Positions 1-58,780 of a DNA stretch of 58,780 nucleotides are shown here, piece by piece (the stretch's first letter is position 1; every line of letters begins with the position of its first letter). The stretch spans positions 1-58,780 of the forward strand of contig JABBNZ010000017.1 in the NCBI GenBank assembly GCA_019352035.1, in the 5' to 3' direction. The position numbers and the translations under genes are program-made. The notes beneath the pieces were generated by a model, which ran no database searches, was not told where the DNA came from, and saw only the letters and a list, made by a program, of their open reading frames with translations. Source of the DNA: Pseudomonadota bacterium (GTDB lineage: Bacteria; Pseudomonadota; Gammaproteobacteria; Steroidobacterales; Steroidobacteraceae).

Positions 1-834
1 GGTGGACAGATCGCTGTGTCCCAACAGCATCTGCACGACCCGCAGGTCCGCGCCGTGATTGAGCAGGTGCGTCGCGAAAGCATGCCGCAGCGTATGGGGC
101 GAGAGCCCCTTGGAGATCCGGGCCTTGCGCGCATAGCGCTTGATGATGTGCCAGAACGCCTGGCGGGTCATCCGATCACCCCGCCGGGTCGGAAAGAGAA
201 AGTCCGTCTGCCGCTCGAGCAGGATCTCCCCCCGGGCGCCGTGCTCGAACTCCAGCAGCCAGCGCACGGCCTCCTCCCCGAGCGGAATCAGGCGCTCGCG
301 GTTGCCTTTGCCCAGGATGCGGATCACGCCCTGGTTGAGGTTGATCTGGCCATGCTGCAGGTTCACCAGCTCCGAGACCCTCAGCCCCGTGGCATAGAGC
401 ACCTCGAGCATGGTGCGGTCACGATTGCCGAGCGGGTCGCTGACCACCGGTGCGCCGAGCAGCGCCTCCACTTCCTCCTCCGTGAGGGACTTGGGCAGCG
501 AGCGCCCGATCTTCGGCATCGCGATCTGCGCGGTCGGGTCCTCGGTGATGCCGCCTTCGCGCATGAGATAACGGAAGAAGCGGCGGAAGCTCGACAGCTG
601 CCGCGCGGTCGACCGGGGTCGCGCGCCCTCGCGCACCCGCCAGGCGATGAAGTCCTGCAGGTCCGCCCGGGACGTCGCGACGATCGGCACCCGGCGCTCG
701 GCCAGCCAGCGCGCGAGCGCGGTGAGGTCGGCGCGATAGGCCGCCAGCGTGTTGGCGGACAGGCCCCGCTCCAACCAGACGGCGTCGAGAAAACGAGACA
801 CCGCCGGGTCGGTGGAGTCGGCCTGAGGAATCAT
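1..834 (-). CDS. xerD: Tyrosine recombinase XerD (partial, C-terminus beyond window)
   Basis: Site-specific tyrosine recombinase that, with XerC, resolves chromosome dimers at dif. The minus-strand reading starts at an ATG at 834 (MIPQADSTDPAVSRFL) and shows an N-terminal SAM-like DNA-binding domain, then the catalytic domain with the first catalytic Arg in TGLRVSEL and the HxxR box in SPHTLRHAFATHLL, followed by LLGHSDLST at the window edge. The nucleophilic Tyr should lie just outside the window. Length and motif order fit XerD rather than a phage integrase. It is divergent from plsC with about 150 bases between them, and I see no strong promoter there. XerD over XerC is a judgement from the overall sequence. 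Confidence 0.93.
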   Translation of the reverse strand, partial: MIPQADSTDPAVSRFLDAVWLERGLSANTLAAYRADLTALARWLAERRVPIVATSRADLQDFIAWRVREGARPRSTARQLSSFRRFFRYLMREGGITEDPTAQIAMPKIGRSLPKSLTEEEVEALLGAPVVSDPLGNRDRTMLEVLYATGLRVSELVNLQHGQINLNQGVIRILGKGNRERLIPLGEEAVRWLLEFEHGARGEILLERQTDFLFPTRRGDRMTRQAFWHIIKRYARKARISKGLSPHTLRHAFATHLLNHGADLRVVQMLLGHSDLST

Positions 835-987
835 GGCAATTGCGGCAGAATGGTTCGACAATTCCCGTCTCGGCTCGCGTGTCGCGGTCAAGTTGGCGAC
901 CACAGTATGGTGAGCGCGGCCGAGTGACCGACGTGATGACCTTCACATCTGAGTCCGAGCATTAACATAAAGAGAACCGGATCACAC

Positions 988-1785
988 TTGCGGGCGCTCG
1001 CCCGGACTCCGCTGCGCGCCGGGTACGCCGTCTACGCGGGTGCCGCATTCCTGGGGCTGGGGCTCACCGCGCTGCTGGCGGCGCTGGCGCTGCCCGGGCT
1101 GCATCGGCGCCGCGCGGCCGCGCGCGCGCTCGCCCGCTCCTTTCTCTGGGTGGCGGGCATGCCCTTGACCGTGCGCGGAATGGAGCGGCTCACGGCGGGA
1201 CAGTGCGTCGTCGTGGCCAATCATGCGAGCTATCTCGATGGGCTCGTGTTCACGGCGGCGCTCCCCGCCCGCTTCGGTTTCGTCATCAAGCGCGAGATGT
1301 CGGCAGTGCCGCTGGCGGGCCTGTTCCTGCGGCGCATCGGCTCGGAATTCGTGGAGCGATTCGACCGCGGCCGGGGTGCGGCGGATGCCCGGCGGGTGCT
1401 GCGCAATGCCGCGAGCGGCCACTCGCTGGTGTTCTTCCCCGAAGGCACCTTCACCCACACGCCGGGCCTGCTGAAGTTCCACACGGGCGCCTTCGTCACC
1501 GCCGCGCGCGCCGGCTGCCCTGTGATTCCGGCGGTGGTGCGCGGCACTCGCGCCGCGCTATCCCCGAGCGGTGCCCTGCCGCGTCCGGGCCGGATCGAGA
1601 TCGACATCCTGCCGGCAATCCACGTGCAGCCGCAGGTGGGCGAGCCTTCGGCCGCGACGCTCAGGAATCATGCGCGCCAGGCGATTCTCTCCGCGCTCGG
1701 GGAGCCGGACCTTACATATTCCGGCGATAGCGCCCTCCCACCTCATACAGCGCGCGTGATATCTGCCCGAGTGAGCAAGTCTTGA
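988..1785 (+). CDS. plsC: 1-acyl-sn-glycerol-3-phosphate acyltransferase (PlsC family)
   Basis: Membrane acyltransferase that adds the second acyl chain to lysophosphatidic acid in phospholipid synthesis. The 265-aa product has a hydrophobic N-terminal segment (about residues 13-35), the H-x4-D catalytic motif in NHASYLDG (about residues 77-84) and the substrate-binding block FFPEGTFTH. The start used is a TTG at 988; no in-frame ATG precedes the hydrophobic segment, so the start is uncertain. The 3' end overlaps the 3' end of convergent icmF by 74 bases. A related lyso-ornithine-lipid or other acyltransferase of the same family cannot be excluded. Confidence 0.85.
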   Translation: MRALARTPLRAGYAVYAGAAFLGLGLTALLAALALPGLHRRRAAARALARSFLWVAGMPLTVRGMERLTAGQCVVVANHASYLDGLVFTAALPARFGFVIKREMSAVPLAGLFLRRIGSEFVERFDRGRGAADARRVLRNAASGHSLVFFPEGTFTHTPGLLKFHTGAFVTAARAGCPVIPAVVRGTRAALSPSGALPRPGRIEIDILPAIHVQPQVGEPSAATLRNHARQAILSALGEPDLTYSGDSALPPHTARVISARVSKS

Positions 1786-4700
1786 CGGACTCCATCAGCT
1801 GCGCGAACACGTTGCCCTCGCCGGAGGCGGCCTGCTTCAGCCGCGCGAGGGCCGCGGGCGCAAGGCTGGCGTTGCGGGCCTGAAAGGCGCGCACGGCCGC
1901 GACCTGATCCTGCTTCTCCTCCTCGCTGGAGCGGATGAGCGCCGCGCCCGCGCGCTCCTCGACTCCGTCGGACTTCGAGAGATAGGTGTTGACGCCCACG
2001 ATGGGCAGGCTCCCGTCGTGCTTCTTCGTCTCGTAGTAGAGCGACTCCTCCTGGATCTTGCCCCGCTGATACATGGTCTCCATGGCGCCGAGCACACCGC
2101 CGCGCTCCGACAGGGCTTCGAACTCCCGGTAGACCGCCTCCTCGACCAGGTCGGTCAGATACTCGATCGCGAACGAGCCCTGCCACGGATTCTGGATCTT
2201 GTTCAGGCCCAGCTCACGGTTGATGATGAGCTGGATCGCGACCGCCCGGCGCACGCTCTCCTCCGTGGGCGTCGTCAGCGCCTCGTCATAGGCATTGGTA
2301 TGGAGGCTGTTGCAGCTGTCGAACAGCGCATAGAGCGCCTGCAGCGTCGTGCGGATGTCGTTGAATGAGATCTCGCGGGCGTGGAGGCTGCGTCCGGAGG
2401 TCTGCACGTGGTACTTCAGCATCTGGCTGCGGGGACCTGCGCCGTAGAGATCGCGCATGGCCCGCGCCCAGATGCGACGCGCGACCCGGCCGATGACCGC
2501 GTACTCCGGATCCATGCCGTTCGAGAAAAAGAACGACAGGTTCGGCGCGAAGTCGTCCACGGCCATGCCGCGGGCGAGGTAGTACTCGACGATGGTGAAG
2601 CCGTTGGCGAGCGTGAAGGCGAGCTGCGAGATGGGATTGGCGCCGGCCTCGGCGATGTGATATCCGGACACCGACACGGAGTAGAAATTGCGCACCCGCC
2701 GATCGATGAAGTACTGCTGCACGTCGCCCATCATCCGCAGCGCGAATTCGGTGGAGAAGATGCAGGTGTTCTGCGCCTGGTCCTCCTTCAGGATGTCGGC
2801 CTGCACGGTGCCGCGCACCGCCTGCAGCGTTTCCGCCTTGATGCGCTCGTAGACCTCGGGGGCGAGGAGTTGATCGCCGGTGAGGCCAAGGAGCGCGAGC
2901 CCCGAGCCATCATGGCCCGCCGGCTGCTCGCCCTTGTAGGAGGGAGGCTCGATGCCGCGGTCGGCCGCCTCGCGGTGCAGCTGCGCGATGCGCCGCTGCG
3001 CTTCGCCCCAGCGCCCCTCGCCCCTGAGGTAGTGCTCGACCCGCTGATCGACCGCGGTGTTCATGAACATCGCGAGAATCATCGGCGCCGGCCCATTGAT
3101 GGTCATCGACACCGAAGTCGACGGCAGTGTCAGGTCGAAGCCCGAATAGAGCTTCTTCATGTCATCGAGCGTCGCCACCGAGACCCCGGAGTTGCCCGTC
3201 CGTCCATAGACGTCCGGACGGGTGTCGGGATCCTCGCCGTAAAGCGTAGTCGAGTCGAAAGCGGTGGAGAGCCTGACGGCGTTGACGCCCCGCGCGAGGT
3301 AATGGAAGCGGCGGTTGGTGCGCTCCGGTCCGCCCTCGCCCGCGAACATCCGCGTCGGGTCTTCCGCCTCGCGGCGGTAGGGGTACACGCCGCCGGTGTA
3401 CGGATAGAATCCGGGCAGGTTCTCCGCGCGGATGAAGCGCAGCAGCTCGCCCCAGTCGGTGAAGCGCGGCACCGCGATCTTGGGGACTCGCTGGTGCGAC
3501 AGGGTCTCGGTGTAGTTCTCTCCCGTGACCTGGCGGTCGCGCACCGGGTAGGAGTAGGTCTCCTCCGTGGCCGCGCGCGAGCGCGCCGGCCAGGCCTTCA
3601 GCTCGTTGATGCCCTCGGCCCCGACCTCCTCCAGGGCCCGGTTGTAGGCGGCTCGCAGCTCCCTGCGGGTCGCATCGGCGGCGGCATCGCCCAGCGCCGC
3701 CTCCCCGTACCGGTCCAGAGGCGCGGGCAGCGCCGCATCCCCGAGTGCCTGCAGCGCCTGATGGAGGCCGTACGCGCGGGCCGCCGCCACGGCCTGCCGC
3801 TCGGTCGCAGCGTGCGCCGCGCGGCCGCCCTGCGCGATCTGCGCGAGGTAACGCACCCGAGATCCTGGGATCAGCGGCTCGCGTTCCGTCAGCTCCACCG
3901 GACCTGGATCGGAAACATCCCAGCCCACGCCACCCTCACCCCTGGCGGCGAGGCCGGCGCAGAGCGCGGCGAAGAGGCGATTGACGCCGGGATCGTTGAA
4001 CCGGCTCGCGATGGTCGGGAAAACGGGCAGCTGCGCATCCGGCAGGCGCGACTGCGCCGGGTGATTGCGCCGCCACTGCTTGCGCACGTCCCGCAGGCTG
4101 TCGTGCGCGCCGCGCTTGTCGCTCTTGTTGAGCACGATCAGATCGGCATAGTCCAGCATGTCGATCTTCTCCAGCTGGCTCGCCGCCCCGTACTCCCCGG
4201 TCATCACGTAAAGCGACAAATCGACGAGATCCACGATCTCGGTATCCGCCTGACCCGTCCCCGCGGTCTCGACGATCACCAGATCGAAGCCGGCGGCCTG
4301 GTACAGCTGGATCACTTCCTTCAGCACCGCCGAGGTCGCGAGGTGCTGCCGCCGCGTGGCGAGAGAGCGCATGAAGATCGCATCCGCGGCGAGGCTGTTC
4401 ATGCGGATGCGGTCCCCGAGCAGCGCGCCGCCGCTTCTGCGGCGGGTCGGATCCATCGCGACCACGGCGATCTGCCGGTCGGGGAAATGCCGGGTGAGGC
4501 GCGCGAGCAGCTCGTCGGTGAGGCTCGACTTGCCGGCGCCGCCGCTGCCGGTGATGCCAATGACGGGCGCGCGCGTTCGCGAGCGGGCCACCGCCCGGCG
4601 GATCTGCTCCGCATCGGCACTGCCGGGCGCGCCGTTCTCGAGCAGCGTGATGGCGCGGGCGATCTGCGCGTGGTCGCGGGGATTGAGCGGCCGAGGCTCG

Positions 4701-5206
4701 TACGTAGGCTTGGCGCCCCTCGCGCGCACGCGCGCGAATACATCGTCGATCATGCCGTCGAGGCCGAGTCTTCGGCCGTCCTCGGGTGTGTAGATGCGCT
4801 CGACGCCGTAGCGCTCCAGCGCCTCGATCTCGTGCGGCGCAATGGTCCCGCCGCCGCCCACGATGACGCGGATGTGCTCGCAGCCGCGTTCGCGCAACAT
4901 GTCCACCATGTAGGCGAAGTACTCGTTGTGGCCGCCCTGATACGAGCTCGCGGCGATCGCGTCCGCGTCCTCCTGGATGGCGGCCGCGACGATCTCCGCG
5001 ACGCTACGGTTGTGGCCGAGGTGAACGACCTCGGCGCCATGGGACTGCAGCAGGCGGCGGATCATGTTGATCGCCGCGTCGTGCCCGTCGAAGAGCGAGG
5101 CCGCGGAGACGAATCGCAGCGGCGGGCCCGTGCGCCCGGTCTCGGTCTGCGCAGGAACGGCAGCCTGGGGGAGGGAGTGGGCGGCGGTGCTGGGCTTGGA
5201 TGCCAT
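1712..5206 (-). CDS. icmF: Fused isobutyryl-CoA mutase (IcmF)
   Basis: Adenosylcobalamin-dependent mutase interconverting isobutyryl-CoA and n-butyryl-CoA (some members also use pivalyl- or isovaleryl-CoA). The 1164-aa chain has the three parts typical of IcmF in order: a B12-binding domain at about 30-160 with the base-off ligand in DGHDAAI (His42), a MeaI-type GTPase chaperone domain with Walker A GSGGAGKS at 220-227, and the (beta/alpha)8 mutase domain to the C-terminus. The MCM family itself lacks the internal GTPase, so the fusion decides the call. It is divergent from a TetR gene; a 9-5-9 inverted repeat sits 52 bases before the ATG. It fits with the neighbouring thiolase, SDR and ETF-QO in branched acyl-CoA use. 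Confidence 0.93.
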   Translation of the reverse strand: MASKPSTAAHSLPQAAVPAQTETGRTGPPLRFVSAASLFDGHDAAINMIRRLLQSHGAEVVHLGHNRSVAEIVAAAIQEDADAIAASSYQGGHNEYFAYMVDMLRERGCEHIRVIVGGGGTIAPHEIEALERYGVERIYTPEDGRRLGLDGMIDDVFARVRARGAKPTYEPRPLNPRDHAQIARAITLLENGAPGSADAEQIRRAVARSRTRAPVIGITGSGGAGKSSLTDELLARLTRHFPDRQIAVVAMDPTRRRSGGALLGDRIRMNSLAADAIFMRSLATRRQHLATSAVLKEVIQLYQAAGFDLVIVETAGTGQADTEIVDLVDLSLYVMTGEYGAASQLEKIDMLDYADLIVLNKSDKRGAHDSLRDVRKQWRRNHPAQSRLPDAQLPVFPTIASRFNDPGVNRLFAALCAGLAARGEGGVGWDVSDPGPVELTEREPLIPGSRVRYLAQIAQGGRAAHAATERQAVAAARAYGLHQALQALGDAALPAPLDRYGEAALGDAAADATRRELRAAYNRALEEVGAEGINELKAWPARSRAATEETYSYPVRDRQVTGENYTETLSHQRVPKIAVPRFTDWGELLRFIRAENLPGFYPYTGGVYPYRREAEDPTRMFAGEGGPERTNRRFHYLARGVNAVRLSTAFDSTTLYGEDPDTRPDVYGRTGNSGVSVATLDDMKKLYSGFDLTLPSTSVSMTINGPAPMILAMFMNTAVDQRVEHYLRGEGRWGEAQRRIAQLHREAADRGIEPPSYKGEQPAGHDGSGLALLGLTGDQLLAPEVYERIKAETLQAVRGTVQADILKEDQAQNTCIFSTEFALRMMGDVQQYFIDRRVRNFYSVSVSGYHIAEAGANPISQLAFTLANGFTIVEYYLARGMAVDDFAPNLSFFFSNGMDPEYAVIGRVARRIWARAMRDLYGAGPRSQMLKYHVQTSGRSLHAREISFNDIRTTLQALYALFDSCNSLHTNAYDEALTTPTEESVRRAVAIQLIINRELGLNKIQNPWQGSFAIEYLTDLVEEAVYREFEALSERGGVLGAMETMYQRGKIQEESLYYETKKHDGSLPIVGVNTYLSKSDGVEERAGAALIRSSEEEKQDQVAAVRAFQARNASLAPAALARLKQAASGEGNVFAQLMESVKTCSLGQISRALYEVGGRYRRNM

Positions 5207-5257
5207 GGGAAGTGCTCGCTTGCAAGCTGGCGGCGGAGGGAATAGTTTACCTTTACG

Positions 5258-5280
5258 CGCCGGTAGAATGGCTACCGGCG
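5258..5280. promoter_or_regulatory. Perfect 9-5-9 inverted repeat, candidate TetR operator
   Basis: Left arm CGCCGGTAG (5258-5266), spacer AATGG, right arm CTACCGGCG (5272-5280) form an exact palindrome between divergent icmF and tetR. Position, symmetry and size suit a TetR-family operator that controls icmF and perhaps the regulator itself. Binding is inferred only. Confidence 0.5.
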
Positions 5281-5405
5281 AGTATGATCCACGGCCCGCC
5301 CCGCGGTCAACGCGCAGCGGCGGGCGTTACCCGGGGCACGGGCACTCGTAAAGGCGGGTCTCACAGGCCTCTCCGCTATACTCGCCGGCGCACCCATCAG
5401 CGACT

Positions 5406-6260
5406 TTGACCCAGATGCCGAATCGTTCCAAAGCAGCTTCGGTGAAAGCCGTGCCAGTGGCCGTCCCTGGCGGCGGCCCCCCCGGCCCGCCCATCCGTGC
5501 GCGGGCGCTCGCCGGAACGAGGACACCTCAAGTGTCCTCGCTGAAGGACCCCGGCTCGCCCTGGCGCGCCAGCCGCGAGCGGATGCGCGACCGCGAGGTC
5601 AAGCGCGATGCGGTGATCCGCGCCGCGGCGCGCGCCTTCAACCGCAAGGGCTACCACAACACCTCGCTCGATGACATCGCCGCGGCGCTCGAGGTGACCA
5701 AGCCCACCGTCTACTATTACGTCAGCAACAAGGAGCAGCTGCTCTTCGAGTGCTTCGTCGCGGGCATCGAGGGGATCCGTGCCGCTTTCCGCGAGACACG
5801 CTCGCTGGCGCTGCCGGCCCGGGAGCGGCTGAAGGCGGTGCTGCGCCATTATGGCGAGGCCGTCGCCTCGGAGTTCGGCTGGTGCATGGTGCGCGCCGAG
5901 GACCAGGACCTCTCCCCCGACATGAGCGCCCACATCAAGGCGATGAAATCGGAGATCGACCAGGGCATCCGCCGGCTGCTGCGCGAAGGCATCCAGGACG
6001 GCTCGATCCATCCCTGCGACCCCAAGATGACCGCCTTCGCCCTCGCCGGCGCGCTCAACTGGATCGCCCATTGGTATCGGGAGAGCCAGTCGATGACCGG
6101 CACCGAGATCGCCGAAGCCTTCATCGCGGTATTCGAGAGAGGCCTGATGCCGCGATCGCAGAATTCCAACGAGGACCCAACATGTCGCAAATCGAAGTCG
6201 TCATCCTCTCGGCCAGGCGCACGCCGATCGGCGCGTTCCAAGGCGCCCTCGCGCCGGTAA
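5406..6260 (+). CDS. TetR/AcrR-family regulator next to acyl-CoA genes
   Basis: DNA-binding repressor, probably sensing an acyl-CoA or related ligand. The HTH is clear at about residues 60-105 (RDAVIRAAARAFNRKGYHN, then a recognition helix near KPTVYYYVSNKEQLL), followed by a ligand-binding helical domain. About 50 N-terminal residues before the HTH are rich in Pro, Gly and Arg; a start at the ATG at 5583 would give a normal-length N-terminus. The C-terminus is also odd: the frame continues 79 bases into the thiolase gene, adding about 25 Arg/Ser-rich residues with no family resemblance. It lies upstream of and probably co-transcribed with the thiolase, and divergent from icmF. Confidence 0.82.
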   Translation: MTQMPNRSKAASVKAVPVAVPGGGPPGPPIRARALAGTRTPQVSSLKDPGSPWRASRERMRDREVKRDAVIRAAARAFNRKGYHNTSLDDIAAALEVTKPTVYYYVSNKEQLLFECFVAGIEGIRAAFRETRSLALPARERLKAVLRHYGEAVASEFGWCMVRAEDQDLSPDMSAHIKAMKSEIDQGIRRLLREGIQDGSIHPCDPKMTAFALAGALNWIAHWYRESQSMTGTEIAEAFIAVFERGLMPRSQNSNEDPTCRKSKSSSSRPGARRSARSKAPSRR

Positions 6261-7366
6261 CCGCGCCGCAGCTCGGCGCCGCCGCGGCCGCGGGCGCCAT
6301 CCAGGCCGCCGGCATCGGCGCGGCCGACGTTGAGGAAGTCATCCTGGGATGCGTGCTGCCGGCCGGGCTCGGTCAGGCGCCGGCCCGCCAGGCCGCGATC
6401 GGCGCCGGGATTCCGCCCGCCACGCCCGCCACCACCATCAACAAGATGTGCGGCTCGGGACTGAAGGCCATCATGATGGCCGCCGACCAGATCCGCGCCG
6501 GCAACGCCGGCATCGTGCTCGCCGGCGGGCTGGAGTCGATGACGAACGCGCCCTACCTGCTGCTCAAGGCGCGCGGCGGTTACCGCCTGGGCCACGGCGA
6601 GGTGCTCGATCACATGTTCTACGACGGGCTGCAGAGCCCGTTCGACGGCAAGCTCATGGGGTGCTTCGCCGATGCGACGGCCAGCAAGTACGGCTTCAGC
6701 CGGCAGGATCAGGACGCCTTCGCCGTGGAGTCGGTGCGCCGCGCATTGCACGCGGCGGAGGGCGGCGAATTCGATGCCGAGATCACCCCCGTCACCATCA
6801 AGGGAAGGAAGGGCGAGACCGTGATGTCACGCGATGAGACTCCCGGCACATGCGACATCAGCCGGATCCCGGCACTGAGGCCCGCCTTCGGCAAGGACGG
6901 CACGGTGACGGCCGCCAGCTCCTCTTCGATCTCCGACGGCGCGGCGGCGCTCGTCATCGCCAGCGCCGAAGCCGCGGCCGCTCGCGGCGCGAAGCCCATC
7001 GCCCGCATTCTGGCTCAGGCGAGCCATGCCCAGGAGCCGGAGTGGTTCACCACGGCTCCCGTGGGCGCCATCCGCAAGGTGCTCGACCGGCTGGGCTGGA
7101 AACCGCACGACGCCGATCTCTACGAGATCAACGAAGCGTTCGCCGCCGTCACGATGGCCGCGATGCACGACATCGACATCGACCACGCACGCGTCAACGT
7201 GAATGGCGGCGCCTGCGCGCTCGGCCATCCGGTCGGTGCCACCGGCGCTCGCATCCTCACGACGCTCATACACGCTCTGCGCCGCCGGGGCGGCAGGCGC
7301 GGCATCGCCTCTCTGTGCATCGGTGGCGGCGAAGCAGTAGCGGTCGCGGTCGAGCTGATCGGCTAG
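6182..7366 (+). CDS. Acetyl-CoA C-acetyltransferase (thiolase)
   Basis: Thiolase II-type enzyme joining two acetyl-CoA or cleaving acetoacetyl-/3-ketoacyl-CoA. The 394-aa protein begins canonically (MSQIEVVILSARRTPIG), which fixes the ATG at 6182 although this lies inside the end of the TetR frame. Nucleophilic Cys90 is in NKMCGSGLKA; NEAFA, the His in GGACALGHPVGATGAR and the second Cys in SLCIGGGE complete the active site. Next to an SDR dehydrogenase and acetoacetyl-CoA synthetase, a role in ketone-body or short-chain beta-oxidation is likely. AtoB, PhaA and related subtypes cannot be separated by eye. Confidence 0.92.
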   Translation: MSQIEVVILSARRTPIGAFQGALAPVTAPQLGAAAAAGAIQAAGIGAADVEEVILGCVLPAGLGQAPARQAAIGAGIPPATPATTINKMCGSGLKAIMMAADQIRAGNAGIVLAGGLESMTNAPYLLLKARGGYRLGHGEVLDHMFYDGLQSPFDGKLMGCFADATASKYGFSRQDQDAFAVESVRRALHAAEGGEFDAEITPVTIKGRKGETVMSRDETPGTCDISRIPALRPAFGKDGTVTAASSSSISDGAAALVIASAEAAAARGAKPIARILAQASHAQEPEWFTTAPVGAIRKVLDRLGWKPHDADLYEINEAFAAVTMAAMHDIDIDHARVNVNGGACALGHPVGATGARILTTLIHALRRRGGRRGIASLCIGGGEAVAVAVELIG

Positions 7367-7761
7367 TATTGAGCGGGGCACCCGCGGGTGCCTGGTACTC
7401 GCTCGGGCCGCTTCAGGGTTCGGGTCGCGCAAGACGATGGGCGGCCCAGTTTTTCGGTGTCAGGGGAGTTTTTAACGTCTTCCCTCTCCCTTAAAGGGAG
7501 GGGATTTCCAGAATGAGGAGGCTAACGTTCTAGCCCGGAAACAGCCATGTACCCTTACCCAACGCACACTCGCAGTCAAAACCGCCGTGCCGTTGCGCTC
7601 GCCTTGCGCGAGCCGCCCGAGAAATCTTCGATCGCTTGCCGGTGGCCTGATGGCCAAGATGCCGGCAAGCTGTATATTAACCCAGGCCCACAAAGCCCTT
7701 GCAACAGCGACGCGGCGCTTCCTCTCAGCATGAATGCTGGAGTCGCCGCGCAGAGGATCAG
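7367..7761. other. 395-base intergenic region with hairpins, no gene
   Basis: No convincing coding sequence; small frames here have no family resemblance. It contains a perfect 16-base palindrome just after the thiolase stop (7377-7392, arms GGCACCCG/CGGGTGCC), a CTCCCTT-A-AAGGGAG inverted repeat (7486-7500) that resembles dispersed intergenic repeats, a long stem at 7634-7670 and an inverted CAGCAT/ATGCTG pair shortly before the next gene. Confidence 0.6.
7634..7678 (+). promoter_or_regulatory. Stem-loop plus TATATT, possible promoter/operator of the SDR gene
   Basis: GCTTGCCGG (7634-7642) pairs with CCGGCAAGC (7662-7670), with inner GGCC/GGCC pairing. A TATATT (-10-like) box follows directly at 7673-7678. 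No good -35 is seen, so the promoter call is weak; the inverted repeat could be an operator or RNA hairpin. Confidence 0.3.
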
Positions 7762-8529
7762 ATGAAGATTCAAGATGCCCGCGCCGTCGTCACCGGCGGC
7801 GCCTCGGGGCTCGGCCACGCGGTCGCGCGCCACCTGGTCTCGCTCGGCGGTAAGGCCGCCATCCTGGACGTCCAGGAGGGTCCCGGCCGCGCCGCGGCCG
7901 CGGCTCTGGGAGCCGGCACCACCTTCGTCCGCTGCGATGTGACCTCGGAAGCCGAGGTCACATCCGCGATGGAGGCCGCGCAGTCCCACATGGGCGGCTT
8001 GAATCTGCTCGTCAATTGCGCCGGCGTGGTCGGCGCCGGCCGCGTGCTGGGCAAGAATGGCCCGATGGCGGGGGATTTCTTCACCAAGGTGGTGCACATC
8101 AACCTGATCGGCACCTTTCTCTGCGACAAGGCCGCCGCCGCGCTGATGCAGCACAACGCGCCGAGCGAGGACGGCGAGCGCGGGCTTCTGGTGCATACCT
8201 CCTCCGTGGCCGCATTCGAGGGTCAGATCGGCCAGGCCGCCTATTCCGCCACCAAAGCGGGCCTTGCCGGCATGACGCTGCCGATCGCCCGGGAACTGGC
8301 GAGATTCGGCATCCGCTGCATCTCGATCGCACCCGGCATCTTCCATACGCCCATGGTGGATTCCATGAGCGCGGAGCTGCAGGCGTCCCTCGCCAGCCAG
8401 ATTCCCTTCCCCAAGCGCCTCGGCAAGCCCGAGGAGTTCGCGCGGCTCGTGGCCGCCGCTTTCGAGATTCCGATGTTGAATGGCGAGACCATCCGTATCG
8501 ACGGCGCCGTGCGCATGCAACCGCAGTGA
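7762..8529 (+). CDS. Short-chain dehydrogenase, 3-hydroxyacyl-CoA dehydrogenase type II-like
   Basis: NAD-dependent SDR of 255 aa. TGGASGLG (11-18) is the nucleotide-binding glycine motif, NCAG follows, and the catalytic set is Ser147/148, Tyr161 and Lys165 in YSATK. The overall sequence resembles HSD17B10-type 3-hydroxy(-2-methyl)acyl-CoA dehydrogenases, which act in isoleucine and short-chain fatty-acid breakdown; this subfamily call rests on resemblance and context. The ATG at 7762 is preceded by AGAGG. The stop overlaps the ETF-QO start by one base (TGATG), so the two are translationally coupled. Confidence 0.85.
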   Translation: MKIQDARAVVTGGASGLGHAVARHLVSLGGKAAILDVQEGPGRAAAAALGAGTTFVRCDVTSEAEVTSAMEAAQSHMGGLNLLVNCAGVVGAGRVLGKNGPMAGDFFTKVVHINLIGTFLCDKAAAALMQHNAPSEDGERGLLVHTSSVAAFEGQIGQAAYSATKAGLAGMTLPIARELARFGIRCISIAPGIFHTPMVDSMSAELQASLASQIPFPKRLGKPEEFARLVAAAFEIPMLNGETIRIDGAVRMQPQ

Positions 8530-10160
8530 TGAACACCTCCGCGGAAGAGCAAAACAACGTCCAACGCGACGTCATGGAATATGACGTCGTCATCGTCGGC
8601 GGCGGCCCGGCAGGACTGTCGTGCGCCATCCGGCTGAAGCAGCTCGAGCCCGGGCTCAACGTCTGCCTGCTGGAAAAGGCGGCCGCGGTCGGTGCCCATG
8701 CGCTCTCGGGGGCCGTGATCGAGCCGGGACCGCTCGATGCGCTGGCTCCGGAGTGGCGCGCGTCGCCGCCCGGCATCTGCATCCCCGCCCTCCGGGACGA
8801 GTTCCGGATGCTCACCCGCAAAGGGAGCCTGCGGCTGCCGCTGCCGCCGCAGCTGCACAACCGCGGCAACTTCATCGTCTCACTCGGGCTCCTCACACCC
8901 TGGCTGGCGCAGAAGGCCGAGTCCCTGGGCGTGGACGTATTCCCCGGCTTTGCCGCGGCGGCTGCGCTCATTACGCCCGACGGAACCGTCGCGGGCGTGC
9001 AGCTGGGCGACATGGGGCTCGCGAAGGACGGCAGACCGGGTCCGAACTACACCCCCGGCGCGCAGGTGCGCGCCCGCACCACTATCGTCGCGGAAGGGGC
9101 TCGTGGCAGCCTCGCCAAACAGCTGATCCGCCGCTTCGGACTCGATGCCCGCTCGGCCCCCCAGTCCTACGGGCTCGGCATGAAGGAGCTCTGGCAGCTG
9201 CCCGAGGGCCGCGTGCAGCCCGGGCTCATCCAGCACACGCTCGGCTGGCCGCTCGACTCGCGGACCTACGGCGGCAGCTTCATCTATCACCTGGACGGCA
9301 ATCGCGCCTATGTCGGCTTCGTGGTCGGGCTCGATTACGAGGATCCGCGGCTGATGCCTTTCGAGGCTTTCCAACAGTTCAAGCACCACCCCGGGATCAA
9401 ACCGTTCCTCGAGGGCGGGGAGATCCTTGCGGCCGGCGCACGCACCATCGCCGCCGGCGGCTGGCAGTCGATTCCGCGGCTCGAGATGCCGGGCGCGATG
9501 CTGATCGGCGACTCGGGCGGGGGCGTCAACGTGCCGAAGATCAAAGGCGTCCACCAGGCGATTCGCTCCGGGATGCTCGCGGCGCAGCACCTGGCGGAAA
9601 CCGGCGGCACCGCCGGATTCGATGAGCGCTGGCGCGCCTCCGCTGGCGGGCGGGAGCTGCGCGCGGTGCGCAACTTCAAGCCCGGCTTCAAGCGCGGTCT
9701 CTGGCTGGGGATCGCCAACGCCGGACTCGAGGCGGTCACGGGTGGCCGCACACCCTGGACGCTGGTGAGCCGCACGCCCGATCATGCGCGGCTCAGGCAG
9801 CTGAGCGCCTACGAGAGCCCCGACCGCGGCTGGGTGGAGCGGACGCTGCCCCCGCGGGACCGCCTGGCCTCGGTGTTCTTCGCCTCGACGAGCCACGATG
9901 AGAGCCAGCCGGCGCACCTGAAGGTCCTCGATACGAGCATCTGCATCGAGCGCTGCGCCAAGGAGTTCGGCAACCCCTGCCAGCGCTTCTGCCCGGCCAA
10001 TGTCTACGAGATGGTTGATGACGGCGCCGGCGGCAAGCGGCTGCAGATCAACGCCGCCAACTGCGTGCATTGCAAGGCTTGCGACATCAAGGATCCCTAC
10101 GAGATCATCACCTGGACGCCTCCGGAGGGCGGCTCCGGTCCGAATTACCAATCGTTGTAG
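8529..10160 (+). CDS. Electron transfer flavoprotein-ubiquinone oxidoreductase
   Basis: Inner-membrane-associated FAD/4Fe-4S enzyme passing electrons from ETF (reduced by acyl-CoA dehydrogenases) to ubiquinone. The 543-aa protein has the FAD dinucleotide motif VIVGGGPAG (about 21-29), the middle FAD/quinone region and a C-terminal ferredoxin-like part with the cluster cysteines (CIERCAKEF, then NCVHCKACD). Length and layout match the full ETF-QO family. It is coupled to the upstream SDR and 10 bases ahead of acetoacetyl-CoA synthetase, and so serves the acyl-CoA oxidation block. Confidence 0.94.
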
Positions 10161-10170
10161 CAGCAGGTCC

Positions 10171-12129
<1,959 letters not shown>

Positions 12130-12137
12130 GCCGCATA

Positions 12138-13256
12138 ATGAGCGACGCGGGAGCGGGGACGCTGCGCGAGATCTACGAGCGTCAGATCGCGCAGAGAGGA
12201 TTTCGTGCCGACCCGGCGCAGCTCGCGGTCGTGGCCCGCCTCGATGCGCTGCGCGCGCGCCTCATTGCCGCCCACAGCGAAAGCGGCTCTCTGCGCGGAC
12301 GGCTGATGAGGAGACTGAAGTCCGGGCCTGCGTCGGCGCCGGTGCACGGCGTATACCTCTGGGGACCGGTGGGACGGGGCAAGACCTGGCTCATGGACCT
12401 TTTCTTCCACAGCCTGCCGTTCCCGCAGCGCCGGCGGCGCCACTTCCACCGCTTCATGCACGATGTCCATGCGGAGCTGAAGAGCCTGGGGGAGCTCGAG
12501 GCGCCCCTCGAGACGGTGGCCGAGCGTCTCGCCGCCGAGGTGCGCGTGCTCTGCTTCGATGAGCTCTTCGTCACCGACATCGCGGACGCCATGATCCTCG
12601 CAGGTCTCTTTGGCAGCCTTTTTCGCCGCGGCGTGACTCTCGTGGCGACTTCCAATTCGCCGCCCGGGGACCTCTACCGCGACGGGCTGCAGCGCCAGCG
12701 CTTCTTGCCCGCCATCGAGTTCATCGAGCGCAACGTGGAGGTCATCTGCGCGGGGGGAGAGCGCGATTATCGGCTGCGGCAGCTCACCCAGGCCGGCACC
12801 TATCTGCCCTGCGGGGATGCCAATACCCGCGCGAGGCTGCAGGCGCTCTTCGCGCAGCTCTCGGATCACGCGCACGCGACCGACGGGGCGGTGCAGATCG
12901 AAGGCCGCATCATCCCGGTCGTATGCCAGAGCGAGGGCGCGGTGTGGTTCGAGTTCGAAGCCCTGTGCGAGGGGCCCCGCAGCCAGGACGATTACATCGA
13001 GATCGCACGCAACTATCAGTCGGTCGTGCTCGCCAACGTTCCGGTGCTGGATGCGCTGCGTGAGGATGCGGCGCGCCGCTTCATCGCGCTCATCGATGAG
13101 CTCTACGACCGCTGCGTGAAGCTGGTCGTCTCCGCGGCCGCGCCTCCCGCGCAGCTCTACCGCGGCGAGCGGTTGTCGTTCGAGTTCCAGCGCACGGTGA
13201 GCCGGCTGACGGAGATGCAGAGCGAGGAGTACCTCGCCCGCGAGCACCGGGGTTAG
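12138..13256 (+). CDS. zapE: Cell division ATPase ZapE (AFG1 family)
   Basis: AFG1/LACE1-type P-loop ATPase; E. coli ZapE associates with the Z-ring and alters FtsZ assembly. The 372-aa protein has Walker A GPVGRGKT at 76-83, Walker B in CFDELFVTD at about 139-147, the family block HFHRFMHDVH after Walker A and a sensor-like TSNSPPGDLY. Length equals the family norm. It begins 8 bases after the acetoacetyl-CoA synthetase stop but is functionally unrelated to it. The call is secure at family level; the division role is by homology. Confidence 0.92.
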   Translation: MSDAGAGTLREIYERQIAQRGFRADPAQLAVVARLDALRARLIAAHSESGSLRGRLMRRLKSGPASAPVHGVYLWGPVGRGKTWLMDLFFHSLPFPQRRRRHFHRFMHDVHAELKSLGELEAPLETVAERLAAEVRVLCFDELFVTDIADAMILAGLFGSLFRRGVTLVATSNSPPGDLYRDGLQRQRFLPAIEFIERNVEVICAGGERDYRLRQLTQAGTYLPCGDANTRARLQALFAQLSDHAHATDGAVQIEGRIIPVVCQSEGAVWFEFEALCEGPRSQDDYIEIARNYQSVVLANVPVLDALREDAARRFIALIDELYDRCVKLVVSAAAPPAQLYRGERLSFEFQRTVSRLTEMQSEEYLAREHRG

Positions 13257-13287
13257 GCCGCGCCGCTCGCGGCGGGCCGGCGACCGA

Positions 13288-13646
13288 ATGGAACCGCAAT
13301 CATCTGATGCATTCGGGCGCAGCGGGCCGCGGATCGACGGTATCGATCTGCTGCGCGGCTCGGCGATTCTTTTCGTGCTGCTGAATCACGTCAACATGCG
13401 GCTGGTGCTTGCCCACATCCCCTACGGGGCCGCCCTGCCACCAGTTCTCTTTTCGACGCTCGTGTGGAACGGCCAGGCGGGCGTGCAGATCTTCTTCGCC
13501 ATCTCGGGCTCATCGCCGGCCTCCTGGGAGCGCTGACGGCGCGGCTCTATTCGGAGCCGCTCAATCGGCTGCTGCGCTCGCGATGGCAGCAGGCGCGAGG
13601 CCGCATCGCTGCGGCGCCGCCCGTCCAGAGAGCGATCGAAGGCTGA
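13288..13646 (+). pseudogene. Acyltransferase-3 family remnant with internal deletion
   Basis: The first frame (13288-13536) encodes a typical start of an OafA/acyltransferase-3 membrane protein: IDGIDLLRGSAILFVLLNH and then GVQIFFAISG, where the family normally continues with FLI and about eight more membrane segments. The sequence instead jumps, near 13507-13515, into another frame reading GLLGALTARLYSEPLNRLLR, which looks like the extreme C-terminus of the same family. Only about 115 of about 360 codons remain, out of frame. It therefore looks like one gene that lost roughly 700-900 bases, not two small genes. Confidence 0.75.
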
Positions 13647-13659
13647 GGCGCGATCGCGC

Positions 13660-14856
13660 TCAAGCCTCGGGGAAGAGGCTCGGAAACAGCACGTCCAGCG
13701 TTTCCGCGGGAAAGCGCAGCGTTACGGCACCTTTGGGAGTGTCCGAAGCAAGCAGTCCGACCGCGGTCAGGTCGTTGAGGACCCGGCGCGCGGTGCGCTC
13801 AGGCAGACCCGTGATGCGCTCGATCTCGCCGCGCTGGAATTCACCACGGATCAGTGCCTCTTCCAACAGCCGCGCGGCTTCAGGCCTCAGTCTGTCGCTG
13901 CGCTCGACGTACCGGCGCAACCGCTGTGAGAGCGCATCGAGCTCGAAGAGGCCTGTCATGAACCGCACCTGATCGAGAGCGACCTCGAGGAACCACAGAA
14001 TGAAATCGGTGAGGGCGCGCTGCGACAGATTGCCGCGGCCGTCCAGATCGCCCTGGCGGGGCGTGTCAGCCCGATCCATCATGCTCTTGTACTCGCCTCG
14101 GCTCTTCAATCCGCGTGCCAGACCGCGAGAGATCGACCACAGACCATGGGCGCCTATGCCGGCGAGATGACCCATGGCGTGGGTCATCAGGCGACTGACG
14201 CGGCCGTTGCCATCGGGGAACGGGTGTATGTAGTTCAGTCGATGGTGCGCGGCGGCCATGGCAGTGATGCGGCCGGACTTGCCGAGGCGCTCGAACGCAT
14301 ATCGTTCGGCGAAGTATTTCATGAAGTCGGCAACCCGCTCGCTCGAGGGCGGGATATGGCGCCCGACGGCAACATCATGCTCCGGGACCGACCGCCATGC
14401 TCCGGGCACCATGGTCAGGTCGCCGTGGTCCTCGTGGATGCGAAGCATCTCTTCCGGCGCGTCGCGGTAGAACTCCCCATGCAGCCACTGGATGAATTCC
14501 ACCGACGCCGGTTCGGACAGTCTGCCCTCGGCCGCCATGCGGTCGATCTCGGCCTGGACGCGCACGTGGGCTGCGGCCTCGAGCTGTAGATTGCGCCGGT
14601 GGGCATCATCATCGAGATGGCCGGCAAGGGCGCGCTCGATGTCCTTCGGGCGCGTGTTGTGACCCTCGATGAGATTGCTGTAGTAAGCATTCATGACGCG
14701 CACGAGCGCGGCGAGACTGGCCGCGGTGCGCGGATGAAGCGCCTTGCCCACCGTTGCGGCAGCCGCCGACAATTCGGCGACGAGGTCAGCAATCGCCTCC
14801 CCCGGCTCTTCCAGGCGGGCGGGCTCTATGCGCTGAACGGACTCGACTGCGCTCAT
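13660..14856 (-). CDS. Fic family protein (putative AMPylase) with C-terminal winged helix
   Basis: Fic enzymes transfer AMP or other nucleotide parts to target proteins. The 398-aa product has the full motif [12 protein letters not shown] at 211-222 and the N-terminal inhibitory motif (S/T)xxxE(G/N) as SNLIEG at 60-65, so it is a class II, self-inhibited type. The last about 70 residues ([20 protein letters not shown] and [15 protein letters not shown]) look like a winged HTH, suggesting autoregulation. The ATG at 14856 (MSAVESVQ) is chosen over an upstream TTG at 14886. No obvious antitoxin partner is adjacent. The upstream DNA is AT-rich and full of repeats. Confidence 0.9.
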
Positions 14857-15009
14857 TTTGGCCGATCTTGGATTATTATAATGCAATGATAATCAAGATA
14901 TTATAGCATCGTCTTGGATATTTTGGCCGATCTCCTGGCTGATCTCCTGGCCGATCTCCTGGCCGATCTCGCCAGGGCGCTATTCGCTGGCCGATTCTTT
15001 GGCCGATCC
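14856..15009. repeat. Repeat-rich region upstream of fic: 12-base tandem array and three TTTGGCCGATC copies
   Basis: GGCCGATCTCCT is repeated 3.8 times at 14925-14970 (second unit with one change, GGCTGATCTCCT). The core TTTGGCCGATC recurs at 14857, 14922 and 14998, the first copy immediately abutting the fic start codon. Between copies is AT-rich DNA with two minus-strand TATAAT boxes (14880-14875 and 14905-14900) and an imperfect GATTATTA/TGATAATC inverted pair. This looks like a promoter-operator zone for fic. Confidence 0.6.
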
Positions 15010-15130
15010 CTGGGCGGCACAGGCCATTGATTCAGAACGATGTTTCTTTCTCCAAAGCTCGCCGCACGGCCTTCGGTGGCCGATCCCGGCCTCCCGGGCC
15101 GCCGAGGCACCTTCGGCGTCTCGCCGCCGT

Positions 15131-18100
15131 TCACTCCCGTGCAGCGGTCTTCGCGCGCTCGAGCTGCTCGGTGAGGCGCGGCTCGGAGACGCGCATGACG
15201 GTCTTGAGGTCCTGGGCGAAAAGTGAGACCCGGAACTCCTCGATCATCCAGTGTAGCTGCGCCAGCTCGGCCCGCCCCCCCTCCCCCTGGGCTGCTCGAA
15301 GTCCGTGCAGCGCCGCCACGAATGGGCGCACCCGGGAGGCCAGCTCCTCGTCGCGGCGCGCTTCGGCGGGCAGGCGCCCGAGCCGGCGCGCGATGGCTTT
15401 CAGATAACGCGGCAGGTGCCCGAGCCATGGGTCTGGCGTCGACTCGATGAAATCGGGCGGCAACAGCATCGCGAGCTGCGTGTTGATGTCGGCGAGCGCG
15501 TTGGCGGCATTCCGGGCCGCACCCATGGCACCGCGCACTGCGCGCCATTCCCGCAGGATGCTCCCGACAGTCCCCAGCAGCCGGGTGCCCCTCTCCTCGA
15601 GCCTCGCCTTCCCGTCCTCCAGACGCCGGCTGAACGCCTCGCGGCTGCGCGGCAGCGGTGCCTCGGGAGGCACGAAGCTGTCCAGGAAGATCCGCTGCAC
15701 CATCGCATCGGGCAGCGGCTGCGCCAGCTCGAGGCCGCGGCTCTGCAGCACGAGCTCCCGATCCTCCGTGATGCGCTTCTGCCAGTAGCGAGCCTGTTGC
15801 GGCAAAGCGAGAACCGAGAGCCGGCCGACACCCCGGCGCGACTTCTCCTGCGCGAGCGCGGCGCTGCGGGCTTCCACCAGCGCAACCCCGGCTCCACGAT
15901 CCTCCAGCGCCGGAAATACCGTCAGGAGCAGCCGGTTGCGCTCGACCTCCCGGCTCTCGGGCAGCTCGCCGAAATCCCACTGGCGGTGCAGCGCCGGCGC
16001 CGACTCCGGTGCCGGACGGGTGCTCGCCGCGGGCCCGAGCACCTTGCGTCTGAGCGCCGCGAGATCGCGGCCTTCGGCGAGCACGCGATCCTGCGCGTCC
16101 ACGACCCGAATGTTCATCCGCAGCCAGTCGGGCAGCGGCAGCGCCGCGAGGTCCGCCGCAGTCACGGAATCCCCGATCCTGCCCGACACCCAGGCGGCAA
16201 GTCCCGCATGAAAGCCGGGCGGAGCCGCCCCCGCTGAGCCAGCGGCGTCCGGCCGTGCGGTCAGCTCATCCAGTGCCTGACGGGCGTGCTCGGGGACGGG
16301 CACGAGAAGCTTGCGCTGCGCCTTCGGCAGCTCTCGCAACACGGCGATGATCTTCTCCAGCCGCCAGCCCGGAACCAGCCAGGCGATATGGTCCGCCTGC
16401 AACGCATCGAGCAGCAGGTCGGGAATGATCAACGTGACGCCGTCATCGGCTTCCCCCGGCTCGAACCGGTACCGCAGCGGCAGGCGGTTCGCGCCGACTT
16501 CGAGCGTGTCGGGAAAGCGCTCCTCGGCGGCTTCCGGCGCCGCTCGCAACATCAGGTCCGCACGGGACATGTGCAGCAGCCGCGGCTCGCGGCGCTCGGC
16601 ATGCGCGCGCCACTGCTCGAAATCGGCGACCGAGCTGATCCGCTCCGGAACCCGCGCCGCGTAAAATTCGAGCTGTTGCTCTTCGCCGGCGAGAATGTCG
16701 CGCCGGCGGACCTTCGCTTCCAGCGCCTCGATCTCGCGCCTCAGGGCGCGGTTCGCATCGAGGAAGTCACCGTGCACGCGGGCCCGCCCGGGCTCGCCTG
16801 CGACATCCAACAGCGCCTCGCGGATGAAGATGCTGCGCGCCTCCCGGGGAGCGATGGGCCCGTAGTTGACGCGCCGCCCCGAGGCGAGCGGCAAGCCATG
16901 GAGCGACACCGACTCGGCGGCGGCCACGAAGCCGCGGCTGGCGACCCAGTGAGGCTCGCTGTAGCTGCGCCTGACGAGATGCGCTCCCGCGCGCTCGATC
17001 CATGCGGGATTGACCGACGCCACCATGCGGGCATAGAGGCGGGTGGTCTCGAGCAGGCTCCCGGCGACGATCCACTTGGGCGGCCTCGCCGCCAGCGGCG
17101 TGCCCGGAGCGATCACGAATTTCAGGCCGCGCGGACCCTGGTATTCGCGCTTCTGATCGAGCGCGCCGACCGAGCCGAGAAATCCGCTGAGGATGCCCTG
17201 GTGCAGATCCGCATAGCTCGCCGGCGCGTGCTGCGGCCTCAGGTCGAGCTCACGGACGCTGCGCGTGAGCTGGTGGTGCAGGTCCTGCCATTCGCGCATG
17301 CGCAGGAACGAGAGGAAATGCTCGCGGCACCACCTGCGCAGTTGATTGCCGGACAGTGCGGCCGCCTGCTCGCCGAAGGCGCGCCAGAGATTGAGCACCG
17401 TGACGAAATCGGATCGGCTGTCGGCGAAGAGCGCATGCTTCTCGTCCGCCTGTTGTTGCATGTCGGCGGGACGGTCGCGCGGGTCCTGGGCCTCCAGGAA
17501 GGCCGCGATCACCAGCATCTCGGTCAGGCACCGCTGCCGCGCGGCGGCAAGCAGCATGCGCCCGAGCCGCGGGTCCACCGGGAGTCCCGCGATCTGGCGC
17601 CCGAGCGGCGTCACGCGCCGCTCTTGATCCATCGCCTGCAGCTCCTCGAGGAGCCGCACACCGTCGTTGATGAGCCGGGTATCGGGCGGGTCGAGGAACG
17701 GAAAGCTCTCCGGGTCGCCAAGACCCAGCACCGCCATCCGCAGGATGACGCTCGCCAGATTGGTGCGCAGGATCTCCGGGGACGTGAACGCCTCGCGGGC
17801 GGCGAAGTCCTCTTCGGAGAAAAGCCGGATGCAGATACCAAAGGCCTCACGGCCGCAGCGGCCCTTGCGCTGCTCGGCGCTGGCGCGGGAGATGCGCTCG
17901 ACGTGCAGACGCTGCACTTTGCCGCGCGGGCTGTAGCGGCTGATGCGCGCGAGGCCCGAGTCGATCACGTAGCGGATGCCGGGCACCGTGAGGGATGTTT
18001 CCGCGACGTTGGTGGCGAGAATCACCCGGCTTTTCGCGTGCCTCTGGAAGATGCGCTGCTGATCGGCGGCCGAGAGCCGCGCATAGAGAGGCAACACCTC

Positions 18101-18907
18101 GGTGTCGGCCAGGCGCGCCTTGGAGAGAGCGTCCGCCGCTTCGCGGATGTGCTTCTCCCCGGGAAGAAAGACCAGCGTGTCGGCGCGCGCGCCGCCGCCT
18201 CCCCCGGAATCGAGCTCGCGAACGGCCTCCACGATCCCTTCGGGCAGGGAGAGCTCGGCGGCATCCTCGTCTTCAGCGACGAGGGGGCGGTATCGGACTT
18301 CGATCGGGTAGCTGCGGCCCGACACCTCGATGATCGGAGCCCCGCCAAAGAACGCCGCCAGTCTCTGCGGATCGATCGTCGCCGAGGTCACGACCAGCTT
18401 GAGGTCCGGCCGCTTCGGCAGCAGGGTCTTCAACACCCCGAGGAGAAGATCGATATTGAGAGTGCGCTCGTGCGCCTCATCGATGATCAGTGCCTCGTAG
18501 CGGCGCAGCTGCGGATCGCTTTCGAGCTCCTGCAGGAGGATGCCGTCCGTCATCAGCTTCACGCGCGTGCCGGAACCCGTGCGGTCGGTGAAGCGCACCT
18601 GGTACCCCACCGCCCCTCCGACCGTGGCGTGCAGCTCCTCGGCAAGGCGCGTGGCCAGGGCGCGCGCGGCGATCCTGCGCGGCTGGGTATGGCCGATCAG
18701 TCCGCGTGCGCCGCACCCCGCCTCGAGGCAAAGCTTCGGCAGCTGCGTCGATTTGCCGGAGCCGGTGGCGCCGCAGACGATGATCGCCTGATGCCGCGCC
18801 AGTACCGCGAGAATCTGCTCCCGATGCGCGGTGATGGGCAGCGCCGAGTCGTATTCGAGCCTGACAGGGAGCGCGGGCCGCGGCCCGCCGCGGGCGGAAT
18901 CCTCCAT
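15131..18907 (-). CDS. hrpA: ATP-dependent RNA helicase HrpA
   Basis: Large DEAH-box helicase; in E. coli it acts in mRNA processing and ribosome rescue. The 1258-aa protein has Walker A GATGSGKST (46-54), DEAH at 143-146, SAT motif III, the motif VI region QRKGRCGREAFG, and the long C-terminal region with the OB-fold and HrpA-specific DUF3418 segment. The length (about 1,250-1,300 in the family) rules out the shorter HrpB. Many long frames on the opposite strand here are GC-driven shadows. It reads away from hppD, with a hairpin/repeat zone between them. Confidence 0.95.
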   Translation of the reverse strand: MEDSARGGPRPALPVRLEYDSALPITAHREQILAVLARHQAIIVCGATGSGKSTQLPKLCLEAGCGARGLIGHTQPRRIAARALATRLAEELHATVGGAVGYQVRFTDRTGSGTRVKLMTDGILLQELESDPQLRRYEALIIDEAHERTLNIDLLLGVLKTLLPKRPDLKLVVTSATIDPQRLAAFFGGAPIIEVSGRSYPIEVRYRPLVAEDEDAAELSLPEGIVEAVRELDSGGGGGARADTLVFLPGEKHIREAADALSKARLADTEVLPLYARLSAADQQRIFQRHAKSRVILATNVAETSLTVPGIRYVIDSGLARISRYSPRGKVQRLHVERISRASAEQRKGRCGREAFGICIRLFSEEDFAAREAFTSPEILRTNLASVILRMAVLGLGDPESFPFLDPPDTRLINDGVRLLEELQAMDQERRVTPLGRQIAGLPVDPRLGRMLLAAARQRCLTEMLVIAAFLEAQDPRDRPADMQQQADEKHALFADSRSDFVTVLNLWRAFGEQAAALSGNQLRRWCREHFLSFLRMREWQDLHHQLTRSVRELDLRPQHAPASYADLHQGILSGFLGSVGALDQKREYQGPRGLKFVIAPGTPLAARPPKWIVAGSLLETTRLYARMVASVNPAWIERAGAHLVRRSYSEPHWVASRGFVAAAESVSLHGLPLASGRRVNYGPIAPREARSIFIREALLDVAGEPGRARVHGDFLDANRALRREIEALEAKVRRRDILAGEEQQLEFYAARVPERISSVADFEQWRAHAERREPRLLHMSRADLMLRAAPEAAEERFPDTLEVGANRLPLRYRFEPGEADDGVTLIIPDLLLDALQADHIAWLVPGWRLEKIIAVLRELPKAQRKLLVPVPEHARQALDELTARPDAAGSAGAAPPGFHAGLAAWVSGRIGDSVTAADLAALPLPDWLRMNIRVVDAQDRVLAEGRDLAALRRKVLGPAASTRPAPESAPALHRQWDFGELPESREVERNRLLLTVFPALEDRGAGVALVEARSAALAQEKSRRGVGRLSVLALPQQARYWQKRITEDRELVLQSRGLELAQPLPDAMVQRIFLDSFVPPEAPLPRSREAFSRRLEDGKARLEERGTRLLGTVGSILREWRAVRGAMGAARNAANALADINTQLAMLLPPDFIESTPDPWLGHLPRYLKAIARRLGRLPAEARRDEELASRVRPFVAALHGLRAAQGEGGRAELAQLHWMIEEFRVSLFAQDLKTVMRVSEPRLTEQLERAKTAARE

Positions 18908-18990
18908 CCGCGCAAGTGTAATTCAGCGCCGGCTGAATCCACAGGCGGCGCATGATGCGTAGGCACAGGGGCGTTGCCCGCCCCAGCGCT

Positions 18991-19017
18991 GGGCCGGGCA
19001 GGAGCCCGGATCCAGCG
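18991..19017. repeat. 27-base direct repeat, copy 1
   Basis: The copy starts GGGCCGGGCAGGAGCCCGG and is identical over 27 bases to 19158-19184. Each copy contains a CCGGGC-AGGA-GCCCGG stem. The preceding bases contain a CCAGCGCTGG palindrome. The two copies bracket about 140 bases between hrpA and hppD. Confidence 0.7.
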
Positions 19018-19117
19018 CTTCATCGGAGCTCCCCATGCACGCATGTCCACCCGAATCATGAAGCGGCACGAGCATGTGACAGGCACACGGAGGTGCCCCG
19101 CCGCCGCAGGTGGCGGA

Positions 19118-19152
19118 GCCTCGGGCAAAAAACCGCGCTTTTTGCCCGAGGC
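19118..19152. terminator. Strong 14-bp hairpin, bidirectional terminator between hppD and hrpA
   Basis: GCCTCGGGCAAAAA (19118-19131) pairs perfectly with TTTTTGCCCGAGGC (19139-19152) around a 7-base loop. With A-runs and T-runs inside the stem, it looks like a stem-T-run terminator in either direction. It lies about 40 bases beyond the hppD stop, so ending hppD transcription before hrpA is the likely role. Confidence 0.75.
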
Positions 19153-19157
19153 GCGCG

Positions 19158-19184
19158 GGGCCGGGCAGGAGCCCGGATCCAGCG
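19158..19184. repeat. 27-base direct repeat, copy 2
   Basis: Identical to 18991-19017, with the same internal CCGGGC/GCCCGG stem. It ends 7 bases before the hppD stop codon. Together with copy 1 it frames the terminator hairpin, which suggests an inserted intergenic repeat element. Confidence 0.7.
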
Positions 19185-19191
19185 CGATCAA

Positions 19192-20241
19192 CTAAATCAC
19201 GCCGCGGCGGATCTGGTCCTGCTCGATCGACTCGAAGAGCGCGCGGAAATTGCCCTCGCCGAAGCCCTCATTGCCCTTGCGCTGGATGATCTCGAAGAAG
19301 ATCGGCCCGATCACGTTGCAGGTGAAGATCTGCAACAGCAGGCCCTCACCGCGGTCGGGATTGCCGTCGATCAGGATGCGCCGGCGGCGCAACTCCTCCA
19401 GCGGCTCCCGATGGCCCTGCACGCGCGCATCGACGCCCTCGTAATACGTGTCGGGCGTGTCCTGGAAGGCGAGCCCGCGGCCGCGCAGCGCATCGACCGT
19501 CCGATAGATGTCCTCGGTACCGAGCGCGATGTGCTGAATCCCTTCGCCGTGATACTCGCGCAGATACTCCTCGATCTGGCTCTTGTCGTCCTGCGACTCG
19601 TTGATGGGAATGCGGATCTTCCCGCAGGGACTGGTCATGGCGCGCGAGAAGAGGCCGGTCTGTTTGCCCTCGATGTCGAAGTAACGAATCTCGCGGAAGT
19701 TGAACAGCTTCTCGTAGAAGCCCTTCCACAGGTTCATGTGGCCGCGCTGCACGTTGTGGGTGAGATGGTCGATGCAAGTGAGACCGGCATCCTCGACGGA
19801 GCCGGGAGCGACAGGCCGGAAATCCACGTCGTAGATCGAGCTGCCACCGTATCGGTCGACCAGGTAGATGAGCGAGCCGCCGATACCCTCGATGCAGGGA
19901 ATGTTGAGCTCCATCGGACCCGCGCTCTGGGGACCCGGCTTGGCGCCAAGCTCGAGCGCGCGGCGATAGGCATACGCCGCGTCCTGGACGCGGAACGCCA
20001 TCGCGCAGGCGGACGGACCGTGCTGACGGGCAAATTGTTGCGCGAAGGATTCCGGCTCGGCGTTGATGATGAAGTTGATGGCCCCCTGGCCATGCAGCGT
20101 TACGTTCTTGGACCGATGGCGCGCCCTGACCGGGAAGCCCATGCGCTCGAAGAGCGTCCGCAGCAGCTGCGGGTCGGACGCGGTGTACTCCACGAACTCG
20201 AACCCGTCGGTGCCCATCGGGTTATCGCGCGATTGGACCAT
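19192..20241 (-). CDS. hppD: 4-hydroxyphenylpyruvate dioxygenase
   Basis: Non-haem Fe(II) dioxygenase turning 4-hydroxyphenylpyruvate into homogentisate in tyrosine breakdown. The 349-aa protein has two VOC-type halves; the iron ligands are visible as His in CIDHLTHNV, His in GIQHIALGTEDI and Glu in GPIFFEIIQRKG, and the C-terminal GFGEGNFRALFES is typical. The ATG at 20241 has GGAG six bases upstream. A minus-strand TATAAT at 20283-20278 gives a short leader containing a GTTGC-N4-GCAAC inverted repeat. Homogentisate dioxygenase is not in the window. Confidence 0.95.
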   Translation of the reverse strand: MVQSRDNPMGTDGFEFVEYTASDPQLLRTLFERMGFPVRARHRSKNVTLHGQGAINFIINAEPESFAQQFARQHGPSACAMAFRVQDAAYAYRRALELGAKPGPQSAGPMELNIPCIEGIGGSLIYLVDRYGGSSIYDVDFRPVAPGSVEDAGLTCIDHLTHNVQRGHMNLWKGFYEKLFNFREIRYFDIEGKQTGLFSRAMTSPCGKIRIPINESQDDKSQIEEYLREYHGEGIQHIALGTEDIYRTVDALRGRGLAFQDTPDTYYEGVDARVQGHREPLEELRRRRILIDGNPDRGEGLLLQIFTCNVIGPIFFEIIQRKGNEGFGEGNFRALFESIEQDQIRRGVI

Positions 20242-20262
20242 TTACATCTCCGCCAGCATCTG

Positions 20263-20283
20263 GTTGCGTTTGCAACTATTATA
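20263..20283 (-). promoter_or_regulatory. hppD -10 box and adjacent inverted repeat
   Basis: On the minus strand a consensus TATAAT occupies 20283-20278. Directly downstream GTTGC and GCAAC arms (20263-20267 and 20272-20276) flank a 4-base spacer, a possible repressor site between -10 and the start codon. No clear -35 is visible. Confidence 0.5.
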
Positions 20284-20352
20284 GCGCCCACCGTCGCCGC
20301 TGCCCACGTTCCGGTGCGGTGGTGTGCGGCCGGAAGGCCCCCCTTAACGTGT

Positions 20353-20385
20353 GCCGCCGAAATGGCGGCCGTGGACGTATATAAT
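20353..20385 (+). promoter_or_regulatory. NAD-GDH promoter: TATAAT preceded by inverted repeat
   Basis: A consensus TATAAT at 20380-20385 lies 11 bases before the ATG at 20397, leaving a leader of only about 5 bases. A GCCGCC-GAAAT-GGCGGC inverted repeat (20353-20369) occupies the -35/spacer position, suggesting operator control. There is no room for a ribosome binding site, so the mRNA may be leaderless. Confidence 0.55.
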
Positions 20386-20396
20386 CGCGCCCCACC

Positions 20397-23300
20397 ATGC
20401 ATGCACCAGATCCTTCGTCAGACGATAGTCGTCTGCTGCGCAGCATTCCTCCCGCCCGCCTCGAGCTGATCGATCGCATCGCTCGCACACGCCTCCCCCC
20501 CGGCCGCGGCCCATCCGCAGTGGCGGACGCTGCTCGCTTCCGCGAGATGCAGCAACCGTTCCTGAGGACGTATTTCCGCGGTGTGGGTGAGGAAGACCTG
20601 GCGGAGCGCGCACCCACGGCGCTCGCCGGCGCGGCCCGCTCGCACCTGCAGCTCGGCTGGCGCCGCGCCCCGGGACAGTCACTGGTGCGAATCTTCAATC
20701 CCGACCGCGAGCGCGACGGTTTCGAGTCGCCGCACACGCTGGTGCAGATCGTCACCGACGACCGACCGTTCCTGGTGGATTCCATCGGCATCGCCTTTGC
20801 CCGCGCCGGCCTTGCCATGCATCTGATCGTCCACCCTGTGCTCGAGGTCCACCGCGATGGGCGCGGGCGCCTCGCCGGCTGGGGCACGAACGGCGGTGAG
20901 CCGGTGCACGCGGAATCCTGGGAGCTGTACGAGATCGACCGCCAGACCGATCCGGCGGCGATCGAGCGGCTGCGCCTCGATATCGAAGCGACACTGACCG
21001 ATGTCGGCCTCGTGGTCGAGGACTGGCCGGTCATGCGCGAGCGCGTGCGCTCCCTGATCGCGGAGCTGGAAGGCGCACCGCCTCCCCTGCCGCCTGAGGA
21101 AGTCACGGAGGCCCGTGAGCTCCTCGAGTGGATGGAGGAGCGCAACTTCGTCTTTCTCGGCTATCGGCACTACCGGCTCGAGCGCGGCGCCGCCGAGGAT
21201 CGCCTGAGCCCGGACATGCGCAGCGGGCTCGGCATTCTGCGGGCGCGCAGCGGCAGCGCACGGCCCGCGGCGACGGTGCTGACAGGGGACATCCGTGCCC
21301 GCGCCCGCGAGCGGGAGCTGCTCGTGCTCACCAAGGCGAACTCGGTCTCGACCGTGCATCGCGCCGAGTATCTCGATTACGCGGGAGTGAAGACCTTCGA
21401 TGCCCGCGGCAGGGTCACGGGCGAGCACCGCTTCCTCGGCCTGTGGACCTCGACCGCCTACCACGGCAGTCCGCGCGACATTCCCGTGCTGCGGCGCAAG
21501 GTCGAGCGCGTCATTCAGTATTTCGGCCTCGACCTGCACGGGCACGACGGCAAAGCCGTCCTCAACGTGCTGGAGACCTATCCGCGCGATGAGCTTTTCC
21601 AGGCGAGCGTCGAGGATCTGATCCGGATCGCCCGCGGCGTGGTGAACCTGTACGAGCGGCGCACCGTGCGGCTGCTGGCGAGGCGCGACCCTTACCACCG
21701 GTTCTATTCCTGTCTCGTCTACGTGCCGCGCGACCGCTACAACACGGAGGTGCGCCAGCGAATCGAGCAGATCGTGCTCGAAGGGTTCTCCGGCCGCTCG
21801 GTGGAGAGTCAGGTGCAGATCTCCGGATCCAGCCATGCTCGCGTGCACGTGGTCGTGCGCACGGAGCCTGCCGGAGCGCGCAAGGTGGACATTGCGGCCA
21901 TTGAGCGGCGCATCACGGAAGCGGCGCTCACCTGGACCGATCACCTGCGCGACGTGTTGGCCGCGCGTGAAGGAGAGGCTGCCGGCATCGCGCTCGCGAC
22001 CCGCTACCGGCACGCCTTCCCGCTCGCCTACGAGGAGGATGTAGCACCCGCCGACGCGCTGGCCGACATCGCCGACCTCGAGCGCCTGCGCGGCGCGCCC
22101 GCGGAGCGGCGGCTCAGCCTGCACCGTCCGGCGCACCAGAAGCCCGCGCGGATGCACCTGAAGATCATGCGCGTCGGCGATCCCGTGCCGATCTCGGATC
22201 TGCTGCCGATTCTCGAGAACTTCGGCCTGCGGGTCATCGCGGAGCGGCCGTACGAGCTCGCCTGGCCCGAGGGCGCGGCCTGGATCCAGGACTTCGAGCT
22301 CGAGCACCGCGACGGCCTCGCGATCGACATCGCCCGAATCGAGGAGCGCTTCAAGGAAGCGCTGACCATGACCTGGAGCGGGGATGCGGAGAACGACGGA
22401 TTCAACCGGCTGTTGCTCGGCGCTGATCTCACGGCGCGCGAGATCATTGTGTTGCGGGGGTACTGCCGGTACCTGCTGCAGACCGGCGCGCCGTTCAGCC
22501 AGGCCTACATGGAGCGCACGCTCGCCGCCAATCCGGCGATCGCGGCCGGCCTGGTGCGCCTCTTCGAGGCGCGGCTCGACCCCGCGGCACAGGCCCCTGC
22601 GAGCCGCCCCCGCCGCGCGCGCGCAGCGCCTCCCGAGGCCGGCGGCGACGCCTCGGAGGAGATCGCCGCCCAGATCCGCGCCAGTCTCGACTCGGTCGCG
22701 AGCCTCGATGAGGACCGGATCCTCCGCGCCTATCTGCGGCTCGTCCAGGCGACGCTGCGAACCAACTTCTATCGCCGGGACGCCGAGGGGCGGCCGCTCC
22801 CGTATCTAGCGCTGAAGCTCGATCCCGGCGCCATCCCCGAGCTGCCGCTGCCGCGCCCCAAGTTCGAGATCTTCGTCTACAGCCCGCGGGTCGAGGGCGT
22901 GCACCTGCGCATGGGCTACGTGGCGCGCGGCGGCATCCGCTGGTCCGACCGCCGCGAGGACTTCCGCACCGAGATCCTCGGCCTGATGAAGGCGCAGAAC
23001 GTGAAGAACACGCTCATCGTGCCGGTCGGCGCCAAAGGCGGGTTCGTTCCCAAACATCTGCCCGGCGGCAGCCGCGAGGAAGTTCAGGCGGAGGTCATCG
23101 CCTGCTATGGGATCTTCATCCGCGGCCTTCTCGATCTGACGGACAACATCGTCGACGGGCGCGTAGCGCCGCCCCCTCAGGTGGTGCGCCGGGACGGTGA
23201 CGATGCGTACCTCGTGGTCGCGGCGGACAAGGGCACGGCGACCTTCTCCGACATCGCCAACTCCATCGCCGCAGATTACGGCTTCTGGCTGGGCGATGCA

Positions 23301-25310
23301 TTCGCCTCGGGCGGCTCCGCCGGCTATGACCACAAGAAGCTCGGCATCACCGCCCGCGGCGGCTGGGAATGCGTCAAGCGGCATTTCCGCGAGCTCGGCA
23401 TCGACATCCAGAAGACCGACTTCACGGTCGCCGGCATCGGCGACATGTCGGGCGATGTCTTCGGCAACGGCATGCTGCTCTCGCGGCACATCCGCCTGCA
23501 GGCGGCCTTCGACCACCGCCACATCTTCCTCGACCCCGCGCCCGATCCGGCGCTGAGCTTCGCGGAGCGCCAGCGCCTCTTCGATCTGCCACGCTCGAGC
23601 TGGGACGATTACGACCGCGGCCGCATCTCCAAGGGCGGGGGCGTCTTCGCCCGGACCGCGAAGTCGATCACGCTCTCCCCGGAGGCGCGCGCGCTTCTCG
23701 GCCTCGAGGCGGCGGCCAACGCGCCGAATGAGATCATCCGCGCCATCCTGCGCATGCCGGTGGACCTCATGTGGAACGGCGGAATCGGCACCTACGTCAA
23801 GGCGATGCGGGAGTCGAACATCGAGGTCGGCGACCGCACCAACGACGGGCTGCGCATCGACGGCCGGGAGCTGAAGGCCAAGGTGGTCGGCGAGGGCGGC
23901 AACCTCGGATTCACGCAGCGGGGGCGCATCGAGTACGCCCTGGCGGGCGGCCGGCTCAACACCGATTTCATCGACAACTCCGCCGGGGTCAACACCTCCG
24001 ATGTCGAGGTGAATCTCAAGATCCTGCTGAACCCGATCGTGCGCGCGGGCGGCCTCACCACCGGCGAGCGCAACCGGCTCCTCGCCGGCATGTCGGGCGA
24101 GGTCTGCTCGCTCGTGCTGCGCAACAACTACCTGCAGAGCCAGGCGATCAGCACGCTCGAGCTGCAGGCGCGCGCCCGGATGTCGGAGTTCCAGCACCTC
24201 ATCCGCTCCCTGGAGCGCTCGGGCGAGCTCAACCGCACGCTCGAATTCCTGCCGGCCGACGACGAGCTGTCCGAGCGGCGCAAGGCGGGCGCCGGACTCA
24301 CGCGCCCGGAGCTGGCGATCCTGCTCGCCTACAGCAAGATCTGGCTCAACAGCCACCTCCTCGACTCCGACGTGCCGGAGGACCCCTACCTCTCTTCCGA
24401 GCTCGATCGGTACTTCCCCGGCCCGGTGCGCCGCCGCTTCGCACGCGCCATCTCCCGCCACCGCCTGCGCCGGGAGATCATCGCGACGGCCACCACCAAC
24501 AGCCTGATCAACAGGATGGGCCCGACCTTCGTGACGCGGGCGCAGGAGGATACGGGCGCGGACCCCGCGCAGATCGCGCGCGCCTACACCGCGGCGCGCG
24601 AGATCTTCGAAATGCGCGAGGTGTGGGAGCGGATCGAGGGCCTCGACAACCGGGTGCCGGCGAAAGTGCAGTACGCGGCGGCGTTCGAGACCAGCCGGCT
24701 GCTGCGCCATGCCACCTACTGGCTGCTCGCCCGCCGGCGCGCGCTCAAGGTCGATGCCGCGGTGGCGGAATTTCGCGCCGGCGTGCACGCGCTGCAGTCG
24801 CGGATCGGGCAGGTGCTCTGCGGCACCTGGCGCGAGCAGTTCGAGCAGGTGCGCGCGCAACATCTCGAGGCCGGCCTGCCGCCGGAGCTCGCCGCGCGAG
24901 TGGCGAGCCTCGAGGCGCACAACGGCTCCCTCGACATCGTGGAGCTCGCCGGCTCGCAGCGCATCCCCGTGGCCGAAACCGGCCGCGTGTACTTCGAGGC
25001 CGGCGCCCGCACGGGCCTCGACTGGCTGCGGCAGCAGATCGACCGCCTGCCGGTCGAGGGACCCTGGCAGGCCACGGCGCGCACGGGTCTGCGCGATGCC
25101 GCTCTGCGGCTGCACCGCAAGCTCGCCGAGCGCGTGTTGAGCCGCGGCGCCGGCAGCAGCGTCGAGGAGCGCGTGTCGAGATGGCAGGAGTCGGCGGGCA
25201 AGGAGCTGGCGCACTGGCAGCGCACGCTCACGGATATGCGGGCGGCCGGCGCTCCGGACTTCGCGACCCTCACGGTCGGCGTCGAGTCATTGCGGAAACT
25301 CGCTGAGTAA
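20397..25310 (+). CDS. gdhB: NAD-specific glutamate dehydrogenase, large (180-kDa) class
   Basis: Oxidatively deaminates glutamate to 2-oxoglutarate; the approximately 180-kDa class is known in Streptomyces, Pseudomonas and other proteobacteria. The 1637-aa chain has a long ACT-like regulatory N-terminal half, then the catalytic core with [29 protein letters not shown] (catalytic Lys region), and [17 protein letters not shown] in the nucleotide-binding part (about residues 840-1070), and a long helical C-terminal segment. Length and motif order match the family fully. It is followed after 20 bases by gpmA, perhaps on one transcript. Confidence 0.95.
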
Positions 25311-25330
25311 ATCGTAGGCTAGGGACGAAC

Positions 25331-26086
25331 ATGAGCACGACCGGAAAACTGATATTGGTCCGCCATGGCCAGAGCATCTGGAACCTGGAGAACCTCTTCA
25401 CGGGCTGGACGGATATCGATCTTACGGACCAGGGCCGGGAAGAGGCCCGGCGCGCAGGACAGCAACTGCTCGAGGACAAGCTCGTGGTGGATGTGGCATT
25501 CACCTCCGTGCTGAAGCGGGCGATCCGCACGCTGTGGATCATGCTCGATCAGATGGACCGCATGTGGGTGCCGGTCGAGCGCTCCTGGCGGTTGAACGAG
25601 CGCCATTACGGCGCGCTGCAGGGTCTCGACAAGGCACAGACCGTCGAGCGCCACGGCGAGGCGCAGGTGAAGGTCTGGCGGCGCAGCTACGACATCCCGC
25701 CACCGCCGCTCGCCGCCGACGATGAGCGCCATCCGCGACTCGATCCGCGCTATGCGGACGTGCCGCCCCCGGAGCTGCCGGCCGCCGAGTCTCTGAAGGA
25801 CACGCTCGCCCGAGTGCAGCCTTACTGGCACAGCCGCATCGCGCCGGAGCTGCGCCGAGGCCGCAACGTGCTGGTGGCGGCGCACGGCAATAGCCTGCGG
25901 GCCATGGTGAAGATGCTGGACGGTGTCTCGGAGAGCGACATCGTCGAGCTCAACATCCCGACGGGCATCCCGCTGCTCTACGAGCTCGACCCGCAGCTCA
26001 AGCCGATCAGGAGCCGCTACCTCGGCGACCCCGCCGCGGCCGCCGCCGCCGCCGAGGCTGTCAAGCGGCAGACCGAGAGAAAGTAG
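25331..26086 (+). CDS. gpmA: 2,3-bisphosphoglycerate-dependent phosphoglycerate mutase
   Basis: Glycolytic enzyme interconverting 3- and 2-phosphoglycerate. The 251-aa protein carries the phosphohistidine motif [10 protein letters not shown] near residue 10, [27 protein letters not shown] and the second catalytic His in [14 protein letters not shown] lies shortly before the ATG at 25331. It ends only 3 bases from the convergent rraB-like gene, leaving no space for a separate terminator. Confidence 0.95.
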
Positions 26087-26089
26087 GCC

Positions 26090-26518
26090 TCAGGCAGCCC
26101 ATCCGTCGTAACGGCCGTGAAACTCGGCCGCGAGCGCGCCGAAGCGCTGACTCTGCTCGACCACGTCCGCGACGAGCAGGCGCATCGACTTGGTCGCGTG
26201 CAGGCTGAGCGGCAGGCCGCCCCCGCTCTCGGACTGGCCGAACAACTCGACCTTCATGGGCTTGACATCCACGCTGTAGCCCTCCGGCTCCAGCCGGGCG
26301 CGTACGGCGTTGCACGACGCTTCATCCGGCAACGCGAGGAAGAAGGCGACCGGGTACTGGTTGAAGGGGGCGTAGCCGTGGGAACGCAGGCGCTCGACCA
26401 TCTTCTCGTCCCAGCTCTCCTGATGCGAGGGCTGCATCTTGCGCAACGTGAAATACAGGCGCACGACGACGAGGACGCCGAGCGCGCCGAAGATGACGAT
26501 CAGCCAGAAGTTGCTAAT
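26090..26518 (-). CDS. RraB-domain protein with N-terminal membrane anchor (ATT start likely)
   Basis: The soluble part resembles RraB, an inhibitor of RNase E, including the C-terminal FHGRYDGW block (E. coli RraB has FDVEYDGW). Starting at the nearest conventional codon, a GTG at 26464, would cut off a membrane helix. Reading upstream gives SNFWLIVIFGALGVLVVV directly after an ATT codon at 26518-26516. GGGAG lies 6 bases before this ATT, and an in-frame stop lies just upstream, so ATT is the best-placed initiation codon; an ATG in relatives (MSNFW) seems likely. It is downstream of the ferredoxin gene, 14 bases apart, probably one operon. Function as an RNase E regulator is by domain only. 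Confidence 0.7.
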   Translation of the reverse strand: MSNFWLIVIFGALGVLVVVRLYFTLRKMQPSHQESWDEKMVERLRSHGYAPFNQYPVAFFLALPDEASCNAVRARLEPEGYSVDVKPMKVELFGQSESGGGLPLSLHATKSMRLLVADVVEQSQRFGALAAEFHGRYDGWAA

Positions 26519-26532
26519 GGGCGGCTCCCGCT

Positions 26533-26847
26533 CTACTCATCCGGAGCGATGGTGACCCGCAGGCCGGCGAGCTCGGCAGTGAGCTCGATCTGGCAGGACA
26601 GGCGCGAGTTGTCCTGGACGTGCGCGAGCTCCGACAGCAGCTCCCGCTCGTCAGACATCGGCGAGGGCAATCGGGCCTGCCACTCGGGATCCACATAAAC
26701 ATGGCAGGTCGCGCACGAGCACATTCCGCCGCAGATGGCCGCGACCCCGTATTCGAGCTCCCGCAGAGTCTCCATGACCTTCAGACCGCTCTTCGCCTCG
26801 ACCTCATGCTCCTGACCGTCGCGGTCGATCACACGCAACAACGCCAT
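26533..26847 (-). CDS. fdx: 2Fe-2S ferredoxin, adrenodoxin/ISC type
   Basis: Small electron carrier of 104 aa. Cluster ligands are Cys39, Cys45 and Cys48 (C-x5-C-x2-C in CGGMCSCATCHVY) and Cys85 in SRLSCQIEL, the vertebrate/ISC-type pattern rather than plant type. The partner is unknown: no isc genes or P450 are adjacent. It is upstream of the membrane RraB-like gene on the same strand. The extra Cys43 between ligands is a mild oddity. Confidence 0.9.
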   Translation of the reverse strand: MALLRVIDRDGQEHEVEAKSGLKVMETLRELEYGVAAICGGMCSCATCHVYVDPEWQARLPSPMSDERELLSELAHVQDNSRLSCQIELTAELAGLRVTIAPDE

Positions 26848-26939
26848 TCACTACCTCGGTTCGCAATATCGAGCCTTGGCGGGCGCCAAGACCAAGCCAC
26901 GTAGTTTGCCATGACCCTGCGCGCCGGCAAGCGCCGGAA

Positions 26940-27191
26940 TCAAAGCGGCCCCAGCACCTTGATCACGAATGCGGCCTTGCCCCCCTGCCCCTCTCTGCTC
27001 TCGAGCGTGGCGCGCAGCTCCCGGCGCAGGGTCTCGAAGACGCGCTCGTACTCCCCGAAGACCTGGGTGCTCAGGCTGGTGCTCACCACCTTCAGGTCCG
27101 CCGCGGCCGCCAGCCGCGCGATGAACTCGTGGATCTCGGGAGCGAAGCGCTCCGCGAGCGGGTACAGGCTGATCTCGACGCCGATCTCCAT
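26940..27191 (-). CDS. YkoF-like / MTH1187-family small protein
   Basis: An 83-aa single-domain ferredoxin-like protein of the group related to the thiamine-binding YkoF domain. MEIGVEISLYPL at the start and VVSTSLSTQVFGEYERVF in the middle are the family blocks. Members bind thiamine or hydroxymethylpyrimidine in some cases; no thiamine genes are nearby, so the ligand is open. The ATG at 27191 fits the family start; an upstream ATG at 27209 adds six residues. It is divergent from phzF-like gene. Confidence 0.7.
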   Translation of the reverse strand: MEIGVEISLYPLAERFAPEIHEFIARLAAAADLKVVSTSLSTQVFGEYERVFETLRRELRATLESREGQGGKAAFVIKVLGPL

Positions 27192-27271
27192 GGGAGCATT
27201 GTAGTGCATGGGCTAGAATGGCCGCCGTCGGGCGTCGCCGGTCACCCGCGAGGCAGACCCGATGGGGAGCG

Positions 27272-28174
27272 ATGACTCATAAAATCCAAGTACATCAGGT
27301 GGATGCGTTCACGGTGGAGCGCTTCACCGGTAATCCCGCCGGTGTGGTCCTCAATGCCGACGGGCTCACCGACGCGCAGATGCTCGCCATCGCGCGGGAG
27401 CTCAACAATGCCGACACCGCGTTCATCCTCGCGCCGGAGGGCGAGGGCCATGACATGCGCGCGAGGTTCTTCACGCCGCGCACCGAGGCCGGTTTCGTAG
27501 GCCATGCGACGATCGCCGCGCATTACGTGCTCTCGCGCCGGCACGATGCCCCGCGGCGGCTGCGCCAGAAATCCAAGGCCGGCACGGTCGACGTCGAGGT
27601 CCGCGGGAACGGCGAGGACCGCAAGATCGCCGTGCGCCAGAGCACACCGCCCCTCGGACGGGAGCTGAACGATCGCGAGCGCCTCGCGGTGCTGGATGCG
27701 CTGGCGCTCGCCACGGACGACCTCGACACGCGCTGTCCGTTGCGCATCGCGGGCGCGAGCAGCACGCGGCTGCTGATCGGCGTGCGCGGCACGGAGCCGC
27801 TGAAGCATCTGAAGCCCGACATGACCCGCCTGACGACCTTGTCGGCGCAGATCGGCGCCGCCGGATACTTCGTATTCGCGCTGACGCCGAACGACGAGGA
27901 TCACCTCACGGAATCGCGCATGTTCTGCCCCGCACTGGGGATCGGGGAGGACCCGGTGAGCGGCAACGCCCACGGGCTGCTGGGGGTATACCTCGCCCAG
28001 TACGGCTTCCTGAACCATGACCTGCGGCGCGCCTCCTTCCGAGGCATCCAGGGCCAGTCCCTTCACCGCCCCGGAAGGGTGGAGGTGGAGCTGGACCTCA
28101 AGGAAGGGAGCGTCGCTGGCGTTTGGATCGTCGGCCAGGCGGTGTCGGTCTTCGAGACCGAGATCGCGCTCTGA
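27272..28174 (+). CDS. PhzF family isomerase/epimerase-like protein
   Basis: Diaminopimelate-epimerase fold protein of 300 aa. The N-terminal HQVDAFTVERFTGNPAGVVL, GFVGHATIAAHYVL and the C-terminal GEDPVSGNAHGLLG are PhzF blocks. At the position where PhzF has the catalytic Glu in SET(A/F), this protein has NADTAF, an Asp, so the chemistry may differ. The ATG at 27272 is preceded by GGGGAG. There are no phenazine genes, so phenazine synthesis is not implied. The 3' end overlaps the convergent ABC ATPase gene by 77 bases. Confidence 0.85.
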   Translation: MTHKIQVHQVDAFTVERFTGNPAGVVLNADGLTDAQMLAIARELNNADTAFILAPEGEGHDMRARFFTPRTEAGFVGHATIAAHYVLSRRHDAPRRLRQKSKAGTVDVEVRGNGEDRKIAVRQSTPPLGRELNDRERLAVLDALALATDDLDTRCPLRIAGASSTRLLIGVRGTEPLKHLKPDMTRLTTLSAQIGAAGYFVFALTPNDEDHLTESRMFCPALGIGEDPVSGNAHGLLGVYLAQYGFLNHDLRRASFRGIQGQSLHRPGRVEVELDLKEGSVAGVWIVGQAVSVFETEIAL

Positions 28175-29729
28175 CCGGCCCCGCATAGCGGACCTCCCCG
28201 CCCGCGAGCTCCAGCTCGTGGGTGGCGCAGCGGGGCCATTCCTCGGGCCGATGCGTCGTCATGACGACGGCCGTGCCGCCGGCGACCCTCGCCTCGATGC
28301 GCTCCGACAGGTCGCGCCGGGTGGGCTCGTCCACCCCCGAGAAGGGCTCATCGAGCAGCAGCAGCGCGGGATCTCGCACCCACGCGCGCGCGAAGAGCAC
28401 GCGCCGCAACTGGCCGTAAGACAACTCCCGCAGCGGACGAGCGGCCAGCGCGCCCAAGCCGAAGGCCCGAAGCGCTCGGCGGGCGGCCGCTCGATCGGCC
28501 GCGGTCGGCGCATCGTTCAAGCCGATGCTGGCGTAGCGGCCCGACTGCACGACTGCGCGGGCAGTGAGGTCCTGAGGATGATCCGCCTGCAGATGAGGCG
28601 CGACGAGACCTACGCGCTGCTTGAAAACCTGCAGCGGCACGCCCGGCTCGGCAAAATCGCCGGGAGCGATTTTGGACGGCGCAAGCCGGCCCCGAACGGA
28701 TGAGGCCCAGGATGGGCCGAGCATTCCCGCGCGCTCGATGCGCCCGCCGGCCGCGACGCCATGATCACCGTAGAGCGTGCGCAGCAAGGTCGTCTTCCCG
28801 GAGCCGTTGTGTCCATGCACGACCCAGCAGTCGCCGGCATGGACCGTCAGCGACACATCCTTCAGCGCGACGTGCTCATCCAGGTGCACGTTCGCATTGG
28901 TCAATCGCACGACCGCCCGGCCCGAGGACCTGGAGGTTGGTCCGCTCGGCCGCGCCCCGGCAGGGGCATCCGCCCGACGCTCCAGCCAGCGCGACAGTGG
29001 CGCGCGGCCGAGCGAGCCGCGGTACACGACGCGCCCGTGCTCCAGCACCATGGCGTGCGTGACGCTCGACGGAACATCCTCGACCCGGTGAGTGGACAGC
29101 ACCCACGGCATTGCCGATCGCGCGGTGCCTTCCAGCCAATGCAGCGCCCGCTCGTGGTTGGCTTCGTCCAGTCCGTTCAACAGCTCATCGAGCAGCAGCA
29201 TTTTCGGCCGGGAGGCCAGCGCGCGCGCCAGCAGGACGAGCCGCCGCTCGCCGTAGGAGAGCGTGAGAAATCGCCGTGGCGCGAGCCCCTCGATGCGCAG
29301 CCGGCGAAGAATGGCGGCGACTCGCTTGCGGTCCGCATCGCTCGCCGTGTGGAGCGGGATATCCGTCCGATGCACGCCCGTCGCCACGATCTGCTCGACA
29401 GTATGGTTCCAGCCGTAGCGCGTGTATTTGTCCTGACGCTCCGGCCCCACGTATGCGATCTCGTCCTGGATCTCGTGCGGGGTGCGCCACCGCTCTGCCT
29501 TCCAGCGATAGTGCCGCACCTCCCGGCCGGTAGGCGTGGGCCACACCGACCCGCCGACCAGCTTCAGCAGCTGCGTCTTGCCGGCGCCGTTGGCCCCGGC
29601 CAACACCCATCTCTCGCCCGGACGAATGATCCAGCTCACATCCTCGAGCACGCGGCGCCCGCTGCGCTCGAGGCACGCCCCATCGAGACGGACTTCGACG
29701 AAAGCGGAATATCGCTGAGATCGGGCCAT
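28098..29729 (-). CDS. ABC-type ATPase with two nucleotide-binding domains (ModF/YlmA-like)
   Basis: The 543-aa chain has two complete ABC domains and no membrane segment. NBD1 has GANGAGKTQ, LSYGERR and MLLLDELLNGLD; NBD2 has GHNGSGKTTL, LSYGQLR and LLLLDEPFSGVD. This is the ModF/PhrA-like layout, often of uncertain function. In NBD2, between the Walker A helix and GVPLQVFKQRVGLV, there is an extra stretch of about 26 residues encoded by a palindromic element (28645-28722) that is in frame. The start is taken at MARSQRYSAF (29729); an upstream ATG at 29774 is in frame. The C-terminus overlaps phzF. Confidence 0.85.
   Translation of the reverse strand: MARSQRYSAFVEVRLDGACLERSGRRVLEDVSWIIRPGERWVLAGANGAGKTQLLKLVGGSVWPTPTGREVRHYRWKAERWRTPHEIQDEIAYVGPERQDKYTRYGWNHTVEQIVATGVHRTDIPLHTASDADRKRVAAILRRLRIEGLAPRRFLTLSYGERRLVLLARALASRPKMLLLDELLNGLDEANHERALHWLEGTARSAMPWVLSTHRVEDVPSSVTHAMVLEHGRVVYRGSLGRAPLSRWLERRADAPAGARPSGPTSRSSGRAVVRLTNANVHLDEHVALKDVSLTVHAGDCWVVHGHNGSGKTTLLRTLYGDHGVAAGGRIERAGMLGPSWASSVRGRLAPSKIAPGDFAEPGVPLQVFKQRVGLVAPHLQADHPQDLTARAVVQSGRYASIGLNDAPTAADRAAARRALRAFGLGALAARPLRELSYGQLRRVLFARAWVRDPALLLLDEPFSGVDEPTRRDLSERIEARVAGGTAVVMTTHRPEEWPRCATHELELAGGEVRYAGPVRARSRSRRPTPPGRRSKRQRRSLP
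28645..28722 (-). repeat. 78-base palindromic element inserted in frame in the ABC ATPase gene
   Basis: On the minus strand it begins GCTCGGCCCATCC and ends with TTTTGCCGAGCC, so the ends are inverted (GCTCGGC/GCCGAGC). Inside is the hairpin AAAATCGC-TCCCG-GCGATTTT. Its 78 bases equal 26 codons and keep the frame open. A second copy with the same start, hairpin and end lies at 46350-46431. Both can be read as a peptide containing SKIAPGDF. Confidence 0.7.
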
Positions 29730-29885
29730 GCGGCATTCTGGCATATCGGCGGCAACCGACTGGACGGCCAACACCCCGATCTTTCCGGCGCTCCGTCACG
29801 CTCGGCGTTCGGCACCCCAGGCGCGGCGCGGCCGCCCGGAGCGCCCACGGTCTCGATTGCCGCGCTGGGGCATAATCGAGACCCC

Positions 29886-31700
29886 ATGCGCTCGATCTTC
29901 GCCACTGGCGCTCGCCGCTGGATCCTCGTGATCCTCCTCTCGCTGGCGCCGCTGTGGCTCATCGGCACCCTCGATCGCGGCGCGTGGACGCCCGATGAGC
30001 CCAGGGAAGCGGACATCGCGTGGCGCATGAGCGGGCAGCGCGACTGGGTCCTTCCCCAATTGGCGGGCCGGCCATTCCTCGAGAAACCCCCTCTGTCCTA
30101 CTGGATGTCCGCCGGCGCGATGCGGCTCTTCGGCCCGAGCGTGCGCGCGGCCCGCGCGCCCAATCTGCTCTATGCGGCCATCATCGCCATCGCGATGGGC
30201 GCACTCGGATTCGCGATGGACGGGGCTGGCGCTGCAGTCGTCGCCGCACTGGCGGCTGGATCGGCGATCACCGCTTTCCGCGTAACAGTCTGGCTCGCGC
30301 CCGATGCCTGCCTCCTGGCGGGCTGCGCCGTCTCCCTCCTCGGCGCCTGGCTCGGCTACACGGCCCCGCCGGGCCGCAGGAAGCTCTGCGGCTACCTTCT
30401 GATGCATGCCGGCGCGGCCGCCGGGTTCATGGCGAAGAGTGCCGTGGGATGGGGAGTCCCTGGCCTGGCTCTTCTCACGCTCATCGTCTGGGAGCGGCGC
30501 TGGTCGGAGCTGCGGCGGCCGGAGCTCTACGCGGGCTTGCTCCTGCAGGCGGCCGTCATCGGCCCCTGGATCTACGCCGTGGCGGGCACGGCGCACGGCG
30601 GTGAATCGCTGCGCATCCTCTTCTGGTACAACCTCGCCGGACGGTTCACCAACATCCCGGCGCCCGCCGCATACCACTACAGTACCGGGCATCGCAACTC
30701 GCTCGGCAAGTACTTCATCGAGCTGCCGGTCTATCTGTTGCCGTGGACCGCGCTGGCCGCTGCTGCCGCATGGCGGGCTCGGGAGCGGGTGCGCCTCGCC
30801 GGTCCCGAGGGGACCCGCTGGCGGTTCGCCGTCTCAGCTTGCCTCCCTTTCCTCCTGGTGCTGTCGGCGGCGGCGACCGCGCGGGACATCTATGCGGTGC
30901 CGGCGCTCCTCGGAGTGAGCCTTCTCATCGCGCTGCAGCTCAGCGAGGCGCAGCGGCTCGCGAGCTCGGGCCGCGGGGACCCGCTGCTCTGGACGAGGCG
31001 GCTCATCGCCGTGATCAGTTGTGTGTTCGCGGCGGCACTCGCCGTGCTCGGCATCGCCGGCGCGGCGAACGCCCGCGCAGATCCCGCCCTCGCGAGGGAT
31101 ATCGCCGGATACTCGGGCGCCGCGGCGGGGATGCTCGTGCTGGTAGGGCTTGCGTTGCGGCGGGCTGCCGGGGCGCAGCGGCAAGGACGAGCATTGCCAG
31201 CCTTTCAGTGGACCTTTGCCGCGTACGCGGCGGCCTTCTGCATCACCGCACTCGTCATGTTTCCGACGATAGACCGCTGGCAGGACCTGCCCCTTCTGGC
31301 GCGGCGGATTCTCTCCGACAATGCGCATGCGAGCCTCGCCCTGCTGAATCCCGACGAGACGACGGTTGCGATGCTGGATCGGCGGATCCGCACCCCATTC
31401 ACGATCCTGATGACGGATGGCGCCTCTCGGCGCGCAGCGGTGAGCCGCTGGTTTGCCGCCCGCGGCAATCGCGCGCGCGTGCTCGTGCTGCTGCCCGGAC
31501 ATGCCTCCGGCGAGCTCACACCACTGCTCGAGTGGGTCCATCTTTATCACCCGCCCGGTGATGGCGTTGCCGGCGAGCTCGCCGCCGAAGGCGCCGCCTC
31601 CATCGTCCGCCGCTACCACTTGCCGCACGGCCGACGTTACGCCCTCCTCGCACCTCCTGACATCAGCACCCAATCATCCTCGACGAACAACCGTACGTAA
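29886..31700 (+). CDS. GT-C glycosyltransferase, ArnT/GT39-like membrane protein
   Basis: Polyprenyl-phosphate-sugar-dependent glycosyltransferase type with many membrane helices. The 604-aa protein has the first-loop acidic motif in DRGAWTPDEPREADIAWRM (about residues 29-47), the LEKPPLSYW motif typical of this family, about 10-12 hydrophobic segments and a periplasmic C-terminal part. The acceptor is unknown; no lipid A or O-antigen genes are adjacent. The ATG at 29886 immediately precedes the first helix. The next, decayed lipoprotein frame starts on its stop codon (TAATG). Confidence 0.82.
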   Translation: MRSIFATGARRWILVILLSLAPLWLIGTLDRGAWTPDEPREADIAWRMSGQRDWVLPQLAGRPFLEKPPLSYWMSAGAMRLFGPSVRAARAPNLLYAAIIAIAMGALGFAMDGAGAAVVAALAAGSAITAFRVTVWLAPDACLLAGCAVSLLGAWLGYTAPPGRRKLCGYLLMHAGAAAGFMAKSAVGWGVPGLALLTLIVWERRWSELRRPELYAGLLLQAAVIGPWIYAVAGTAHGGESLRILFWYNLAGRFTNIPAPAAYHYSTGHRNSLGKYFIELPVYLLPWTALAAAAAWRARERVRLAGPEGTRWRFAVSACLPFLLVLSAAATARDIYAVPALLGVSLLIALQLSEAQRLASSGRGDPLLWTRRLIAVISCVFAAALAVLGIAGAANARADPALARDIAGYSGAAAGMLVLVGLALRRAAGAQRQGRALPAFQWTFAAYAAAFCITALVMFPTIDRWQDLPLLARRILSDNAHASLALLNPDETTVAMLDRRIRTPFTILMTDGASRRAAVSRWFAARGNRARVLVLLPGHASGELTPLLEWVHLYHPPGDGVAGELAAEGAASIVRRYHLPHGRRYALLAPPDISTQSSSTNNRT

Positions 31701-32033
31701 TGAGGATCACCAGAGCCCGGCGATTCATCGCAGTCGCCGCCTCGGCCTTGCTGTTGGCCGGTCGCGGCGACTCGCAGAGCCCCGGCCGCTGGAACGCCGG
31801 GCATGGCAGTCCACGACACCGCCGAGAGCCGCTCGCTCGCCTCACTGGAGGTGCTCGTGCATACCGAGGACACTCACGACCTCGCAGCCATCGAGCGGGC
31901 GACGATCCCTGTCGATATCGATGACGCGCTCATCGAGATCGCCGATCCGCCTGCTCCAAGCCCGACTCGGCAGCTCGGCTCGCGCCCGGCAGCGGAATCT
32001 CGCTCCGTCGCGCTGCGGGTACCGCGCGGCTGA
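31700..32033 (+). pseudogene. Decayed lipoprotein gene: mutated lipobox and frameshift
   Basis: The frame starting at 31700 begins MRITRARRFIAVAASALLLAG, a lipoprotein signal peptide, but the expected lipobox Cys is Arg (CGC instead of TGC) in LLAGRGDSQ. The same frame soon becomes an Arg-rich shadow, while protein-like sequence continues in another frame from about 31803 (SLASLEVLVHTEDTHDLAAI). A single frameshift near 31795-31803 would join the two. The start overlaps the glycosyltransferase stop, suggesting a former coupled partner. I do not recognise the family. Confidence 0.55.
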
Positions 32034-32052
32034 GCAAACCGCCGCGCTCGTC

Positions 32053-33549
32053 TTAGCGACTGCTGCGTGGCTGCGTCGGCAAGCACGGGCGGTGCAGGTA
32101 GCGGCCACGAGGTGCACCAAGCACCTTGCCGTCCTGGTAAATGCACTCACCCCGCAGATACGTCGCCATGACCTTTCCCGAGAGCTCCAGCCCTTCGAAC
32201 GGCGTGAAGCCCTGCCCGGACTCGGACTCGCTCGCGCGCACCACGAAGGAGCTGCCCGGATCGAACAGGACCAGGTCTGCATCGAACCCTGGTGCGATGT
32301 CCCCCTTCTGGAGAAGACCGAAGCGGCGCGCGGGGTTCAAGGAGGTCAGCTCGGCGACACGGTTGTATGAGAGCCCGCGTTTGCGCCCTTCTGAGACGAG
32401 TGCGGAGAGCAGATATTCCGTGCCGCCAAATCCTGACTTGGCGAGAAAGATGTCATCGGGCTTGCCGCCGTCCACCTTGAGCTCGTGGCGGCAGCAGGCA
32501 TGGTCGCTGCAGACCCAGTCGATCTTGCCATCCAGCAGCGTTCGCCAGAGGAAATCGACGTCCTCCCGCGAGCGGATCGGCGGGTTCACTTTGGCCAGCG
32601 CGCCTGTCTTCACATCGTAGTCGATGCACAGGTGCGCAATGGTCACCTCGCGCCGAAAATCGATCTGCGGAAAGGCGCCCTGCATTGCGAGCGCGGCCTC
32701 GACCGCCTTGCGAGAGGACAGGTGAAGCAGATTGATATTGAGGCACTCCGTCTCCTGCGCCAGATACGCGGCGATCGTGATCGCCAGACCTTCGGAGTGC
32801 GGCGGCCGAGCGGCGCTGTAGGCTCTGAGGCCCGTGAGGCGGCCCTCCTGCTGGACGAGCTTGGTGTAGGCCGCCATGATTTCGGCGGTCTCGCAGTGCA
32901 TGCTCAGGCTGATGTACGGCCGCCGCTCGGGGAACCTCTCCATCGCCTTCCTGATGCCGCGCATGACGAACTCGAAGTGCGCGAGATCGTACTTCTCATC
33001 GGGTCCGATCATGAGAAAGTCGTGCTGGTGCCCGGACGCGCCATGGAGCCCGTAACCGCCGTAGAACATGAAGATCTTGAAGGAAGTGACGCCGTACTTC
33101 TCGATCAGCATGTCGATCTCGCCGATCTCCTGGCCGTCCATCGGGGCGAGGTGGTACGCATAGTCGACATGGAACCGGCCATCGGAGGCTTGGAGGAGCT
33201 CAGGGAAGAGCTCGGCGTAAGGCCCCCCGCGGTTCATGTAGTACTGTCCGGATCGGAAGTAATTGAGGCTGGAGGTGACCCCTCCCTGCGCCGCGGCGCG
33301 GCTCTCTCTTTGCGCATCTTCCGCGATCGGGTTGTAGATGCCCGTATGCATGTGCGCATCGACGAGTCCAGGGAATCCCAGCATTCCCTTGGCGTCGATG
33401 ACTTGGCGCGCCGCTTCGGGCTCCAGGGCCGGCCCGATCTGCGCAAACCGCCCGTCCTTGATCCCAATGTGCTGCAACGGAACATCGCTCGAGTTGGGAC
33501 GCGCCACCCGCACATTGCGGATCAGCAGATCGAACTTTTCATTTTCCAT
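32053..33549 (-). CDS. Dihydropyrimidinase/hydantoinase-like amidohydrolase
   Basis: Cyclic-amide hydrolase type of the amidohydrolase superfamily, 498 aa. The metal centre is visible as DAHMH (about 65-69), a candidate carbamylated Lys in SFKIFMFYGG, a later His region in LSMHCE and INLLHLSS, and the Asp in CSDHACC. The C-terminal PGFDADLVLFDP is the usual composite beta-sandwich closure. Substrate is unknown: a hydantoin, dihydropyrimidine, lactam or other cyclic amide. It overlaps leuD by 11 bases and so belongs to the leuCD operon, which is unusual. Confidence 0.85.
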   Translation of the reverse strand: MENEKFDLLIRNVRVARPNSSDVPLQHIGIKDGRFAQIGPALEPEAARQVIDAKGMLGFPGLVDAHMHTGIYNPIAEDAQRESRAAAQGGVTSSLNYFRSGQYYMNRGGPYAELFPELLQASDGRFHVDYAYHLAPMDGQEIGEIDMLIEKYGVTSFKIFMFYGGYGLHGASGHQHDFLMIGPDEKYDLAHFEFVMRGIRKAMERFPERRPYISLSMHCETAEIMAAYTKLVQQEGRLTGLRAYSAARPPHSEGLAITIAAYLAQETECLNINLLHLSSRKAVEAALAMQGAFPQIDFRREVTIAHLCIDYDVKTGALAKVNPPIRSREDVDFLWRTLLDGKIDWVCSDHACCRHELKVDGGKPDDIFLAKSGFGGTEYLLSALVSEGRKRGLSYNRVAELTSLNPARRFGLLQKGDIAPGFDADLVLFDPGSSFVVRASESESGQGFTPFEGLELSGKVMATYLRGECIYQDGKVLGAPRGRYLHRPCLPTQPRSSR

Positions 33550-34231
33550 CTATGCCGGGCCTCCGGAGAGTTGACTCAATCGCCACGCCCTCAGCGGACG
33601 CAGGCGGGCTGATGTGATATGCCCACGGACGCTTTACGCGATCCGCAACCTGAAACACCGCGATTTGCTCGCGGAGCCTGAGTGTCTGTTCGATTTCGCT
33701 GAGTCCCTCTATGAGTGCTTCGCGGGCGTCGGCGGCGATCTCGAACGGCCATGAGCGCGCACTTGTCTGGATGCGCTGGGTCGCGAGGCTCACGAGCGGC
33801 TGATGCCGCTTCGGATCCTCGCGCACCCACTCGGCGAGCCCGCCGATCGCCTCTTTGTCGAGACGGGCCGGCAGCAGGCCATTGCGCAGGCAGTTGCGGT
33901 AAAAGATGGGACTGAACGACGGCGCGATCAGCACGCGAAAGCCGTACTCGGCAAGAGCCCAGACGGCCTGCTCGCGACTCGATCCGCAGCCGAAATTCTC
34001 TCCCGTGATCAGGATCTGCGATTCTCGGAACGCGGGATCATTGAGGATGAACATGGGATCCGGCGTTCGGCCCTCCCCGGGCAGATAGCGCCAGTTCGCG
34101 AACAGCCCGGCGGCGAGACCTGTCTTTGCGACAGCGCGAATCTCCCGCGACGGGATGATCGCGTCGGTATCGACGTTGTCTCGCAAGAGCACCGCCGCGC
34201 AGGCGGTCAAGTCGGTGAAAGGCTGTGGCAT
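33539..34231 (-). CDS. LeuD-like hydro-lyase small subunit
   Basis: Swivelling-domain subunit of an aconitase-superfamily hydro-lyase, 230 aa. NVDTDAIIPSR near the start and GENFGCGSSREQAVWAL are LeuD signature blocks. The ATG at 34231 (MPQPFTDLTA) begins 4 bases after the large-subunit stop; a TTG at 34264 is possible. Context without other leucine genes, but with a CoA-transferase, an HMG-CoA-lyase type enzyme and a hydrolase, suggests a catabolic hydratase/isomerase (for example acting on a citraconate- or methylmalate-like acid) rather than leucine synthesis; that is inference. Confidence 0.85.
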   Translation of the reverse strand: MPQPFTDLTACAAVLLRDNVDTDAIIPSREIRAVAKTGLAAGLFANWRYLPGEGRTPDPMFILNDPAFRESQILITGENFGCGSSREQAVWALAEYGFRVLIAPSFSPIFYRNCLRNGLLPARLDKEAIGGLAEWVREDPKRHQPLVSLATQRIQTSARSWPFEIAADAREALIEGLSEIEQTLRLREQIAVFQVADRVKRPWAYHISPPASAEGVAIESTLRRPGIDGK

Positions 34232-34235
34232 GAAT

Positions 34236-35639
34236 TCAATCGCAAGCCTGACGGGGATCGGCAATGTATCCGGCGATCGCCGAGGCGGCTACCGTCTCTG
34301 GGCTCGCCAGATGGGTGCGGGTCTGCGGTCCCTGGCGCCCTTCGAAATTGCGGTTGGTCGAGCTGACGATGCGCTGTCCCGGGGCGAAGCTTTCGCCGCC
34401 CGCGAAGAAGCACAGTGAGCAGCCCGACTCGCGCCATTCGAATCCGGCCCGCTCGAACACCGAGGCAAGCCCCTCGTCCTCCGCCATCCGCTTGACGCGG
34501 GTGGACCCCGGTACGCAGATCGCGCGCACGCCGGGCGCGACCTTGCGGCCTTGAAGGATCGCCGCGGCACGACGCAGATCGCTCAGGCGGCTGTTGGTAC
34601 AAGCGCCGATGAAAGCTCCGTCGATGGGCAGCCCTTCGATCCGGCGTCCCGGCTCGAGACCCATGTATTCGAGAGTGCGCCGGTAGGCCGGAAGGCTCAG
34701 TCGCCCGGCGACCGCTGGGAAGTCGGGAACCGCCGAGTCGATCGGAAGCGCATCCTGCGGGTTCGTCCCCCAGGTGACCATGGGACGAACCTCGGACGCA
34801 TCCAGGCGAATTTCAAGGTCGAAGCGAGCGTCCGGGTCGCTGCGCAGCTGCCGCCAGTCGGTCAGTCCGCGCTCGAAGAATGGTCCGGCCGGAGCGAAGG
34901 AGCGGCCGCGCAGGTACGAATAGGTCCGCTCGTCCGGCGCGATGAGCGCGGCGAATACGGAGAATTCCGTCGCCATGTTGCAGAGTGTCATCCGCGCCTC
35001 GAGATCGAGGCCGCAGACCCCCGGCCCGGCAAACTCGGCCACGAATCCCCGTCCGCCGGCCGAGCCGCGCGTGGCGATCAGGTGCAGCGCGAGATCCTTG
35101 GCGGTGACTCCCCGTTGGAGGGCACCGTCGATGGTGACCCGGAGCGTCTTCGGCCTGGGAACGCGCAGGGTCTGCGTCGCCAGAGCATGCTCGGCTTCAG
35201 TCGAGCCGATCCCCCACGCCAGGGCTCCAAGCGCGCCCTGCGTGCCCGTATGGCTGTCGGGACAGACCAGAGTCAGTCCGGGCAGCACGATGCCGAGCTC
35301 GGGGCCTATCACATGCACGATGCCCTGGCGGTCATCATCGACGTCGAACAGATGAATGCCTGCCGCGCGGGCTTCGCGGCGGGTCACATCGATGAAGACG
35401 TTGGGAGGCGCATCCGGCGCATTCGATCGGCGCCCGGGACGCGTGTCCACCACGTGGTCCATGGTGGCGAAGACGTGCGCGGGATTGGCGATGCGGTGAC
35501 CGGCTTGGCGCAGGCTTTGCAGCGCCACTCCGCCGGTGCGCTCGTGGAGCAGGATGCGATCGAGAAGCAGGAGCCCGCCGCCTGAGCCCTCGGCGATGAG
35601 GTGGGCATTCCAGATCTTCTCGAAGAGTGTCGACGGCAT
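34236..35639 (-). CDS. LeuC-like hydro-lyase large subunit (4Fe-4S)
   Basis: Iron-sulfur subunit of a 3-isopropylmalate-dehydratase-type enzyme, 467 aa, normal length. Cluster cysteines are in FIGACTNSR and the pair in ESGCSLCFFAGG; RIVSSTNRNFEGRQGP follows. The pair motif and the following residues (CFFAGGE) differ from the CSMCLAMN of standard LeuC, in keeping with a different substrate. The ATG at 35639 gives MPSTLFEKIW, the family start. A candidate GntR operator lies 50 bases upstream. It heads the operon leuC-leuD-amidohydrolase. Confidence 0.88.
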   Translation of the reverse strand: MPSTLFEKIWNAHLIAEGSGGGLLLLDRILLHERTGGVALQSLRQAGHRIANPAHVFATMDHVVDTRPGRRSNAPDAPPNVFIDVTRREARAAGIHLFDVDDDRQGIVHVIGPELGIVLPGLTLVCPDSHTGTQGALGALAWGIGSTEAEHALATQTLRVPRPKTLRVTIDGALQRGVTAKDLALHLIATRGSAGGRGFVAEFAGPGVCGLDLEARMTLCNMATEFSVFAALIAPDERTYSYLRGRSFAPAGPFFERGLTDWRQLRSDPDARFDLEIRLDASEVRPMVTWGTNPQDALPIDSAVPDFPAVAGRLSLPAYRRTLEYMGLEPGRRIEGLPIDGAFIGACTNSRLSDLRRAAAILQGRKVAPGVRAICVPGSTRVKRMAEDEGLASVFERAGFEWRESGCSLCFFAGGESFAPGQRIVSSTNRNFEGRQGPQTRTHLASPETVAASAIAGYIADPRQACD

Positions 35640-35688
35640 TGACCGATTCAGGCTCCGCGGGGGATTCTTAGTGTACCGTCCGACAACA

Positions 35689-35718
35689 TCATTTGATATA
35701 GTCATGTGACAAATTAGC
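35689..35718. promoter_or_regulatory. Candidate GntR operator 1 (leuC / gntR intergenic)
   Basis: TTTGATATA, eight other bases, then ACAAAT, with TCA before and TTA after. 23 of 30 positions match the site at 37870-37899. ATTTG and CAAAT arms are inverted. It lies between the divergent leuC and gntR genes. Confidence 0.6.
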
Positions 35719-35859
35719 GAGGACGAGCGTAGGGCTGGCGGGCCGTACGCCCCGCGCTCGCAGTGCGGCCGCAGTTGCCCTAGAATCCCCGAGGGGCTGA
35801 GGCCGCTCGTCGCGCCCCGCCGCGCAGTTTCGGTCAGGGGAGGGGCGCCGAGCCGAGTT

Positions 35860-36612
35860 ATGCAAGCAGGCAACAAGCGCGCGAGCGCGCTCGACAGATC
35901 CGCAGCCGTACCTCTCTACCATCAGATTTTTCTGCAGCTGCGCGATGAGATCCTCTCGGGGCAGCGACCGCACGGCTCACCCATCGGGACCGAGAAGGAA
36001 ATCTCGATCGCCTACGCCGTCTCGCGGATCACCGCCCGGCGAGCGCTCGCGGAACTGGCGCAGCACCATTTCGTGGCGCGCAAGCGCCGCGTCGGCACGA
36101 CGGTCATCTACCGGCCGCCGGTGAAACCGATCGAGGCGAACATGGATCAGGCGGTTGACTCGCTGATCCACTTCGGGCGCGTCACCCAGGTACGGGTGCT
36201 TGCGCTGGAAAAGGAGCCGGCCAGCGCGTGGGTGGCCGAGACGATGCGCCTCGGCGCCGGGGAATGGGTGCTGCGGGCCGATCGGGTGCGCTACCTGGAC
36301 GAGGAGCCGCTCGGATACATCATCAGTTACGTGCCGATCGCACTGGCCGATCACATCACCCGCAAGGGGCTGCTGCATACCCCGATCCTGAAGCTCATCC
36401 GCAGCGCTGGATATCAGCTCGGCAAGGCGACGCAGACGGTGGCGGCCATGGTGGCCGATCCGAAGCTCTGCGGCACGCTGGCCGTCGAGCCCCGCTCGGC
36501 CATCCTGCGCATCACCCGCTCGGTATTCGACTCCGGCGGCAGGCCGCTGCTCCTTACCATCGCCCACTATCGCTCGGACCGCTACCAGTTGCGTCTCGAT
36601 CTGCAGCACTGA
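35860..36612 (+). CDS. GntR-family regulator with UTRA domain (HutC type)
   Basis: Transcription regulator of 250 aa. The N-terminal winged HTH is seen in PLYHQIFLQLRDEILSGQ and SRITARRALAELAQHHFVARK (about 17-80); the UTRA effector domain follows (about 95-245). HutC-type proteins usually repress catabolic operons and are released by a pathway intermediate. It is divergent from leuC, and its gene lies between the leuCD operon and the CoA-transferase gene. Three copies of a shared motif in front of leuC, between caiB-like and lyase genes, and in front of the TonB receptor make it the likely regulator of cluster A. Confidence 0.88.
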   Translation: MQAGNKRASALDRSAAVPLYHQIFLQLRDEILSGQRPHGSPIGTEKEISIAYAVSRITARRALAELAQHHFVARKRRVGTTVIYRPPVKPIEANMDQAVDSLIHFGRVTQVRVLALEKEPASAWVAETMRLGAGEWVLRADRVRYLDEEPLGYIISYVPIALADHITRKGLLHTPILKLIRSAGYQLGKATQTVAAMVADPKLCGTLAVEPRSAILRITRSVFDSGGRPLLLTIAHYRSDRYQLRLDLQH

Positions 36613-36616
36613 GCGC

Positions 36617-37798
36617 TTACGCGACGACCCCTTCGCGCAGCAGTTGGGCGAACTGCTCGTCCGTGACACCGATGCCGCCGAGCACCGCGCGCGAGTCCTC
36701 GCCGGCAGGGCGCGGACTCTGGCGAAGGCCGCAGCGTCGCCCGTCGAGCTCGAGGGGAAGGGCCGGCAGGCGGGCCGGCCGCCCATCCGGCAGTTGCATG
36801 TCGAGCAGGCCGTGACCGGCGGTGAGATGCTCGTCCTCGAGCAGGTCCTGCGGCCGCGCGATCTTCGCGGCCGGCAGGCCACTCGCCTCGAGGCGCGCGA
36901 GGAGCCCATCCCGGGGCTGAGCGGCGAACAGCGCGCGGATCCGCGGCAGGATTCTCTCTCGCTGGGCGATCCGCTGGTTGTTTGTCGCCAGCGTCTCATC
37001 CGCGGCGAAGTCGGAGAGGTCGAAGGCGGCGCAGAACGCCTGCCATTGCGCATCGCTCACCACGCCCACGAAGATCTGCTGGCCGCCGGCGGTATCGAAC
37101 ACGTCATACACCGCCCAAGCGGAGATGCGGGCGGGCATCGGGTCCGCGGGCTGGCCGGTGACGGCCAGCTGCGCAATGTGCTGCCCGACGAGAAAAGCCG
37201 TGGTCTCGAACAGTGAGCAGTCGACCCTCCCTCCCCGGTCGGTACGGTTGCGCCGCTCCAGCAGGGCCAGGATGCCGATCACACCGAACATCCCACCCGT
37301 GACGTCGATCACCGATGCTCCGGCGCGCAACGGTCGGCCGGGCGGGCCTGTCATGTAGGCGAGGCCACCCATCATCTGCGCGACTTCATCGAGTGCCGTG
37401 CGTCCCTCGTAGGGGCCGCTCAGAAAGCCCTTGGCCGAACAGTAGATAAGTCGCGGGTTGACCTGTGAAAGCACGTCATAGCCGAGACCAAGCCGCTCCA
37501 GCGTCCCAGGGCGGAAATTCTCGATGATCACATCGACCGAGCCGGCCAGCCGTCGAGCGAGCTCCACGCCCTGCGTCGACTTGAGGTCGAGGCACACGCT
37601 GCGCTTGTTGCGGTTGTACATCGCGAAATAACCCGCGCCCGAGCCTCTGAGCCTGCGGGTCGGGTCGCCGCCGGGCGGCTCGATGCGAATTACATCCGCG
37701 CCGAGGTCGGCGAGGATGAGGCCAGCGGACGGTCCCATGACCATGTGCGTGAATTCGAGTACGCGAATCCCGGCCAGTGGCTGATCGTCTTTCGGCAT
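36617..37798 (-). CDS. Class III CoA-transferase (CaiB/BaiF family)
   Basis: Transfers CoA between acids through an aspartyl-CoA intermediate. The 393-aa protein starts LAGIRVLEFTHMVMGPSAGLILADLGADVIRIEPP, a standard N-terminus, has the catalytic Asp in RTALDEVAQMMGG and the GGR region near 240 with DCSLFETT. Next to an HMG-CoA-lyase-type gene it probably makes the CoA ester that the lyase cleaves, as in pathways for itaconate, citramalate or hydroxymethylglutarate. The substrate is not decided by sequence. It ends 4 bases from convergent gntR. Confidence 0.9.
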   Translation of the reverse strand: MPKDDQPLAGIRVLEFTHMVMGPSAGLILADLGADVIRIEPPGGDPTRRLRGSGAGYFAMYNRNKRSVCLDLKSTQGVELARRLAGSVDVIIENFRPGTLERLGLGYDVLSQVNPRLIYCSAKGFLSGPYEGRTALDEVAQMMGGLAYMTGPPGRPLRAGASVIDVTGGMFGVIGILALLERRNRTDRGGRVDCSLFETTAFLVGQHIAQLAVTGQPADPMPARISAWAVYDVFDTAGGQQIFVGVVSDAQWQAFCAAFDLSDFAADETLATNNQRIAQRERILPRIRALFAAQPRDGLLARLEASGLPAAKIARPQDLLEDEHLTAGHGLLDMQLPDGRPARLPALPLELDGRRCGLRQSPRPAGEDSRAVLGGIGVTDEQFAQLLREGVVA

Positions 37799-37869
37799 AT
37801 GCCCTCCCCAGGCGCTTGCCCCAACCCTTGCAGACCCGCGCCGGGCACTATTTCACCTTGCGGCACCGG

Positions 37870-37899
37870 TCATTTGATATCATATTATTACAAATTATC
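37870..37899. promoter_or_regulatory. Candidate GntR operator 2 over the lyase promoter
   Basis: TTTGATATC-N8-ACAAAT, matching the site at 35689-35718 at 23 of 30 positions. It overlaps a possible promoter for the lyase gene (-35 TTGATA at 37874-37879, 16-base spacer, TATCCT at 37896-37901) and lies in the divergent gap to the CoA-transferase gene. If that promoter is right, the lyase mRNA is leaderless or starts at the ATG at 37917. Confidence 0.6.
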
Positions 37900-37904
37900 C
37901 TGCG

Positions 37905-38858
37905 ATGAGATGGGCGATGAATGAGCGGCCGATCCTGGTGAGCGAGGTGGGCCTGCGCGACGGGCTGCAGAGCATCGGCTCCATCATGCCGACCGAGGCC
38001 AAGATGGAGTGGATCCGCGCCGAGGCTGCCGCCGGCATCCGCGAGCTCGAGGTCGGAAGCTTCGTGCCCGCGAAACTGCTGCCGCAGCTCGCCGATACCG
38101 CAGCCCTCGTCAGGTTCGCGCGGACGATACCCGGTCTCACGGTCGCGGTGCTGGTGCCGAACCTGCGCGGAGCGGAAGCGGCCATCGAGGCCGGTGCTCA
38201 CAAGATCACGCTGCCCTGCTCGGTGAGCGAGACGCACAGCCTGCGCAATTTGCGCCGCTCCCACGCACAGCTGCTGGAGGAGGCGCGCGCCATCGCGCAG
38301 GCATTGCGTGCGCTGCCGCGAGAGCGGCGTCCGCATTTCGAATGCTCGCTGTCGACCGCATTCGGCTGCACCCTCGAAGGCCACATCGCCCCGGCTCGCG
38401 TTGCCGTGCTTGCCGAGCAGCTGATGGCCGCGGGATGCGATGAGGTGGGACTCGCGGACACCTCCGGCTATGCAGATCCGGGCGCGGTGCGGCGAGTCGT
38501 CCGGCTCGTCCGCTCGGTCGTCGGCCAGGATGCGCTGACCGGAATCCACCTGCACAACACCCGCGGCCTGGGTCTCGCAAACGCGCTCGCCGCGCTCGAG
38601 CAGAATGTGACTACCTTCGACAGCTCCCTGGCGGGACTCGGAGGCTGCCCGTTCGCCCCCGGCGCATCGGGCAACATCGTCACCGAGGACCTGTGCTTCA
38701 TGCTGGAGGCAATGGGGGTCGACACTGGCGTCGATCTTGCCGCTCTGCTGCGGGTGCGCGCGGTGCTCTCCCGGGCACTGCCCGGTGAGTCCCTCTACGG
38801 CTTCACAGCCGAGGCCGGACTGCCGCTCGGCTTCGGCGCGACGGCGCAGGCTGAATGA
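37905..38858 (+). CDS. HMG-CoA-lyase-type enzyme (hydroxyacyl-CoA lyase)
   Basis: TIM-barrel, metal-dependent lyase of the HMGL family, 317 aa. EVGLRDGLQ near the N-terminus, the metal-binding His pair in GIHLHNTRG and the signature GLGGCPFAPGASGNIVTEDL (catalytic Cys) are present. It may cleave 3-hydroxy-3-methylglutaryl-CoA or a shorter citramalyl-type CoA ester to acetyl-CoA plus a keto acid. It pairs divergently with the CoA-transferase gene. Two in-frame ATGs (37905 and 37917) are near the likely promoter; the second fits the family start equally well. Confidence 0.9.
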   Translation: MRWAMNERPILVSEVGLRDGLQSIGSIMPTEAKMEWIRAEAAAGIRELEVGSFVPAKLLPQLADTAALVRFARTIPGLTVAVLVPNLRGAEAAIEAGAHKITLPCSVSETHSLRNLRRSHAQLLEEARAIAQALRALPRERRPHFECSLSTAFGCTLEGHIAPARVAVLAEQLMAAGCDEVGLADTSGYADPGAVRRVVRLVRSVVGQDALTGIHLHNTRGLGLANALAALEQNVTTFDSSLAGLGGCPFAPGASGNIVTEDLCFMLEAMGVDTGVDLAALLRVRAVLSRALPGESLYGFTAEAGLPLGFGATAQAE

Positions 38859-38902
38859 GATCGCCCGTGCCGGATGGGATTCGTTCCTGTGGCTTGCGGC
38901 CG

Positions 38903-39811
38903 TTACGCGAGGATTTCGATGAGCTCCTCGCCTGCGCCGCGCAGGCATGCGCAAGAGCCGCGCAACGCAGGCAACGAGCAGTCCGCGGCCGGAGCGAGCA
39001 CCGGCAGGCCCTCGAGGGACTCGGCGGCGAAGGTCACCATCGCCATCCCGGGCGGCAACGCGTCCGGACTGCGATCCCGGCGGCGCGCGGAGGAAGGATA
39101 TTGGTCGAGCTCGATCAGCGTGCCTTCCGTCAGGCGTACGAGCCCGTGCCGATGCGGGGTGTCCGACGGCAGCGAGTGCGCATGCGAGATGACGCCGACC
39201 GGGGTCGCGACCGGCGGGTCGGTCCGGTTGCGGAATCGCGCGTAAGGAGCGAACAGGGCATCGACATCCGGACCGGCGCCGACGGCGATGAATACGCGGC
39301 CGACGAACGATCGCGCCGCGGCCAGATCGAGTCCCGACCCGGCGTCGATCTGAGTGAAATAACAGCACTCCCCCGCCGGCCCTATCGCCTGCATGGCGCG
39401 AATCATTGGAAATCGGTTGAGGGGCTTCGGCGGCCCGATGATCTCGAACTCGCTTCTCTCGAGCCGTCTCGCGAGCGCCTCCACGTCCTGCGCGACGAAT
39501 TCGGTCGCATTCCATCCGAAGGTGGTCAGCGCCCGCCAATCACCGGCCCGCGTGTCTTCGATGAAGCGCAGGAACACAGATTCGCCGCTCGCCGGTGCGA
39601 ACGTCAGGACCCGCAGACCTTCCGCTGCCGGTGCGGCCCATGCACGCGCATCGGCGGCGCCGACGCGAGTCCGAGCGACCACCTGGTAGTCGAGAAGGGA
39701 CCGATAGGCGTGCTCGATGACGCCAAGGTCCGGCACACTGTAGGTTACGGCTCGAATCGCCCCCAGGAGAGGTCGTACATGGGTATCGGCGTGCGCGTGA
39801 TGAGAAGACAT
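38903..39811 (-). CDS. VOC-family protein (glyoxalase/dioxygenase fold)
   Basis: A 302-aa protein with two vicinal-oxygen-chelate-like halves. AIRAVTYSVPDLGVIEHAYRSLLDYQVV is the typical first beta-alpha-beta unit, and FTEFV/HAHS/LIELDQYP-type segments could supply metal ligands. Function could be a lyase, isomerase or dioxygenase in the cluster's catabolic route; no subfamily is recognised. The start is taken at the ATG at 39811 (MSSHHAHADTHV); an upstream start at 39844 is possible. It is divergent from the MFS operon with only about 70 bases between. Confidence 0.7.
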   Translation of the reverse strand: MSSHHAHADTHVRPLLGAIRAVTYSVPDLGVIEHAYRSLLDYQVVARTRVGAADARAWAAPAAEGLRVLTFAPASGESVFLRFIEDTRAGDWRALTTFGWNATEFVAQDVEALARRLERSEFEIIGPPKPLNRFPMIRAMQAIGPAGECCYFTQIDAGSGLDLAAARSFVGRVFIAVGAGPDVDALFAPYARFRNRTDPPVATPVGVISHAHSLPSDTPHRHGLVRLTEGTLIELDQYPSSARRRDRSPDALPPGMAMVTFAAESLEGLPVLAPAADCSLPALRGSCACLRGAGEELIEILA

Positions 39812-39879
39812 GACTCTCGCGGTGGGTTGCCTCGACTGCCACATCGTAGCAGCTGCCGGTTCGCATCAGGTGGGCTCGC

Positions 39880-41283
39880 ATGAGCCGAAGTCGCCGAGGC
39901 GCAACTTTGCCCTCCGTCCGTTACGCCTGGTACGTCGCCGGGCTGTTGACTCTGGCCCAGATCGTCTCGTATCTCGATCGCTTCCTGCCCAGCCTGCTGG
40001 TCCAGCCGATCAAGCGGGACCTTCATCTCAATGACTTTCGCATCGGGCTGCTGCTCGGGCCGGCGTTCGTCTTCCTCTATGCCGTGCTGGCGATCCCCTT
40101 GGGTTGGCTGGCCGACCGGACCAATCGCAAGGCAATTCTCGCCGTCGGCATTGCCGTCTGGTGCGCGATGACGGCCGCAGGCGCCGTGGTGCGCAGCTTC
40201 GTTCCCTTTTTCATGACGCGTCTCGGTGTCGGTGTCGGCGAGGCGGCGGTGGCTCCGGCCTCCATCTCGCTCATCGGTGATTACTTCAGCCGCGAGCGGC
40301 AGCCCCGGGCGGTCAGCCTTTTCATGTCGGGAACTTTCCTCGGTGCGGGTTTCTCGTTCCTCTTCTTCGGACCGCTCGTGCACTATATCGAGTCGCTGCA
40401 TCCGATCTCTCTCCCTCTGTTCGGGCATGTCGCATCGTGGCGACTGTGCTTTCTGCTCGTGGGCGCACCCGGTCTGCTGCTCGCGCTGCTCATGCTGACG
40501 GTGCGTGAACCTGCTCGGCAAGATCGGGTAAGTCTGGCAGCGCCCGGCAGCGGCTCCTCAGGGAGCGATGGCGCCGGCTCGAATCTCCGGGACGCCGCCG
40601 GTTACATCCTGGGCCGCTGGCGGGCGTTTGGAACACTGTTCGTCGCGTCATCGTGCAACGTCATGATGGGCGCCCTCGGACTTTGGAACGTCAGCCTGTT
40701 CAAGAGAACATGGAACTGGAACGTCGCGGAGGTTGGGATCGCAGTCGGGGCGATATTCCTCACGGCCGGTCCCCTGGGAACACTCATCGGAGTCTTCCTC
40801 ACCAACCGCGATCTCGGGGCCGGCAGGCGCGATGCCACCTTGCGGGCGCTGTTCGTCGGCCTGCTGATCGGCGTACCGGCGTATGTCGCCTTTCCGCTGA
40901 TGTCCTCGGTGAAAGTGGCGCTCATCGTGCTCTTTTGCGCCCAGGTGGGACAGGCCATGGCGACCGCCGCGGGCCCTGCGACGCTCGTGATGCTTTCACC
41001 CGGACAAATCCGCGCGCAGGCCACGGCCATCTACTACCTGGTAATCAGCCTCACCGCGCAGCTGATCGGGCCACCCCTCGTCGGTTTCATCGCCGATCTT
41101 CTCGGCACCGCCGGCGCCCTGCGTTACGCCGTCGCGATCGAGGCCGCTTTGCTCGGCATTCCTTCGATCCTTTTGACCTGGCGCGGATTCAGCGCCTACC
41201 GCCGGTCCGTCGCCGAGCTGGACGCCGGCTTTGAAGGGCTGGAGGTGACCCGAGCCGCCGCCATTCAGGGAGCACTCCGATGA
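39880..41283 (+). CDS. MFS transporter, spinster-like
   Basis: Twelve-helix major facilitator, 467 aa. The first helix and loop read QIVSYLDRFLPSLLVQPIKRD, and the MFS loop 2-3 motif appears as GWLADRTNRK. The family is common in sphingomonad-type catabolic clusters and takes up organic acids or aromatics. Its stop overlaps the methyltransferase start (ATGA), so it heads a tight four-gene operon. Direction and substrate are unknown. Confidence 0.88.
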   Translation: MSRSRRGATLPSVRYAWYVAGLLTLAQIVSYLDRFLPSLLVQPIKRDLHLNDFRIGLLLGPAFVFLYAVLAIPLGWLADRTNRKAILAVGIAVWCAMTAAGAVVRSFVPFFMTRLGVGVGEAAVAPASISLIGDYFSRERQPRAVSLFMSGTFLGAGFSFLFFGPLVHYIESLHPISLPLFGHVASWRLCFLLVGAPGLLLALLMLTVREPARQDRVSLAAPGSGSSGSDGAGSNLRDAAGYILGRWRAFGTLFVASSCNVMMGALGLWNVSLFKRTWNWNVAEVGIAVGAIFLTAGPLGTLIGVFLTNRDLGAGRRDATLRALFVGLLIGVPAYVAFPLMSSVKVALIVLFCAQVGQAMATAAGPATLVMLSPGQIRAQATAIYYLVISLTAQLIGPPLVGFIADLLGTAGALRYAVAIEAALLGIPSILLTWRGFSAYRRSVAELDAGFEGLEVTRAAAIQGALR

Positions 41284-42341
41284 CACTTTCGATCGAGAAT
41301 CGCGCAGCTTTGGATTTCGTTCTGATGCTTCGTCGCCGCTGGGCCGATACGCTGTACCCGCGACTCTGTGCGCAATACGAGGCGCGGTTCGGCGATGCGA
41401 TGTCGGGGAGTCCGCAGCTCCTGGCCACACGCGTGCACGACCTCGCGGGCTACGCCGGATTCGCGTGGCTCGAGCGGGGCTCACAGAAGATGCTCTGGCG
41501 GGCAGCGAAGGACGCAATCGAAAGTCGAAACGATGGAGCGGGCGCCGTCATCCGTGCCTCGACTGTGGAGGCGTCGACGCTCGAGCTCGACCCCGAGCTC
41601 GATCTGCCTGACTGGTACACCGATTGGGACATCCACCTGCAGCCCGGGGGCGTGTGGTCGAGTACCGTCGCCGCCGATGTCTACGAGCTCGGCGCAAAGC
41701 TCGTGATGCAGGGGGACAACGACGATTACCGGTTTCACCGCTTGTTTCTCGAGACGGCAATTCCGCCGCGGCAATATCGTCGAATCGTCGATCTCGGTTG
41801 TGGGTTCGGCAAGTCGACCTGGCTGCTGAAGAAGGCTTACCCGCGGGCGGAAGTCGTCGGGGTCGATTTTTCCGAGCCATGCCTGCGCCTGGCCGTCCGG
41901 CGCGCCAATGCCCAGGGCCTTGCGATCCGGTTCCGCCAGGCCGATGCCGCGGACACCCGGCTCGAAGCGGGCACGGCGTCACTGCTCACGGCAACCATGC
42001 TGGTTCACGAGCTGCCGCTCGAGGTGCTGTCGAAGCTGTTTGAGGAGACGGCTCGCCTCCTCGAGCCGGGCGGCCTGTTGCGCATCCTGGACTTTCAGTT
42101 CACGGGAGAACCGCTGCGGGATCTGGCGATGCGGGAGCACGGACTGCGCAACAACGAGCCATTCATGCCGCCCATGATGGCGGCCGATACGGTCGGCATG
42201 GCCCGGGCCGTCGGTTTGCGCAACGTCCGTTGGACTGCCTTCGACGAGCGCACGGCCGGGCGCATGCCCGCGCTTCACTGGCCCAGGCGCACCGAATGGC
42301 ATTTCCCTTGGGCCGTTCTGGAGGCGGAGAAGCCCGTATGA
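41280..42341 (+). CDS. Class I SAM-dependent methyltransferase with N-terminal extra domain
   Basis: The 353-aa protein has the SAM motif I VDLGCGFGKST at about residues 172-182 and the acidic VGVDFSEPCLRLA after it. About 160 residues precede the Rossmann domain (RRRWADTLYPRLCAQYE and onward), unlike simple small-molecule methyltransferases. It is coupled by ATGA overlaps to the MFS gene upstream and to a 101-aa gene downstream. The substrate may be the compound handled by the cluster; an alternative is a protein or lipid acceptor. Confidence 0.82.
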   Translation: MTLSIENRAALDFVLMLRRRWADTLYPRLCAQYEARFGDAMSGSPQLLATRVHDLAGYAGFAWLERGSQKMLWRAAKDAIESRNDGAGAVIRASTVEASTLELDPELDLPDWYTDWDIHLQPGGVWSSTVAADVYELGAKLVMQGDNDDYRFHRLFLETAIPPRQYRRIVDLGCGFGKSTWLLKKAYPRAEVVGVDFSEPCLRLAVRRANAQGLAIRFRQADAADTRLEAGTASLLTATMLVHELPLEVLSKLFEETARLLEPGGLLRILDFQFTGEPLRDLAMREHGLRNNEPFMPPMMAADTVGMARAVGLRNVRWTAFDERTAGRMPALHWPRRTEWHFPWAVLEAEKPV

Positions 42342-42643
42342 CCCCACCCGTTGAATTTGGGGAGCTCAGCAGCTCCAAGCTCGCGGCGCTCGTTTTCGAG
42401 ATCGCGTCACAGCTTCACGTCGAGCGCGCACGTCGCCTTGCGCTCGAGGCGGCGCTGCGCGCGCAGGGGCTGCTGAGCGAGGCGGATCTCGAGAAGGTGG
42501 CCAATGACCCAGCGTACTGCCGGCGGTCCGGCGAGGCGGCCGATGACGCCGTCCGGCGGCTCCTGCGCGTGCTGTCGGAATCGCCCGATGAGAAAGCGCC
42601 GCTGCGCGGCGAGGCGCCGGCCCCTGAAAGAGGAGACACATGA
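42338..42643 (+). CDS. Unrecognised 101-aa helical protein in the MFS-methyltransferase-bicupin operon
   Basis: I do not recognise this family. The protein starts MTPPVEFGELSSSKLAALVF and is mostly charged helix (VERARRLALEAALRAQGLL, then EADDAVRRLLRVLSE-like), without Cys clusters, signal peptide or membrane segment. It overlaps the methyltransferase stop and the bicupin start by 4 bases each (ATGA on both sides), which argues that it is truly translated. Its position suggests a small partner or subunit of one of the neighbours. Confidence 0.7.
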   Translation: MTPPVEFGELSSSKLAALVFEIASQLHVERARRLALEAALRAQGLLSEADLEKVANDPAYCRRSGEAADDAVRRLLRVLSESPDEKAPLRGEAPAPERGDT

Positions 42644-43467
42644 TGGCGAGACCCTGGATCGAGTTCATCCAGTCACAGAGGCTCCCCTGGCAGTCCGATG
42701 ATCTTTGGGGTGTCCGGCCTGGCGTAGATTCCAAGGTGTTGAGCGTCGACGCCCAGGACGGCGCCTGCAGCCTGCTGGTGCGCTACCCCTCGGCATGGCG
42801 CTTCGCGCAAAGCCGGGCGCTCTCAGCCGATGAGGAGTTCCTCGTGCTCTCCGGAAGTCTGTCGGTGGGAGGCCGGGTGTACGGCGAGTACGCCTACGCC
42901 CATCTTCCGGCAGGCTACGAGCGGGGACCTATGGTGTGCGCGGACGGGGCCGTGGTCCTGACTTTCTTCTCGCGCCGACCGGCGCACGCTGGGAGGGCGG
43001 AGTTCGACACGTCGCGGCTCGTCGAGCATCTGGATGCGTTCCAGGTGCCTTACACCGGCAACTTTCATCCGGAGTTTCCGCCGGGTGCTGGGCGCAAGCG
43101 GCTCTATGAGGACCCGGTCACTCACGACCAAAGTTGGATCCTCGGCACTCTGCCCATGCGTTGGGCGGAGCGCGCGGAGGTTCACCCGGTGGTGGAAGAG
43201 ATGTACCTGCTGAGCGGGGAGTCCCACGGGAACCGCGGAGTCATGCGCCCGGGCGCCTACTTCTGGAGACCGCCGGAAATTCCGCACGGCCCCTACGGCA
43301 CCCTCACCGGCAACCTTTATTTCTTCCGTACCAAAGGCGGCGCCCTGTCGACCCGCTACGTCGATAGCGGACGGCGCTTCGGGTGGTGGCCGAGCTACGA
43401 TCCCGCGCTGCCGGAAAGCCTCGCTGCAGCGCGCGGCGAGACCGCCGAAGGGGCGCGGTGCTGGTGA
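42640..43467 (+). CDS. Double-cupin protein (DUF4437-like)
   Basis: A 275-aa bicupin. The second half has HPVVEEMYLLSGESHG and PGAYFWRPPEIPHGPYG, a metal-binding cupin pattern with His and Glu; the first half has a weaker counterpart (DEEFLVLSGSLSVGG). Such proteins can be dioxygenases, isomerases or hydrolases of small organic acids. The start ATG at 42640 (a second ATG follows at once) has an excellent AGAGGAG 6-10 bases upstream. It ends the operon; a TonB receptor converges from the other side. Confidence 0.78.
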   Translation: MMARPWIEFIQSQRLPWQSDDLWGVRPGVDSKVLSVDAQDGACSLLVRYPSAWRFAQSRALSADEEFLVLSGSLSVGGRVYGEYAYAHLPAGYERGPMVCADGAVVLTFFSRRPAHAGRAEFDTSRLVEHLDAFQVPYTGNFHPEFPPGAGRKRLYEDPVTHDQSWILGTLPMRWAERAEVHPVVEEMYLLSGESHGNRGVMRPGAYFWRPPEIPHGPYGTLTGNLYFFRTKGGALSTRYVDSGRRFGWWPSYDPALPESLAAARGETAEGARCW

Positions 43468-43524
43468 GCACCGCGTCGGTTTGAGCGGCGGCTCACGCAG
43501 CGAGCCGCCGCTCACGATCCCACA

Positions 43525-45861
43525 TCAGAAGGCGTAATCGAGCCTGAGATCCCACTCCCCCGGGGTGTTGTAATAGTCGAGACCCAGGAGATTCGCGATC
43601 CCGTAGTTGACCATCGTGCAATTGTGGCACTCCGCGGTGACGGTGACCGGGAGAAGCGACGGGTCGGCGAAGGTGACACTCGCATCGAGCAGTGTTCGCG
43701 CCGGATCCATGCCGCCGCCGCCGGGATAGGGCGCAGTGGGCCCGGCTGTATTGGCGGTATCGAACCACTCGCTGCTGACATGGTGCACCGCGACGTAGGG
43801 TGTAACGGTCCAGCGGCCGAATCGCAGCAGGTAGCTCGCATTCAGTGTCAGGGACAGTGCGGGAGTGAAGACCGGGGTGGCGAGAGACCCATCTGCCCGC
43901 ACGATTCCTGCGCTGCAGGCCGTCGCGACCCCGGCGCGGCATTGCGCCTGCTGCCCCGTGATGAGCGGAGTCGGATCGTAGTAGCCCGCCTTCATCGAGC
44001 TGGCGTTGCCGCCCACGGTCAGCGCCCGAATCGGGCGCCATTCGACCTGCGCCTCGACGCCGTAACCATACATGCTGGCGCCGTTGCTCGTGTCGAACGA
44101 ATCGGTGTGCGGGTTGTCGTAGAGCAGCTGATCGTCCTTGACGTCCTCGTAGAAGAATGTCGTGTTGAACCGCAGGCGGTTGGTCGGCATGGAGCGCCAC
44201 CCGGTCTCGTACGACCAGACCGTCTCGGGCCGGAACGGATTGAAGTCCGCCGGATTGGTGCCCGTAAGGCCATTCCAGCCGCCGCCCTGGAACCCGCGCG
44301 TCGCCGAGGCAAACACCATCAGGTTCGGGGCTAAGTGGTACTCGAGGGCGAGGCGCGGGGTGAACTGGTTGGTCGCAAGGTGCGTCGGATAGCCCACGGC
44401 CTGGATTTGCGCCGTGGTATAGCCGAGTCCCGGCTTGTTGGGGTACGCCGTGACGTTCTTGGTCTCGTGTGTGATCCGACCTCCGAGAGTGAGCGTCAAC
44501 GCGGAAGTGAGCTTGTAATCGCCCTGGGCATAGGCGGCGATCGAGGTCGTATCGTTGCTGAAGTACTGGTCGTTGATCGGGAAGGCAAACGTCGGCCCCA
44601 GACCGAGCACCTGGCCATAGTTGTTGCCGTTGGTCTCATACAGGAAGAACACACCCGAGGTGTAGTTCAGCCTGCCTGCGACGTCGTGCCACTTGATCTC
44701 CTGTGAGACTTGGTGATTGGCCAGGTCCTGAGCGAGGGTGATCTCGCCGGTGGGCACGGCGTCTGCCACCGGAAGATTCCCGAGCACCGCTGCGGCGTAG
44801 TCGGCCGCAAGAGCCTGATGCAGCCCCCGGTATCCGGTGATGAACTGCAGGGTGCCGGTGCCGAGGTCGAAGGTCAAATTGGAGGCCACACCGTAGCTGG
44901 TGACCACGGCACCCTGCCCGAATGTGCCTTTGGCTCCCGTAAGGTACGGCCTGAGCGCTCCACCGATCACGTTGAAGCCACTATAAGAAATGCGACTCCC
45001 GCCCGGCCCGGGCTGATTCAGGAGATTCGCGGCGTTGTTGCGCTCGTAGTCGAACGAGACATTCCAGTCAATCCCCGGCGATGGCAGCACGGTCACTGCC
45101 TCCAGTACCCCGAAATTGTTACGGCTGTTCAGCCGCTGATGCGTCGTCAAGTCCTGCACGTATCCGTTGTCGGTGATTCCGTAAATGGAAGTTCGCGTGA
45201 GGAGTTTGTCGGAGATGGGTAGATCCAGGGCGGCCTTCGCCGTGTAGACGTCCGACAATCCATTGCCGATCTGGCCGTAGCTGACCTCGGCATTTCCACC
45301 TACGGTACGGGTCGGCTTCTTGAGGGTCACGAGGATCGCGCCGCCGGTGGAATTGCGCCCGAACAGAGTACCCTGCGGACCATTGAGCACCTGTACGCTC
45401 TGCACTCCGAACAGCGCGAAATTATTGGCGTTCTGGCGGGCGATGTAGATATTGTCTACGTACGTTCCCACCTGGGGCTCGAAGGTCGGGAAAGCCTGGG
45501 TCTGCCCGAGTCCGCGAAGATAGTACACATTCGCCGAGCCTTGACCCACGTTATTGGCGGCGAACATGTTCGGAACGTAATCCTGCAGGTTCACCGTCGT
45601 GGTGATCTGCTGGGTCGCGAGATCATGCGACGAGAATGCCGTGACGGAGATGGGCACGTTCTGCAGGTTCTGAGCGCGGCGCTGAGCCGTCACCGTGATG
45701 GTCGCAAGGGTGCCGGCTTGCGGGGAAGCGCTCCGCGGAGTCGAGGCGGCCCGACCGCCGGGATCGGCGACGCTGTGAGCAGCTGCCGCGGCTGGCGCGC
45801 AAACAGCGCATGCGCCGATGATCGCCGCGACGGTCGCGGCAAGCGAGTGGTTGGGCGTCAT
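43525..45861 (-). CDS. TonB-dependent outer-membrane receptor (cluster A)
   Basis: Outer-membrane energy-coupled importer, 778 aa. Signal peptide MTPNHSLAATVAAIIGACAV with cleavage near APAAAAAHS, then the plug (ITVTAQRRAQNLQNVPISVT and VLNGPQGTLFGRNSTGGAI at about 165-185), then the barrel ending in the aromatic C-terminus LRLDYAF. The substrate is probably an organic compound of the cluster, not iron, as no siderophore genes are present. The start codon is preceded by GGGGAG, and a copy of the GntR motif sits 29 bases upstream. Confidence 0.93.
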   Translation of the reverse strand: MTPNHSLAATVAAIIGACAVCAPAAAAAHSVADPGGRAASTPRSASPQAGTLATITVTAQRRAQNLQNVPISVTAFSSHDLATQQITTTVNLQDYVPNMFAANNVGQGSANVYYLRGLGQTQAFPTFEPQVGTYVDNIYIARQNANNFALFGVQSVQVLNGPQGTLFGRNSTGGAILVTLKKPTRTVGGNAEVSYGQIGNGLSDVYTAKAALDLPISDKLLTRTSIYGITDNGYVQDLTTHQRLNSRNNFGVLEAVTVLPSPGIDWNVSFDYERNNAANLLNQPGPGGSRISYSGFNVIGGALRPYLTGAKGTFGQGAVVTSYGVASNLTFDLGTGTLQFITGYRGLHQALAADYAAAVLGNLPVADAVPTGEITLAQDLANHQVSQEIKWHDVAGRLNYTSGVFFLYETNGNNYGQVLGLGPTFAFPINDQYFSNDTTSIAAYAQGDYKLTSALTLTLGGRITHETKNVTAYPNKPGLGYTTAQIQAVGYPTHLATNQFTPRLALEYHLAPNLMVFASATRGFQGGGWNGLTGTNPADFNPFRPETVWSYETGWRSMPTNRLRFNTTFFYEDVKDDQLLYDNPHTDSFDTSNGASMYGYGVEAQVEWRPIRALTVGGNASSMKAGYYDPTPLITGQQAQCRAGVATACSAGIVRADGSLATPVFTPALSLTLNASYLLRFGRWTVTPYVAVHHVSSEWFDTANTAGPTAPYPGGGGMDPARTLLDASVTFADPSLLPVTVTAECHNCTMVNYGIANLLGLDYYNTPGEWDLRLDYAF

Positions 45862-45889
45862 CGTCGAGCACTCCCCGAAGCCGTATACG

Positions 45890-45912
45890 AAATGTCCTCT
45901 CCTTATATCAAA
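45890..45912 (-). promoter_or_regulatory. Candidate GntR operator 3 in front of the TonB receptor
   Basis: On the minus strand TTTGATATA-N8-ACATTT, with the same spacing as operators 1 and 2. It includes TTGATA (-35-like), and TATACG follows 18 bases later, giving a plausible promoter for the receptor. It ties the receptor to the GntR regulon by sequence only. Confidence 0.5.
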
Positions 45913-46327
45913 AGCGAACTCAATTGGGAATCACTCCGCGCATTCAGGGTGCGCCGCTCCAGAGCGGCTCGACGGCGCGCGATCCGGGCCGCAGGCGACG
46001 CGCAGCGGCGGAAAGGTAGGTTCGCCGTGGATCCGCATTGGATGCCTGGCCGATCGCGAGCGGAATTCATGAGATGCGCTGGCGCGACGCGAGTTCGGCC
46101 CGGCCCAGGGCGATGCCGGTCCGGAGCCGGAGAGTATTGTTCTACATGTATGTCATAGTCGCCCGAGGCTCATGCGCCGGCGAACGCTGCCGCCCCGGCT
46201 CGCCTTGGCGACCGCGCGAGCGCTCGCCCGCATCGCGCTGATGATCGACGAGAATCCGGAGGCGATCTCCGGCCCGAGGACGGCATCGTCAAACTACTAC
46301 CCAGGTCTTTGGAATGGACGGCTGTTA

Positions 46328-46345
46328 GATTGGCGCGCCCGGAGG
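46328..46345. other. 18-base copy of tRNA-Arg 3' end, candidate attachment site
   Basis: The sequence GATTGGCGCGCCCGGAGG is identical and in the same orientation as the 3' end (with CCA and flank) of the tRNA-Arg at 54413-54430; three of the next four bases also match. Integrative elements that use tRNA 3' ends leave exactly such a copy at the far end. The element would be 46,328-54,430, about 8.1 kb. No integrase is seen inside. Confidence 0.5.
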
Positions 46346-46349
46346 AATT

Positions 46350-46431
46350 GCTCGGCCCATCCGGGGGTCTCGGCGCTGCGGGCCCGGCGCTTCGCGTCGT
46401 CCAAAATCGCTCCAGGCGATTTTGTCGAACC
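46350..46431 (+). repeat. 82-base palindromic element, second copy
   Basis: It starts GCTCGGCCCATCC, contains AAAATCGC-TCCAG-GCGATTTT and ends GTCGAACC, matching the element at 28645-28722 (opposite strand) at both ends and the hairpin, with a more divergent middle. It lies 4 bases from the tRNA-end copy, in non-coding DNA. Confidence 0.65.
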
Positions 46432-46720
46432 GCCGATCACGTTCGACGCCAGAGGGGCGGAGGAGCGCACAACCTCTAAACCACGGGATTTCCGCATCGT
46501 CTCATGCGCCAGTGAACGGAGAGATAGCGCCTGATGAGCGCTTGGAATGAGAATGAGACGAGCCCAAAGTGCGCAATGGCACAGAAAAGCCCCTGGAGGA
46601 GGCTTCGATCGGTCGATCTGCTTCCTGGTGTGCTCCAGGACATCGCCGCGAGCGTGTGATCGATGTGGAGGTGGAGAGCCTGGCGAGCGCAATCGGAAAT
46701 GGAATGACGGAATCTGCTCG

Positions 46721-46748
46721 TTGACATTTGGACGGTCGTCCGTACAAT
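46721..46748 (+). promoter_or_regulatory. GST promoter with palindromic operator in the spacer
   Basis: TTGACA (46721-46726), a 16-base spacer and TACAAT (46743-46748). The spacer contains the exact inverted repeat GGACG-GT-CGTCC (46730-46741). TTTGGACGG and part of what follows recur at 48240 before the TonB operon (15 of 19 positions). The -10 box ends 7 bases before the ATG, implying a leaderless or nearly leaderless mRNA. Confidence 0.65.
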
Positions 46749-46755
46749 CTCCTGC

Positions 46756-47544
46756 ATGCACACTCCCAATTCCAGTGAACTGGCTGCGTCGCTGCCCGGT
46801 GGCCCGGAGCTGACGCTGTATCACGCCGCTCATTCGACGTGCAGCCAGAAGGTGCGGCTTTGCCTTGCGGAGAAGGGATTGTCCTATGAGTCGCGTATCC
46901 TGCGCATCAAGGAAAGAGAGCATCAGTCGCCCGAATATCTCGCGCTGAACCCCAATGGCGTCATACCGACTCTGGTCCACGCGGGCGATTCGATTATCGA
47001 TTCCTCGGTGATCTGCGAGTATCTGGACGAGGTGTTCGACCAGCCGCGGCTGTCACCCGCCACTCCGTTGGGGCGTGCGCGGATGCGAGCATGGTTGCGA
47101 TACCTCGAAGAGGTGCCGACGGCTGCGATTCGAATTCCGTCGATCAACAAACTGTTCGTGCCGATCCTCGAGAAGCTCGGCCCGCAGGCCAAGCGTGAGC
47201 TCACCGTGCAGGCACCCCTGCGCCGGCATCTCTACGAGCGCATCGGTCCGCAGGGCTTCGCCGAGCAGGAAACACAGGAATCATTGGAGCAGCTGCGCGC
47301 GTCGCTGTGCCGCGCACAGAAGGCGCTGGAGCGCGGACCCTGGCTCAATGGCGATGCGTTCTCCCTCGCGGACATCGTCTTCACGCCCATCGTGGTGCGC
47401 CTCGAGGATCTCGATCTGCACTCTCTTTGGGCGGACCTTTCCGAGGTGGAGCCGTGGTACCAGCGGATCCAGGCACGGCCTTCGTTCTCGCAGGCTTTCA
47501 TGCCAGGATCGCGCATCTCACTGACCCATCCCGACATGGTTTAG
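46756..47544 (+). CDS. Glutathione S-transferase family protein
   Basis: A 262-aa GST. The thioredoxin-like N-terminal domain starts at about residue 18 (ELTLYHAAHSTCSQKVRLCL), with the cis-Pro region PNGVIPTLVHAG and the glutathione-binding SSVICEYLDE. The C-terminal domain is helical, with GDAFSLADIVFTPI. In a cluster with an FAH hydrolase it could be a maleylacetoacetate/maleylpyruvate-type isomerase or a glutathione-dependent ether cleaver. There is no other in-frame start before the domain, so the ATG at 46756, 7 bases after the -10, must be used. The downstream TetR gene follows after 3 bases. Confidence 0.88.
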   Translation: MHTPNSSELAASLPGGPELTLYHAAHSTCSQKVRLCLAEKGLSYESRILRIKEREHQSPEYLALNPNGVIPTLVHAGDSIIDSSVICEYLDEVFDQPRLSPATPLGRARMRAWLRYLEEVPTAAIRIPSINKLFVPILEKLGPQAKRELTVQAPLRRHLYERIGPQGFAEQETQESLEQLRASLCRAQKALERGPWLNGDAFSLADIVFTPIVVRLEDLDLHSLWADLSEVEPWYQRIQARPSFSQAFMPGSRISLTHPDMV

Positions 47545-47547
47545 CCA

Positions 47548-48204
47548 GTGGCTGAAAGCACCACTCTGCGAAGATACAGCGCGGCCGGCACCCGCGAACG
47601 AATTTTGCGCGGGGCGCTCGCGCAGTTCGCGGGGCTGGGTCTGAGCGGTGCCTCTCTTCGCGAGATCAGCAAATCCGCGGATGTTCCTCTGAGCGCCCTC
47701 CATTATCACTTCGGCTCGAAGGAGAATCTCTTTATAGCCGTCGTGGAGCACTACCTCGGCGGTCTCGCCAAAGAGCGGCTCGAGCTCCTTGCGGCCTGTC
47801 GCGAGCGCGCCAGTTCGCCGAGCGTCGAAGACATAGTCGATGCCTTCATCCGACCGTTGATATCGCTGGCAGCGACGCCGGATGGCCTCGAGTACGTTCG
47901 CCTCCAGCTCCGTCCATTCGAGAATCCCTCAATCGTGCAACAGATGGCGACCCTGGCGGCACCGAGCGCGCTTCCGTTTCTCAACGCGCTCGCCGATGCG
48001 CTTCCCGGTGTCTCGAGGCCAAAGCTGACACGCGCCTATCGGCTGATGGTGTGGGGAGTCGTCCACACCTTGGTCGACTCCCTCTACGAGCGGCTGACCC
48101 AGCAACCCGCGTTACCGCCCAAGAAGCCGCAGCAGGAGCAGCTCCGCAGGGAACTTGTCGAATTCTACGTGGCAGGATTCCACGCCCTCGCCGGCGGCCC
48201 CTAA
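47548..48204 (+). CDS. TetR-family regulator of cluster B
   Basis: A 218-aa TetR protein. HTH: RERILRGALAQFAGLGLSGA and ADVPLSALHYHFGSKENLF (about 15-60); the C-terminal part is the CecR/YbiH-like ligand domain by general look. It starts at GTG 47548, 3 bases after the GST stop, so it is probably co-transcribed with GST. TTTGGACGG motifs before GST and before the downstream TonB operon suggest autoregulation and control of uptake genes. Confidence 0.87.
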   Translation: MAESTTLRRYSAAGTRERILRGALAQFAGLGLSGASLREISKSADVPLSALHYHFGSKENLFIAVVEHYLGGLAKERLELLAACRERASSPSVEDIVDAFIRPLISLAATPDGLEYVRLQLRPFENPSIVQQMATLAAPSALPFLNALADALPGVSRPKLTRAYRLMVWGVVHTLVDSLYERLTQQPALPPKKPQQEQLRRELVEFYVAGFHALAGGP

Positions 48205-48239
48205 GACCGGGCGCCGGTGCCACTTCATTACCCTCCAAA

Positions 48240-48258
48240 TTTGGACGGCCGACCGACC
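48240..48258. promoter_or_regulatory. Candidate TetR operator before the TonB operon
   Basis: TTTGGACGGCCGACCG and following bases match the GST operator (46727-46745) at 15 of 19 positions and are nearly palindromic (GG-CGGCCG-CC). It lies between the tetR stop and the TonB receptor ATG, about 30 bases upstream of the start. Confidence 0.5.
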
Positions 48259-48287
48259 AACAGATCGGCTCCACGGGGTGTCCACGC

Positions 48288-50432
48288 ATGAAACATTCAC
48301 AATACGGGCTCGTTCTGACCGCGCTCGCTCTGTCGAATCTGTGGGGCGCGACGCCGGCACGGGCGGCTGTGGTCGAGCGCACTGGGTCGGCTTCTGCCGA
48401 TTCCGGTGAGACTGATTCGACTGGGCTACAGGAAGTCATCGTTTCCGCCACCCGCCGCCATACGCCTCTCGAGAGGACGCCCGTGGCGGTCTCCGCGATC
48501 TCGGGGCGCCAGATCTCTGACCGCATGGATCAGACCCTGTTCGACCTTGCGCCGCAGCTTCCGGGGCTCACCATGAACGGGAGCGCGGGATACGACAACT
48601 TCCCCCTGGGGATCCGCGGTATTGCCTCGAGCACCTCACTCATCGGTTCCGAGGACCCGGTGGCCGTCTATCTGGACGGCGTATACCTCGGAAAGCCATC
48701 CGCAGTGATGGTCGACCTGCTCGACGTCAATCAGATCCAGGTCATCCGCGGCCCGCAGGGAACGCTCTACGGCCGCGATGCGACCGCCGGTGCGATCCTG
48801 ATCACCCAGCGCCATCCAAGTCGCCACCCGGAGCTCACGTCGTCGGCCAGTTTCGGCAACTTCGGCCAGTGGCGCCTGGCCAGCCGCGTTTCCGGGCCGC
48901 TGTCGGACTCTTGGTCCGGCACCCTCGCAGTAGCCCATTCCGGCGAGAGTGGATGGGGTGCCAACACCTTCAACGGCTCGAAAGCGGTGAGCAGGCAGAG
49001 CACTTCCGGGGTCGGCGCGCTTGCATTCGACCGGGGCTCCCTGCATGCGACCCTGCGAGTGGATGGCCTGACCGAGCGGATCCACGACGCATTCAAGAAA
49101 ATAAACGCTGTACCCTACAGCGCAGCACACCCGAACATTGCGGACGACGGCCTCGCCGGAAACCCGAGCAGTTTCGCGTTCAACTTTCCAACCGGCGAAA
49201 GCCACGACGATGGCGGCGCGAGCCTCGAGATCGCGTATGACATGCCCGGCGCCACCTTGAAGTCGATCACCGGATGGCGATTCGATGATCTCAGGGGATC
49301 GATCGATACCGATGGCACGGCGACTTCCATCACCACGAACGTCACGAATGAGCACCACCATCAGTTCAGCCAGTCCCTGACCCTCTCCGGAAACAACAGT
49401 CACAATACCTGGATCACGGGAATCGATGGGTACCATGCGACCGACACCTTGGTGCAAGTGGTTGGCGTGCCGGTACTAGTCTCGAGTCTGACGATCAGTG
49501 CCCGTGAGCAGCTCACGGCCGTCGGAGCATTTTTCGAATACACGCAGAAATTCGGAGATCAGTTCGCCCTCACCGCGGGGGCCCGCATCAACGAGGACCA
49601 TAAGGATTTCACCAGTGCCGGTAACGGCGCCGGCCGAATCGCGTCGGCTCCTGCCGAACGTCTGACGCATGCGTGGACGTCGGTCACGCCCTCGGCCCGT
49701 GCAACGTACACTCCGAACAAGCAGTTGCTGCTATACGTGACTATCGGAAAAGGTTTCAAGAGCGGCGGCATGACGGTGCTGCAAGCGACCCCGTTCAATC
49801 CCGAGACCGTCTGGAACTACGAAGCAGGCCTCAAGTGGACGTCGGCGAACCGGCACGTGTATATAAACGCCGATGGCTACCGCGAGGACTACAAGAACTT
49901 GCAGGTGCGTGTCTCCAGGGGGCTGGGTCTCATCCAAACTCTGAATGCCGCGGCGGCACGGATCAACGGCGCCGAATTCGAGACAGGCGTGATGCTGCCG
50001 GGAGGCTTGCGCCTGTCTGCCTTCGCGAATTTCACCGATGCCAGGTACGTCGACTACATCGGGCCCGGGCCGTTCAACAACGCCGGCCAGTCCTTGAATC
50101 GCGCGCCGAAGTGGCAGACAGGTGCCACGGTTGGTTTCGATCGTGATACTCCGATCGGCATAGTCTCCGGTGAACTCATCTACAGCGAGCGGACTCGGAT
50201 CTACTTCTCGGCCCCGAACGTGAATGGCCTCAGCTCACCGGGGTATGGTCAGCTCGATGCGCGTCTCGGATACGATATGCCGAGCGGGAGCTGGCGCTTT
50301 TCCCTCGTCGGCAAGAATCTCACCGATCAGCGCCATGTGGATAATGTGGTCATCTTCGGCAGTACCCTCGCGGCCAATTTCAACGAGCCGCGCAGCGTCA
50401 TGGCGGAAGTGGAGTACAGGCTTGGACAATAG
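48288..50432 (+). CDS. TonB-dependent outer-membrane receptor (cluster B)
   Basis: A 714-aa receptor. Signal peptide about residues 1-26 (MKHSQYGLVLTALALSNLWG, cleavage near ARA), TonB-box/plug start EVIVSATRRHTPLERTPVAVS, plug core VIRGPQGTLYGRDATAGAIL, and barrel ending VMAEVEYRLGQ. The group is the one frequent in catabolic clusters. It starts at ATG 48288; a candidate TetR operator is upstream. It is the first gene of the operon with cupin, FAH, MFS and M20 genes. Confidence 0.93.
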   Translation: MKHSQYGLVLTALALSNLWGATPARAAVVERTGSASADSGETDSTGLQEVIVSATRRHTPLERTPVAVSAISGRQISDRMDQTLFDLAPQLPGLTMNGSAGYDNFPLGIRGIASSTSLIGSEDPVAVYLDGVYLGKPSAVMVDLLDVNQIQVIRGPQGTLYGRDATAGAILITQRHPSRHPELTSSASFGNFGQWRLASRVSGPLSDSWSGTLAVAHSGESGWGANTFNGSKAVSRQSTSGVGALAFDRGSLHATLRVDGLTERIHDAFKKINAVPYSAAHPNIADDGLAGNPSSFAFNFPTGESHDDGGASLEIAYDMPGATLKSITGWRFDDLRGSIDTDGTATSITTNVTNEHHHQFSQSLTLSGNNSHNTWITGIDGYHATDTLVQVVGVPVLVSSLTISAREQLTAVGAFFEYTQKFGDQFALTAGARINEDHKDFTSAGNGAGRIASAPAERLTHAWTSVTPSARATYTPNKQLLLYVTIGKGFKSGGMTVLQATPFNPETVWNYEAGLKWTSANRHVYINADGYREDYKNLQVRVSRGLGLIQTLNAAAARINGAEFETGVMLPGGLRLSAFANFTDARYVDYIGPGPFNNAGQSLNRAPKWQTGATVGFDRDTPIGIVSGELIYSERTRIYFSAPNVNGLSSPGYGQLDARLGYDMPSGSWRFSLVGKNLTDQRHVDNVVIFGSTLAANFNEPRSVMAEVEYRLGQ

Positions 50433-50976
50433 CAGCGGATCAGGCAGTCAGTCCCAGGGAGAGGCGCTGGGACTGCCCACGTTTCGCCGGGTCGTAACCG
50501 GTCATGATCTCGACGGGAAGTCGGTGTGCATCAGTGATACGGAAGTCCCCGGGGGCCCTGGCTGGATGCACGATCTCTGGCAGACGCCAGTGCCGGCAAG
50601 CAACCACGCGGCATCGCCGACCACGGAGTTTCCGCTGAGGCTGACGCCGCCGTCCTCAGGGCTGACGTTCCGGATCATGAAGGTACCACCGCGAAGTGTC
50701 CTCGACAGTCTTACTCAAGAAGACGTCGCGAAGATGCTGAGGGAGGTCGGTGCGAACGACTCAGGCGTGCCCTCAGAGCATATCCTGATGCACCGGACAC
50801 GGACGTTGGATTTGCTAGTCGTCCTGTCAGGACGCGTTACGCTGCACCTCGAGGGGGGAGATCTGTCCCTGAAGCCGCTCGATTGCATCGTGCAGCGGGG
50901 AACGGCACATGCCTGGAGCACACCCGACGATACGGCGGCGTCGGTGGCGGTTGTTCTCATAGACGCGCCGAGCTAA
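50422..50976 (+). CDS. Single-domain cupin protein
   Basis: A 184-aa protein with one cupin domain at its C-terminus: ILMHRTRTLDLLVVLSGRVTLHLEGGDLSL and then VQRGTAHAWS, with His and Glu-type ligands only partly conserved. The N-terminal half (VTGHDLDGKSVCISD) is typical of cupins found with FAH-family hydrolases. The start is taken at TTG 50422, 11 bases inside the TonB gene, with GGAG upstream; no in-frame ATG precedes the conserved region. The stop overlaps the FAH start by one base. Role in the pathway is unknown. Confidence 0.72.
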   Translation: MDNSSGSGSQSQGEALGLPTFRRVVTGHDLDGKSVCISDTEVPGGPGWMHDLWQTPVPASNHAASPTTEFPLRLTPPSSGLTFRIMKVPPRSVLDSLTQEDVAKMLREVGANDSGVPSEHILMHRTRTLDLLVVLSGRVTLHLEGGDLSLKPLDCIVQRGTAHAWSTPDDTAASVAVVLIDAPS

Positions 50977-51863
50977 TGCGACTCGTCACCTTCGTCCGGC
51001 CTGACAAAGCCGCCGTCGCCGGAGCACTTATCGAGGCTGATCGAGATCTCGTCGATCTGGAGCTGGCCACTGGAAACGCCGTGTTCCGGACTGTCCAGGG
51101 ACTCATCGAGGCCGGCCCCGACGCGTGGGCGGAAGCGCGCGCAGCGGTGGCCGCCGCACCTGAGCGGGCACTGCGGCCCTGCGCAGGGACGACCCTTCTG
51201 CCGCCTCTGCCCATTCCGGTGCAGCTGCGCGATTTCGCCTCGTTCGAGGCTCACTCGTCCGCTGCAGGAAAGCGTACGCTGCCGCAGGTATGGTACGACG
51301 AGCCGGTCTACTACAAGTGCAACCGTTTCGCGGTGGTGGGCCCGGACAGCATCGTGGAATGGCCGGCCGGATCGAACTTGATCGACTATGAGCTGGAGCT
51401 CGCCGTAATCATCGGGCGTGGTGGCAAGGACATTTCGACCGAGCGGGCCATGGAGCACGTCTTCGGATATACGATCTTCAACGATCTAAGCGCCCGCGAC
51501 TGGCAGTTCCGCGAGATGGAGGTGGGTTTGGGTCCGGCGCGGGGCAAGGACTTCGACGGTGCCAATGTGCTCGGACCTTGCATCATCACTGCCGACGAGG
51601 TCTCTGATCCCTACGCGCTGCACATGGTGGCACGCGTAAATGGGGAGGAATGGTCACGCAACTCCGTCGGGACGATCCATCACAGGATCGACCGCATGAT
51701 CTCGTTCGCGAGCGAAAGTCAAACTCTGCATGCCGGAGAGATCTTCGGGACCGGGACAGTGGGTGGGGGCTGTGGCTTCGAGCTCGGACGCTACCCGGCG
51801 CGGGGAGACCTCATCGAGCTCGAGATCGAGCGCATCGGAGTTCTGAGGACTCGCATTCGATGA
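50976..51863 (+). CDS. Fumarylacetoacetate hydrolase family protein
   Basis: A 295-aa FAH-fold enzyme. Metal ligands are seen in IDYELELAVIIG (Glu-x-Glu) and the Asp in KDFDGANVLGP; NDLSARDWQ and the GTVGGGCG loop are family blocks. Members hydrolyse or decarboxylate acylpyruvates such as fumarylpyruvate or 2-hydroxymuconate-type acids. With the upstream GST a ring-cleavage product route is possible, but no ring-cleaving dioxygenase is in the window. The start ATG overlaps the cupin stop; the end overlaps the MFS start (ATGA). Confidence 0.9.
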   Translation: MRLVTFVRPDKAAVAGALIEADRDLVDLELATGNAVFRTVQGLIEAGPDAWAEARAAVAAAPERALRPCAGTTLLPPLPIPVQLRDFASFEAHSSAAGKRTLPQVWYDEPVYYKCNRFAVVGPDSIVEWPAGSNLIDYELELAVIIGRGGKDISTERAMEHVFGYTIFNDLSARDWQFREMEVGLGPARGKDFDGANVLGPCIITADEVSDPYALHMVARVNGEEWSRNSVGTIHHRIDRMISFASESQTLHAGEIFGTGTVGGGCGFELGRYPARGDLIELEIERIGVLRTRIR

Positions 51864-53056
51864 CCGCGACCGAAGAGCTGCGGCGCGGCTGGCCGGTGCT
51901 GATCGCGGCCTTCGTCGGAATCGGTTGCGGCGTCTCTTCGCTCACCCTCTACACCGGAGGTCTGTTCATCGCTCCGCTGGAGCACGCGACGGGTTGGTCA
52001 CGCGCGTGGGTTGCGGCGGGTTCGACTGCGACGACCTTTGGTGTAGCGTTCTTCTCGCCCGCGGCCGGCTGGCTGCTCGATCGCTTCGGGTGTCGCGCAA
52101 CCGCGGCGGCCTCGCTGCTGGGCCTGACTGCCGGATACGTGGTGCTCGGAACGGTGCCGCTGGTGCTTCCTGGCTATCTCGGCACGCTCTTCGCGATGGG
52201 TCTCTTATCGTCGGGCTCCAGTCCGATCAGCTTCACGCGGGCGGTGAATGCGTCCTTCAGGCGGCTGCGGGGACTGGCGCTCGGGATATCGCTCGCGGGA
52301 GCGGGCGCGGTGGGGTCCTGCGCACCCTTGGTACTCGGGCCCGTCATCGCCGATAGCGGATGGCGCGTGGGCTACCTGTCTCTGGCGGCTGTCGTCGCGC
52401 TCGCGGCCGCCGTGGCGTTTCTCGGTTTACGCGAACCGGCGGATCGTCCATCGGCATTCAGCCCTGGCGGTCCCGCGAAAGACCTTGGCGCCGCAACTGG
52501 AAGCCCGGTCCTGTGGATCCTGGCGTCAGCGTTCGCCTTGTCCGCGTCGGCGATTGCCGGCGTGGTCTTTCATTTCGTGCCGATCCTGCAAACGCACGGC
52601 ATCGCGAGGGCGGAGGCGGTACGCGCAGCGAGCGCGCTCGGCATGTCCGTCATCATCGGCCGCCTGTTCACGGGCGCCGCGCTCGACCGGCTCTTCGGTC
52701 CCTGGGTGGGGGCGGTGGTTCTCCTCTGCGCGGCCGCGGGTTGCGCGATGCTTGCGGCTTCCAACGGTCTGCCGCGAACGGCGGGCGTGATGATCAGCTT
52801 CGCCATGGGCACGGAGGTAGACCTGATCGCGTATCTCCTCGCGAAGTACTTCGGACTTCGGACCTACGGGCGCGTGTACGGCATCTTGTTCGCGCTGGTG
52901 CTCATCGCAGCGGGACTCGGCCCCCTGATATTCGGCGTGGCCTACGATCTTACGAAGACATACGGGCCCGCTCTCAAAGGCGCCGCGGCGATGTGTTTCA
53001 CCGCGGCCGTCCTGATGTTGCTGCTTCCCCGCTATCCTGGTGAAGTCCAGTCATGA
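51860..53056 (+). CDS. MFS transporter (cluster B)
   Basis: A 398-aa twelve-helix transporter, of the monocarboxylate/oxalate-formate-like type by overall look. It starts GWPVLIAAFVGIGCGVSSL and has the loop 2-3 signature as GWLLDRFGCR. The adjacent TonB receptor would bring the substrate over the outer membrane and this carrier over the inner one. It overlaps FAH and M20 genes by 4 bases at each end. Confidence 0.88.
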   Translation: MTATEELRRGWPVLIAAFVGIGCGVSSLTLYTGGLFIAPLEHATGWSRAWVAAGSTATTFGVAFFSPAAGWLLDRFGCRATAAASLLGLTAGYVVLGTVPLVLPGYLGTLFAMGLLSSGSSPISFTRAVNASFRRLRGLALGISLAGAGAVGSCAPLVLGPVIADSGWRVGYLSLAAVVALAAAVAFLGLREPADRPSAFSPGGPAKDLGAATGSPVLWILASAFALSASAIAGVVFHFVPILQTHGIARAEAVRAASALGMSVIIGRLFTGAALDRLFGPWVGAVVLLCAAAGCAMLAASNGLPRTAGVMISFAMGTEVDLIAYLLAKYFGLRTYGRVYGILFALVLIAAGLGPLIFGVAYDLTKTYGPALKGAAAMCFTAAVLMLLLPRYPGEVQS

Positions 53057-54210
53057 AACTCGCCTGCGTCGAGATTTTGCGCTCTCTCGTCAGCTTCCCA
53101 ACGGTATCTCGTGACAGCAATCGTCCCCTGATCGATTGGGTGCGCAATTACCTCGCGGATCTGAGAATCGAATCCCACCTCGTTCCGAATGCGGATGGCA
53201 CAAAAGCGAACCTTTTCGCAACGGTAGGGCCTTCTGCACCAGACGGCCTGGTCTTATCCGGTCACACCGACGTTGTGCCGGTGGACGACCAGAAATGGAG
53301 CAGCGACCCATTCCAGCTGACCGCCCGAGGAGCGCGCCTGCAAGGCCGCGGCGCTGCCGACATGAAGGGCTTCATCGCCGCGGTCCTGGCGCGCATTCCC
53401 GACTGGAGCCGAGCTCGCTTGCGGCGCCCGATGCATCTGCTGCTCTCCTATGATGAGGAGATCGGCTGCCTCGGAGTATCATCCATGATTTCGGCGGCAA
53501 GCGAGAGCTTGCATCAGCCTGCGGCAGTCATCGTCGGAGAGCCTACGGGGATGCGCTTGGCCACGCAACACAAGGGTGTATGCGTGGCGGCGACGAAGGT
53601 GACCGGGATCTCGGGGCATTCGAGTCTCACGCATCGAGGAGAGAGCGCAGTAATGCTTGCTGGCGAGCTGATCGCGCACCTGCGTGAAATCTCGGACAAG
53701 CTGGCTTCTCAAGGGCCTGCCGGCGCCCGGGCATTCGATCCGCCCTACACCACGGTGAGCGTCAACAGGATCTCCGGCGGAACTGCCGTCAACGTCACGG
53801 CCGCGCTCTGCGAGTTCGTGTGGGATATCCGACCGCTTCCCGGCGCGGATTCCGGCGCAATCGTCAGTGCACTCGCAGCTCACGGCGAGCACTTGCTGGC
53901 TCAGCTTGCCAGGCAGGGAAAGCGGTGCGAAATCGAGACGACCGTGCTCGCCGATGCGCCCGCATTGCGGGCGGAGAAGGACGGGCGGGCGGCAGAGCTC
54001 GTGAGAGCCGTTACCGAGCGTCATGAGACGGACATCGCCGTTCCGTTCGGTACCGAAGCCGGCTACTTCCAGCAGGCGGGCTGGTCGACTGTGGTTTGTG
54101 GACCGGGGAACATCGAGCAGGCGCACAGACCCGACGAGTTCATCGAGCGCTCCCAGCTCGAGGAATGCGAGACCTTTCTGGATCGTCTGATCCATCGACA
54201 CCTGGCATAG
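53053..54210 (+). CDS. M20-family amidohydrolase, acetylornithine-deacetylase-like
   Basis: A zinc exopeptidase-type hydrolase of 385 aa. Metal and catalytic residues: His in LSGHTDVVPVD, Asp in GRGAADMKGF, Glu-Glu in SYDEEIGCLG, Asp/Glu and His later (FGTEAGYFQQAG; GPGNIEQAHRPDEFI). It is closest in look to ArgE, but placement in a TonB-FAH-MFS operon away from arginine genes suggests hydrolysis of an N-acyl amino acid or amide in catabolism. It ends the operon. Confidence 0.9.
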   Translation: MKLACVEILRSLVSFPTVSRDSNRPLIDWVRNYLADLRIESHLVPNADGTKANLFATVGPSAPDGLVLSGHTDVVPVDDQKWSSDPFQLTARGARLQGRGAADMKGFIAAVLARIPDWSRARLRRPMHLLLSYDEEIGCLGVSSMISAASESLHQPAAVIVGEPTGMRLATQHKGVCVAATKVTGISGHSSLTHRGESAVMLAGELIAHLREISDKLASQGPAGARAFDPPYTTVSVNRISGGTAVNVTAALCEFVWDIRPLPGADSGAIVSALAAHGEHLLAQLARQGKRCEIETTVLADAPALRAEKDGRAAELVRAVTERHETDIAVPFGTEAGYFQQAGWSTVVCGPGNIEQAHRPDEFIERSQLEECETFLDRLIHRHLA

Positions 54211-54415
54211 GGATGATCAGGAGACCCTTCTAGCGCGTGACCTCGACGGATAGGTCGACAACTGGTAACTCGCCGAGGCATCGAGCTTCACCCCCTTCCG
54301 TGAAAATGGGCTCGGCGCGAATCCTCCAAGCGCACGTCCGCATCAAACTGCGGAGCGGACTGCTTCCGGCACTCCGCACCAACCGGGGCGAGCGAATAAT
54401 AGACACTGTCAGGAT
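54211..54415. other. 205-base spacer between the M20 gene and tRNA-Arg
   Basis: No gene seen. A TGCGGAG (54349-54355) / CTCCGCA (54372-54378) stem is present and could act as a weak terminator. The right edge holds the flank of the candidate attachment site. Confidence 0.5.
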
Positions 54416-54492
54416 TGGCGCGCCCGGAGGGATTCGAACCCCCGACCACCTGGTTCGAAGCCAGGTACTCTATCCAACTGAGCTACGGGCGC
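54416..54492 (-). tRNA. tRNA-Arg, anticodon TCG
   Basis: A full 77-base cloverleaf on the minus strand with encoded CCA. Acceptor GCGCCCG pairs with CGGGCGC (5' end at 54492), discriminator G. The anticodon stem CCTGG/CCAGG encloses CTTCGAA, giving anticodon TCG (reads CGA). The T arm has GGTTCGAATCC. Its 5' ten bases overlap the end of the permease gene, whose stop TAG lies in the tRNA. The 3' end is duplicated at 46328-46345. Confidence 0.95.
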
Positions 54493-55868
54493 GGCGCGGG
54501 TATTTTATCAGGGGCTGCCTGGGGTTTTGCACCGAAATAGCCGATCGTCAGCAGGCCGAACCACACCGGCGCGACGTAGAGCGCCACGCGGGTGACGGGT
54601 TTCAGCCACAGCATGGCGGTGACGAAGAGCAGGAAGGCGACCACCAGCCAGTTCACCACCGGCGCCCCCGGCATGCGGAAGCTCGAGGCCGCCACCCGCC
54701 CCTCGCTCACCGCGCGCCGGTAGCCGACATGCGCAACCATGATGATGCCCCACGTCCAGAGCGTCCCCACCAGCGACACGCTGGTCACCCACATGAAGAC
54801 CTGCCGAGGCACCAGGTAGTTGAGGAAGACCCCGACCAGCATGACCGCAGCCGAGAGGTGGATGCCGGCCGCCGGCACCTTTCGGGAGTTCAGCGAGCCG
54901 AATGCGCGCGGCCCCTGCCCCCGGCAGGCCAGCGAGTAAAGCATACGGCCGGTGCTGAAGAGGCCGCTGTTGCAGGACGAGGTCGCTGCCGTGATGACGA
55001 CGATGTTGATGATGGTTGCGGCCGCCGGGATCCCCAGCTTCTCGAACACGAATACGAACGGGCTCGTGTCCGGGCTCAGCTGATTCCAGGGCACGAGCGC
55101 CATGATGACGACGAGCGCCCCGATGTAGAAGAGCAGGATGCGGAAGATGATGCCGTTGGTCGCCCGCGGCAGCACCACGGCCGGATTCTCCGCCTCGCCC
55201 GCAGTCACGCCGATCAACTCCACGCCGGAGTAGGCGAACATCACCATCTGCAGCGTCAGCAGCACACCCAACATGCCGAACGGCAGGAACCCTCCGTGAG
55301 ACCACAGGTTCGTGAAGCTCGCCTGCGAGCCGAAGTGGCCGAAATGGAAGGCGATCACCGCGACCCCGGCCACGATGAGCGCCACGATGGTCACGATCTT
55401 GATCAGAGCGAACCAGAACTCGAGCTCGCCGAACACCCCCACGGCGAGGAGATTGGCGGCGTACAGCACGGCGAGGGCGAGGAGCGGCGGCAGCCATTGC
55501 GGAATCGCGGGTAGCCAGAACCGCACGTAGATGCCGATGGCGGTGAGCTCCGCCATGGCCATGACGACCCACATGAACCAGTAGGACCAGCCGGTCACGA
55601 ACCCGGCGAACGGGCCGCAGAACTCCTCCGCATAAACTGCGAAGGAGCCCGCGACGGGCCGGTAGGTCAGCAGCTCCCCGAGCGCGCGCATGATGAAGAA
55701 GATCGCGATGCCGCCCACCAGGTAGCTGACGATGAGCGCCGGACCGGCATTGCGGATCGCCTGCGCCGAGCCGAGGAAGAGCCCCACCCCGATGGTGCCG
55801 CCCAAGGCGATCAACTGGATGTGCCGGTTGCGCAGGTTGCGCGACAGGTGCGACTCGGATTGCGACAT
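54483..55868 (-). CDS. APC-family amino acid permease
   Basis: A 461-aa amino acid transporter with 12 helices of the CycA/ProY/AnsP type. It starts SHLSRNLRNRHIQLIALGGT and continues IGVGLFLGSAQAIRNAGPA, a standard beginning, followed by SYLVGGIAIFFIMRALGELL. The ATG at 55868 (MSQSESHLS) fits the family. Its stop codon TAG is formed by the first bases of the downstream tRNA-Arg, so mRNA and tRNA are likely co-transcribed. The amino acid is not decided by sequence. Confidence 0.9.
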   Translation of the reverse strand: MSQSESHLSRNLRNRHIQLIALGGTIGVGLFLGSAQAIRNAGPALIVSYLVGGIAIFFIMRALGELLTYRPVAGSFAVYAEEFCGPFAGFVTGWSYWFMWVVMAMAELTAIGIYVRFWLPAIPQWLPPLLALAVLYAANLLAVGVFGELEFWFALIKIVTIVALIVAGVAVIAFHFGHFGSQASFTNLWSHGGFLPFGMLGVLLTLQMVMFAYSGVELIGVTAGEAENPAVVLPRATNGIIFRILLFYIGALVVIMALVPWNQLSPDTSPFVFVFEKLGIPAAATIINIVVITAATSSCNSGLFSTGRMLYSLACRGQGPRAFGSLNSRKVPAAGIHLSAAVMLVGVFLNYLVPRQVFMWVTSVSLVGTLWTWGIIMVAHVGYRRAVSEGRVAASSFRMPGAPVVNWLVVAFLLFVTAMLWLKPVTRVALYVAPVWFGLLTIGYFGAKPQAAPDKIPAPRP

Positions 55869-56088
55869 TGAGGACCCCGCTATCGGCTGGAGCGGCCGGG
55901 GGCGCCGGCATCGTGCGATCTTACCCCGGCGAGAGCGATGACGCCGCCGTGAAGGGGAGTCGATCCGTACCGCGTCATGAGCGATCAAAGCTACGCGGAC
56001 TCGCCGGATCGGAATACGCCGCGGGGGCCGCCGCCGCCAGGCACCAGAGGGCAATCGAAGCCCTGGCGATGCATCGGCGCCTCATCGC

Positions 56089-56769
56089 ATGCCCATGCTA
56101 CTCTGGGCCGGTGGCTTCACCATTGAGAGAGTCGTGCCTTCCAAGCGTGCCGCCAGCCCGCCCCTAGGGAGAGCGCGGTGCGGGTGGGTTCCGGCGGGCG
56201 ATGGCGAGTACGCCCGCTATCACGACGAGGAGTGGGGCCGGCCCGTGCGCGAAGACCGGCGGCTCTTCGAGATGCTGACGCTCGAGGGCGCCCAGGCAGG
56301 CTTGTCCTGGTCCACCATTCTGCGCAAGCGTGCCGCGTATCGAAAGGCCTTCGCCGGGTTCGACCCGGCGAAGGTCGCCCGCTTCGACGCGCGGCGCCGC
56401 GCCGCGCTGCTTCAGGACTCCGGCATCGTCCGCAATCGGCTCAAGATCGATTCCACCGTGAGCAATGCACGGGCCTTTCTCGCCGTGCAGCGGGAATTCG
56501 GCTCCTTCAGCCGATATCTCTGGGACTGGGTCGGCGGCCGCCCCGTCCGCAACGGGTGGCGGACCCGCAGCCGGGTGCCCGCCCGCAGCGAGCTCAGCGA
56601 CCGGATCTCCCGGGACCTGAAGAAGCGCGGCTTCCGATTCGTCGGCTCGACGATCACCTATGCATACCTGCAGGCCGTCGGCGTCGTCAACGATCACACC
56701 GCGGGGTGCTATCTTTACCAGGCCAGGCGCGCGGCAGCGCGGGTGGCCCGCAAGGCCTCCCGCTCTTAA
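56089..56769 (+). CDS. tag: DNA-3-methyladenine glycosylase I
   Basis: Removes 3-methyladenine from alkylated DNA. The core starts RCGWVPAGDGEYARYHDEEWGRP, with LFEMLTLEGAQAGLSW and, at the C-terminus, GFRFVGSTITYAYLQAVGVVNDH, which are the Tag blocks; zinc ligands are Cys in RCGW and the Cys/His near the C-terminus (NDHTAGC). About 27 residues precede the family start from the ATG at 56089; a GTG at 56134 with GAGAG upstream may be the true start. Confidence 0.9.
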   Translation: MPMLLWAGGFTIERVVPSKRAASPPLGRARCGWVPAGDGEYARYHDEEWGRPVREDRRLFEMLTLEGAQAGLSWSTILRKRAAYRKAFAGFDPAKVARFDARRRAALLQDSGIVRNRLKIDSTVSNARAFLAVQREFGSFSRYLWDWVGGRPVRNGWRTRSRVPARSELSDRISRDLKKRGFRFVGSTITYAYLQAVGVVNDHTAGCYLYQARRAAARVARKASRS

Positions 56770-56801
56770 AATAGTCGCTCAATCCACCAGGGGAATATTT
56801 C

Positions 56802-57176
56802 ATGAAATCGCTCCTAGCGGCGGTGGCCGTCGCCGCAGCCGTCCTTGCACCCGCAGCCTATGCCGATTGCAGCTATCCGCAGACCCCGAGCCACCTTCCG
56901 GATGGCAGCACCGCGACACTCAAGGAGATGCTCGCCGGGATGAAGTCGGTGAACAAGTACAACCACCGGATGGAGGGGTACCTCGCCTGCATCAAGCTCG
57001 AGCGGGATAGCGCCGAGGCGCACGCCGGCACCAAGCTGAGCAAGCAGCAGAAGCAGCAGCTCGAGGACATCGAGATTCAGAAGCACAATGCCGCTGTCGA
57101 CCAGCTGCACACGGTGGCCAACCGCTTCAATGCGCAAGTGAAGATCTTCAAGACGCGAGGCAAGAAATCAGGCTGA
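56802..57176 (+). CDS. Small secreted periplasmic protein of unknown function
   Basis: A 124-aa protein with a clear signal peptide (MKSLLAAVAVAAAVLAPAAY, cleavage after AYA) and a mature part starting DCSYPQTPSHLPDG. It has two Cys in the mature chain, possibly a disulfide, and a Lys/Gln-rich helical second half (KLSKQQKQQLEDIEIQKHN). AGGGGA lies before the ATG at 56802. It sits between tag and moeA, on the same strand. I do not recognise a named family. Confidence 0.75.
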   Translation: MKSLLAAVAVAAAVLAPAAYADCSYPQTPSHLPDGSTATLKEMLAGMKSVNKYNHRMEGYLACIKLERDSAEAHAGTKLSKQQKQQLEDIEIQKHNAAVDQLHTVANRFNAQVKIFKTRGKKSG

Positions 57177-57178
57177 CC

Positions 57179-57490
57179 GTGATCGATCCCTCGCAGGCCG
57201 ATGAGCTCATCGCGCAGCACCTGACGTGTCTGCCGATCGAGTCCCTGCCTCTGGCGCAATGCGCCGGAGCGGTGCTGCGGGAGAACATCTACGCGGAGCG
57301 GGACCAGCCGCCTTTCGACCGCGTGACCATGGACGGCATTGCGCTCGATAGCCGCGGCGTGCGCGGCGGCATGCGCCGCCTGCAGATCCAGGCAATGCAG
57401 GCGGCCGGCGATCCGCCGCTCACGCTGGCCGGACGCGGCCACTGCATAGAGGTCATGACCGGCGCGGTGTTGCCTTCCGGCTGCGAAACT
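57179..57490 (+). pseudogene. moeA: Molybdopterin molybdenumtransferase MoeA, N-terminal 104 codons only
   Basis: The start GTG at 57179 reads [20 protein letters not shown] and then [22 protein letters not shown] and VMTGAVLPSGCET, the MoeA domain I-II start (normally about 400 aa). After GCET the sequence no longer resembles MoeA and instead matches the antisense of minC. The open frame runs on to 58441 by chance. Either a real rearrangement or, more likely, a join of two unrelated sequences. Confidence 0.8.
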
Positions 57491-57809
57491 TGGCGATCAG
57501 TGGCAACCCCATGCGCTTGGCCAGCGCCTCGGTTTCGCTGGTGCCGTAGGCAATGCCCACCGGCAGCATGCCGGCGCTGCGCACTGCTTCCAGCAGGGCG
57601 TCCACGGTGCCGTCGTCGGGCAGGTCGAGCAAGTGGCTCAGATCCAGCACGACCGCTGCACGGGAGAACATCTGCGGCGCGGCGCGTACACGCCGCTCCA
57701 GCTCGTCACACAGCGCGGCAGCATCCACCCGGCGCACGCGAACGCACGCCATGCCAACCTGGCCAAAGCGCAGGTCGCAGGCATCGGAAGTATCCATTTG
57801 CACACTCAT
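57483..57809 (-). pseudogene. minC: Septum-site inhibitor MinC, N-terminal 109 codons only
   Basis: Starting at ATG 57809 the product reads DLRFGQVGMACVRVRRVDAA, VVLDLSHLLDLPDDG and VGIAYGTSETEALAKRMGLP, ending LIAKFR, which is the MinC N-terminal domain as in xanthomonads. The beta-helix C-terminal domain and the following minD and minE are missing because the sequence switches to moeA. Its start overlaps the GNAT stop (ATGA), so it belongs to a GNAT-minC operon. Confidence 0.85.
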
Positions 57810-58426
57810 GGATGCCGTTCTCCGGCAATCCTTTGCTGGCTGGGTGCAGCAGTCACCGCATGCAGACGCTCGGTCAGCCAGGGCACATCGGGCAGGCCGC
57901 CGTGATCAAGCCAGGTCTCGCGGACATAGCCGTAGCTGGCCAGGTCCCTGGCCAGCAGGCTCACCTTCGGTCCGTCGGTGCCCATCTGTTGCTGATCGAC
58001 TTCCTGAAAGCCATAGGTGCCGTGGAACAGCACAACGACATCGTTGCGCGGCTCCAGGAACACCTCGCAGGTGAGCAAGGGTACGCGTACCTCGGCGTAG
58101 CTGTGCACGTCGCAATAAAAGATGCGACCAAGACCGTGGCGACGGTAGCTGTTCGCAATCACGATACGGTCGATGTAGACGAACTGGGAGTAGTGCTCGG
58201 AGAACCAGCGATAGTTCGGGCTGTCGTAGTGGGCCCCCTCGCGCAGCGCGATCAGAAAGCCCGCCAGATGACCGTCGATTTCGGCCACGCGGAAATACTC
58301 GGCGTGCTCGAAAAAATAACGCAGGTGACTGGTGTCGAGGGCGAGGATGGAGCGGCCGGCAGCGTTGTTCAGCGCCAGCACGGCATCCAGGTCTTGCTCG
58401 CGCACGTCGCGGATGGCAAGGGCCAT
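57806..58426 (-). CDS. GNAT-family N-acetyltransferase
   Basis: A 206-aa acetyltransferase. MALAIRDVREQDLDAVLALN is the GNAT start; the acetyl-CoA loop is in VIANSYRRHGLGRIFYCDVHSYA, preceded by FVYIDRIV. The C-terminal part has NDVVVLFHGTYGFQEV, typical of the amino-acid/antibiotic-type GNATs. The start ATG at 58426 has GGAG upstream. It is coupled to minC. It lies on the far side of the moeA/minC joint. Confidence 0.82.
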   Translation of the reverse strand: MALAIRDVREQDLDAVLALNNAAGRSILALDTSHLRYFFEHAEYFRVAEIDGHLAGFLIALREGAHYDSPNYRWFSEHYSQFVYIDRIVIANSYRRHGLGRIFYCDVHSYAEVRVPLLTCEVFLEPRNDVVVLFHGTYGFQEVDQQQMGTDGPKVSLLARDLASYGYVRETWLDHGGLPDVPWLTERLHAVTAAPSQQRIAGERHP

Positions 58427-58643
58427 TCGTTGCTCCGCTAGATTGAATATAGATTGAATGCCAAGGACAAGACCGATCGAATCGGTCCCACACAAGTCGT
58501 CATTATGACATGTGGCCGGGGCCTTACATACGCCGCTGGCAGATGTAAAAGCTTTGTAAGGGAGACATTCAGCCAGTCAGGCGGCCGACAGGCATGACTT
58601 CTCGCGCATTGCGCGAAATGTCGCCACGGCCAATGATGCGCCC

Positions 58644-58780
58644 ATGCGTTGGCCATTTTTCAATCATATCCGCCTGCTGCGCTATGCGGGCTTCTTCACC
58701 TACCTTTCGGTGGGTACCCCGCTGATTACCAACTGGGCGATCGAGCGGCTCAGCCAGTTGCAGCGGCCCAATTTCTCGTT
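58644..58780 (+). CDS. Membrane protein N-terminus (partial, runs off window)
   Basis: From the ATG at 58644 the frame stays open to the window end (45 codons) and reads MRWPFFNHIRLLRYAGFFTY, then LSVGTPLITNW, a basic start followed by a hydrophobic segment. It could be a sensor kinase or other inner-membrane protein; too little is present to name. It is divergent from the GNAT gene. Confidence 0.5.
   Translation, partial: MRWPFFNHIRLLRYAGFFTYLSVGTPLITNWAIERLSQLQRPNFS

What the first reader, a model, noticed from the sequence alone, without database searches (positions are those of the whole stretch)
57179..57809. moeA and minC fused head-on inside both genes at an 8-base shared sequence
moeA (+) stops matching its family after GCET at about 57490, and minC (-) stops after AKFR at 57483. 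The bases GCGAAACT (57483-57490) fit both genes. Two broken core genes joined at a short shared sequence are the pattern of an assembly or library chimera; the right side (GNAT-minC and a membrane protein) looks xanthomonad and may be another organism. If real, minC loss by inversion would be remarkable.
Basis: partly seen in the sequence, partly recalled or inferred. Interest (0 to 1): 0.75.

Follow-up and report, generated by a model that had tools for sequence, protein, structure and literature searches.

The report
Assembly chimera splitting moeA
The odd joint between two broken genes is most likely a false join, in which the end of one bacterium's sequence was glued to about 3 kb from a Rhodanobacter-like bacterium during sequencing or assembly; it is an artefact rather than biology.

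Summary
Left of 57483-57486 the contig is native. Right of it, 3.1 kb running to the contig end (60581) is collinear with a Lysobacteraceae MAG at 86% DNA identity and with Rhodanobacter genomes. The missing 3' part of moeA lies in the same assembly at base 1 of contig C195, in frame; 9 of 9 same-genus loci place it 85 bases after the joint and keep moeA whole, with moaA downstream. The host's own minC is complete, beside a MinD-type ATPase and minE on C157, so minC was not lost. In 57 other genus genomes the foreign GNAT has only two distant hits (34-37%). The piece's composition lies outside all 184 native windows, though also just below all 36 Rhodanobacter windows. Correction: relatives support 3-4 shared bases (GCG or GCGA), not 8; 4 or more are shared at 2.5% of random joints. 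Whether the join arose in the library or the assembler cannot be told without reads.

The parts
56089..56769 (+). tag, DNA-3-methyladenine glycosylase I (native side)
   Evidence: Pfam Adenine_glyco E 1e-76; homologue upstream of moeA in 4 of 9 same-genus loci, within the 1.5 kb or less held
56802..57176 (+). small hypothetical protein with a signal-peptide-like start (by eye), native neighbour of moeA
   Evidence: no Pfam or NCBIfam match at E 0.001; homologue directly upstream of moeA in 9 of 9 same-genus loci, partial in L060
57179..57486 (+). native moeA, 5' part only; the 3' part starts at base 1 of contig C195
   Evidence: MoeA_N E 4.2e-21; two partial matches in own genome; 85 bases missing by 9 of 9 same-genus loci; C195:1-804 matches MoCF_biosynth and MoeA_C
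57483..57486 (.). joint; 3-4 bases fit both parents as judged by their relatives
   Evidence: left relatives, right relatives
57483..57809 (-). foreign Rhodanobacter-like minC, N-terminal part only
   Evidence: MinC_N E 2e-9; similarity to the Rhodanobacter-like loci starts here
57806..58429 (-). foreign GNAT acetyltransferase
   Evidence: Acetyltransf_1 E 1e-5; 88% aa identity to L009, 75-85% to L010-L041 and L043; in 57 other genus genomes only two hits, at 34 and 37%
58644..58780 (+). start of foreign sensor histidine kinase gene, interrupted by a 10-N gap; a LuxR-type response regulator follows near the contig end at 60581
   Evidence: HisKA_3 and Response_reg/GerE matches beyond the window; collinear with Rhodanobacter-like loci

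Best explanation
A false join between two organisms. The native sequence of C69 stops inside moeA, 85 bases short of where contig C195 resumes. It was joined, at a 3-4 base overlap, to a piece of a Rhodanobacter-like genome that is cut inside that organism's minC. The foreign piece itself contains a 10-N gap. Shown: the two likenesses, the position of the joint to within 4 bases, the native continuation of moeA and the complete native minC elsewhere, and the 85 missing bases as judged by relatives. Inferred: that the foreign organism was in the same sample, and the cause. So short an overlap is below usual assembler k-mer lengths (recalled), so the likely routes are a chimeric library molecule or read that the assembler extended, or a scaffolder or gap-closer that merged contig ends on a few matching bases.
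For: The right side is collinear with L009 at 86% DNA identity from 57478 to 60567; 14 further loci align in one piece over more than 3.1 kb at 76-81%. The GNAT protein is 88% identical to L009. The moeA 3' part starts at C195:1 in frame, 85 bases on by 9 of 9 same-genus loci, and is followed by moaA as in 9 of 9. A complete minC, a MinD-type ATPase and minE are on C157. The rest of the foreign minC was not found in the own genome (3 of 3 candidates scored), nor were the Rhodanobacter-like flanks at more than 72% identity over more than 60 bases (40 of 362 candidates scored). The GNAT has no close relative in 57 other genus genomes and the joint is in no other moeA there. Composition score +0.010 against a maximum of -0.014 in 184 native windows.
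Against: No reads, so coverage and spanning support were not tested. The composition score also lies below all 36 Rhodanobacter windows (minimum +0.018). The closest relative is only 86% identical, so the exact donor was not identified. A contig break near C195:1 would also be seen if a real insertion ended there. Parts of the assembly read N or were not scored, so the absence of other foreign pieces is not complete.
Confidence: 0.95

Rival explanations
1. A real horizontal transfer: a Rhodanobacter-like chromosomal segment inserted into moeA in this strain or part of its population, with 85 bases of moeA deleted and C195 marking the far junction.
For: Foreign and native DNA lie in one contig, and the moeA 3' part is on a contig that starts near the break.
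Against: The genes recognised on the foreign piece are minC, GNAT, a histidine kinase and a response regulator, none of them a mobile-element gene, in an order shared with Rhodanobacter. The piece does not return to native sequence before the contig end. C195 is moeA from its first base. Not seen in 57 other genus genomes.
Confidence: 0.03
2. One reading: an inversion within one genome fused moeA and minC and cost the cell its minC.
For: The two gene parts do meet head-on.
Against: A complete minC lies in a minCDE-type cluster on C157. The broken minC is a second, Rhodanobacter-like one whose other part was not found in the genome.
Confidence: 0.01
3. The reverse assignment: the contig belongs to a Rhodanobacter relative and the left side is the intruder.
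For: None beyond the join itself.
Against: The left 57 kb and the sampled contigs of the assembly share a composition unlike Rhodanobacter. The moeA 5' part matches same-genus genomes at up to 78% aa identity in a conserved order.
Confidence: 0.01

Closest known systems
Chimeric contigs and contamination of the kind GUNC is meant to detect (PMC8201837; search listing with start of abstract only)
   Same: One contig carries genes of two lineages, split at one point.
   Different: Only about 3 kb at one end of a 60.6 kb contig, with 3-4 shared bases. GUNC itself was not run.
Microhomology chimeras made in library preparation (PMC8674242; search listing with start of abstract only)
   Same: Two unrelated molecules joined at a few shared bases.
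   Different: That paper concerns formalin-fixed tumour samples; the library behind this assembly is unknown, and a library origin is not shown here.

Membership tests
Inter-organism assembly/library chimera | Each side resembles a different lineage, changing at one point | tested here: met
   Left: same-genus moeA. Right: Rhodanobacter-like from 57483 onward
Inter-organism assembly/library chimera | The true continuation of the native side exists elsewhere in the assembly | tested here: met
   moeA 3' part at C195:1 in frame, 85 bases on by 9 of 9 same-genus loci
Inter-organism assembly/library chimera | The native orthologue of the foreign broken gene is intact | tested here: met
   minC with both domains, a MinD-type ATPase and minE on C157
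Inter-organism assembly/library chimera | Composition changes at the joint | tested here: met
   0 of 184 native 3-kb windows reach the right piece's score; but it also lies below all 36 Rhodanobacter windows
Inter-organism assembly/library chimera | Change of read coverage, or lack of spanning reads, at the joint | not testable with these tools
   no reads held
Real insertion by horizontal transfer | Foreign DNA flanked by native DNA on both sides | tested here: not met
   foreign similarity runs to 60567 of 60581; no far junction is seen; C195 is moeA from base 1. A contig break exactly at a far junction is not excluded
Real insertion by horizontal transfer | Same joint in a related genome | tested here: not met
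   of 57 other genus genomes one has a 3-mismatch copy of the 24-base joint pattern, not in moeA
minC loss by inversion | No other minC in the genome | tested here: not met
   complete minC on C157, 188.5 bits, over the cut-off

The most novel reading that the evidence does not exclude
Some cells of this species really carry a Rhodanobacter-like chromosomal block inserted in moeA, acquired by joining at 3-4 shared bases, which would break molybdenum cofactor synthesis and add a foreign two-component system.
Probability: 0.03. Interest if true: 0.4.

Novelty: not a real feature. Interest (0 to 1): 0.06.

Why it matters
As biology it very probably does not. As a warning it does: the assembly is rated 95.05% complete and 2.61% contaminated, yet a foreign end on one contig makes a false moeA break, a false second minC fragment and a false gene transfer. 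The last 3.1 kb of C69 should be set aside before the genome is used.

Tried and rejected
A first per-base comparison of the joint (34 loci) was anchored on BLAST starts that contained a small gap, so many rows were out of register. It was discarded and replaced by an ungapped anchoring on 57487-57586. There 35 of the 44 fetched loci (L009-L043) were given and none was skipped; L044-L052, the more distant ones, were not given. A first alignment of moeA relatives read L054, L059 and L061 on the wrong strand; corrected. sought a motif in 11 loci and found it in 10; L063 was missed. The count of 9 is the same-genus loci L054-L062; the tenth, L064, is from another family and gave no VHRRG anchor. 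Second moeA-like copies in G008 and G010 were not examined. The moaA query was in the wrong frame; redone.

A 3-mismatch copy of the joint pattern in G047 (L068) was read in six frames. It is not in moeA; one frame looks MoaE-like (by eye, recalled, not searched). Rejected as chance similarity.

GC alone (66.5% in the 3 kb to the left, 62.6% on the right) was rejected as evidence, because stretches of the window well left of the joint also fall to 61%.

Full report
What was claimed. moeA (+) and minC (-) meet head-on at an 8-base shared sequence near 57483-57490, perhaps a chimera.

Where the window lies. The window stops at a run of 10 N; the contig then continues to 60581. Among 40 sampled stretches of this genome, 6 hold a run of exactly 10 N, 3 read wholly N and 1 has a run of 895; the two stretches taken on purpose (C69, C157) also hold a 10-N run each. 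At the gap in C69, the 7 Rhodanobacter-like loci tested all have 51 bases, so the 10 N look like a fixed scaffolding placeholder (inference).

The left side is native. The moeA 5' part matches MoeA_N. Of 12 other same-genus genomes searched, 9 have a homologue at 63-78% aa identity; G004, G007 and G009 have none and are 63-80% complete. In the 9 loci, the small hypothetical protein lies upstream (9 of 9), and the moeA C-terminal part and then moaA follow downstream (9 of 9).

The rest of moeA is not lost. The own genome gives two MoeA_N matches: the window's 5' part and one that begins at base 1 of contig C195. C195:1-804 is open in frame 1 and matches MoCF_biosynth and MoeA_C; a frame that aligns with moaA-like genes of the 9 loci follows (the name moaA is recalled from its sequence). 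Placed by each of the 9 loci, C195 base 1 lies 85 bases after 57486. The gene is thus cut by a gap in the assembly.

The right side is foreign. A scan of genome contigs with the GNAT protein gave 44 loci; the best is a Lysobacteraceae MAG at 88% aa identity, followed mostly by Rhodanobacter and Dyella at 75-85%; the weakest are 5 actinobacterial loci (names placed by recall) at 37-40%. At DNA level the stretch from the joint to 60567 is collinear with L009 at 86%, and 14 further loci align in one piece over more than 3.1 kb at 76-81%. It holds a cut minC, GNAT, a histidine kinase and a LuxR-type response regulator. Six such genomes tested have one minC each, over the family's cut-off. Of 58 genus genomes searched, own included, only the own one has this GNAT at high identity; two others have 34 and 37% hits. 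A 12.6 kb stretch around the L009 locus matches the own genome closely only in this piece; the other 12 matches are at 72% or less, or under 60 bases long (40 of 362 candidates scored).

The host's minC is intact. C157 holds a complete minC (188.5 bits), a MinD/ParA-type ATPase and minE in a row.

Composition. With 5-mer Markov models trained on native sequence and on 18 Rhodanobacter-like loci (their homologous region left out), the right 3.1 kb scores +0.010 per base. The 184 native windows have mean -0.034 and maximum -0.014; the 36 Rhodanobacter windows have mean +0.030 and minimum +0.018. The piece is outside the native range, but also just below the Rhodanobacter range, so composition says 'not native' more firmly than it says 'Rhodanobacter'.

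The joint. Moving right, moeA similarity holds through 57486 and fails at 57487 in 9 of 9 same-genus loci. Moving left, minC similarity holds to 57483 and fails at 57482 in 35 of 35 loci; at 57486, 4 of 35 have the window's base. The overlap is 3-4 bases. In 200,000 random joints between native and Rhodanobacter-like sequence, 3 or more shared bases occur in 7.1%, 4 or more in 2.5% and 8 or more in 0.03%. The shared bases are therefore only a weak hint of a microhomology mechanism. The native organism's own bases beyond 57486 are not held; if they happened to equal the window's, the overlap would be longer.

Verdict. A chimera made in the library or in the assembler; the step at which it was made was not determined. 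Published work on chimeric contigs and on microhomology chimeras was seen only as search listings with starts of abstracts.

Noticed in passing
58781-58790 of contig C69 (just past the window end): A run of exactly 10 N inside the foreign histidine kinase gene; the 7 Rhodanobacter-like loci tested have 51 bases there, so the gap length is a placeholder.
   Followed up: yes
56802-57176: A small protein with a signal-peptide-like start (by eye) and no Pfam or NCBIfam match lies directly upstream of moeA and is conserved there in 9 of 9 same-genus loci.
   Followed up: partly
L068 (G047:C199:2547-2570): A 3-mismatch copy of the 24-base joint pattern in another genus member, outside moeA and in a frame that looks MoaE-like by eye; probably chance.
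   Followed up: partly
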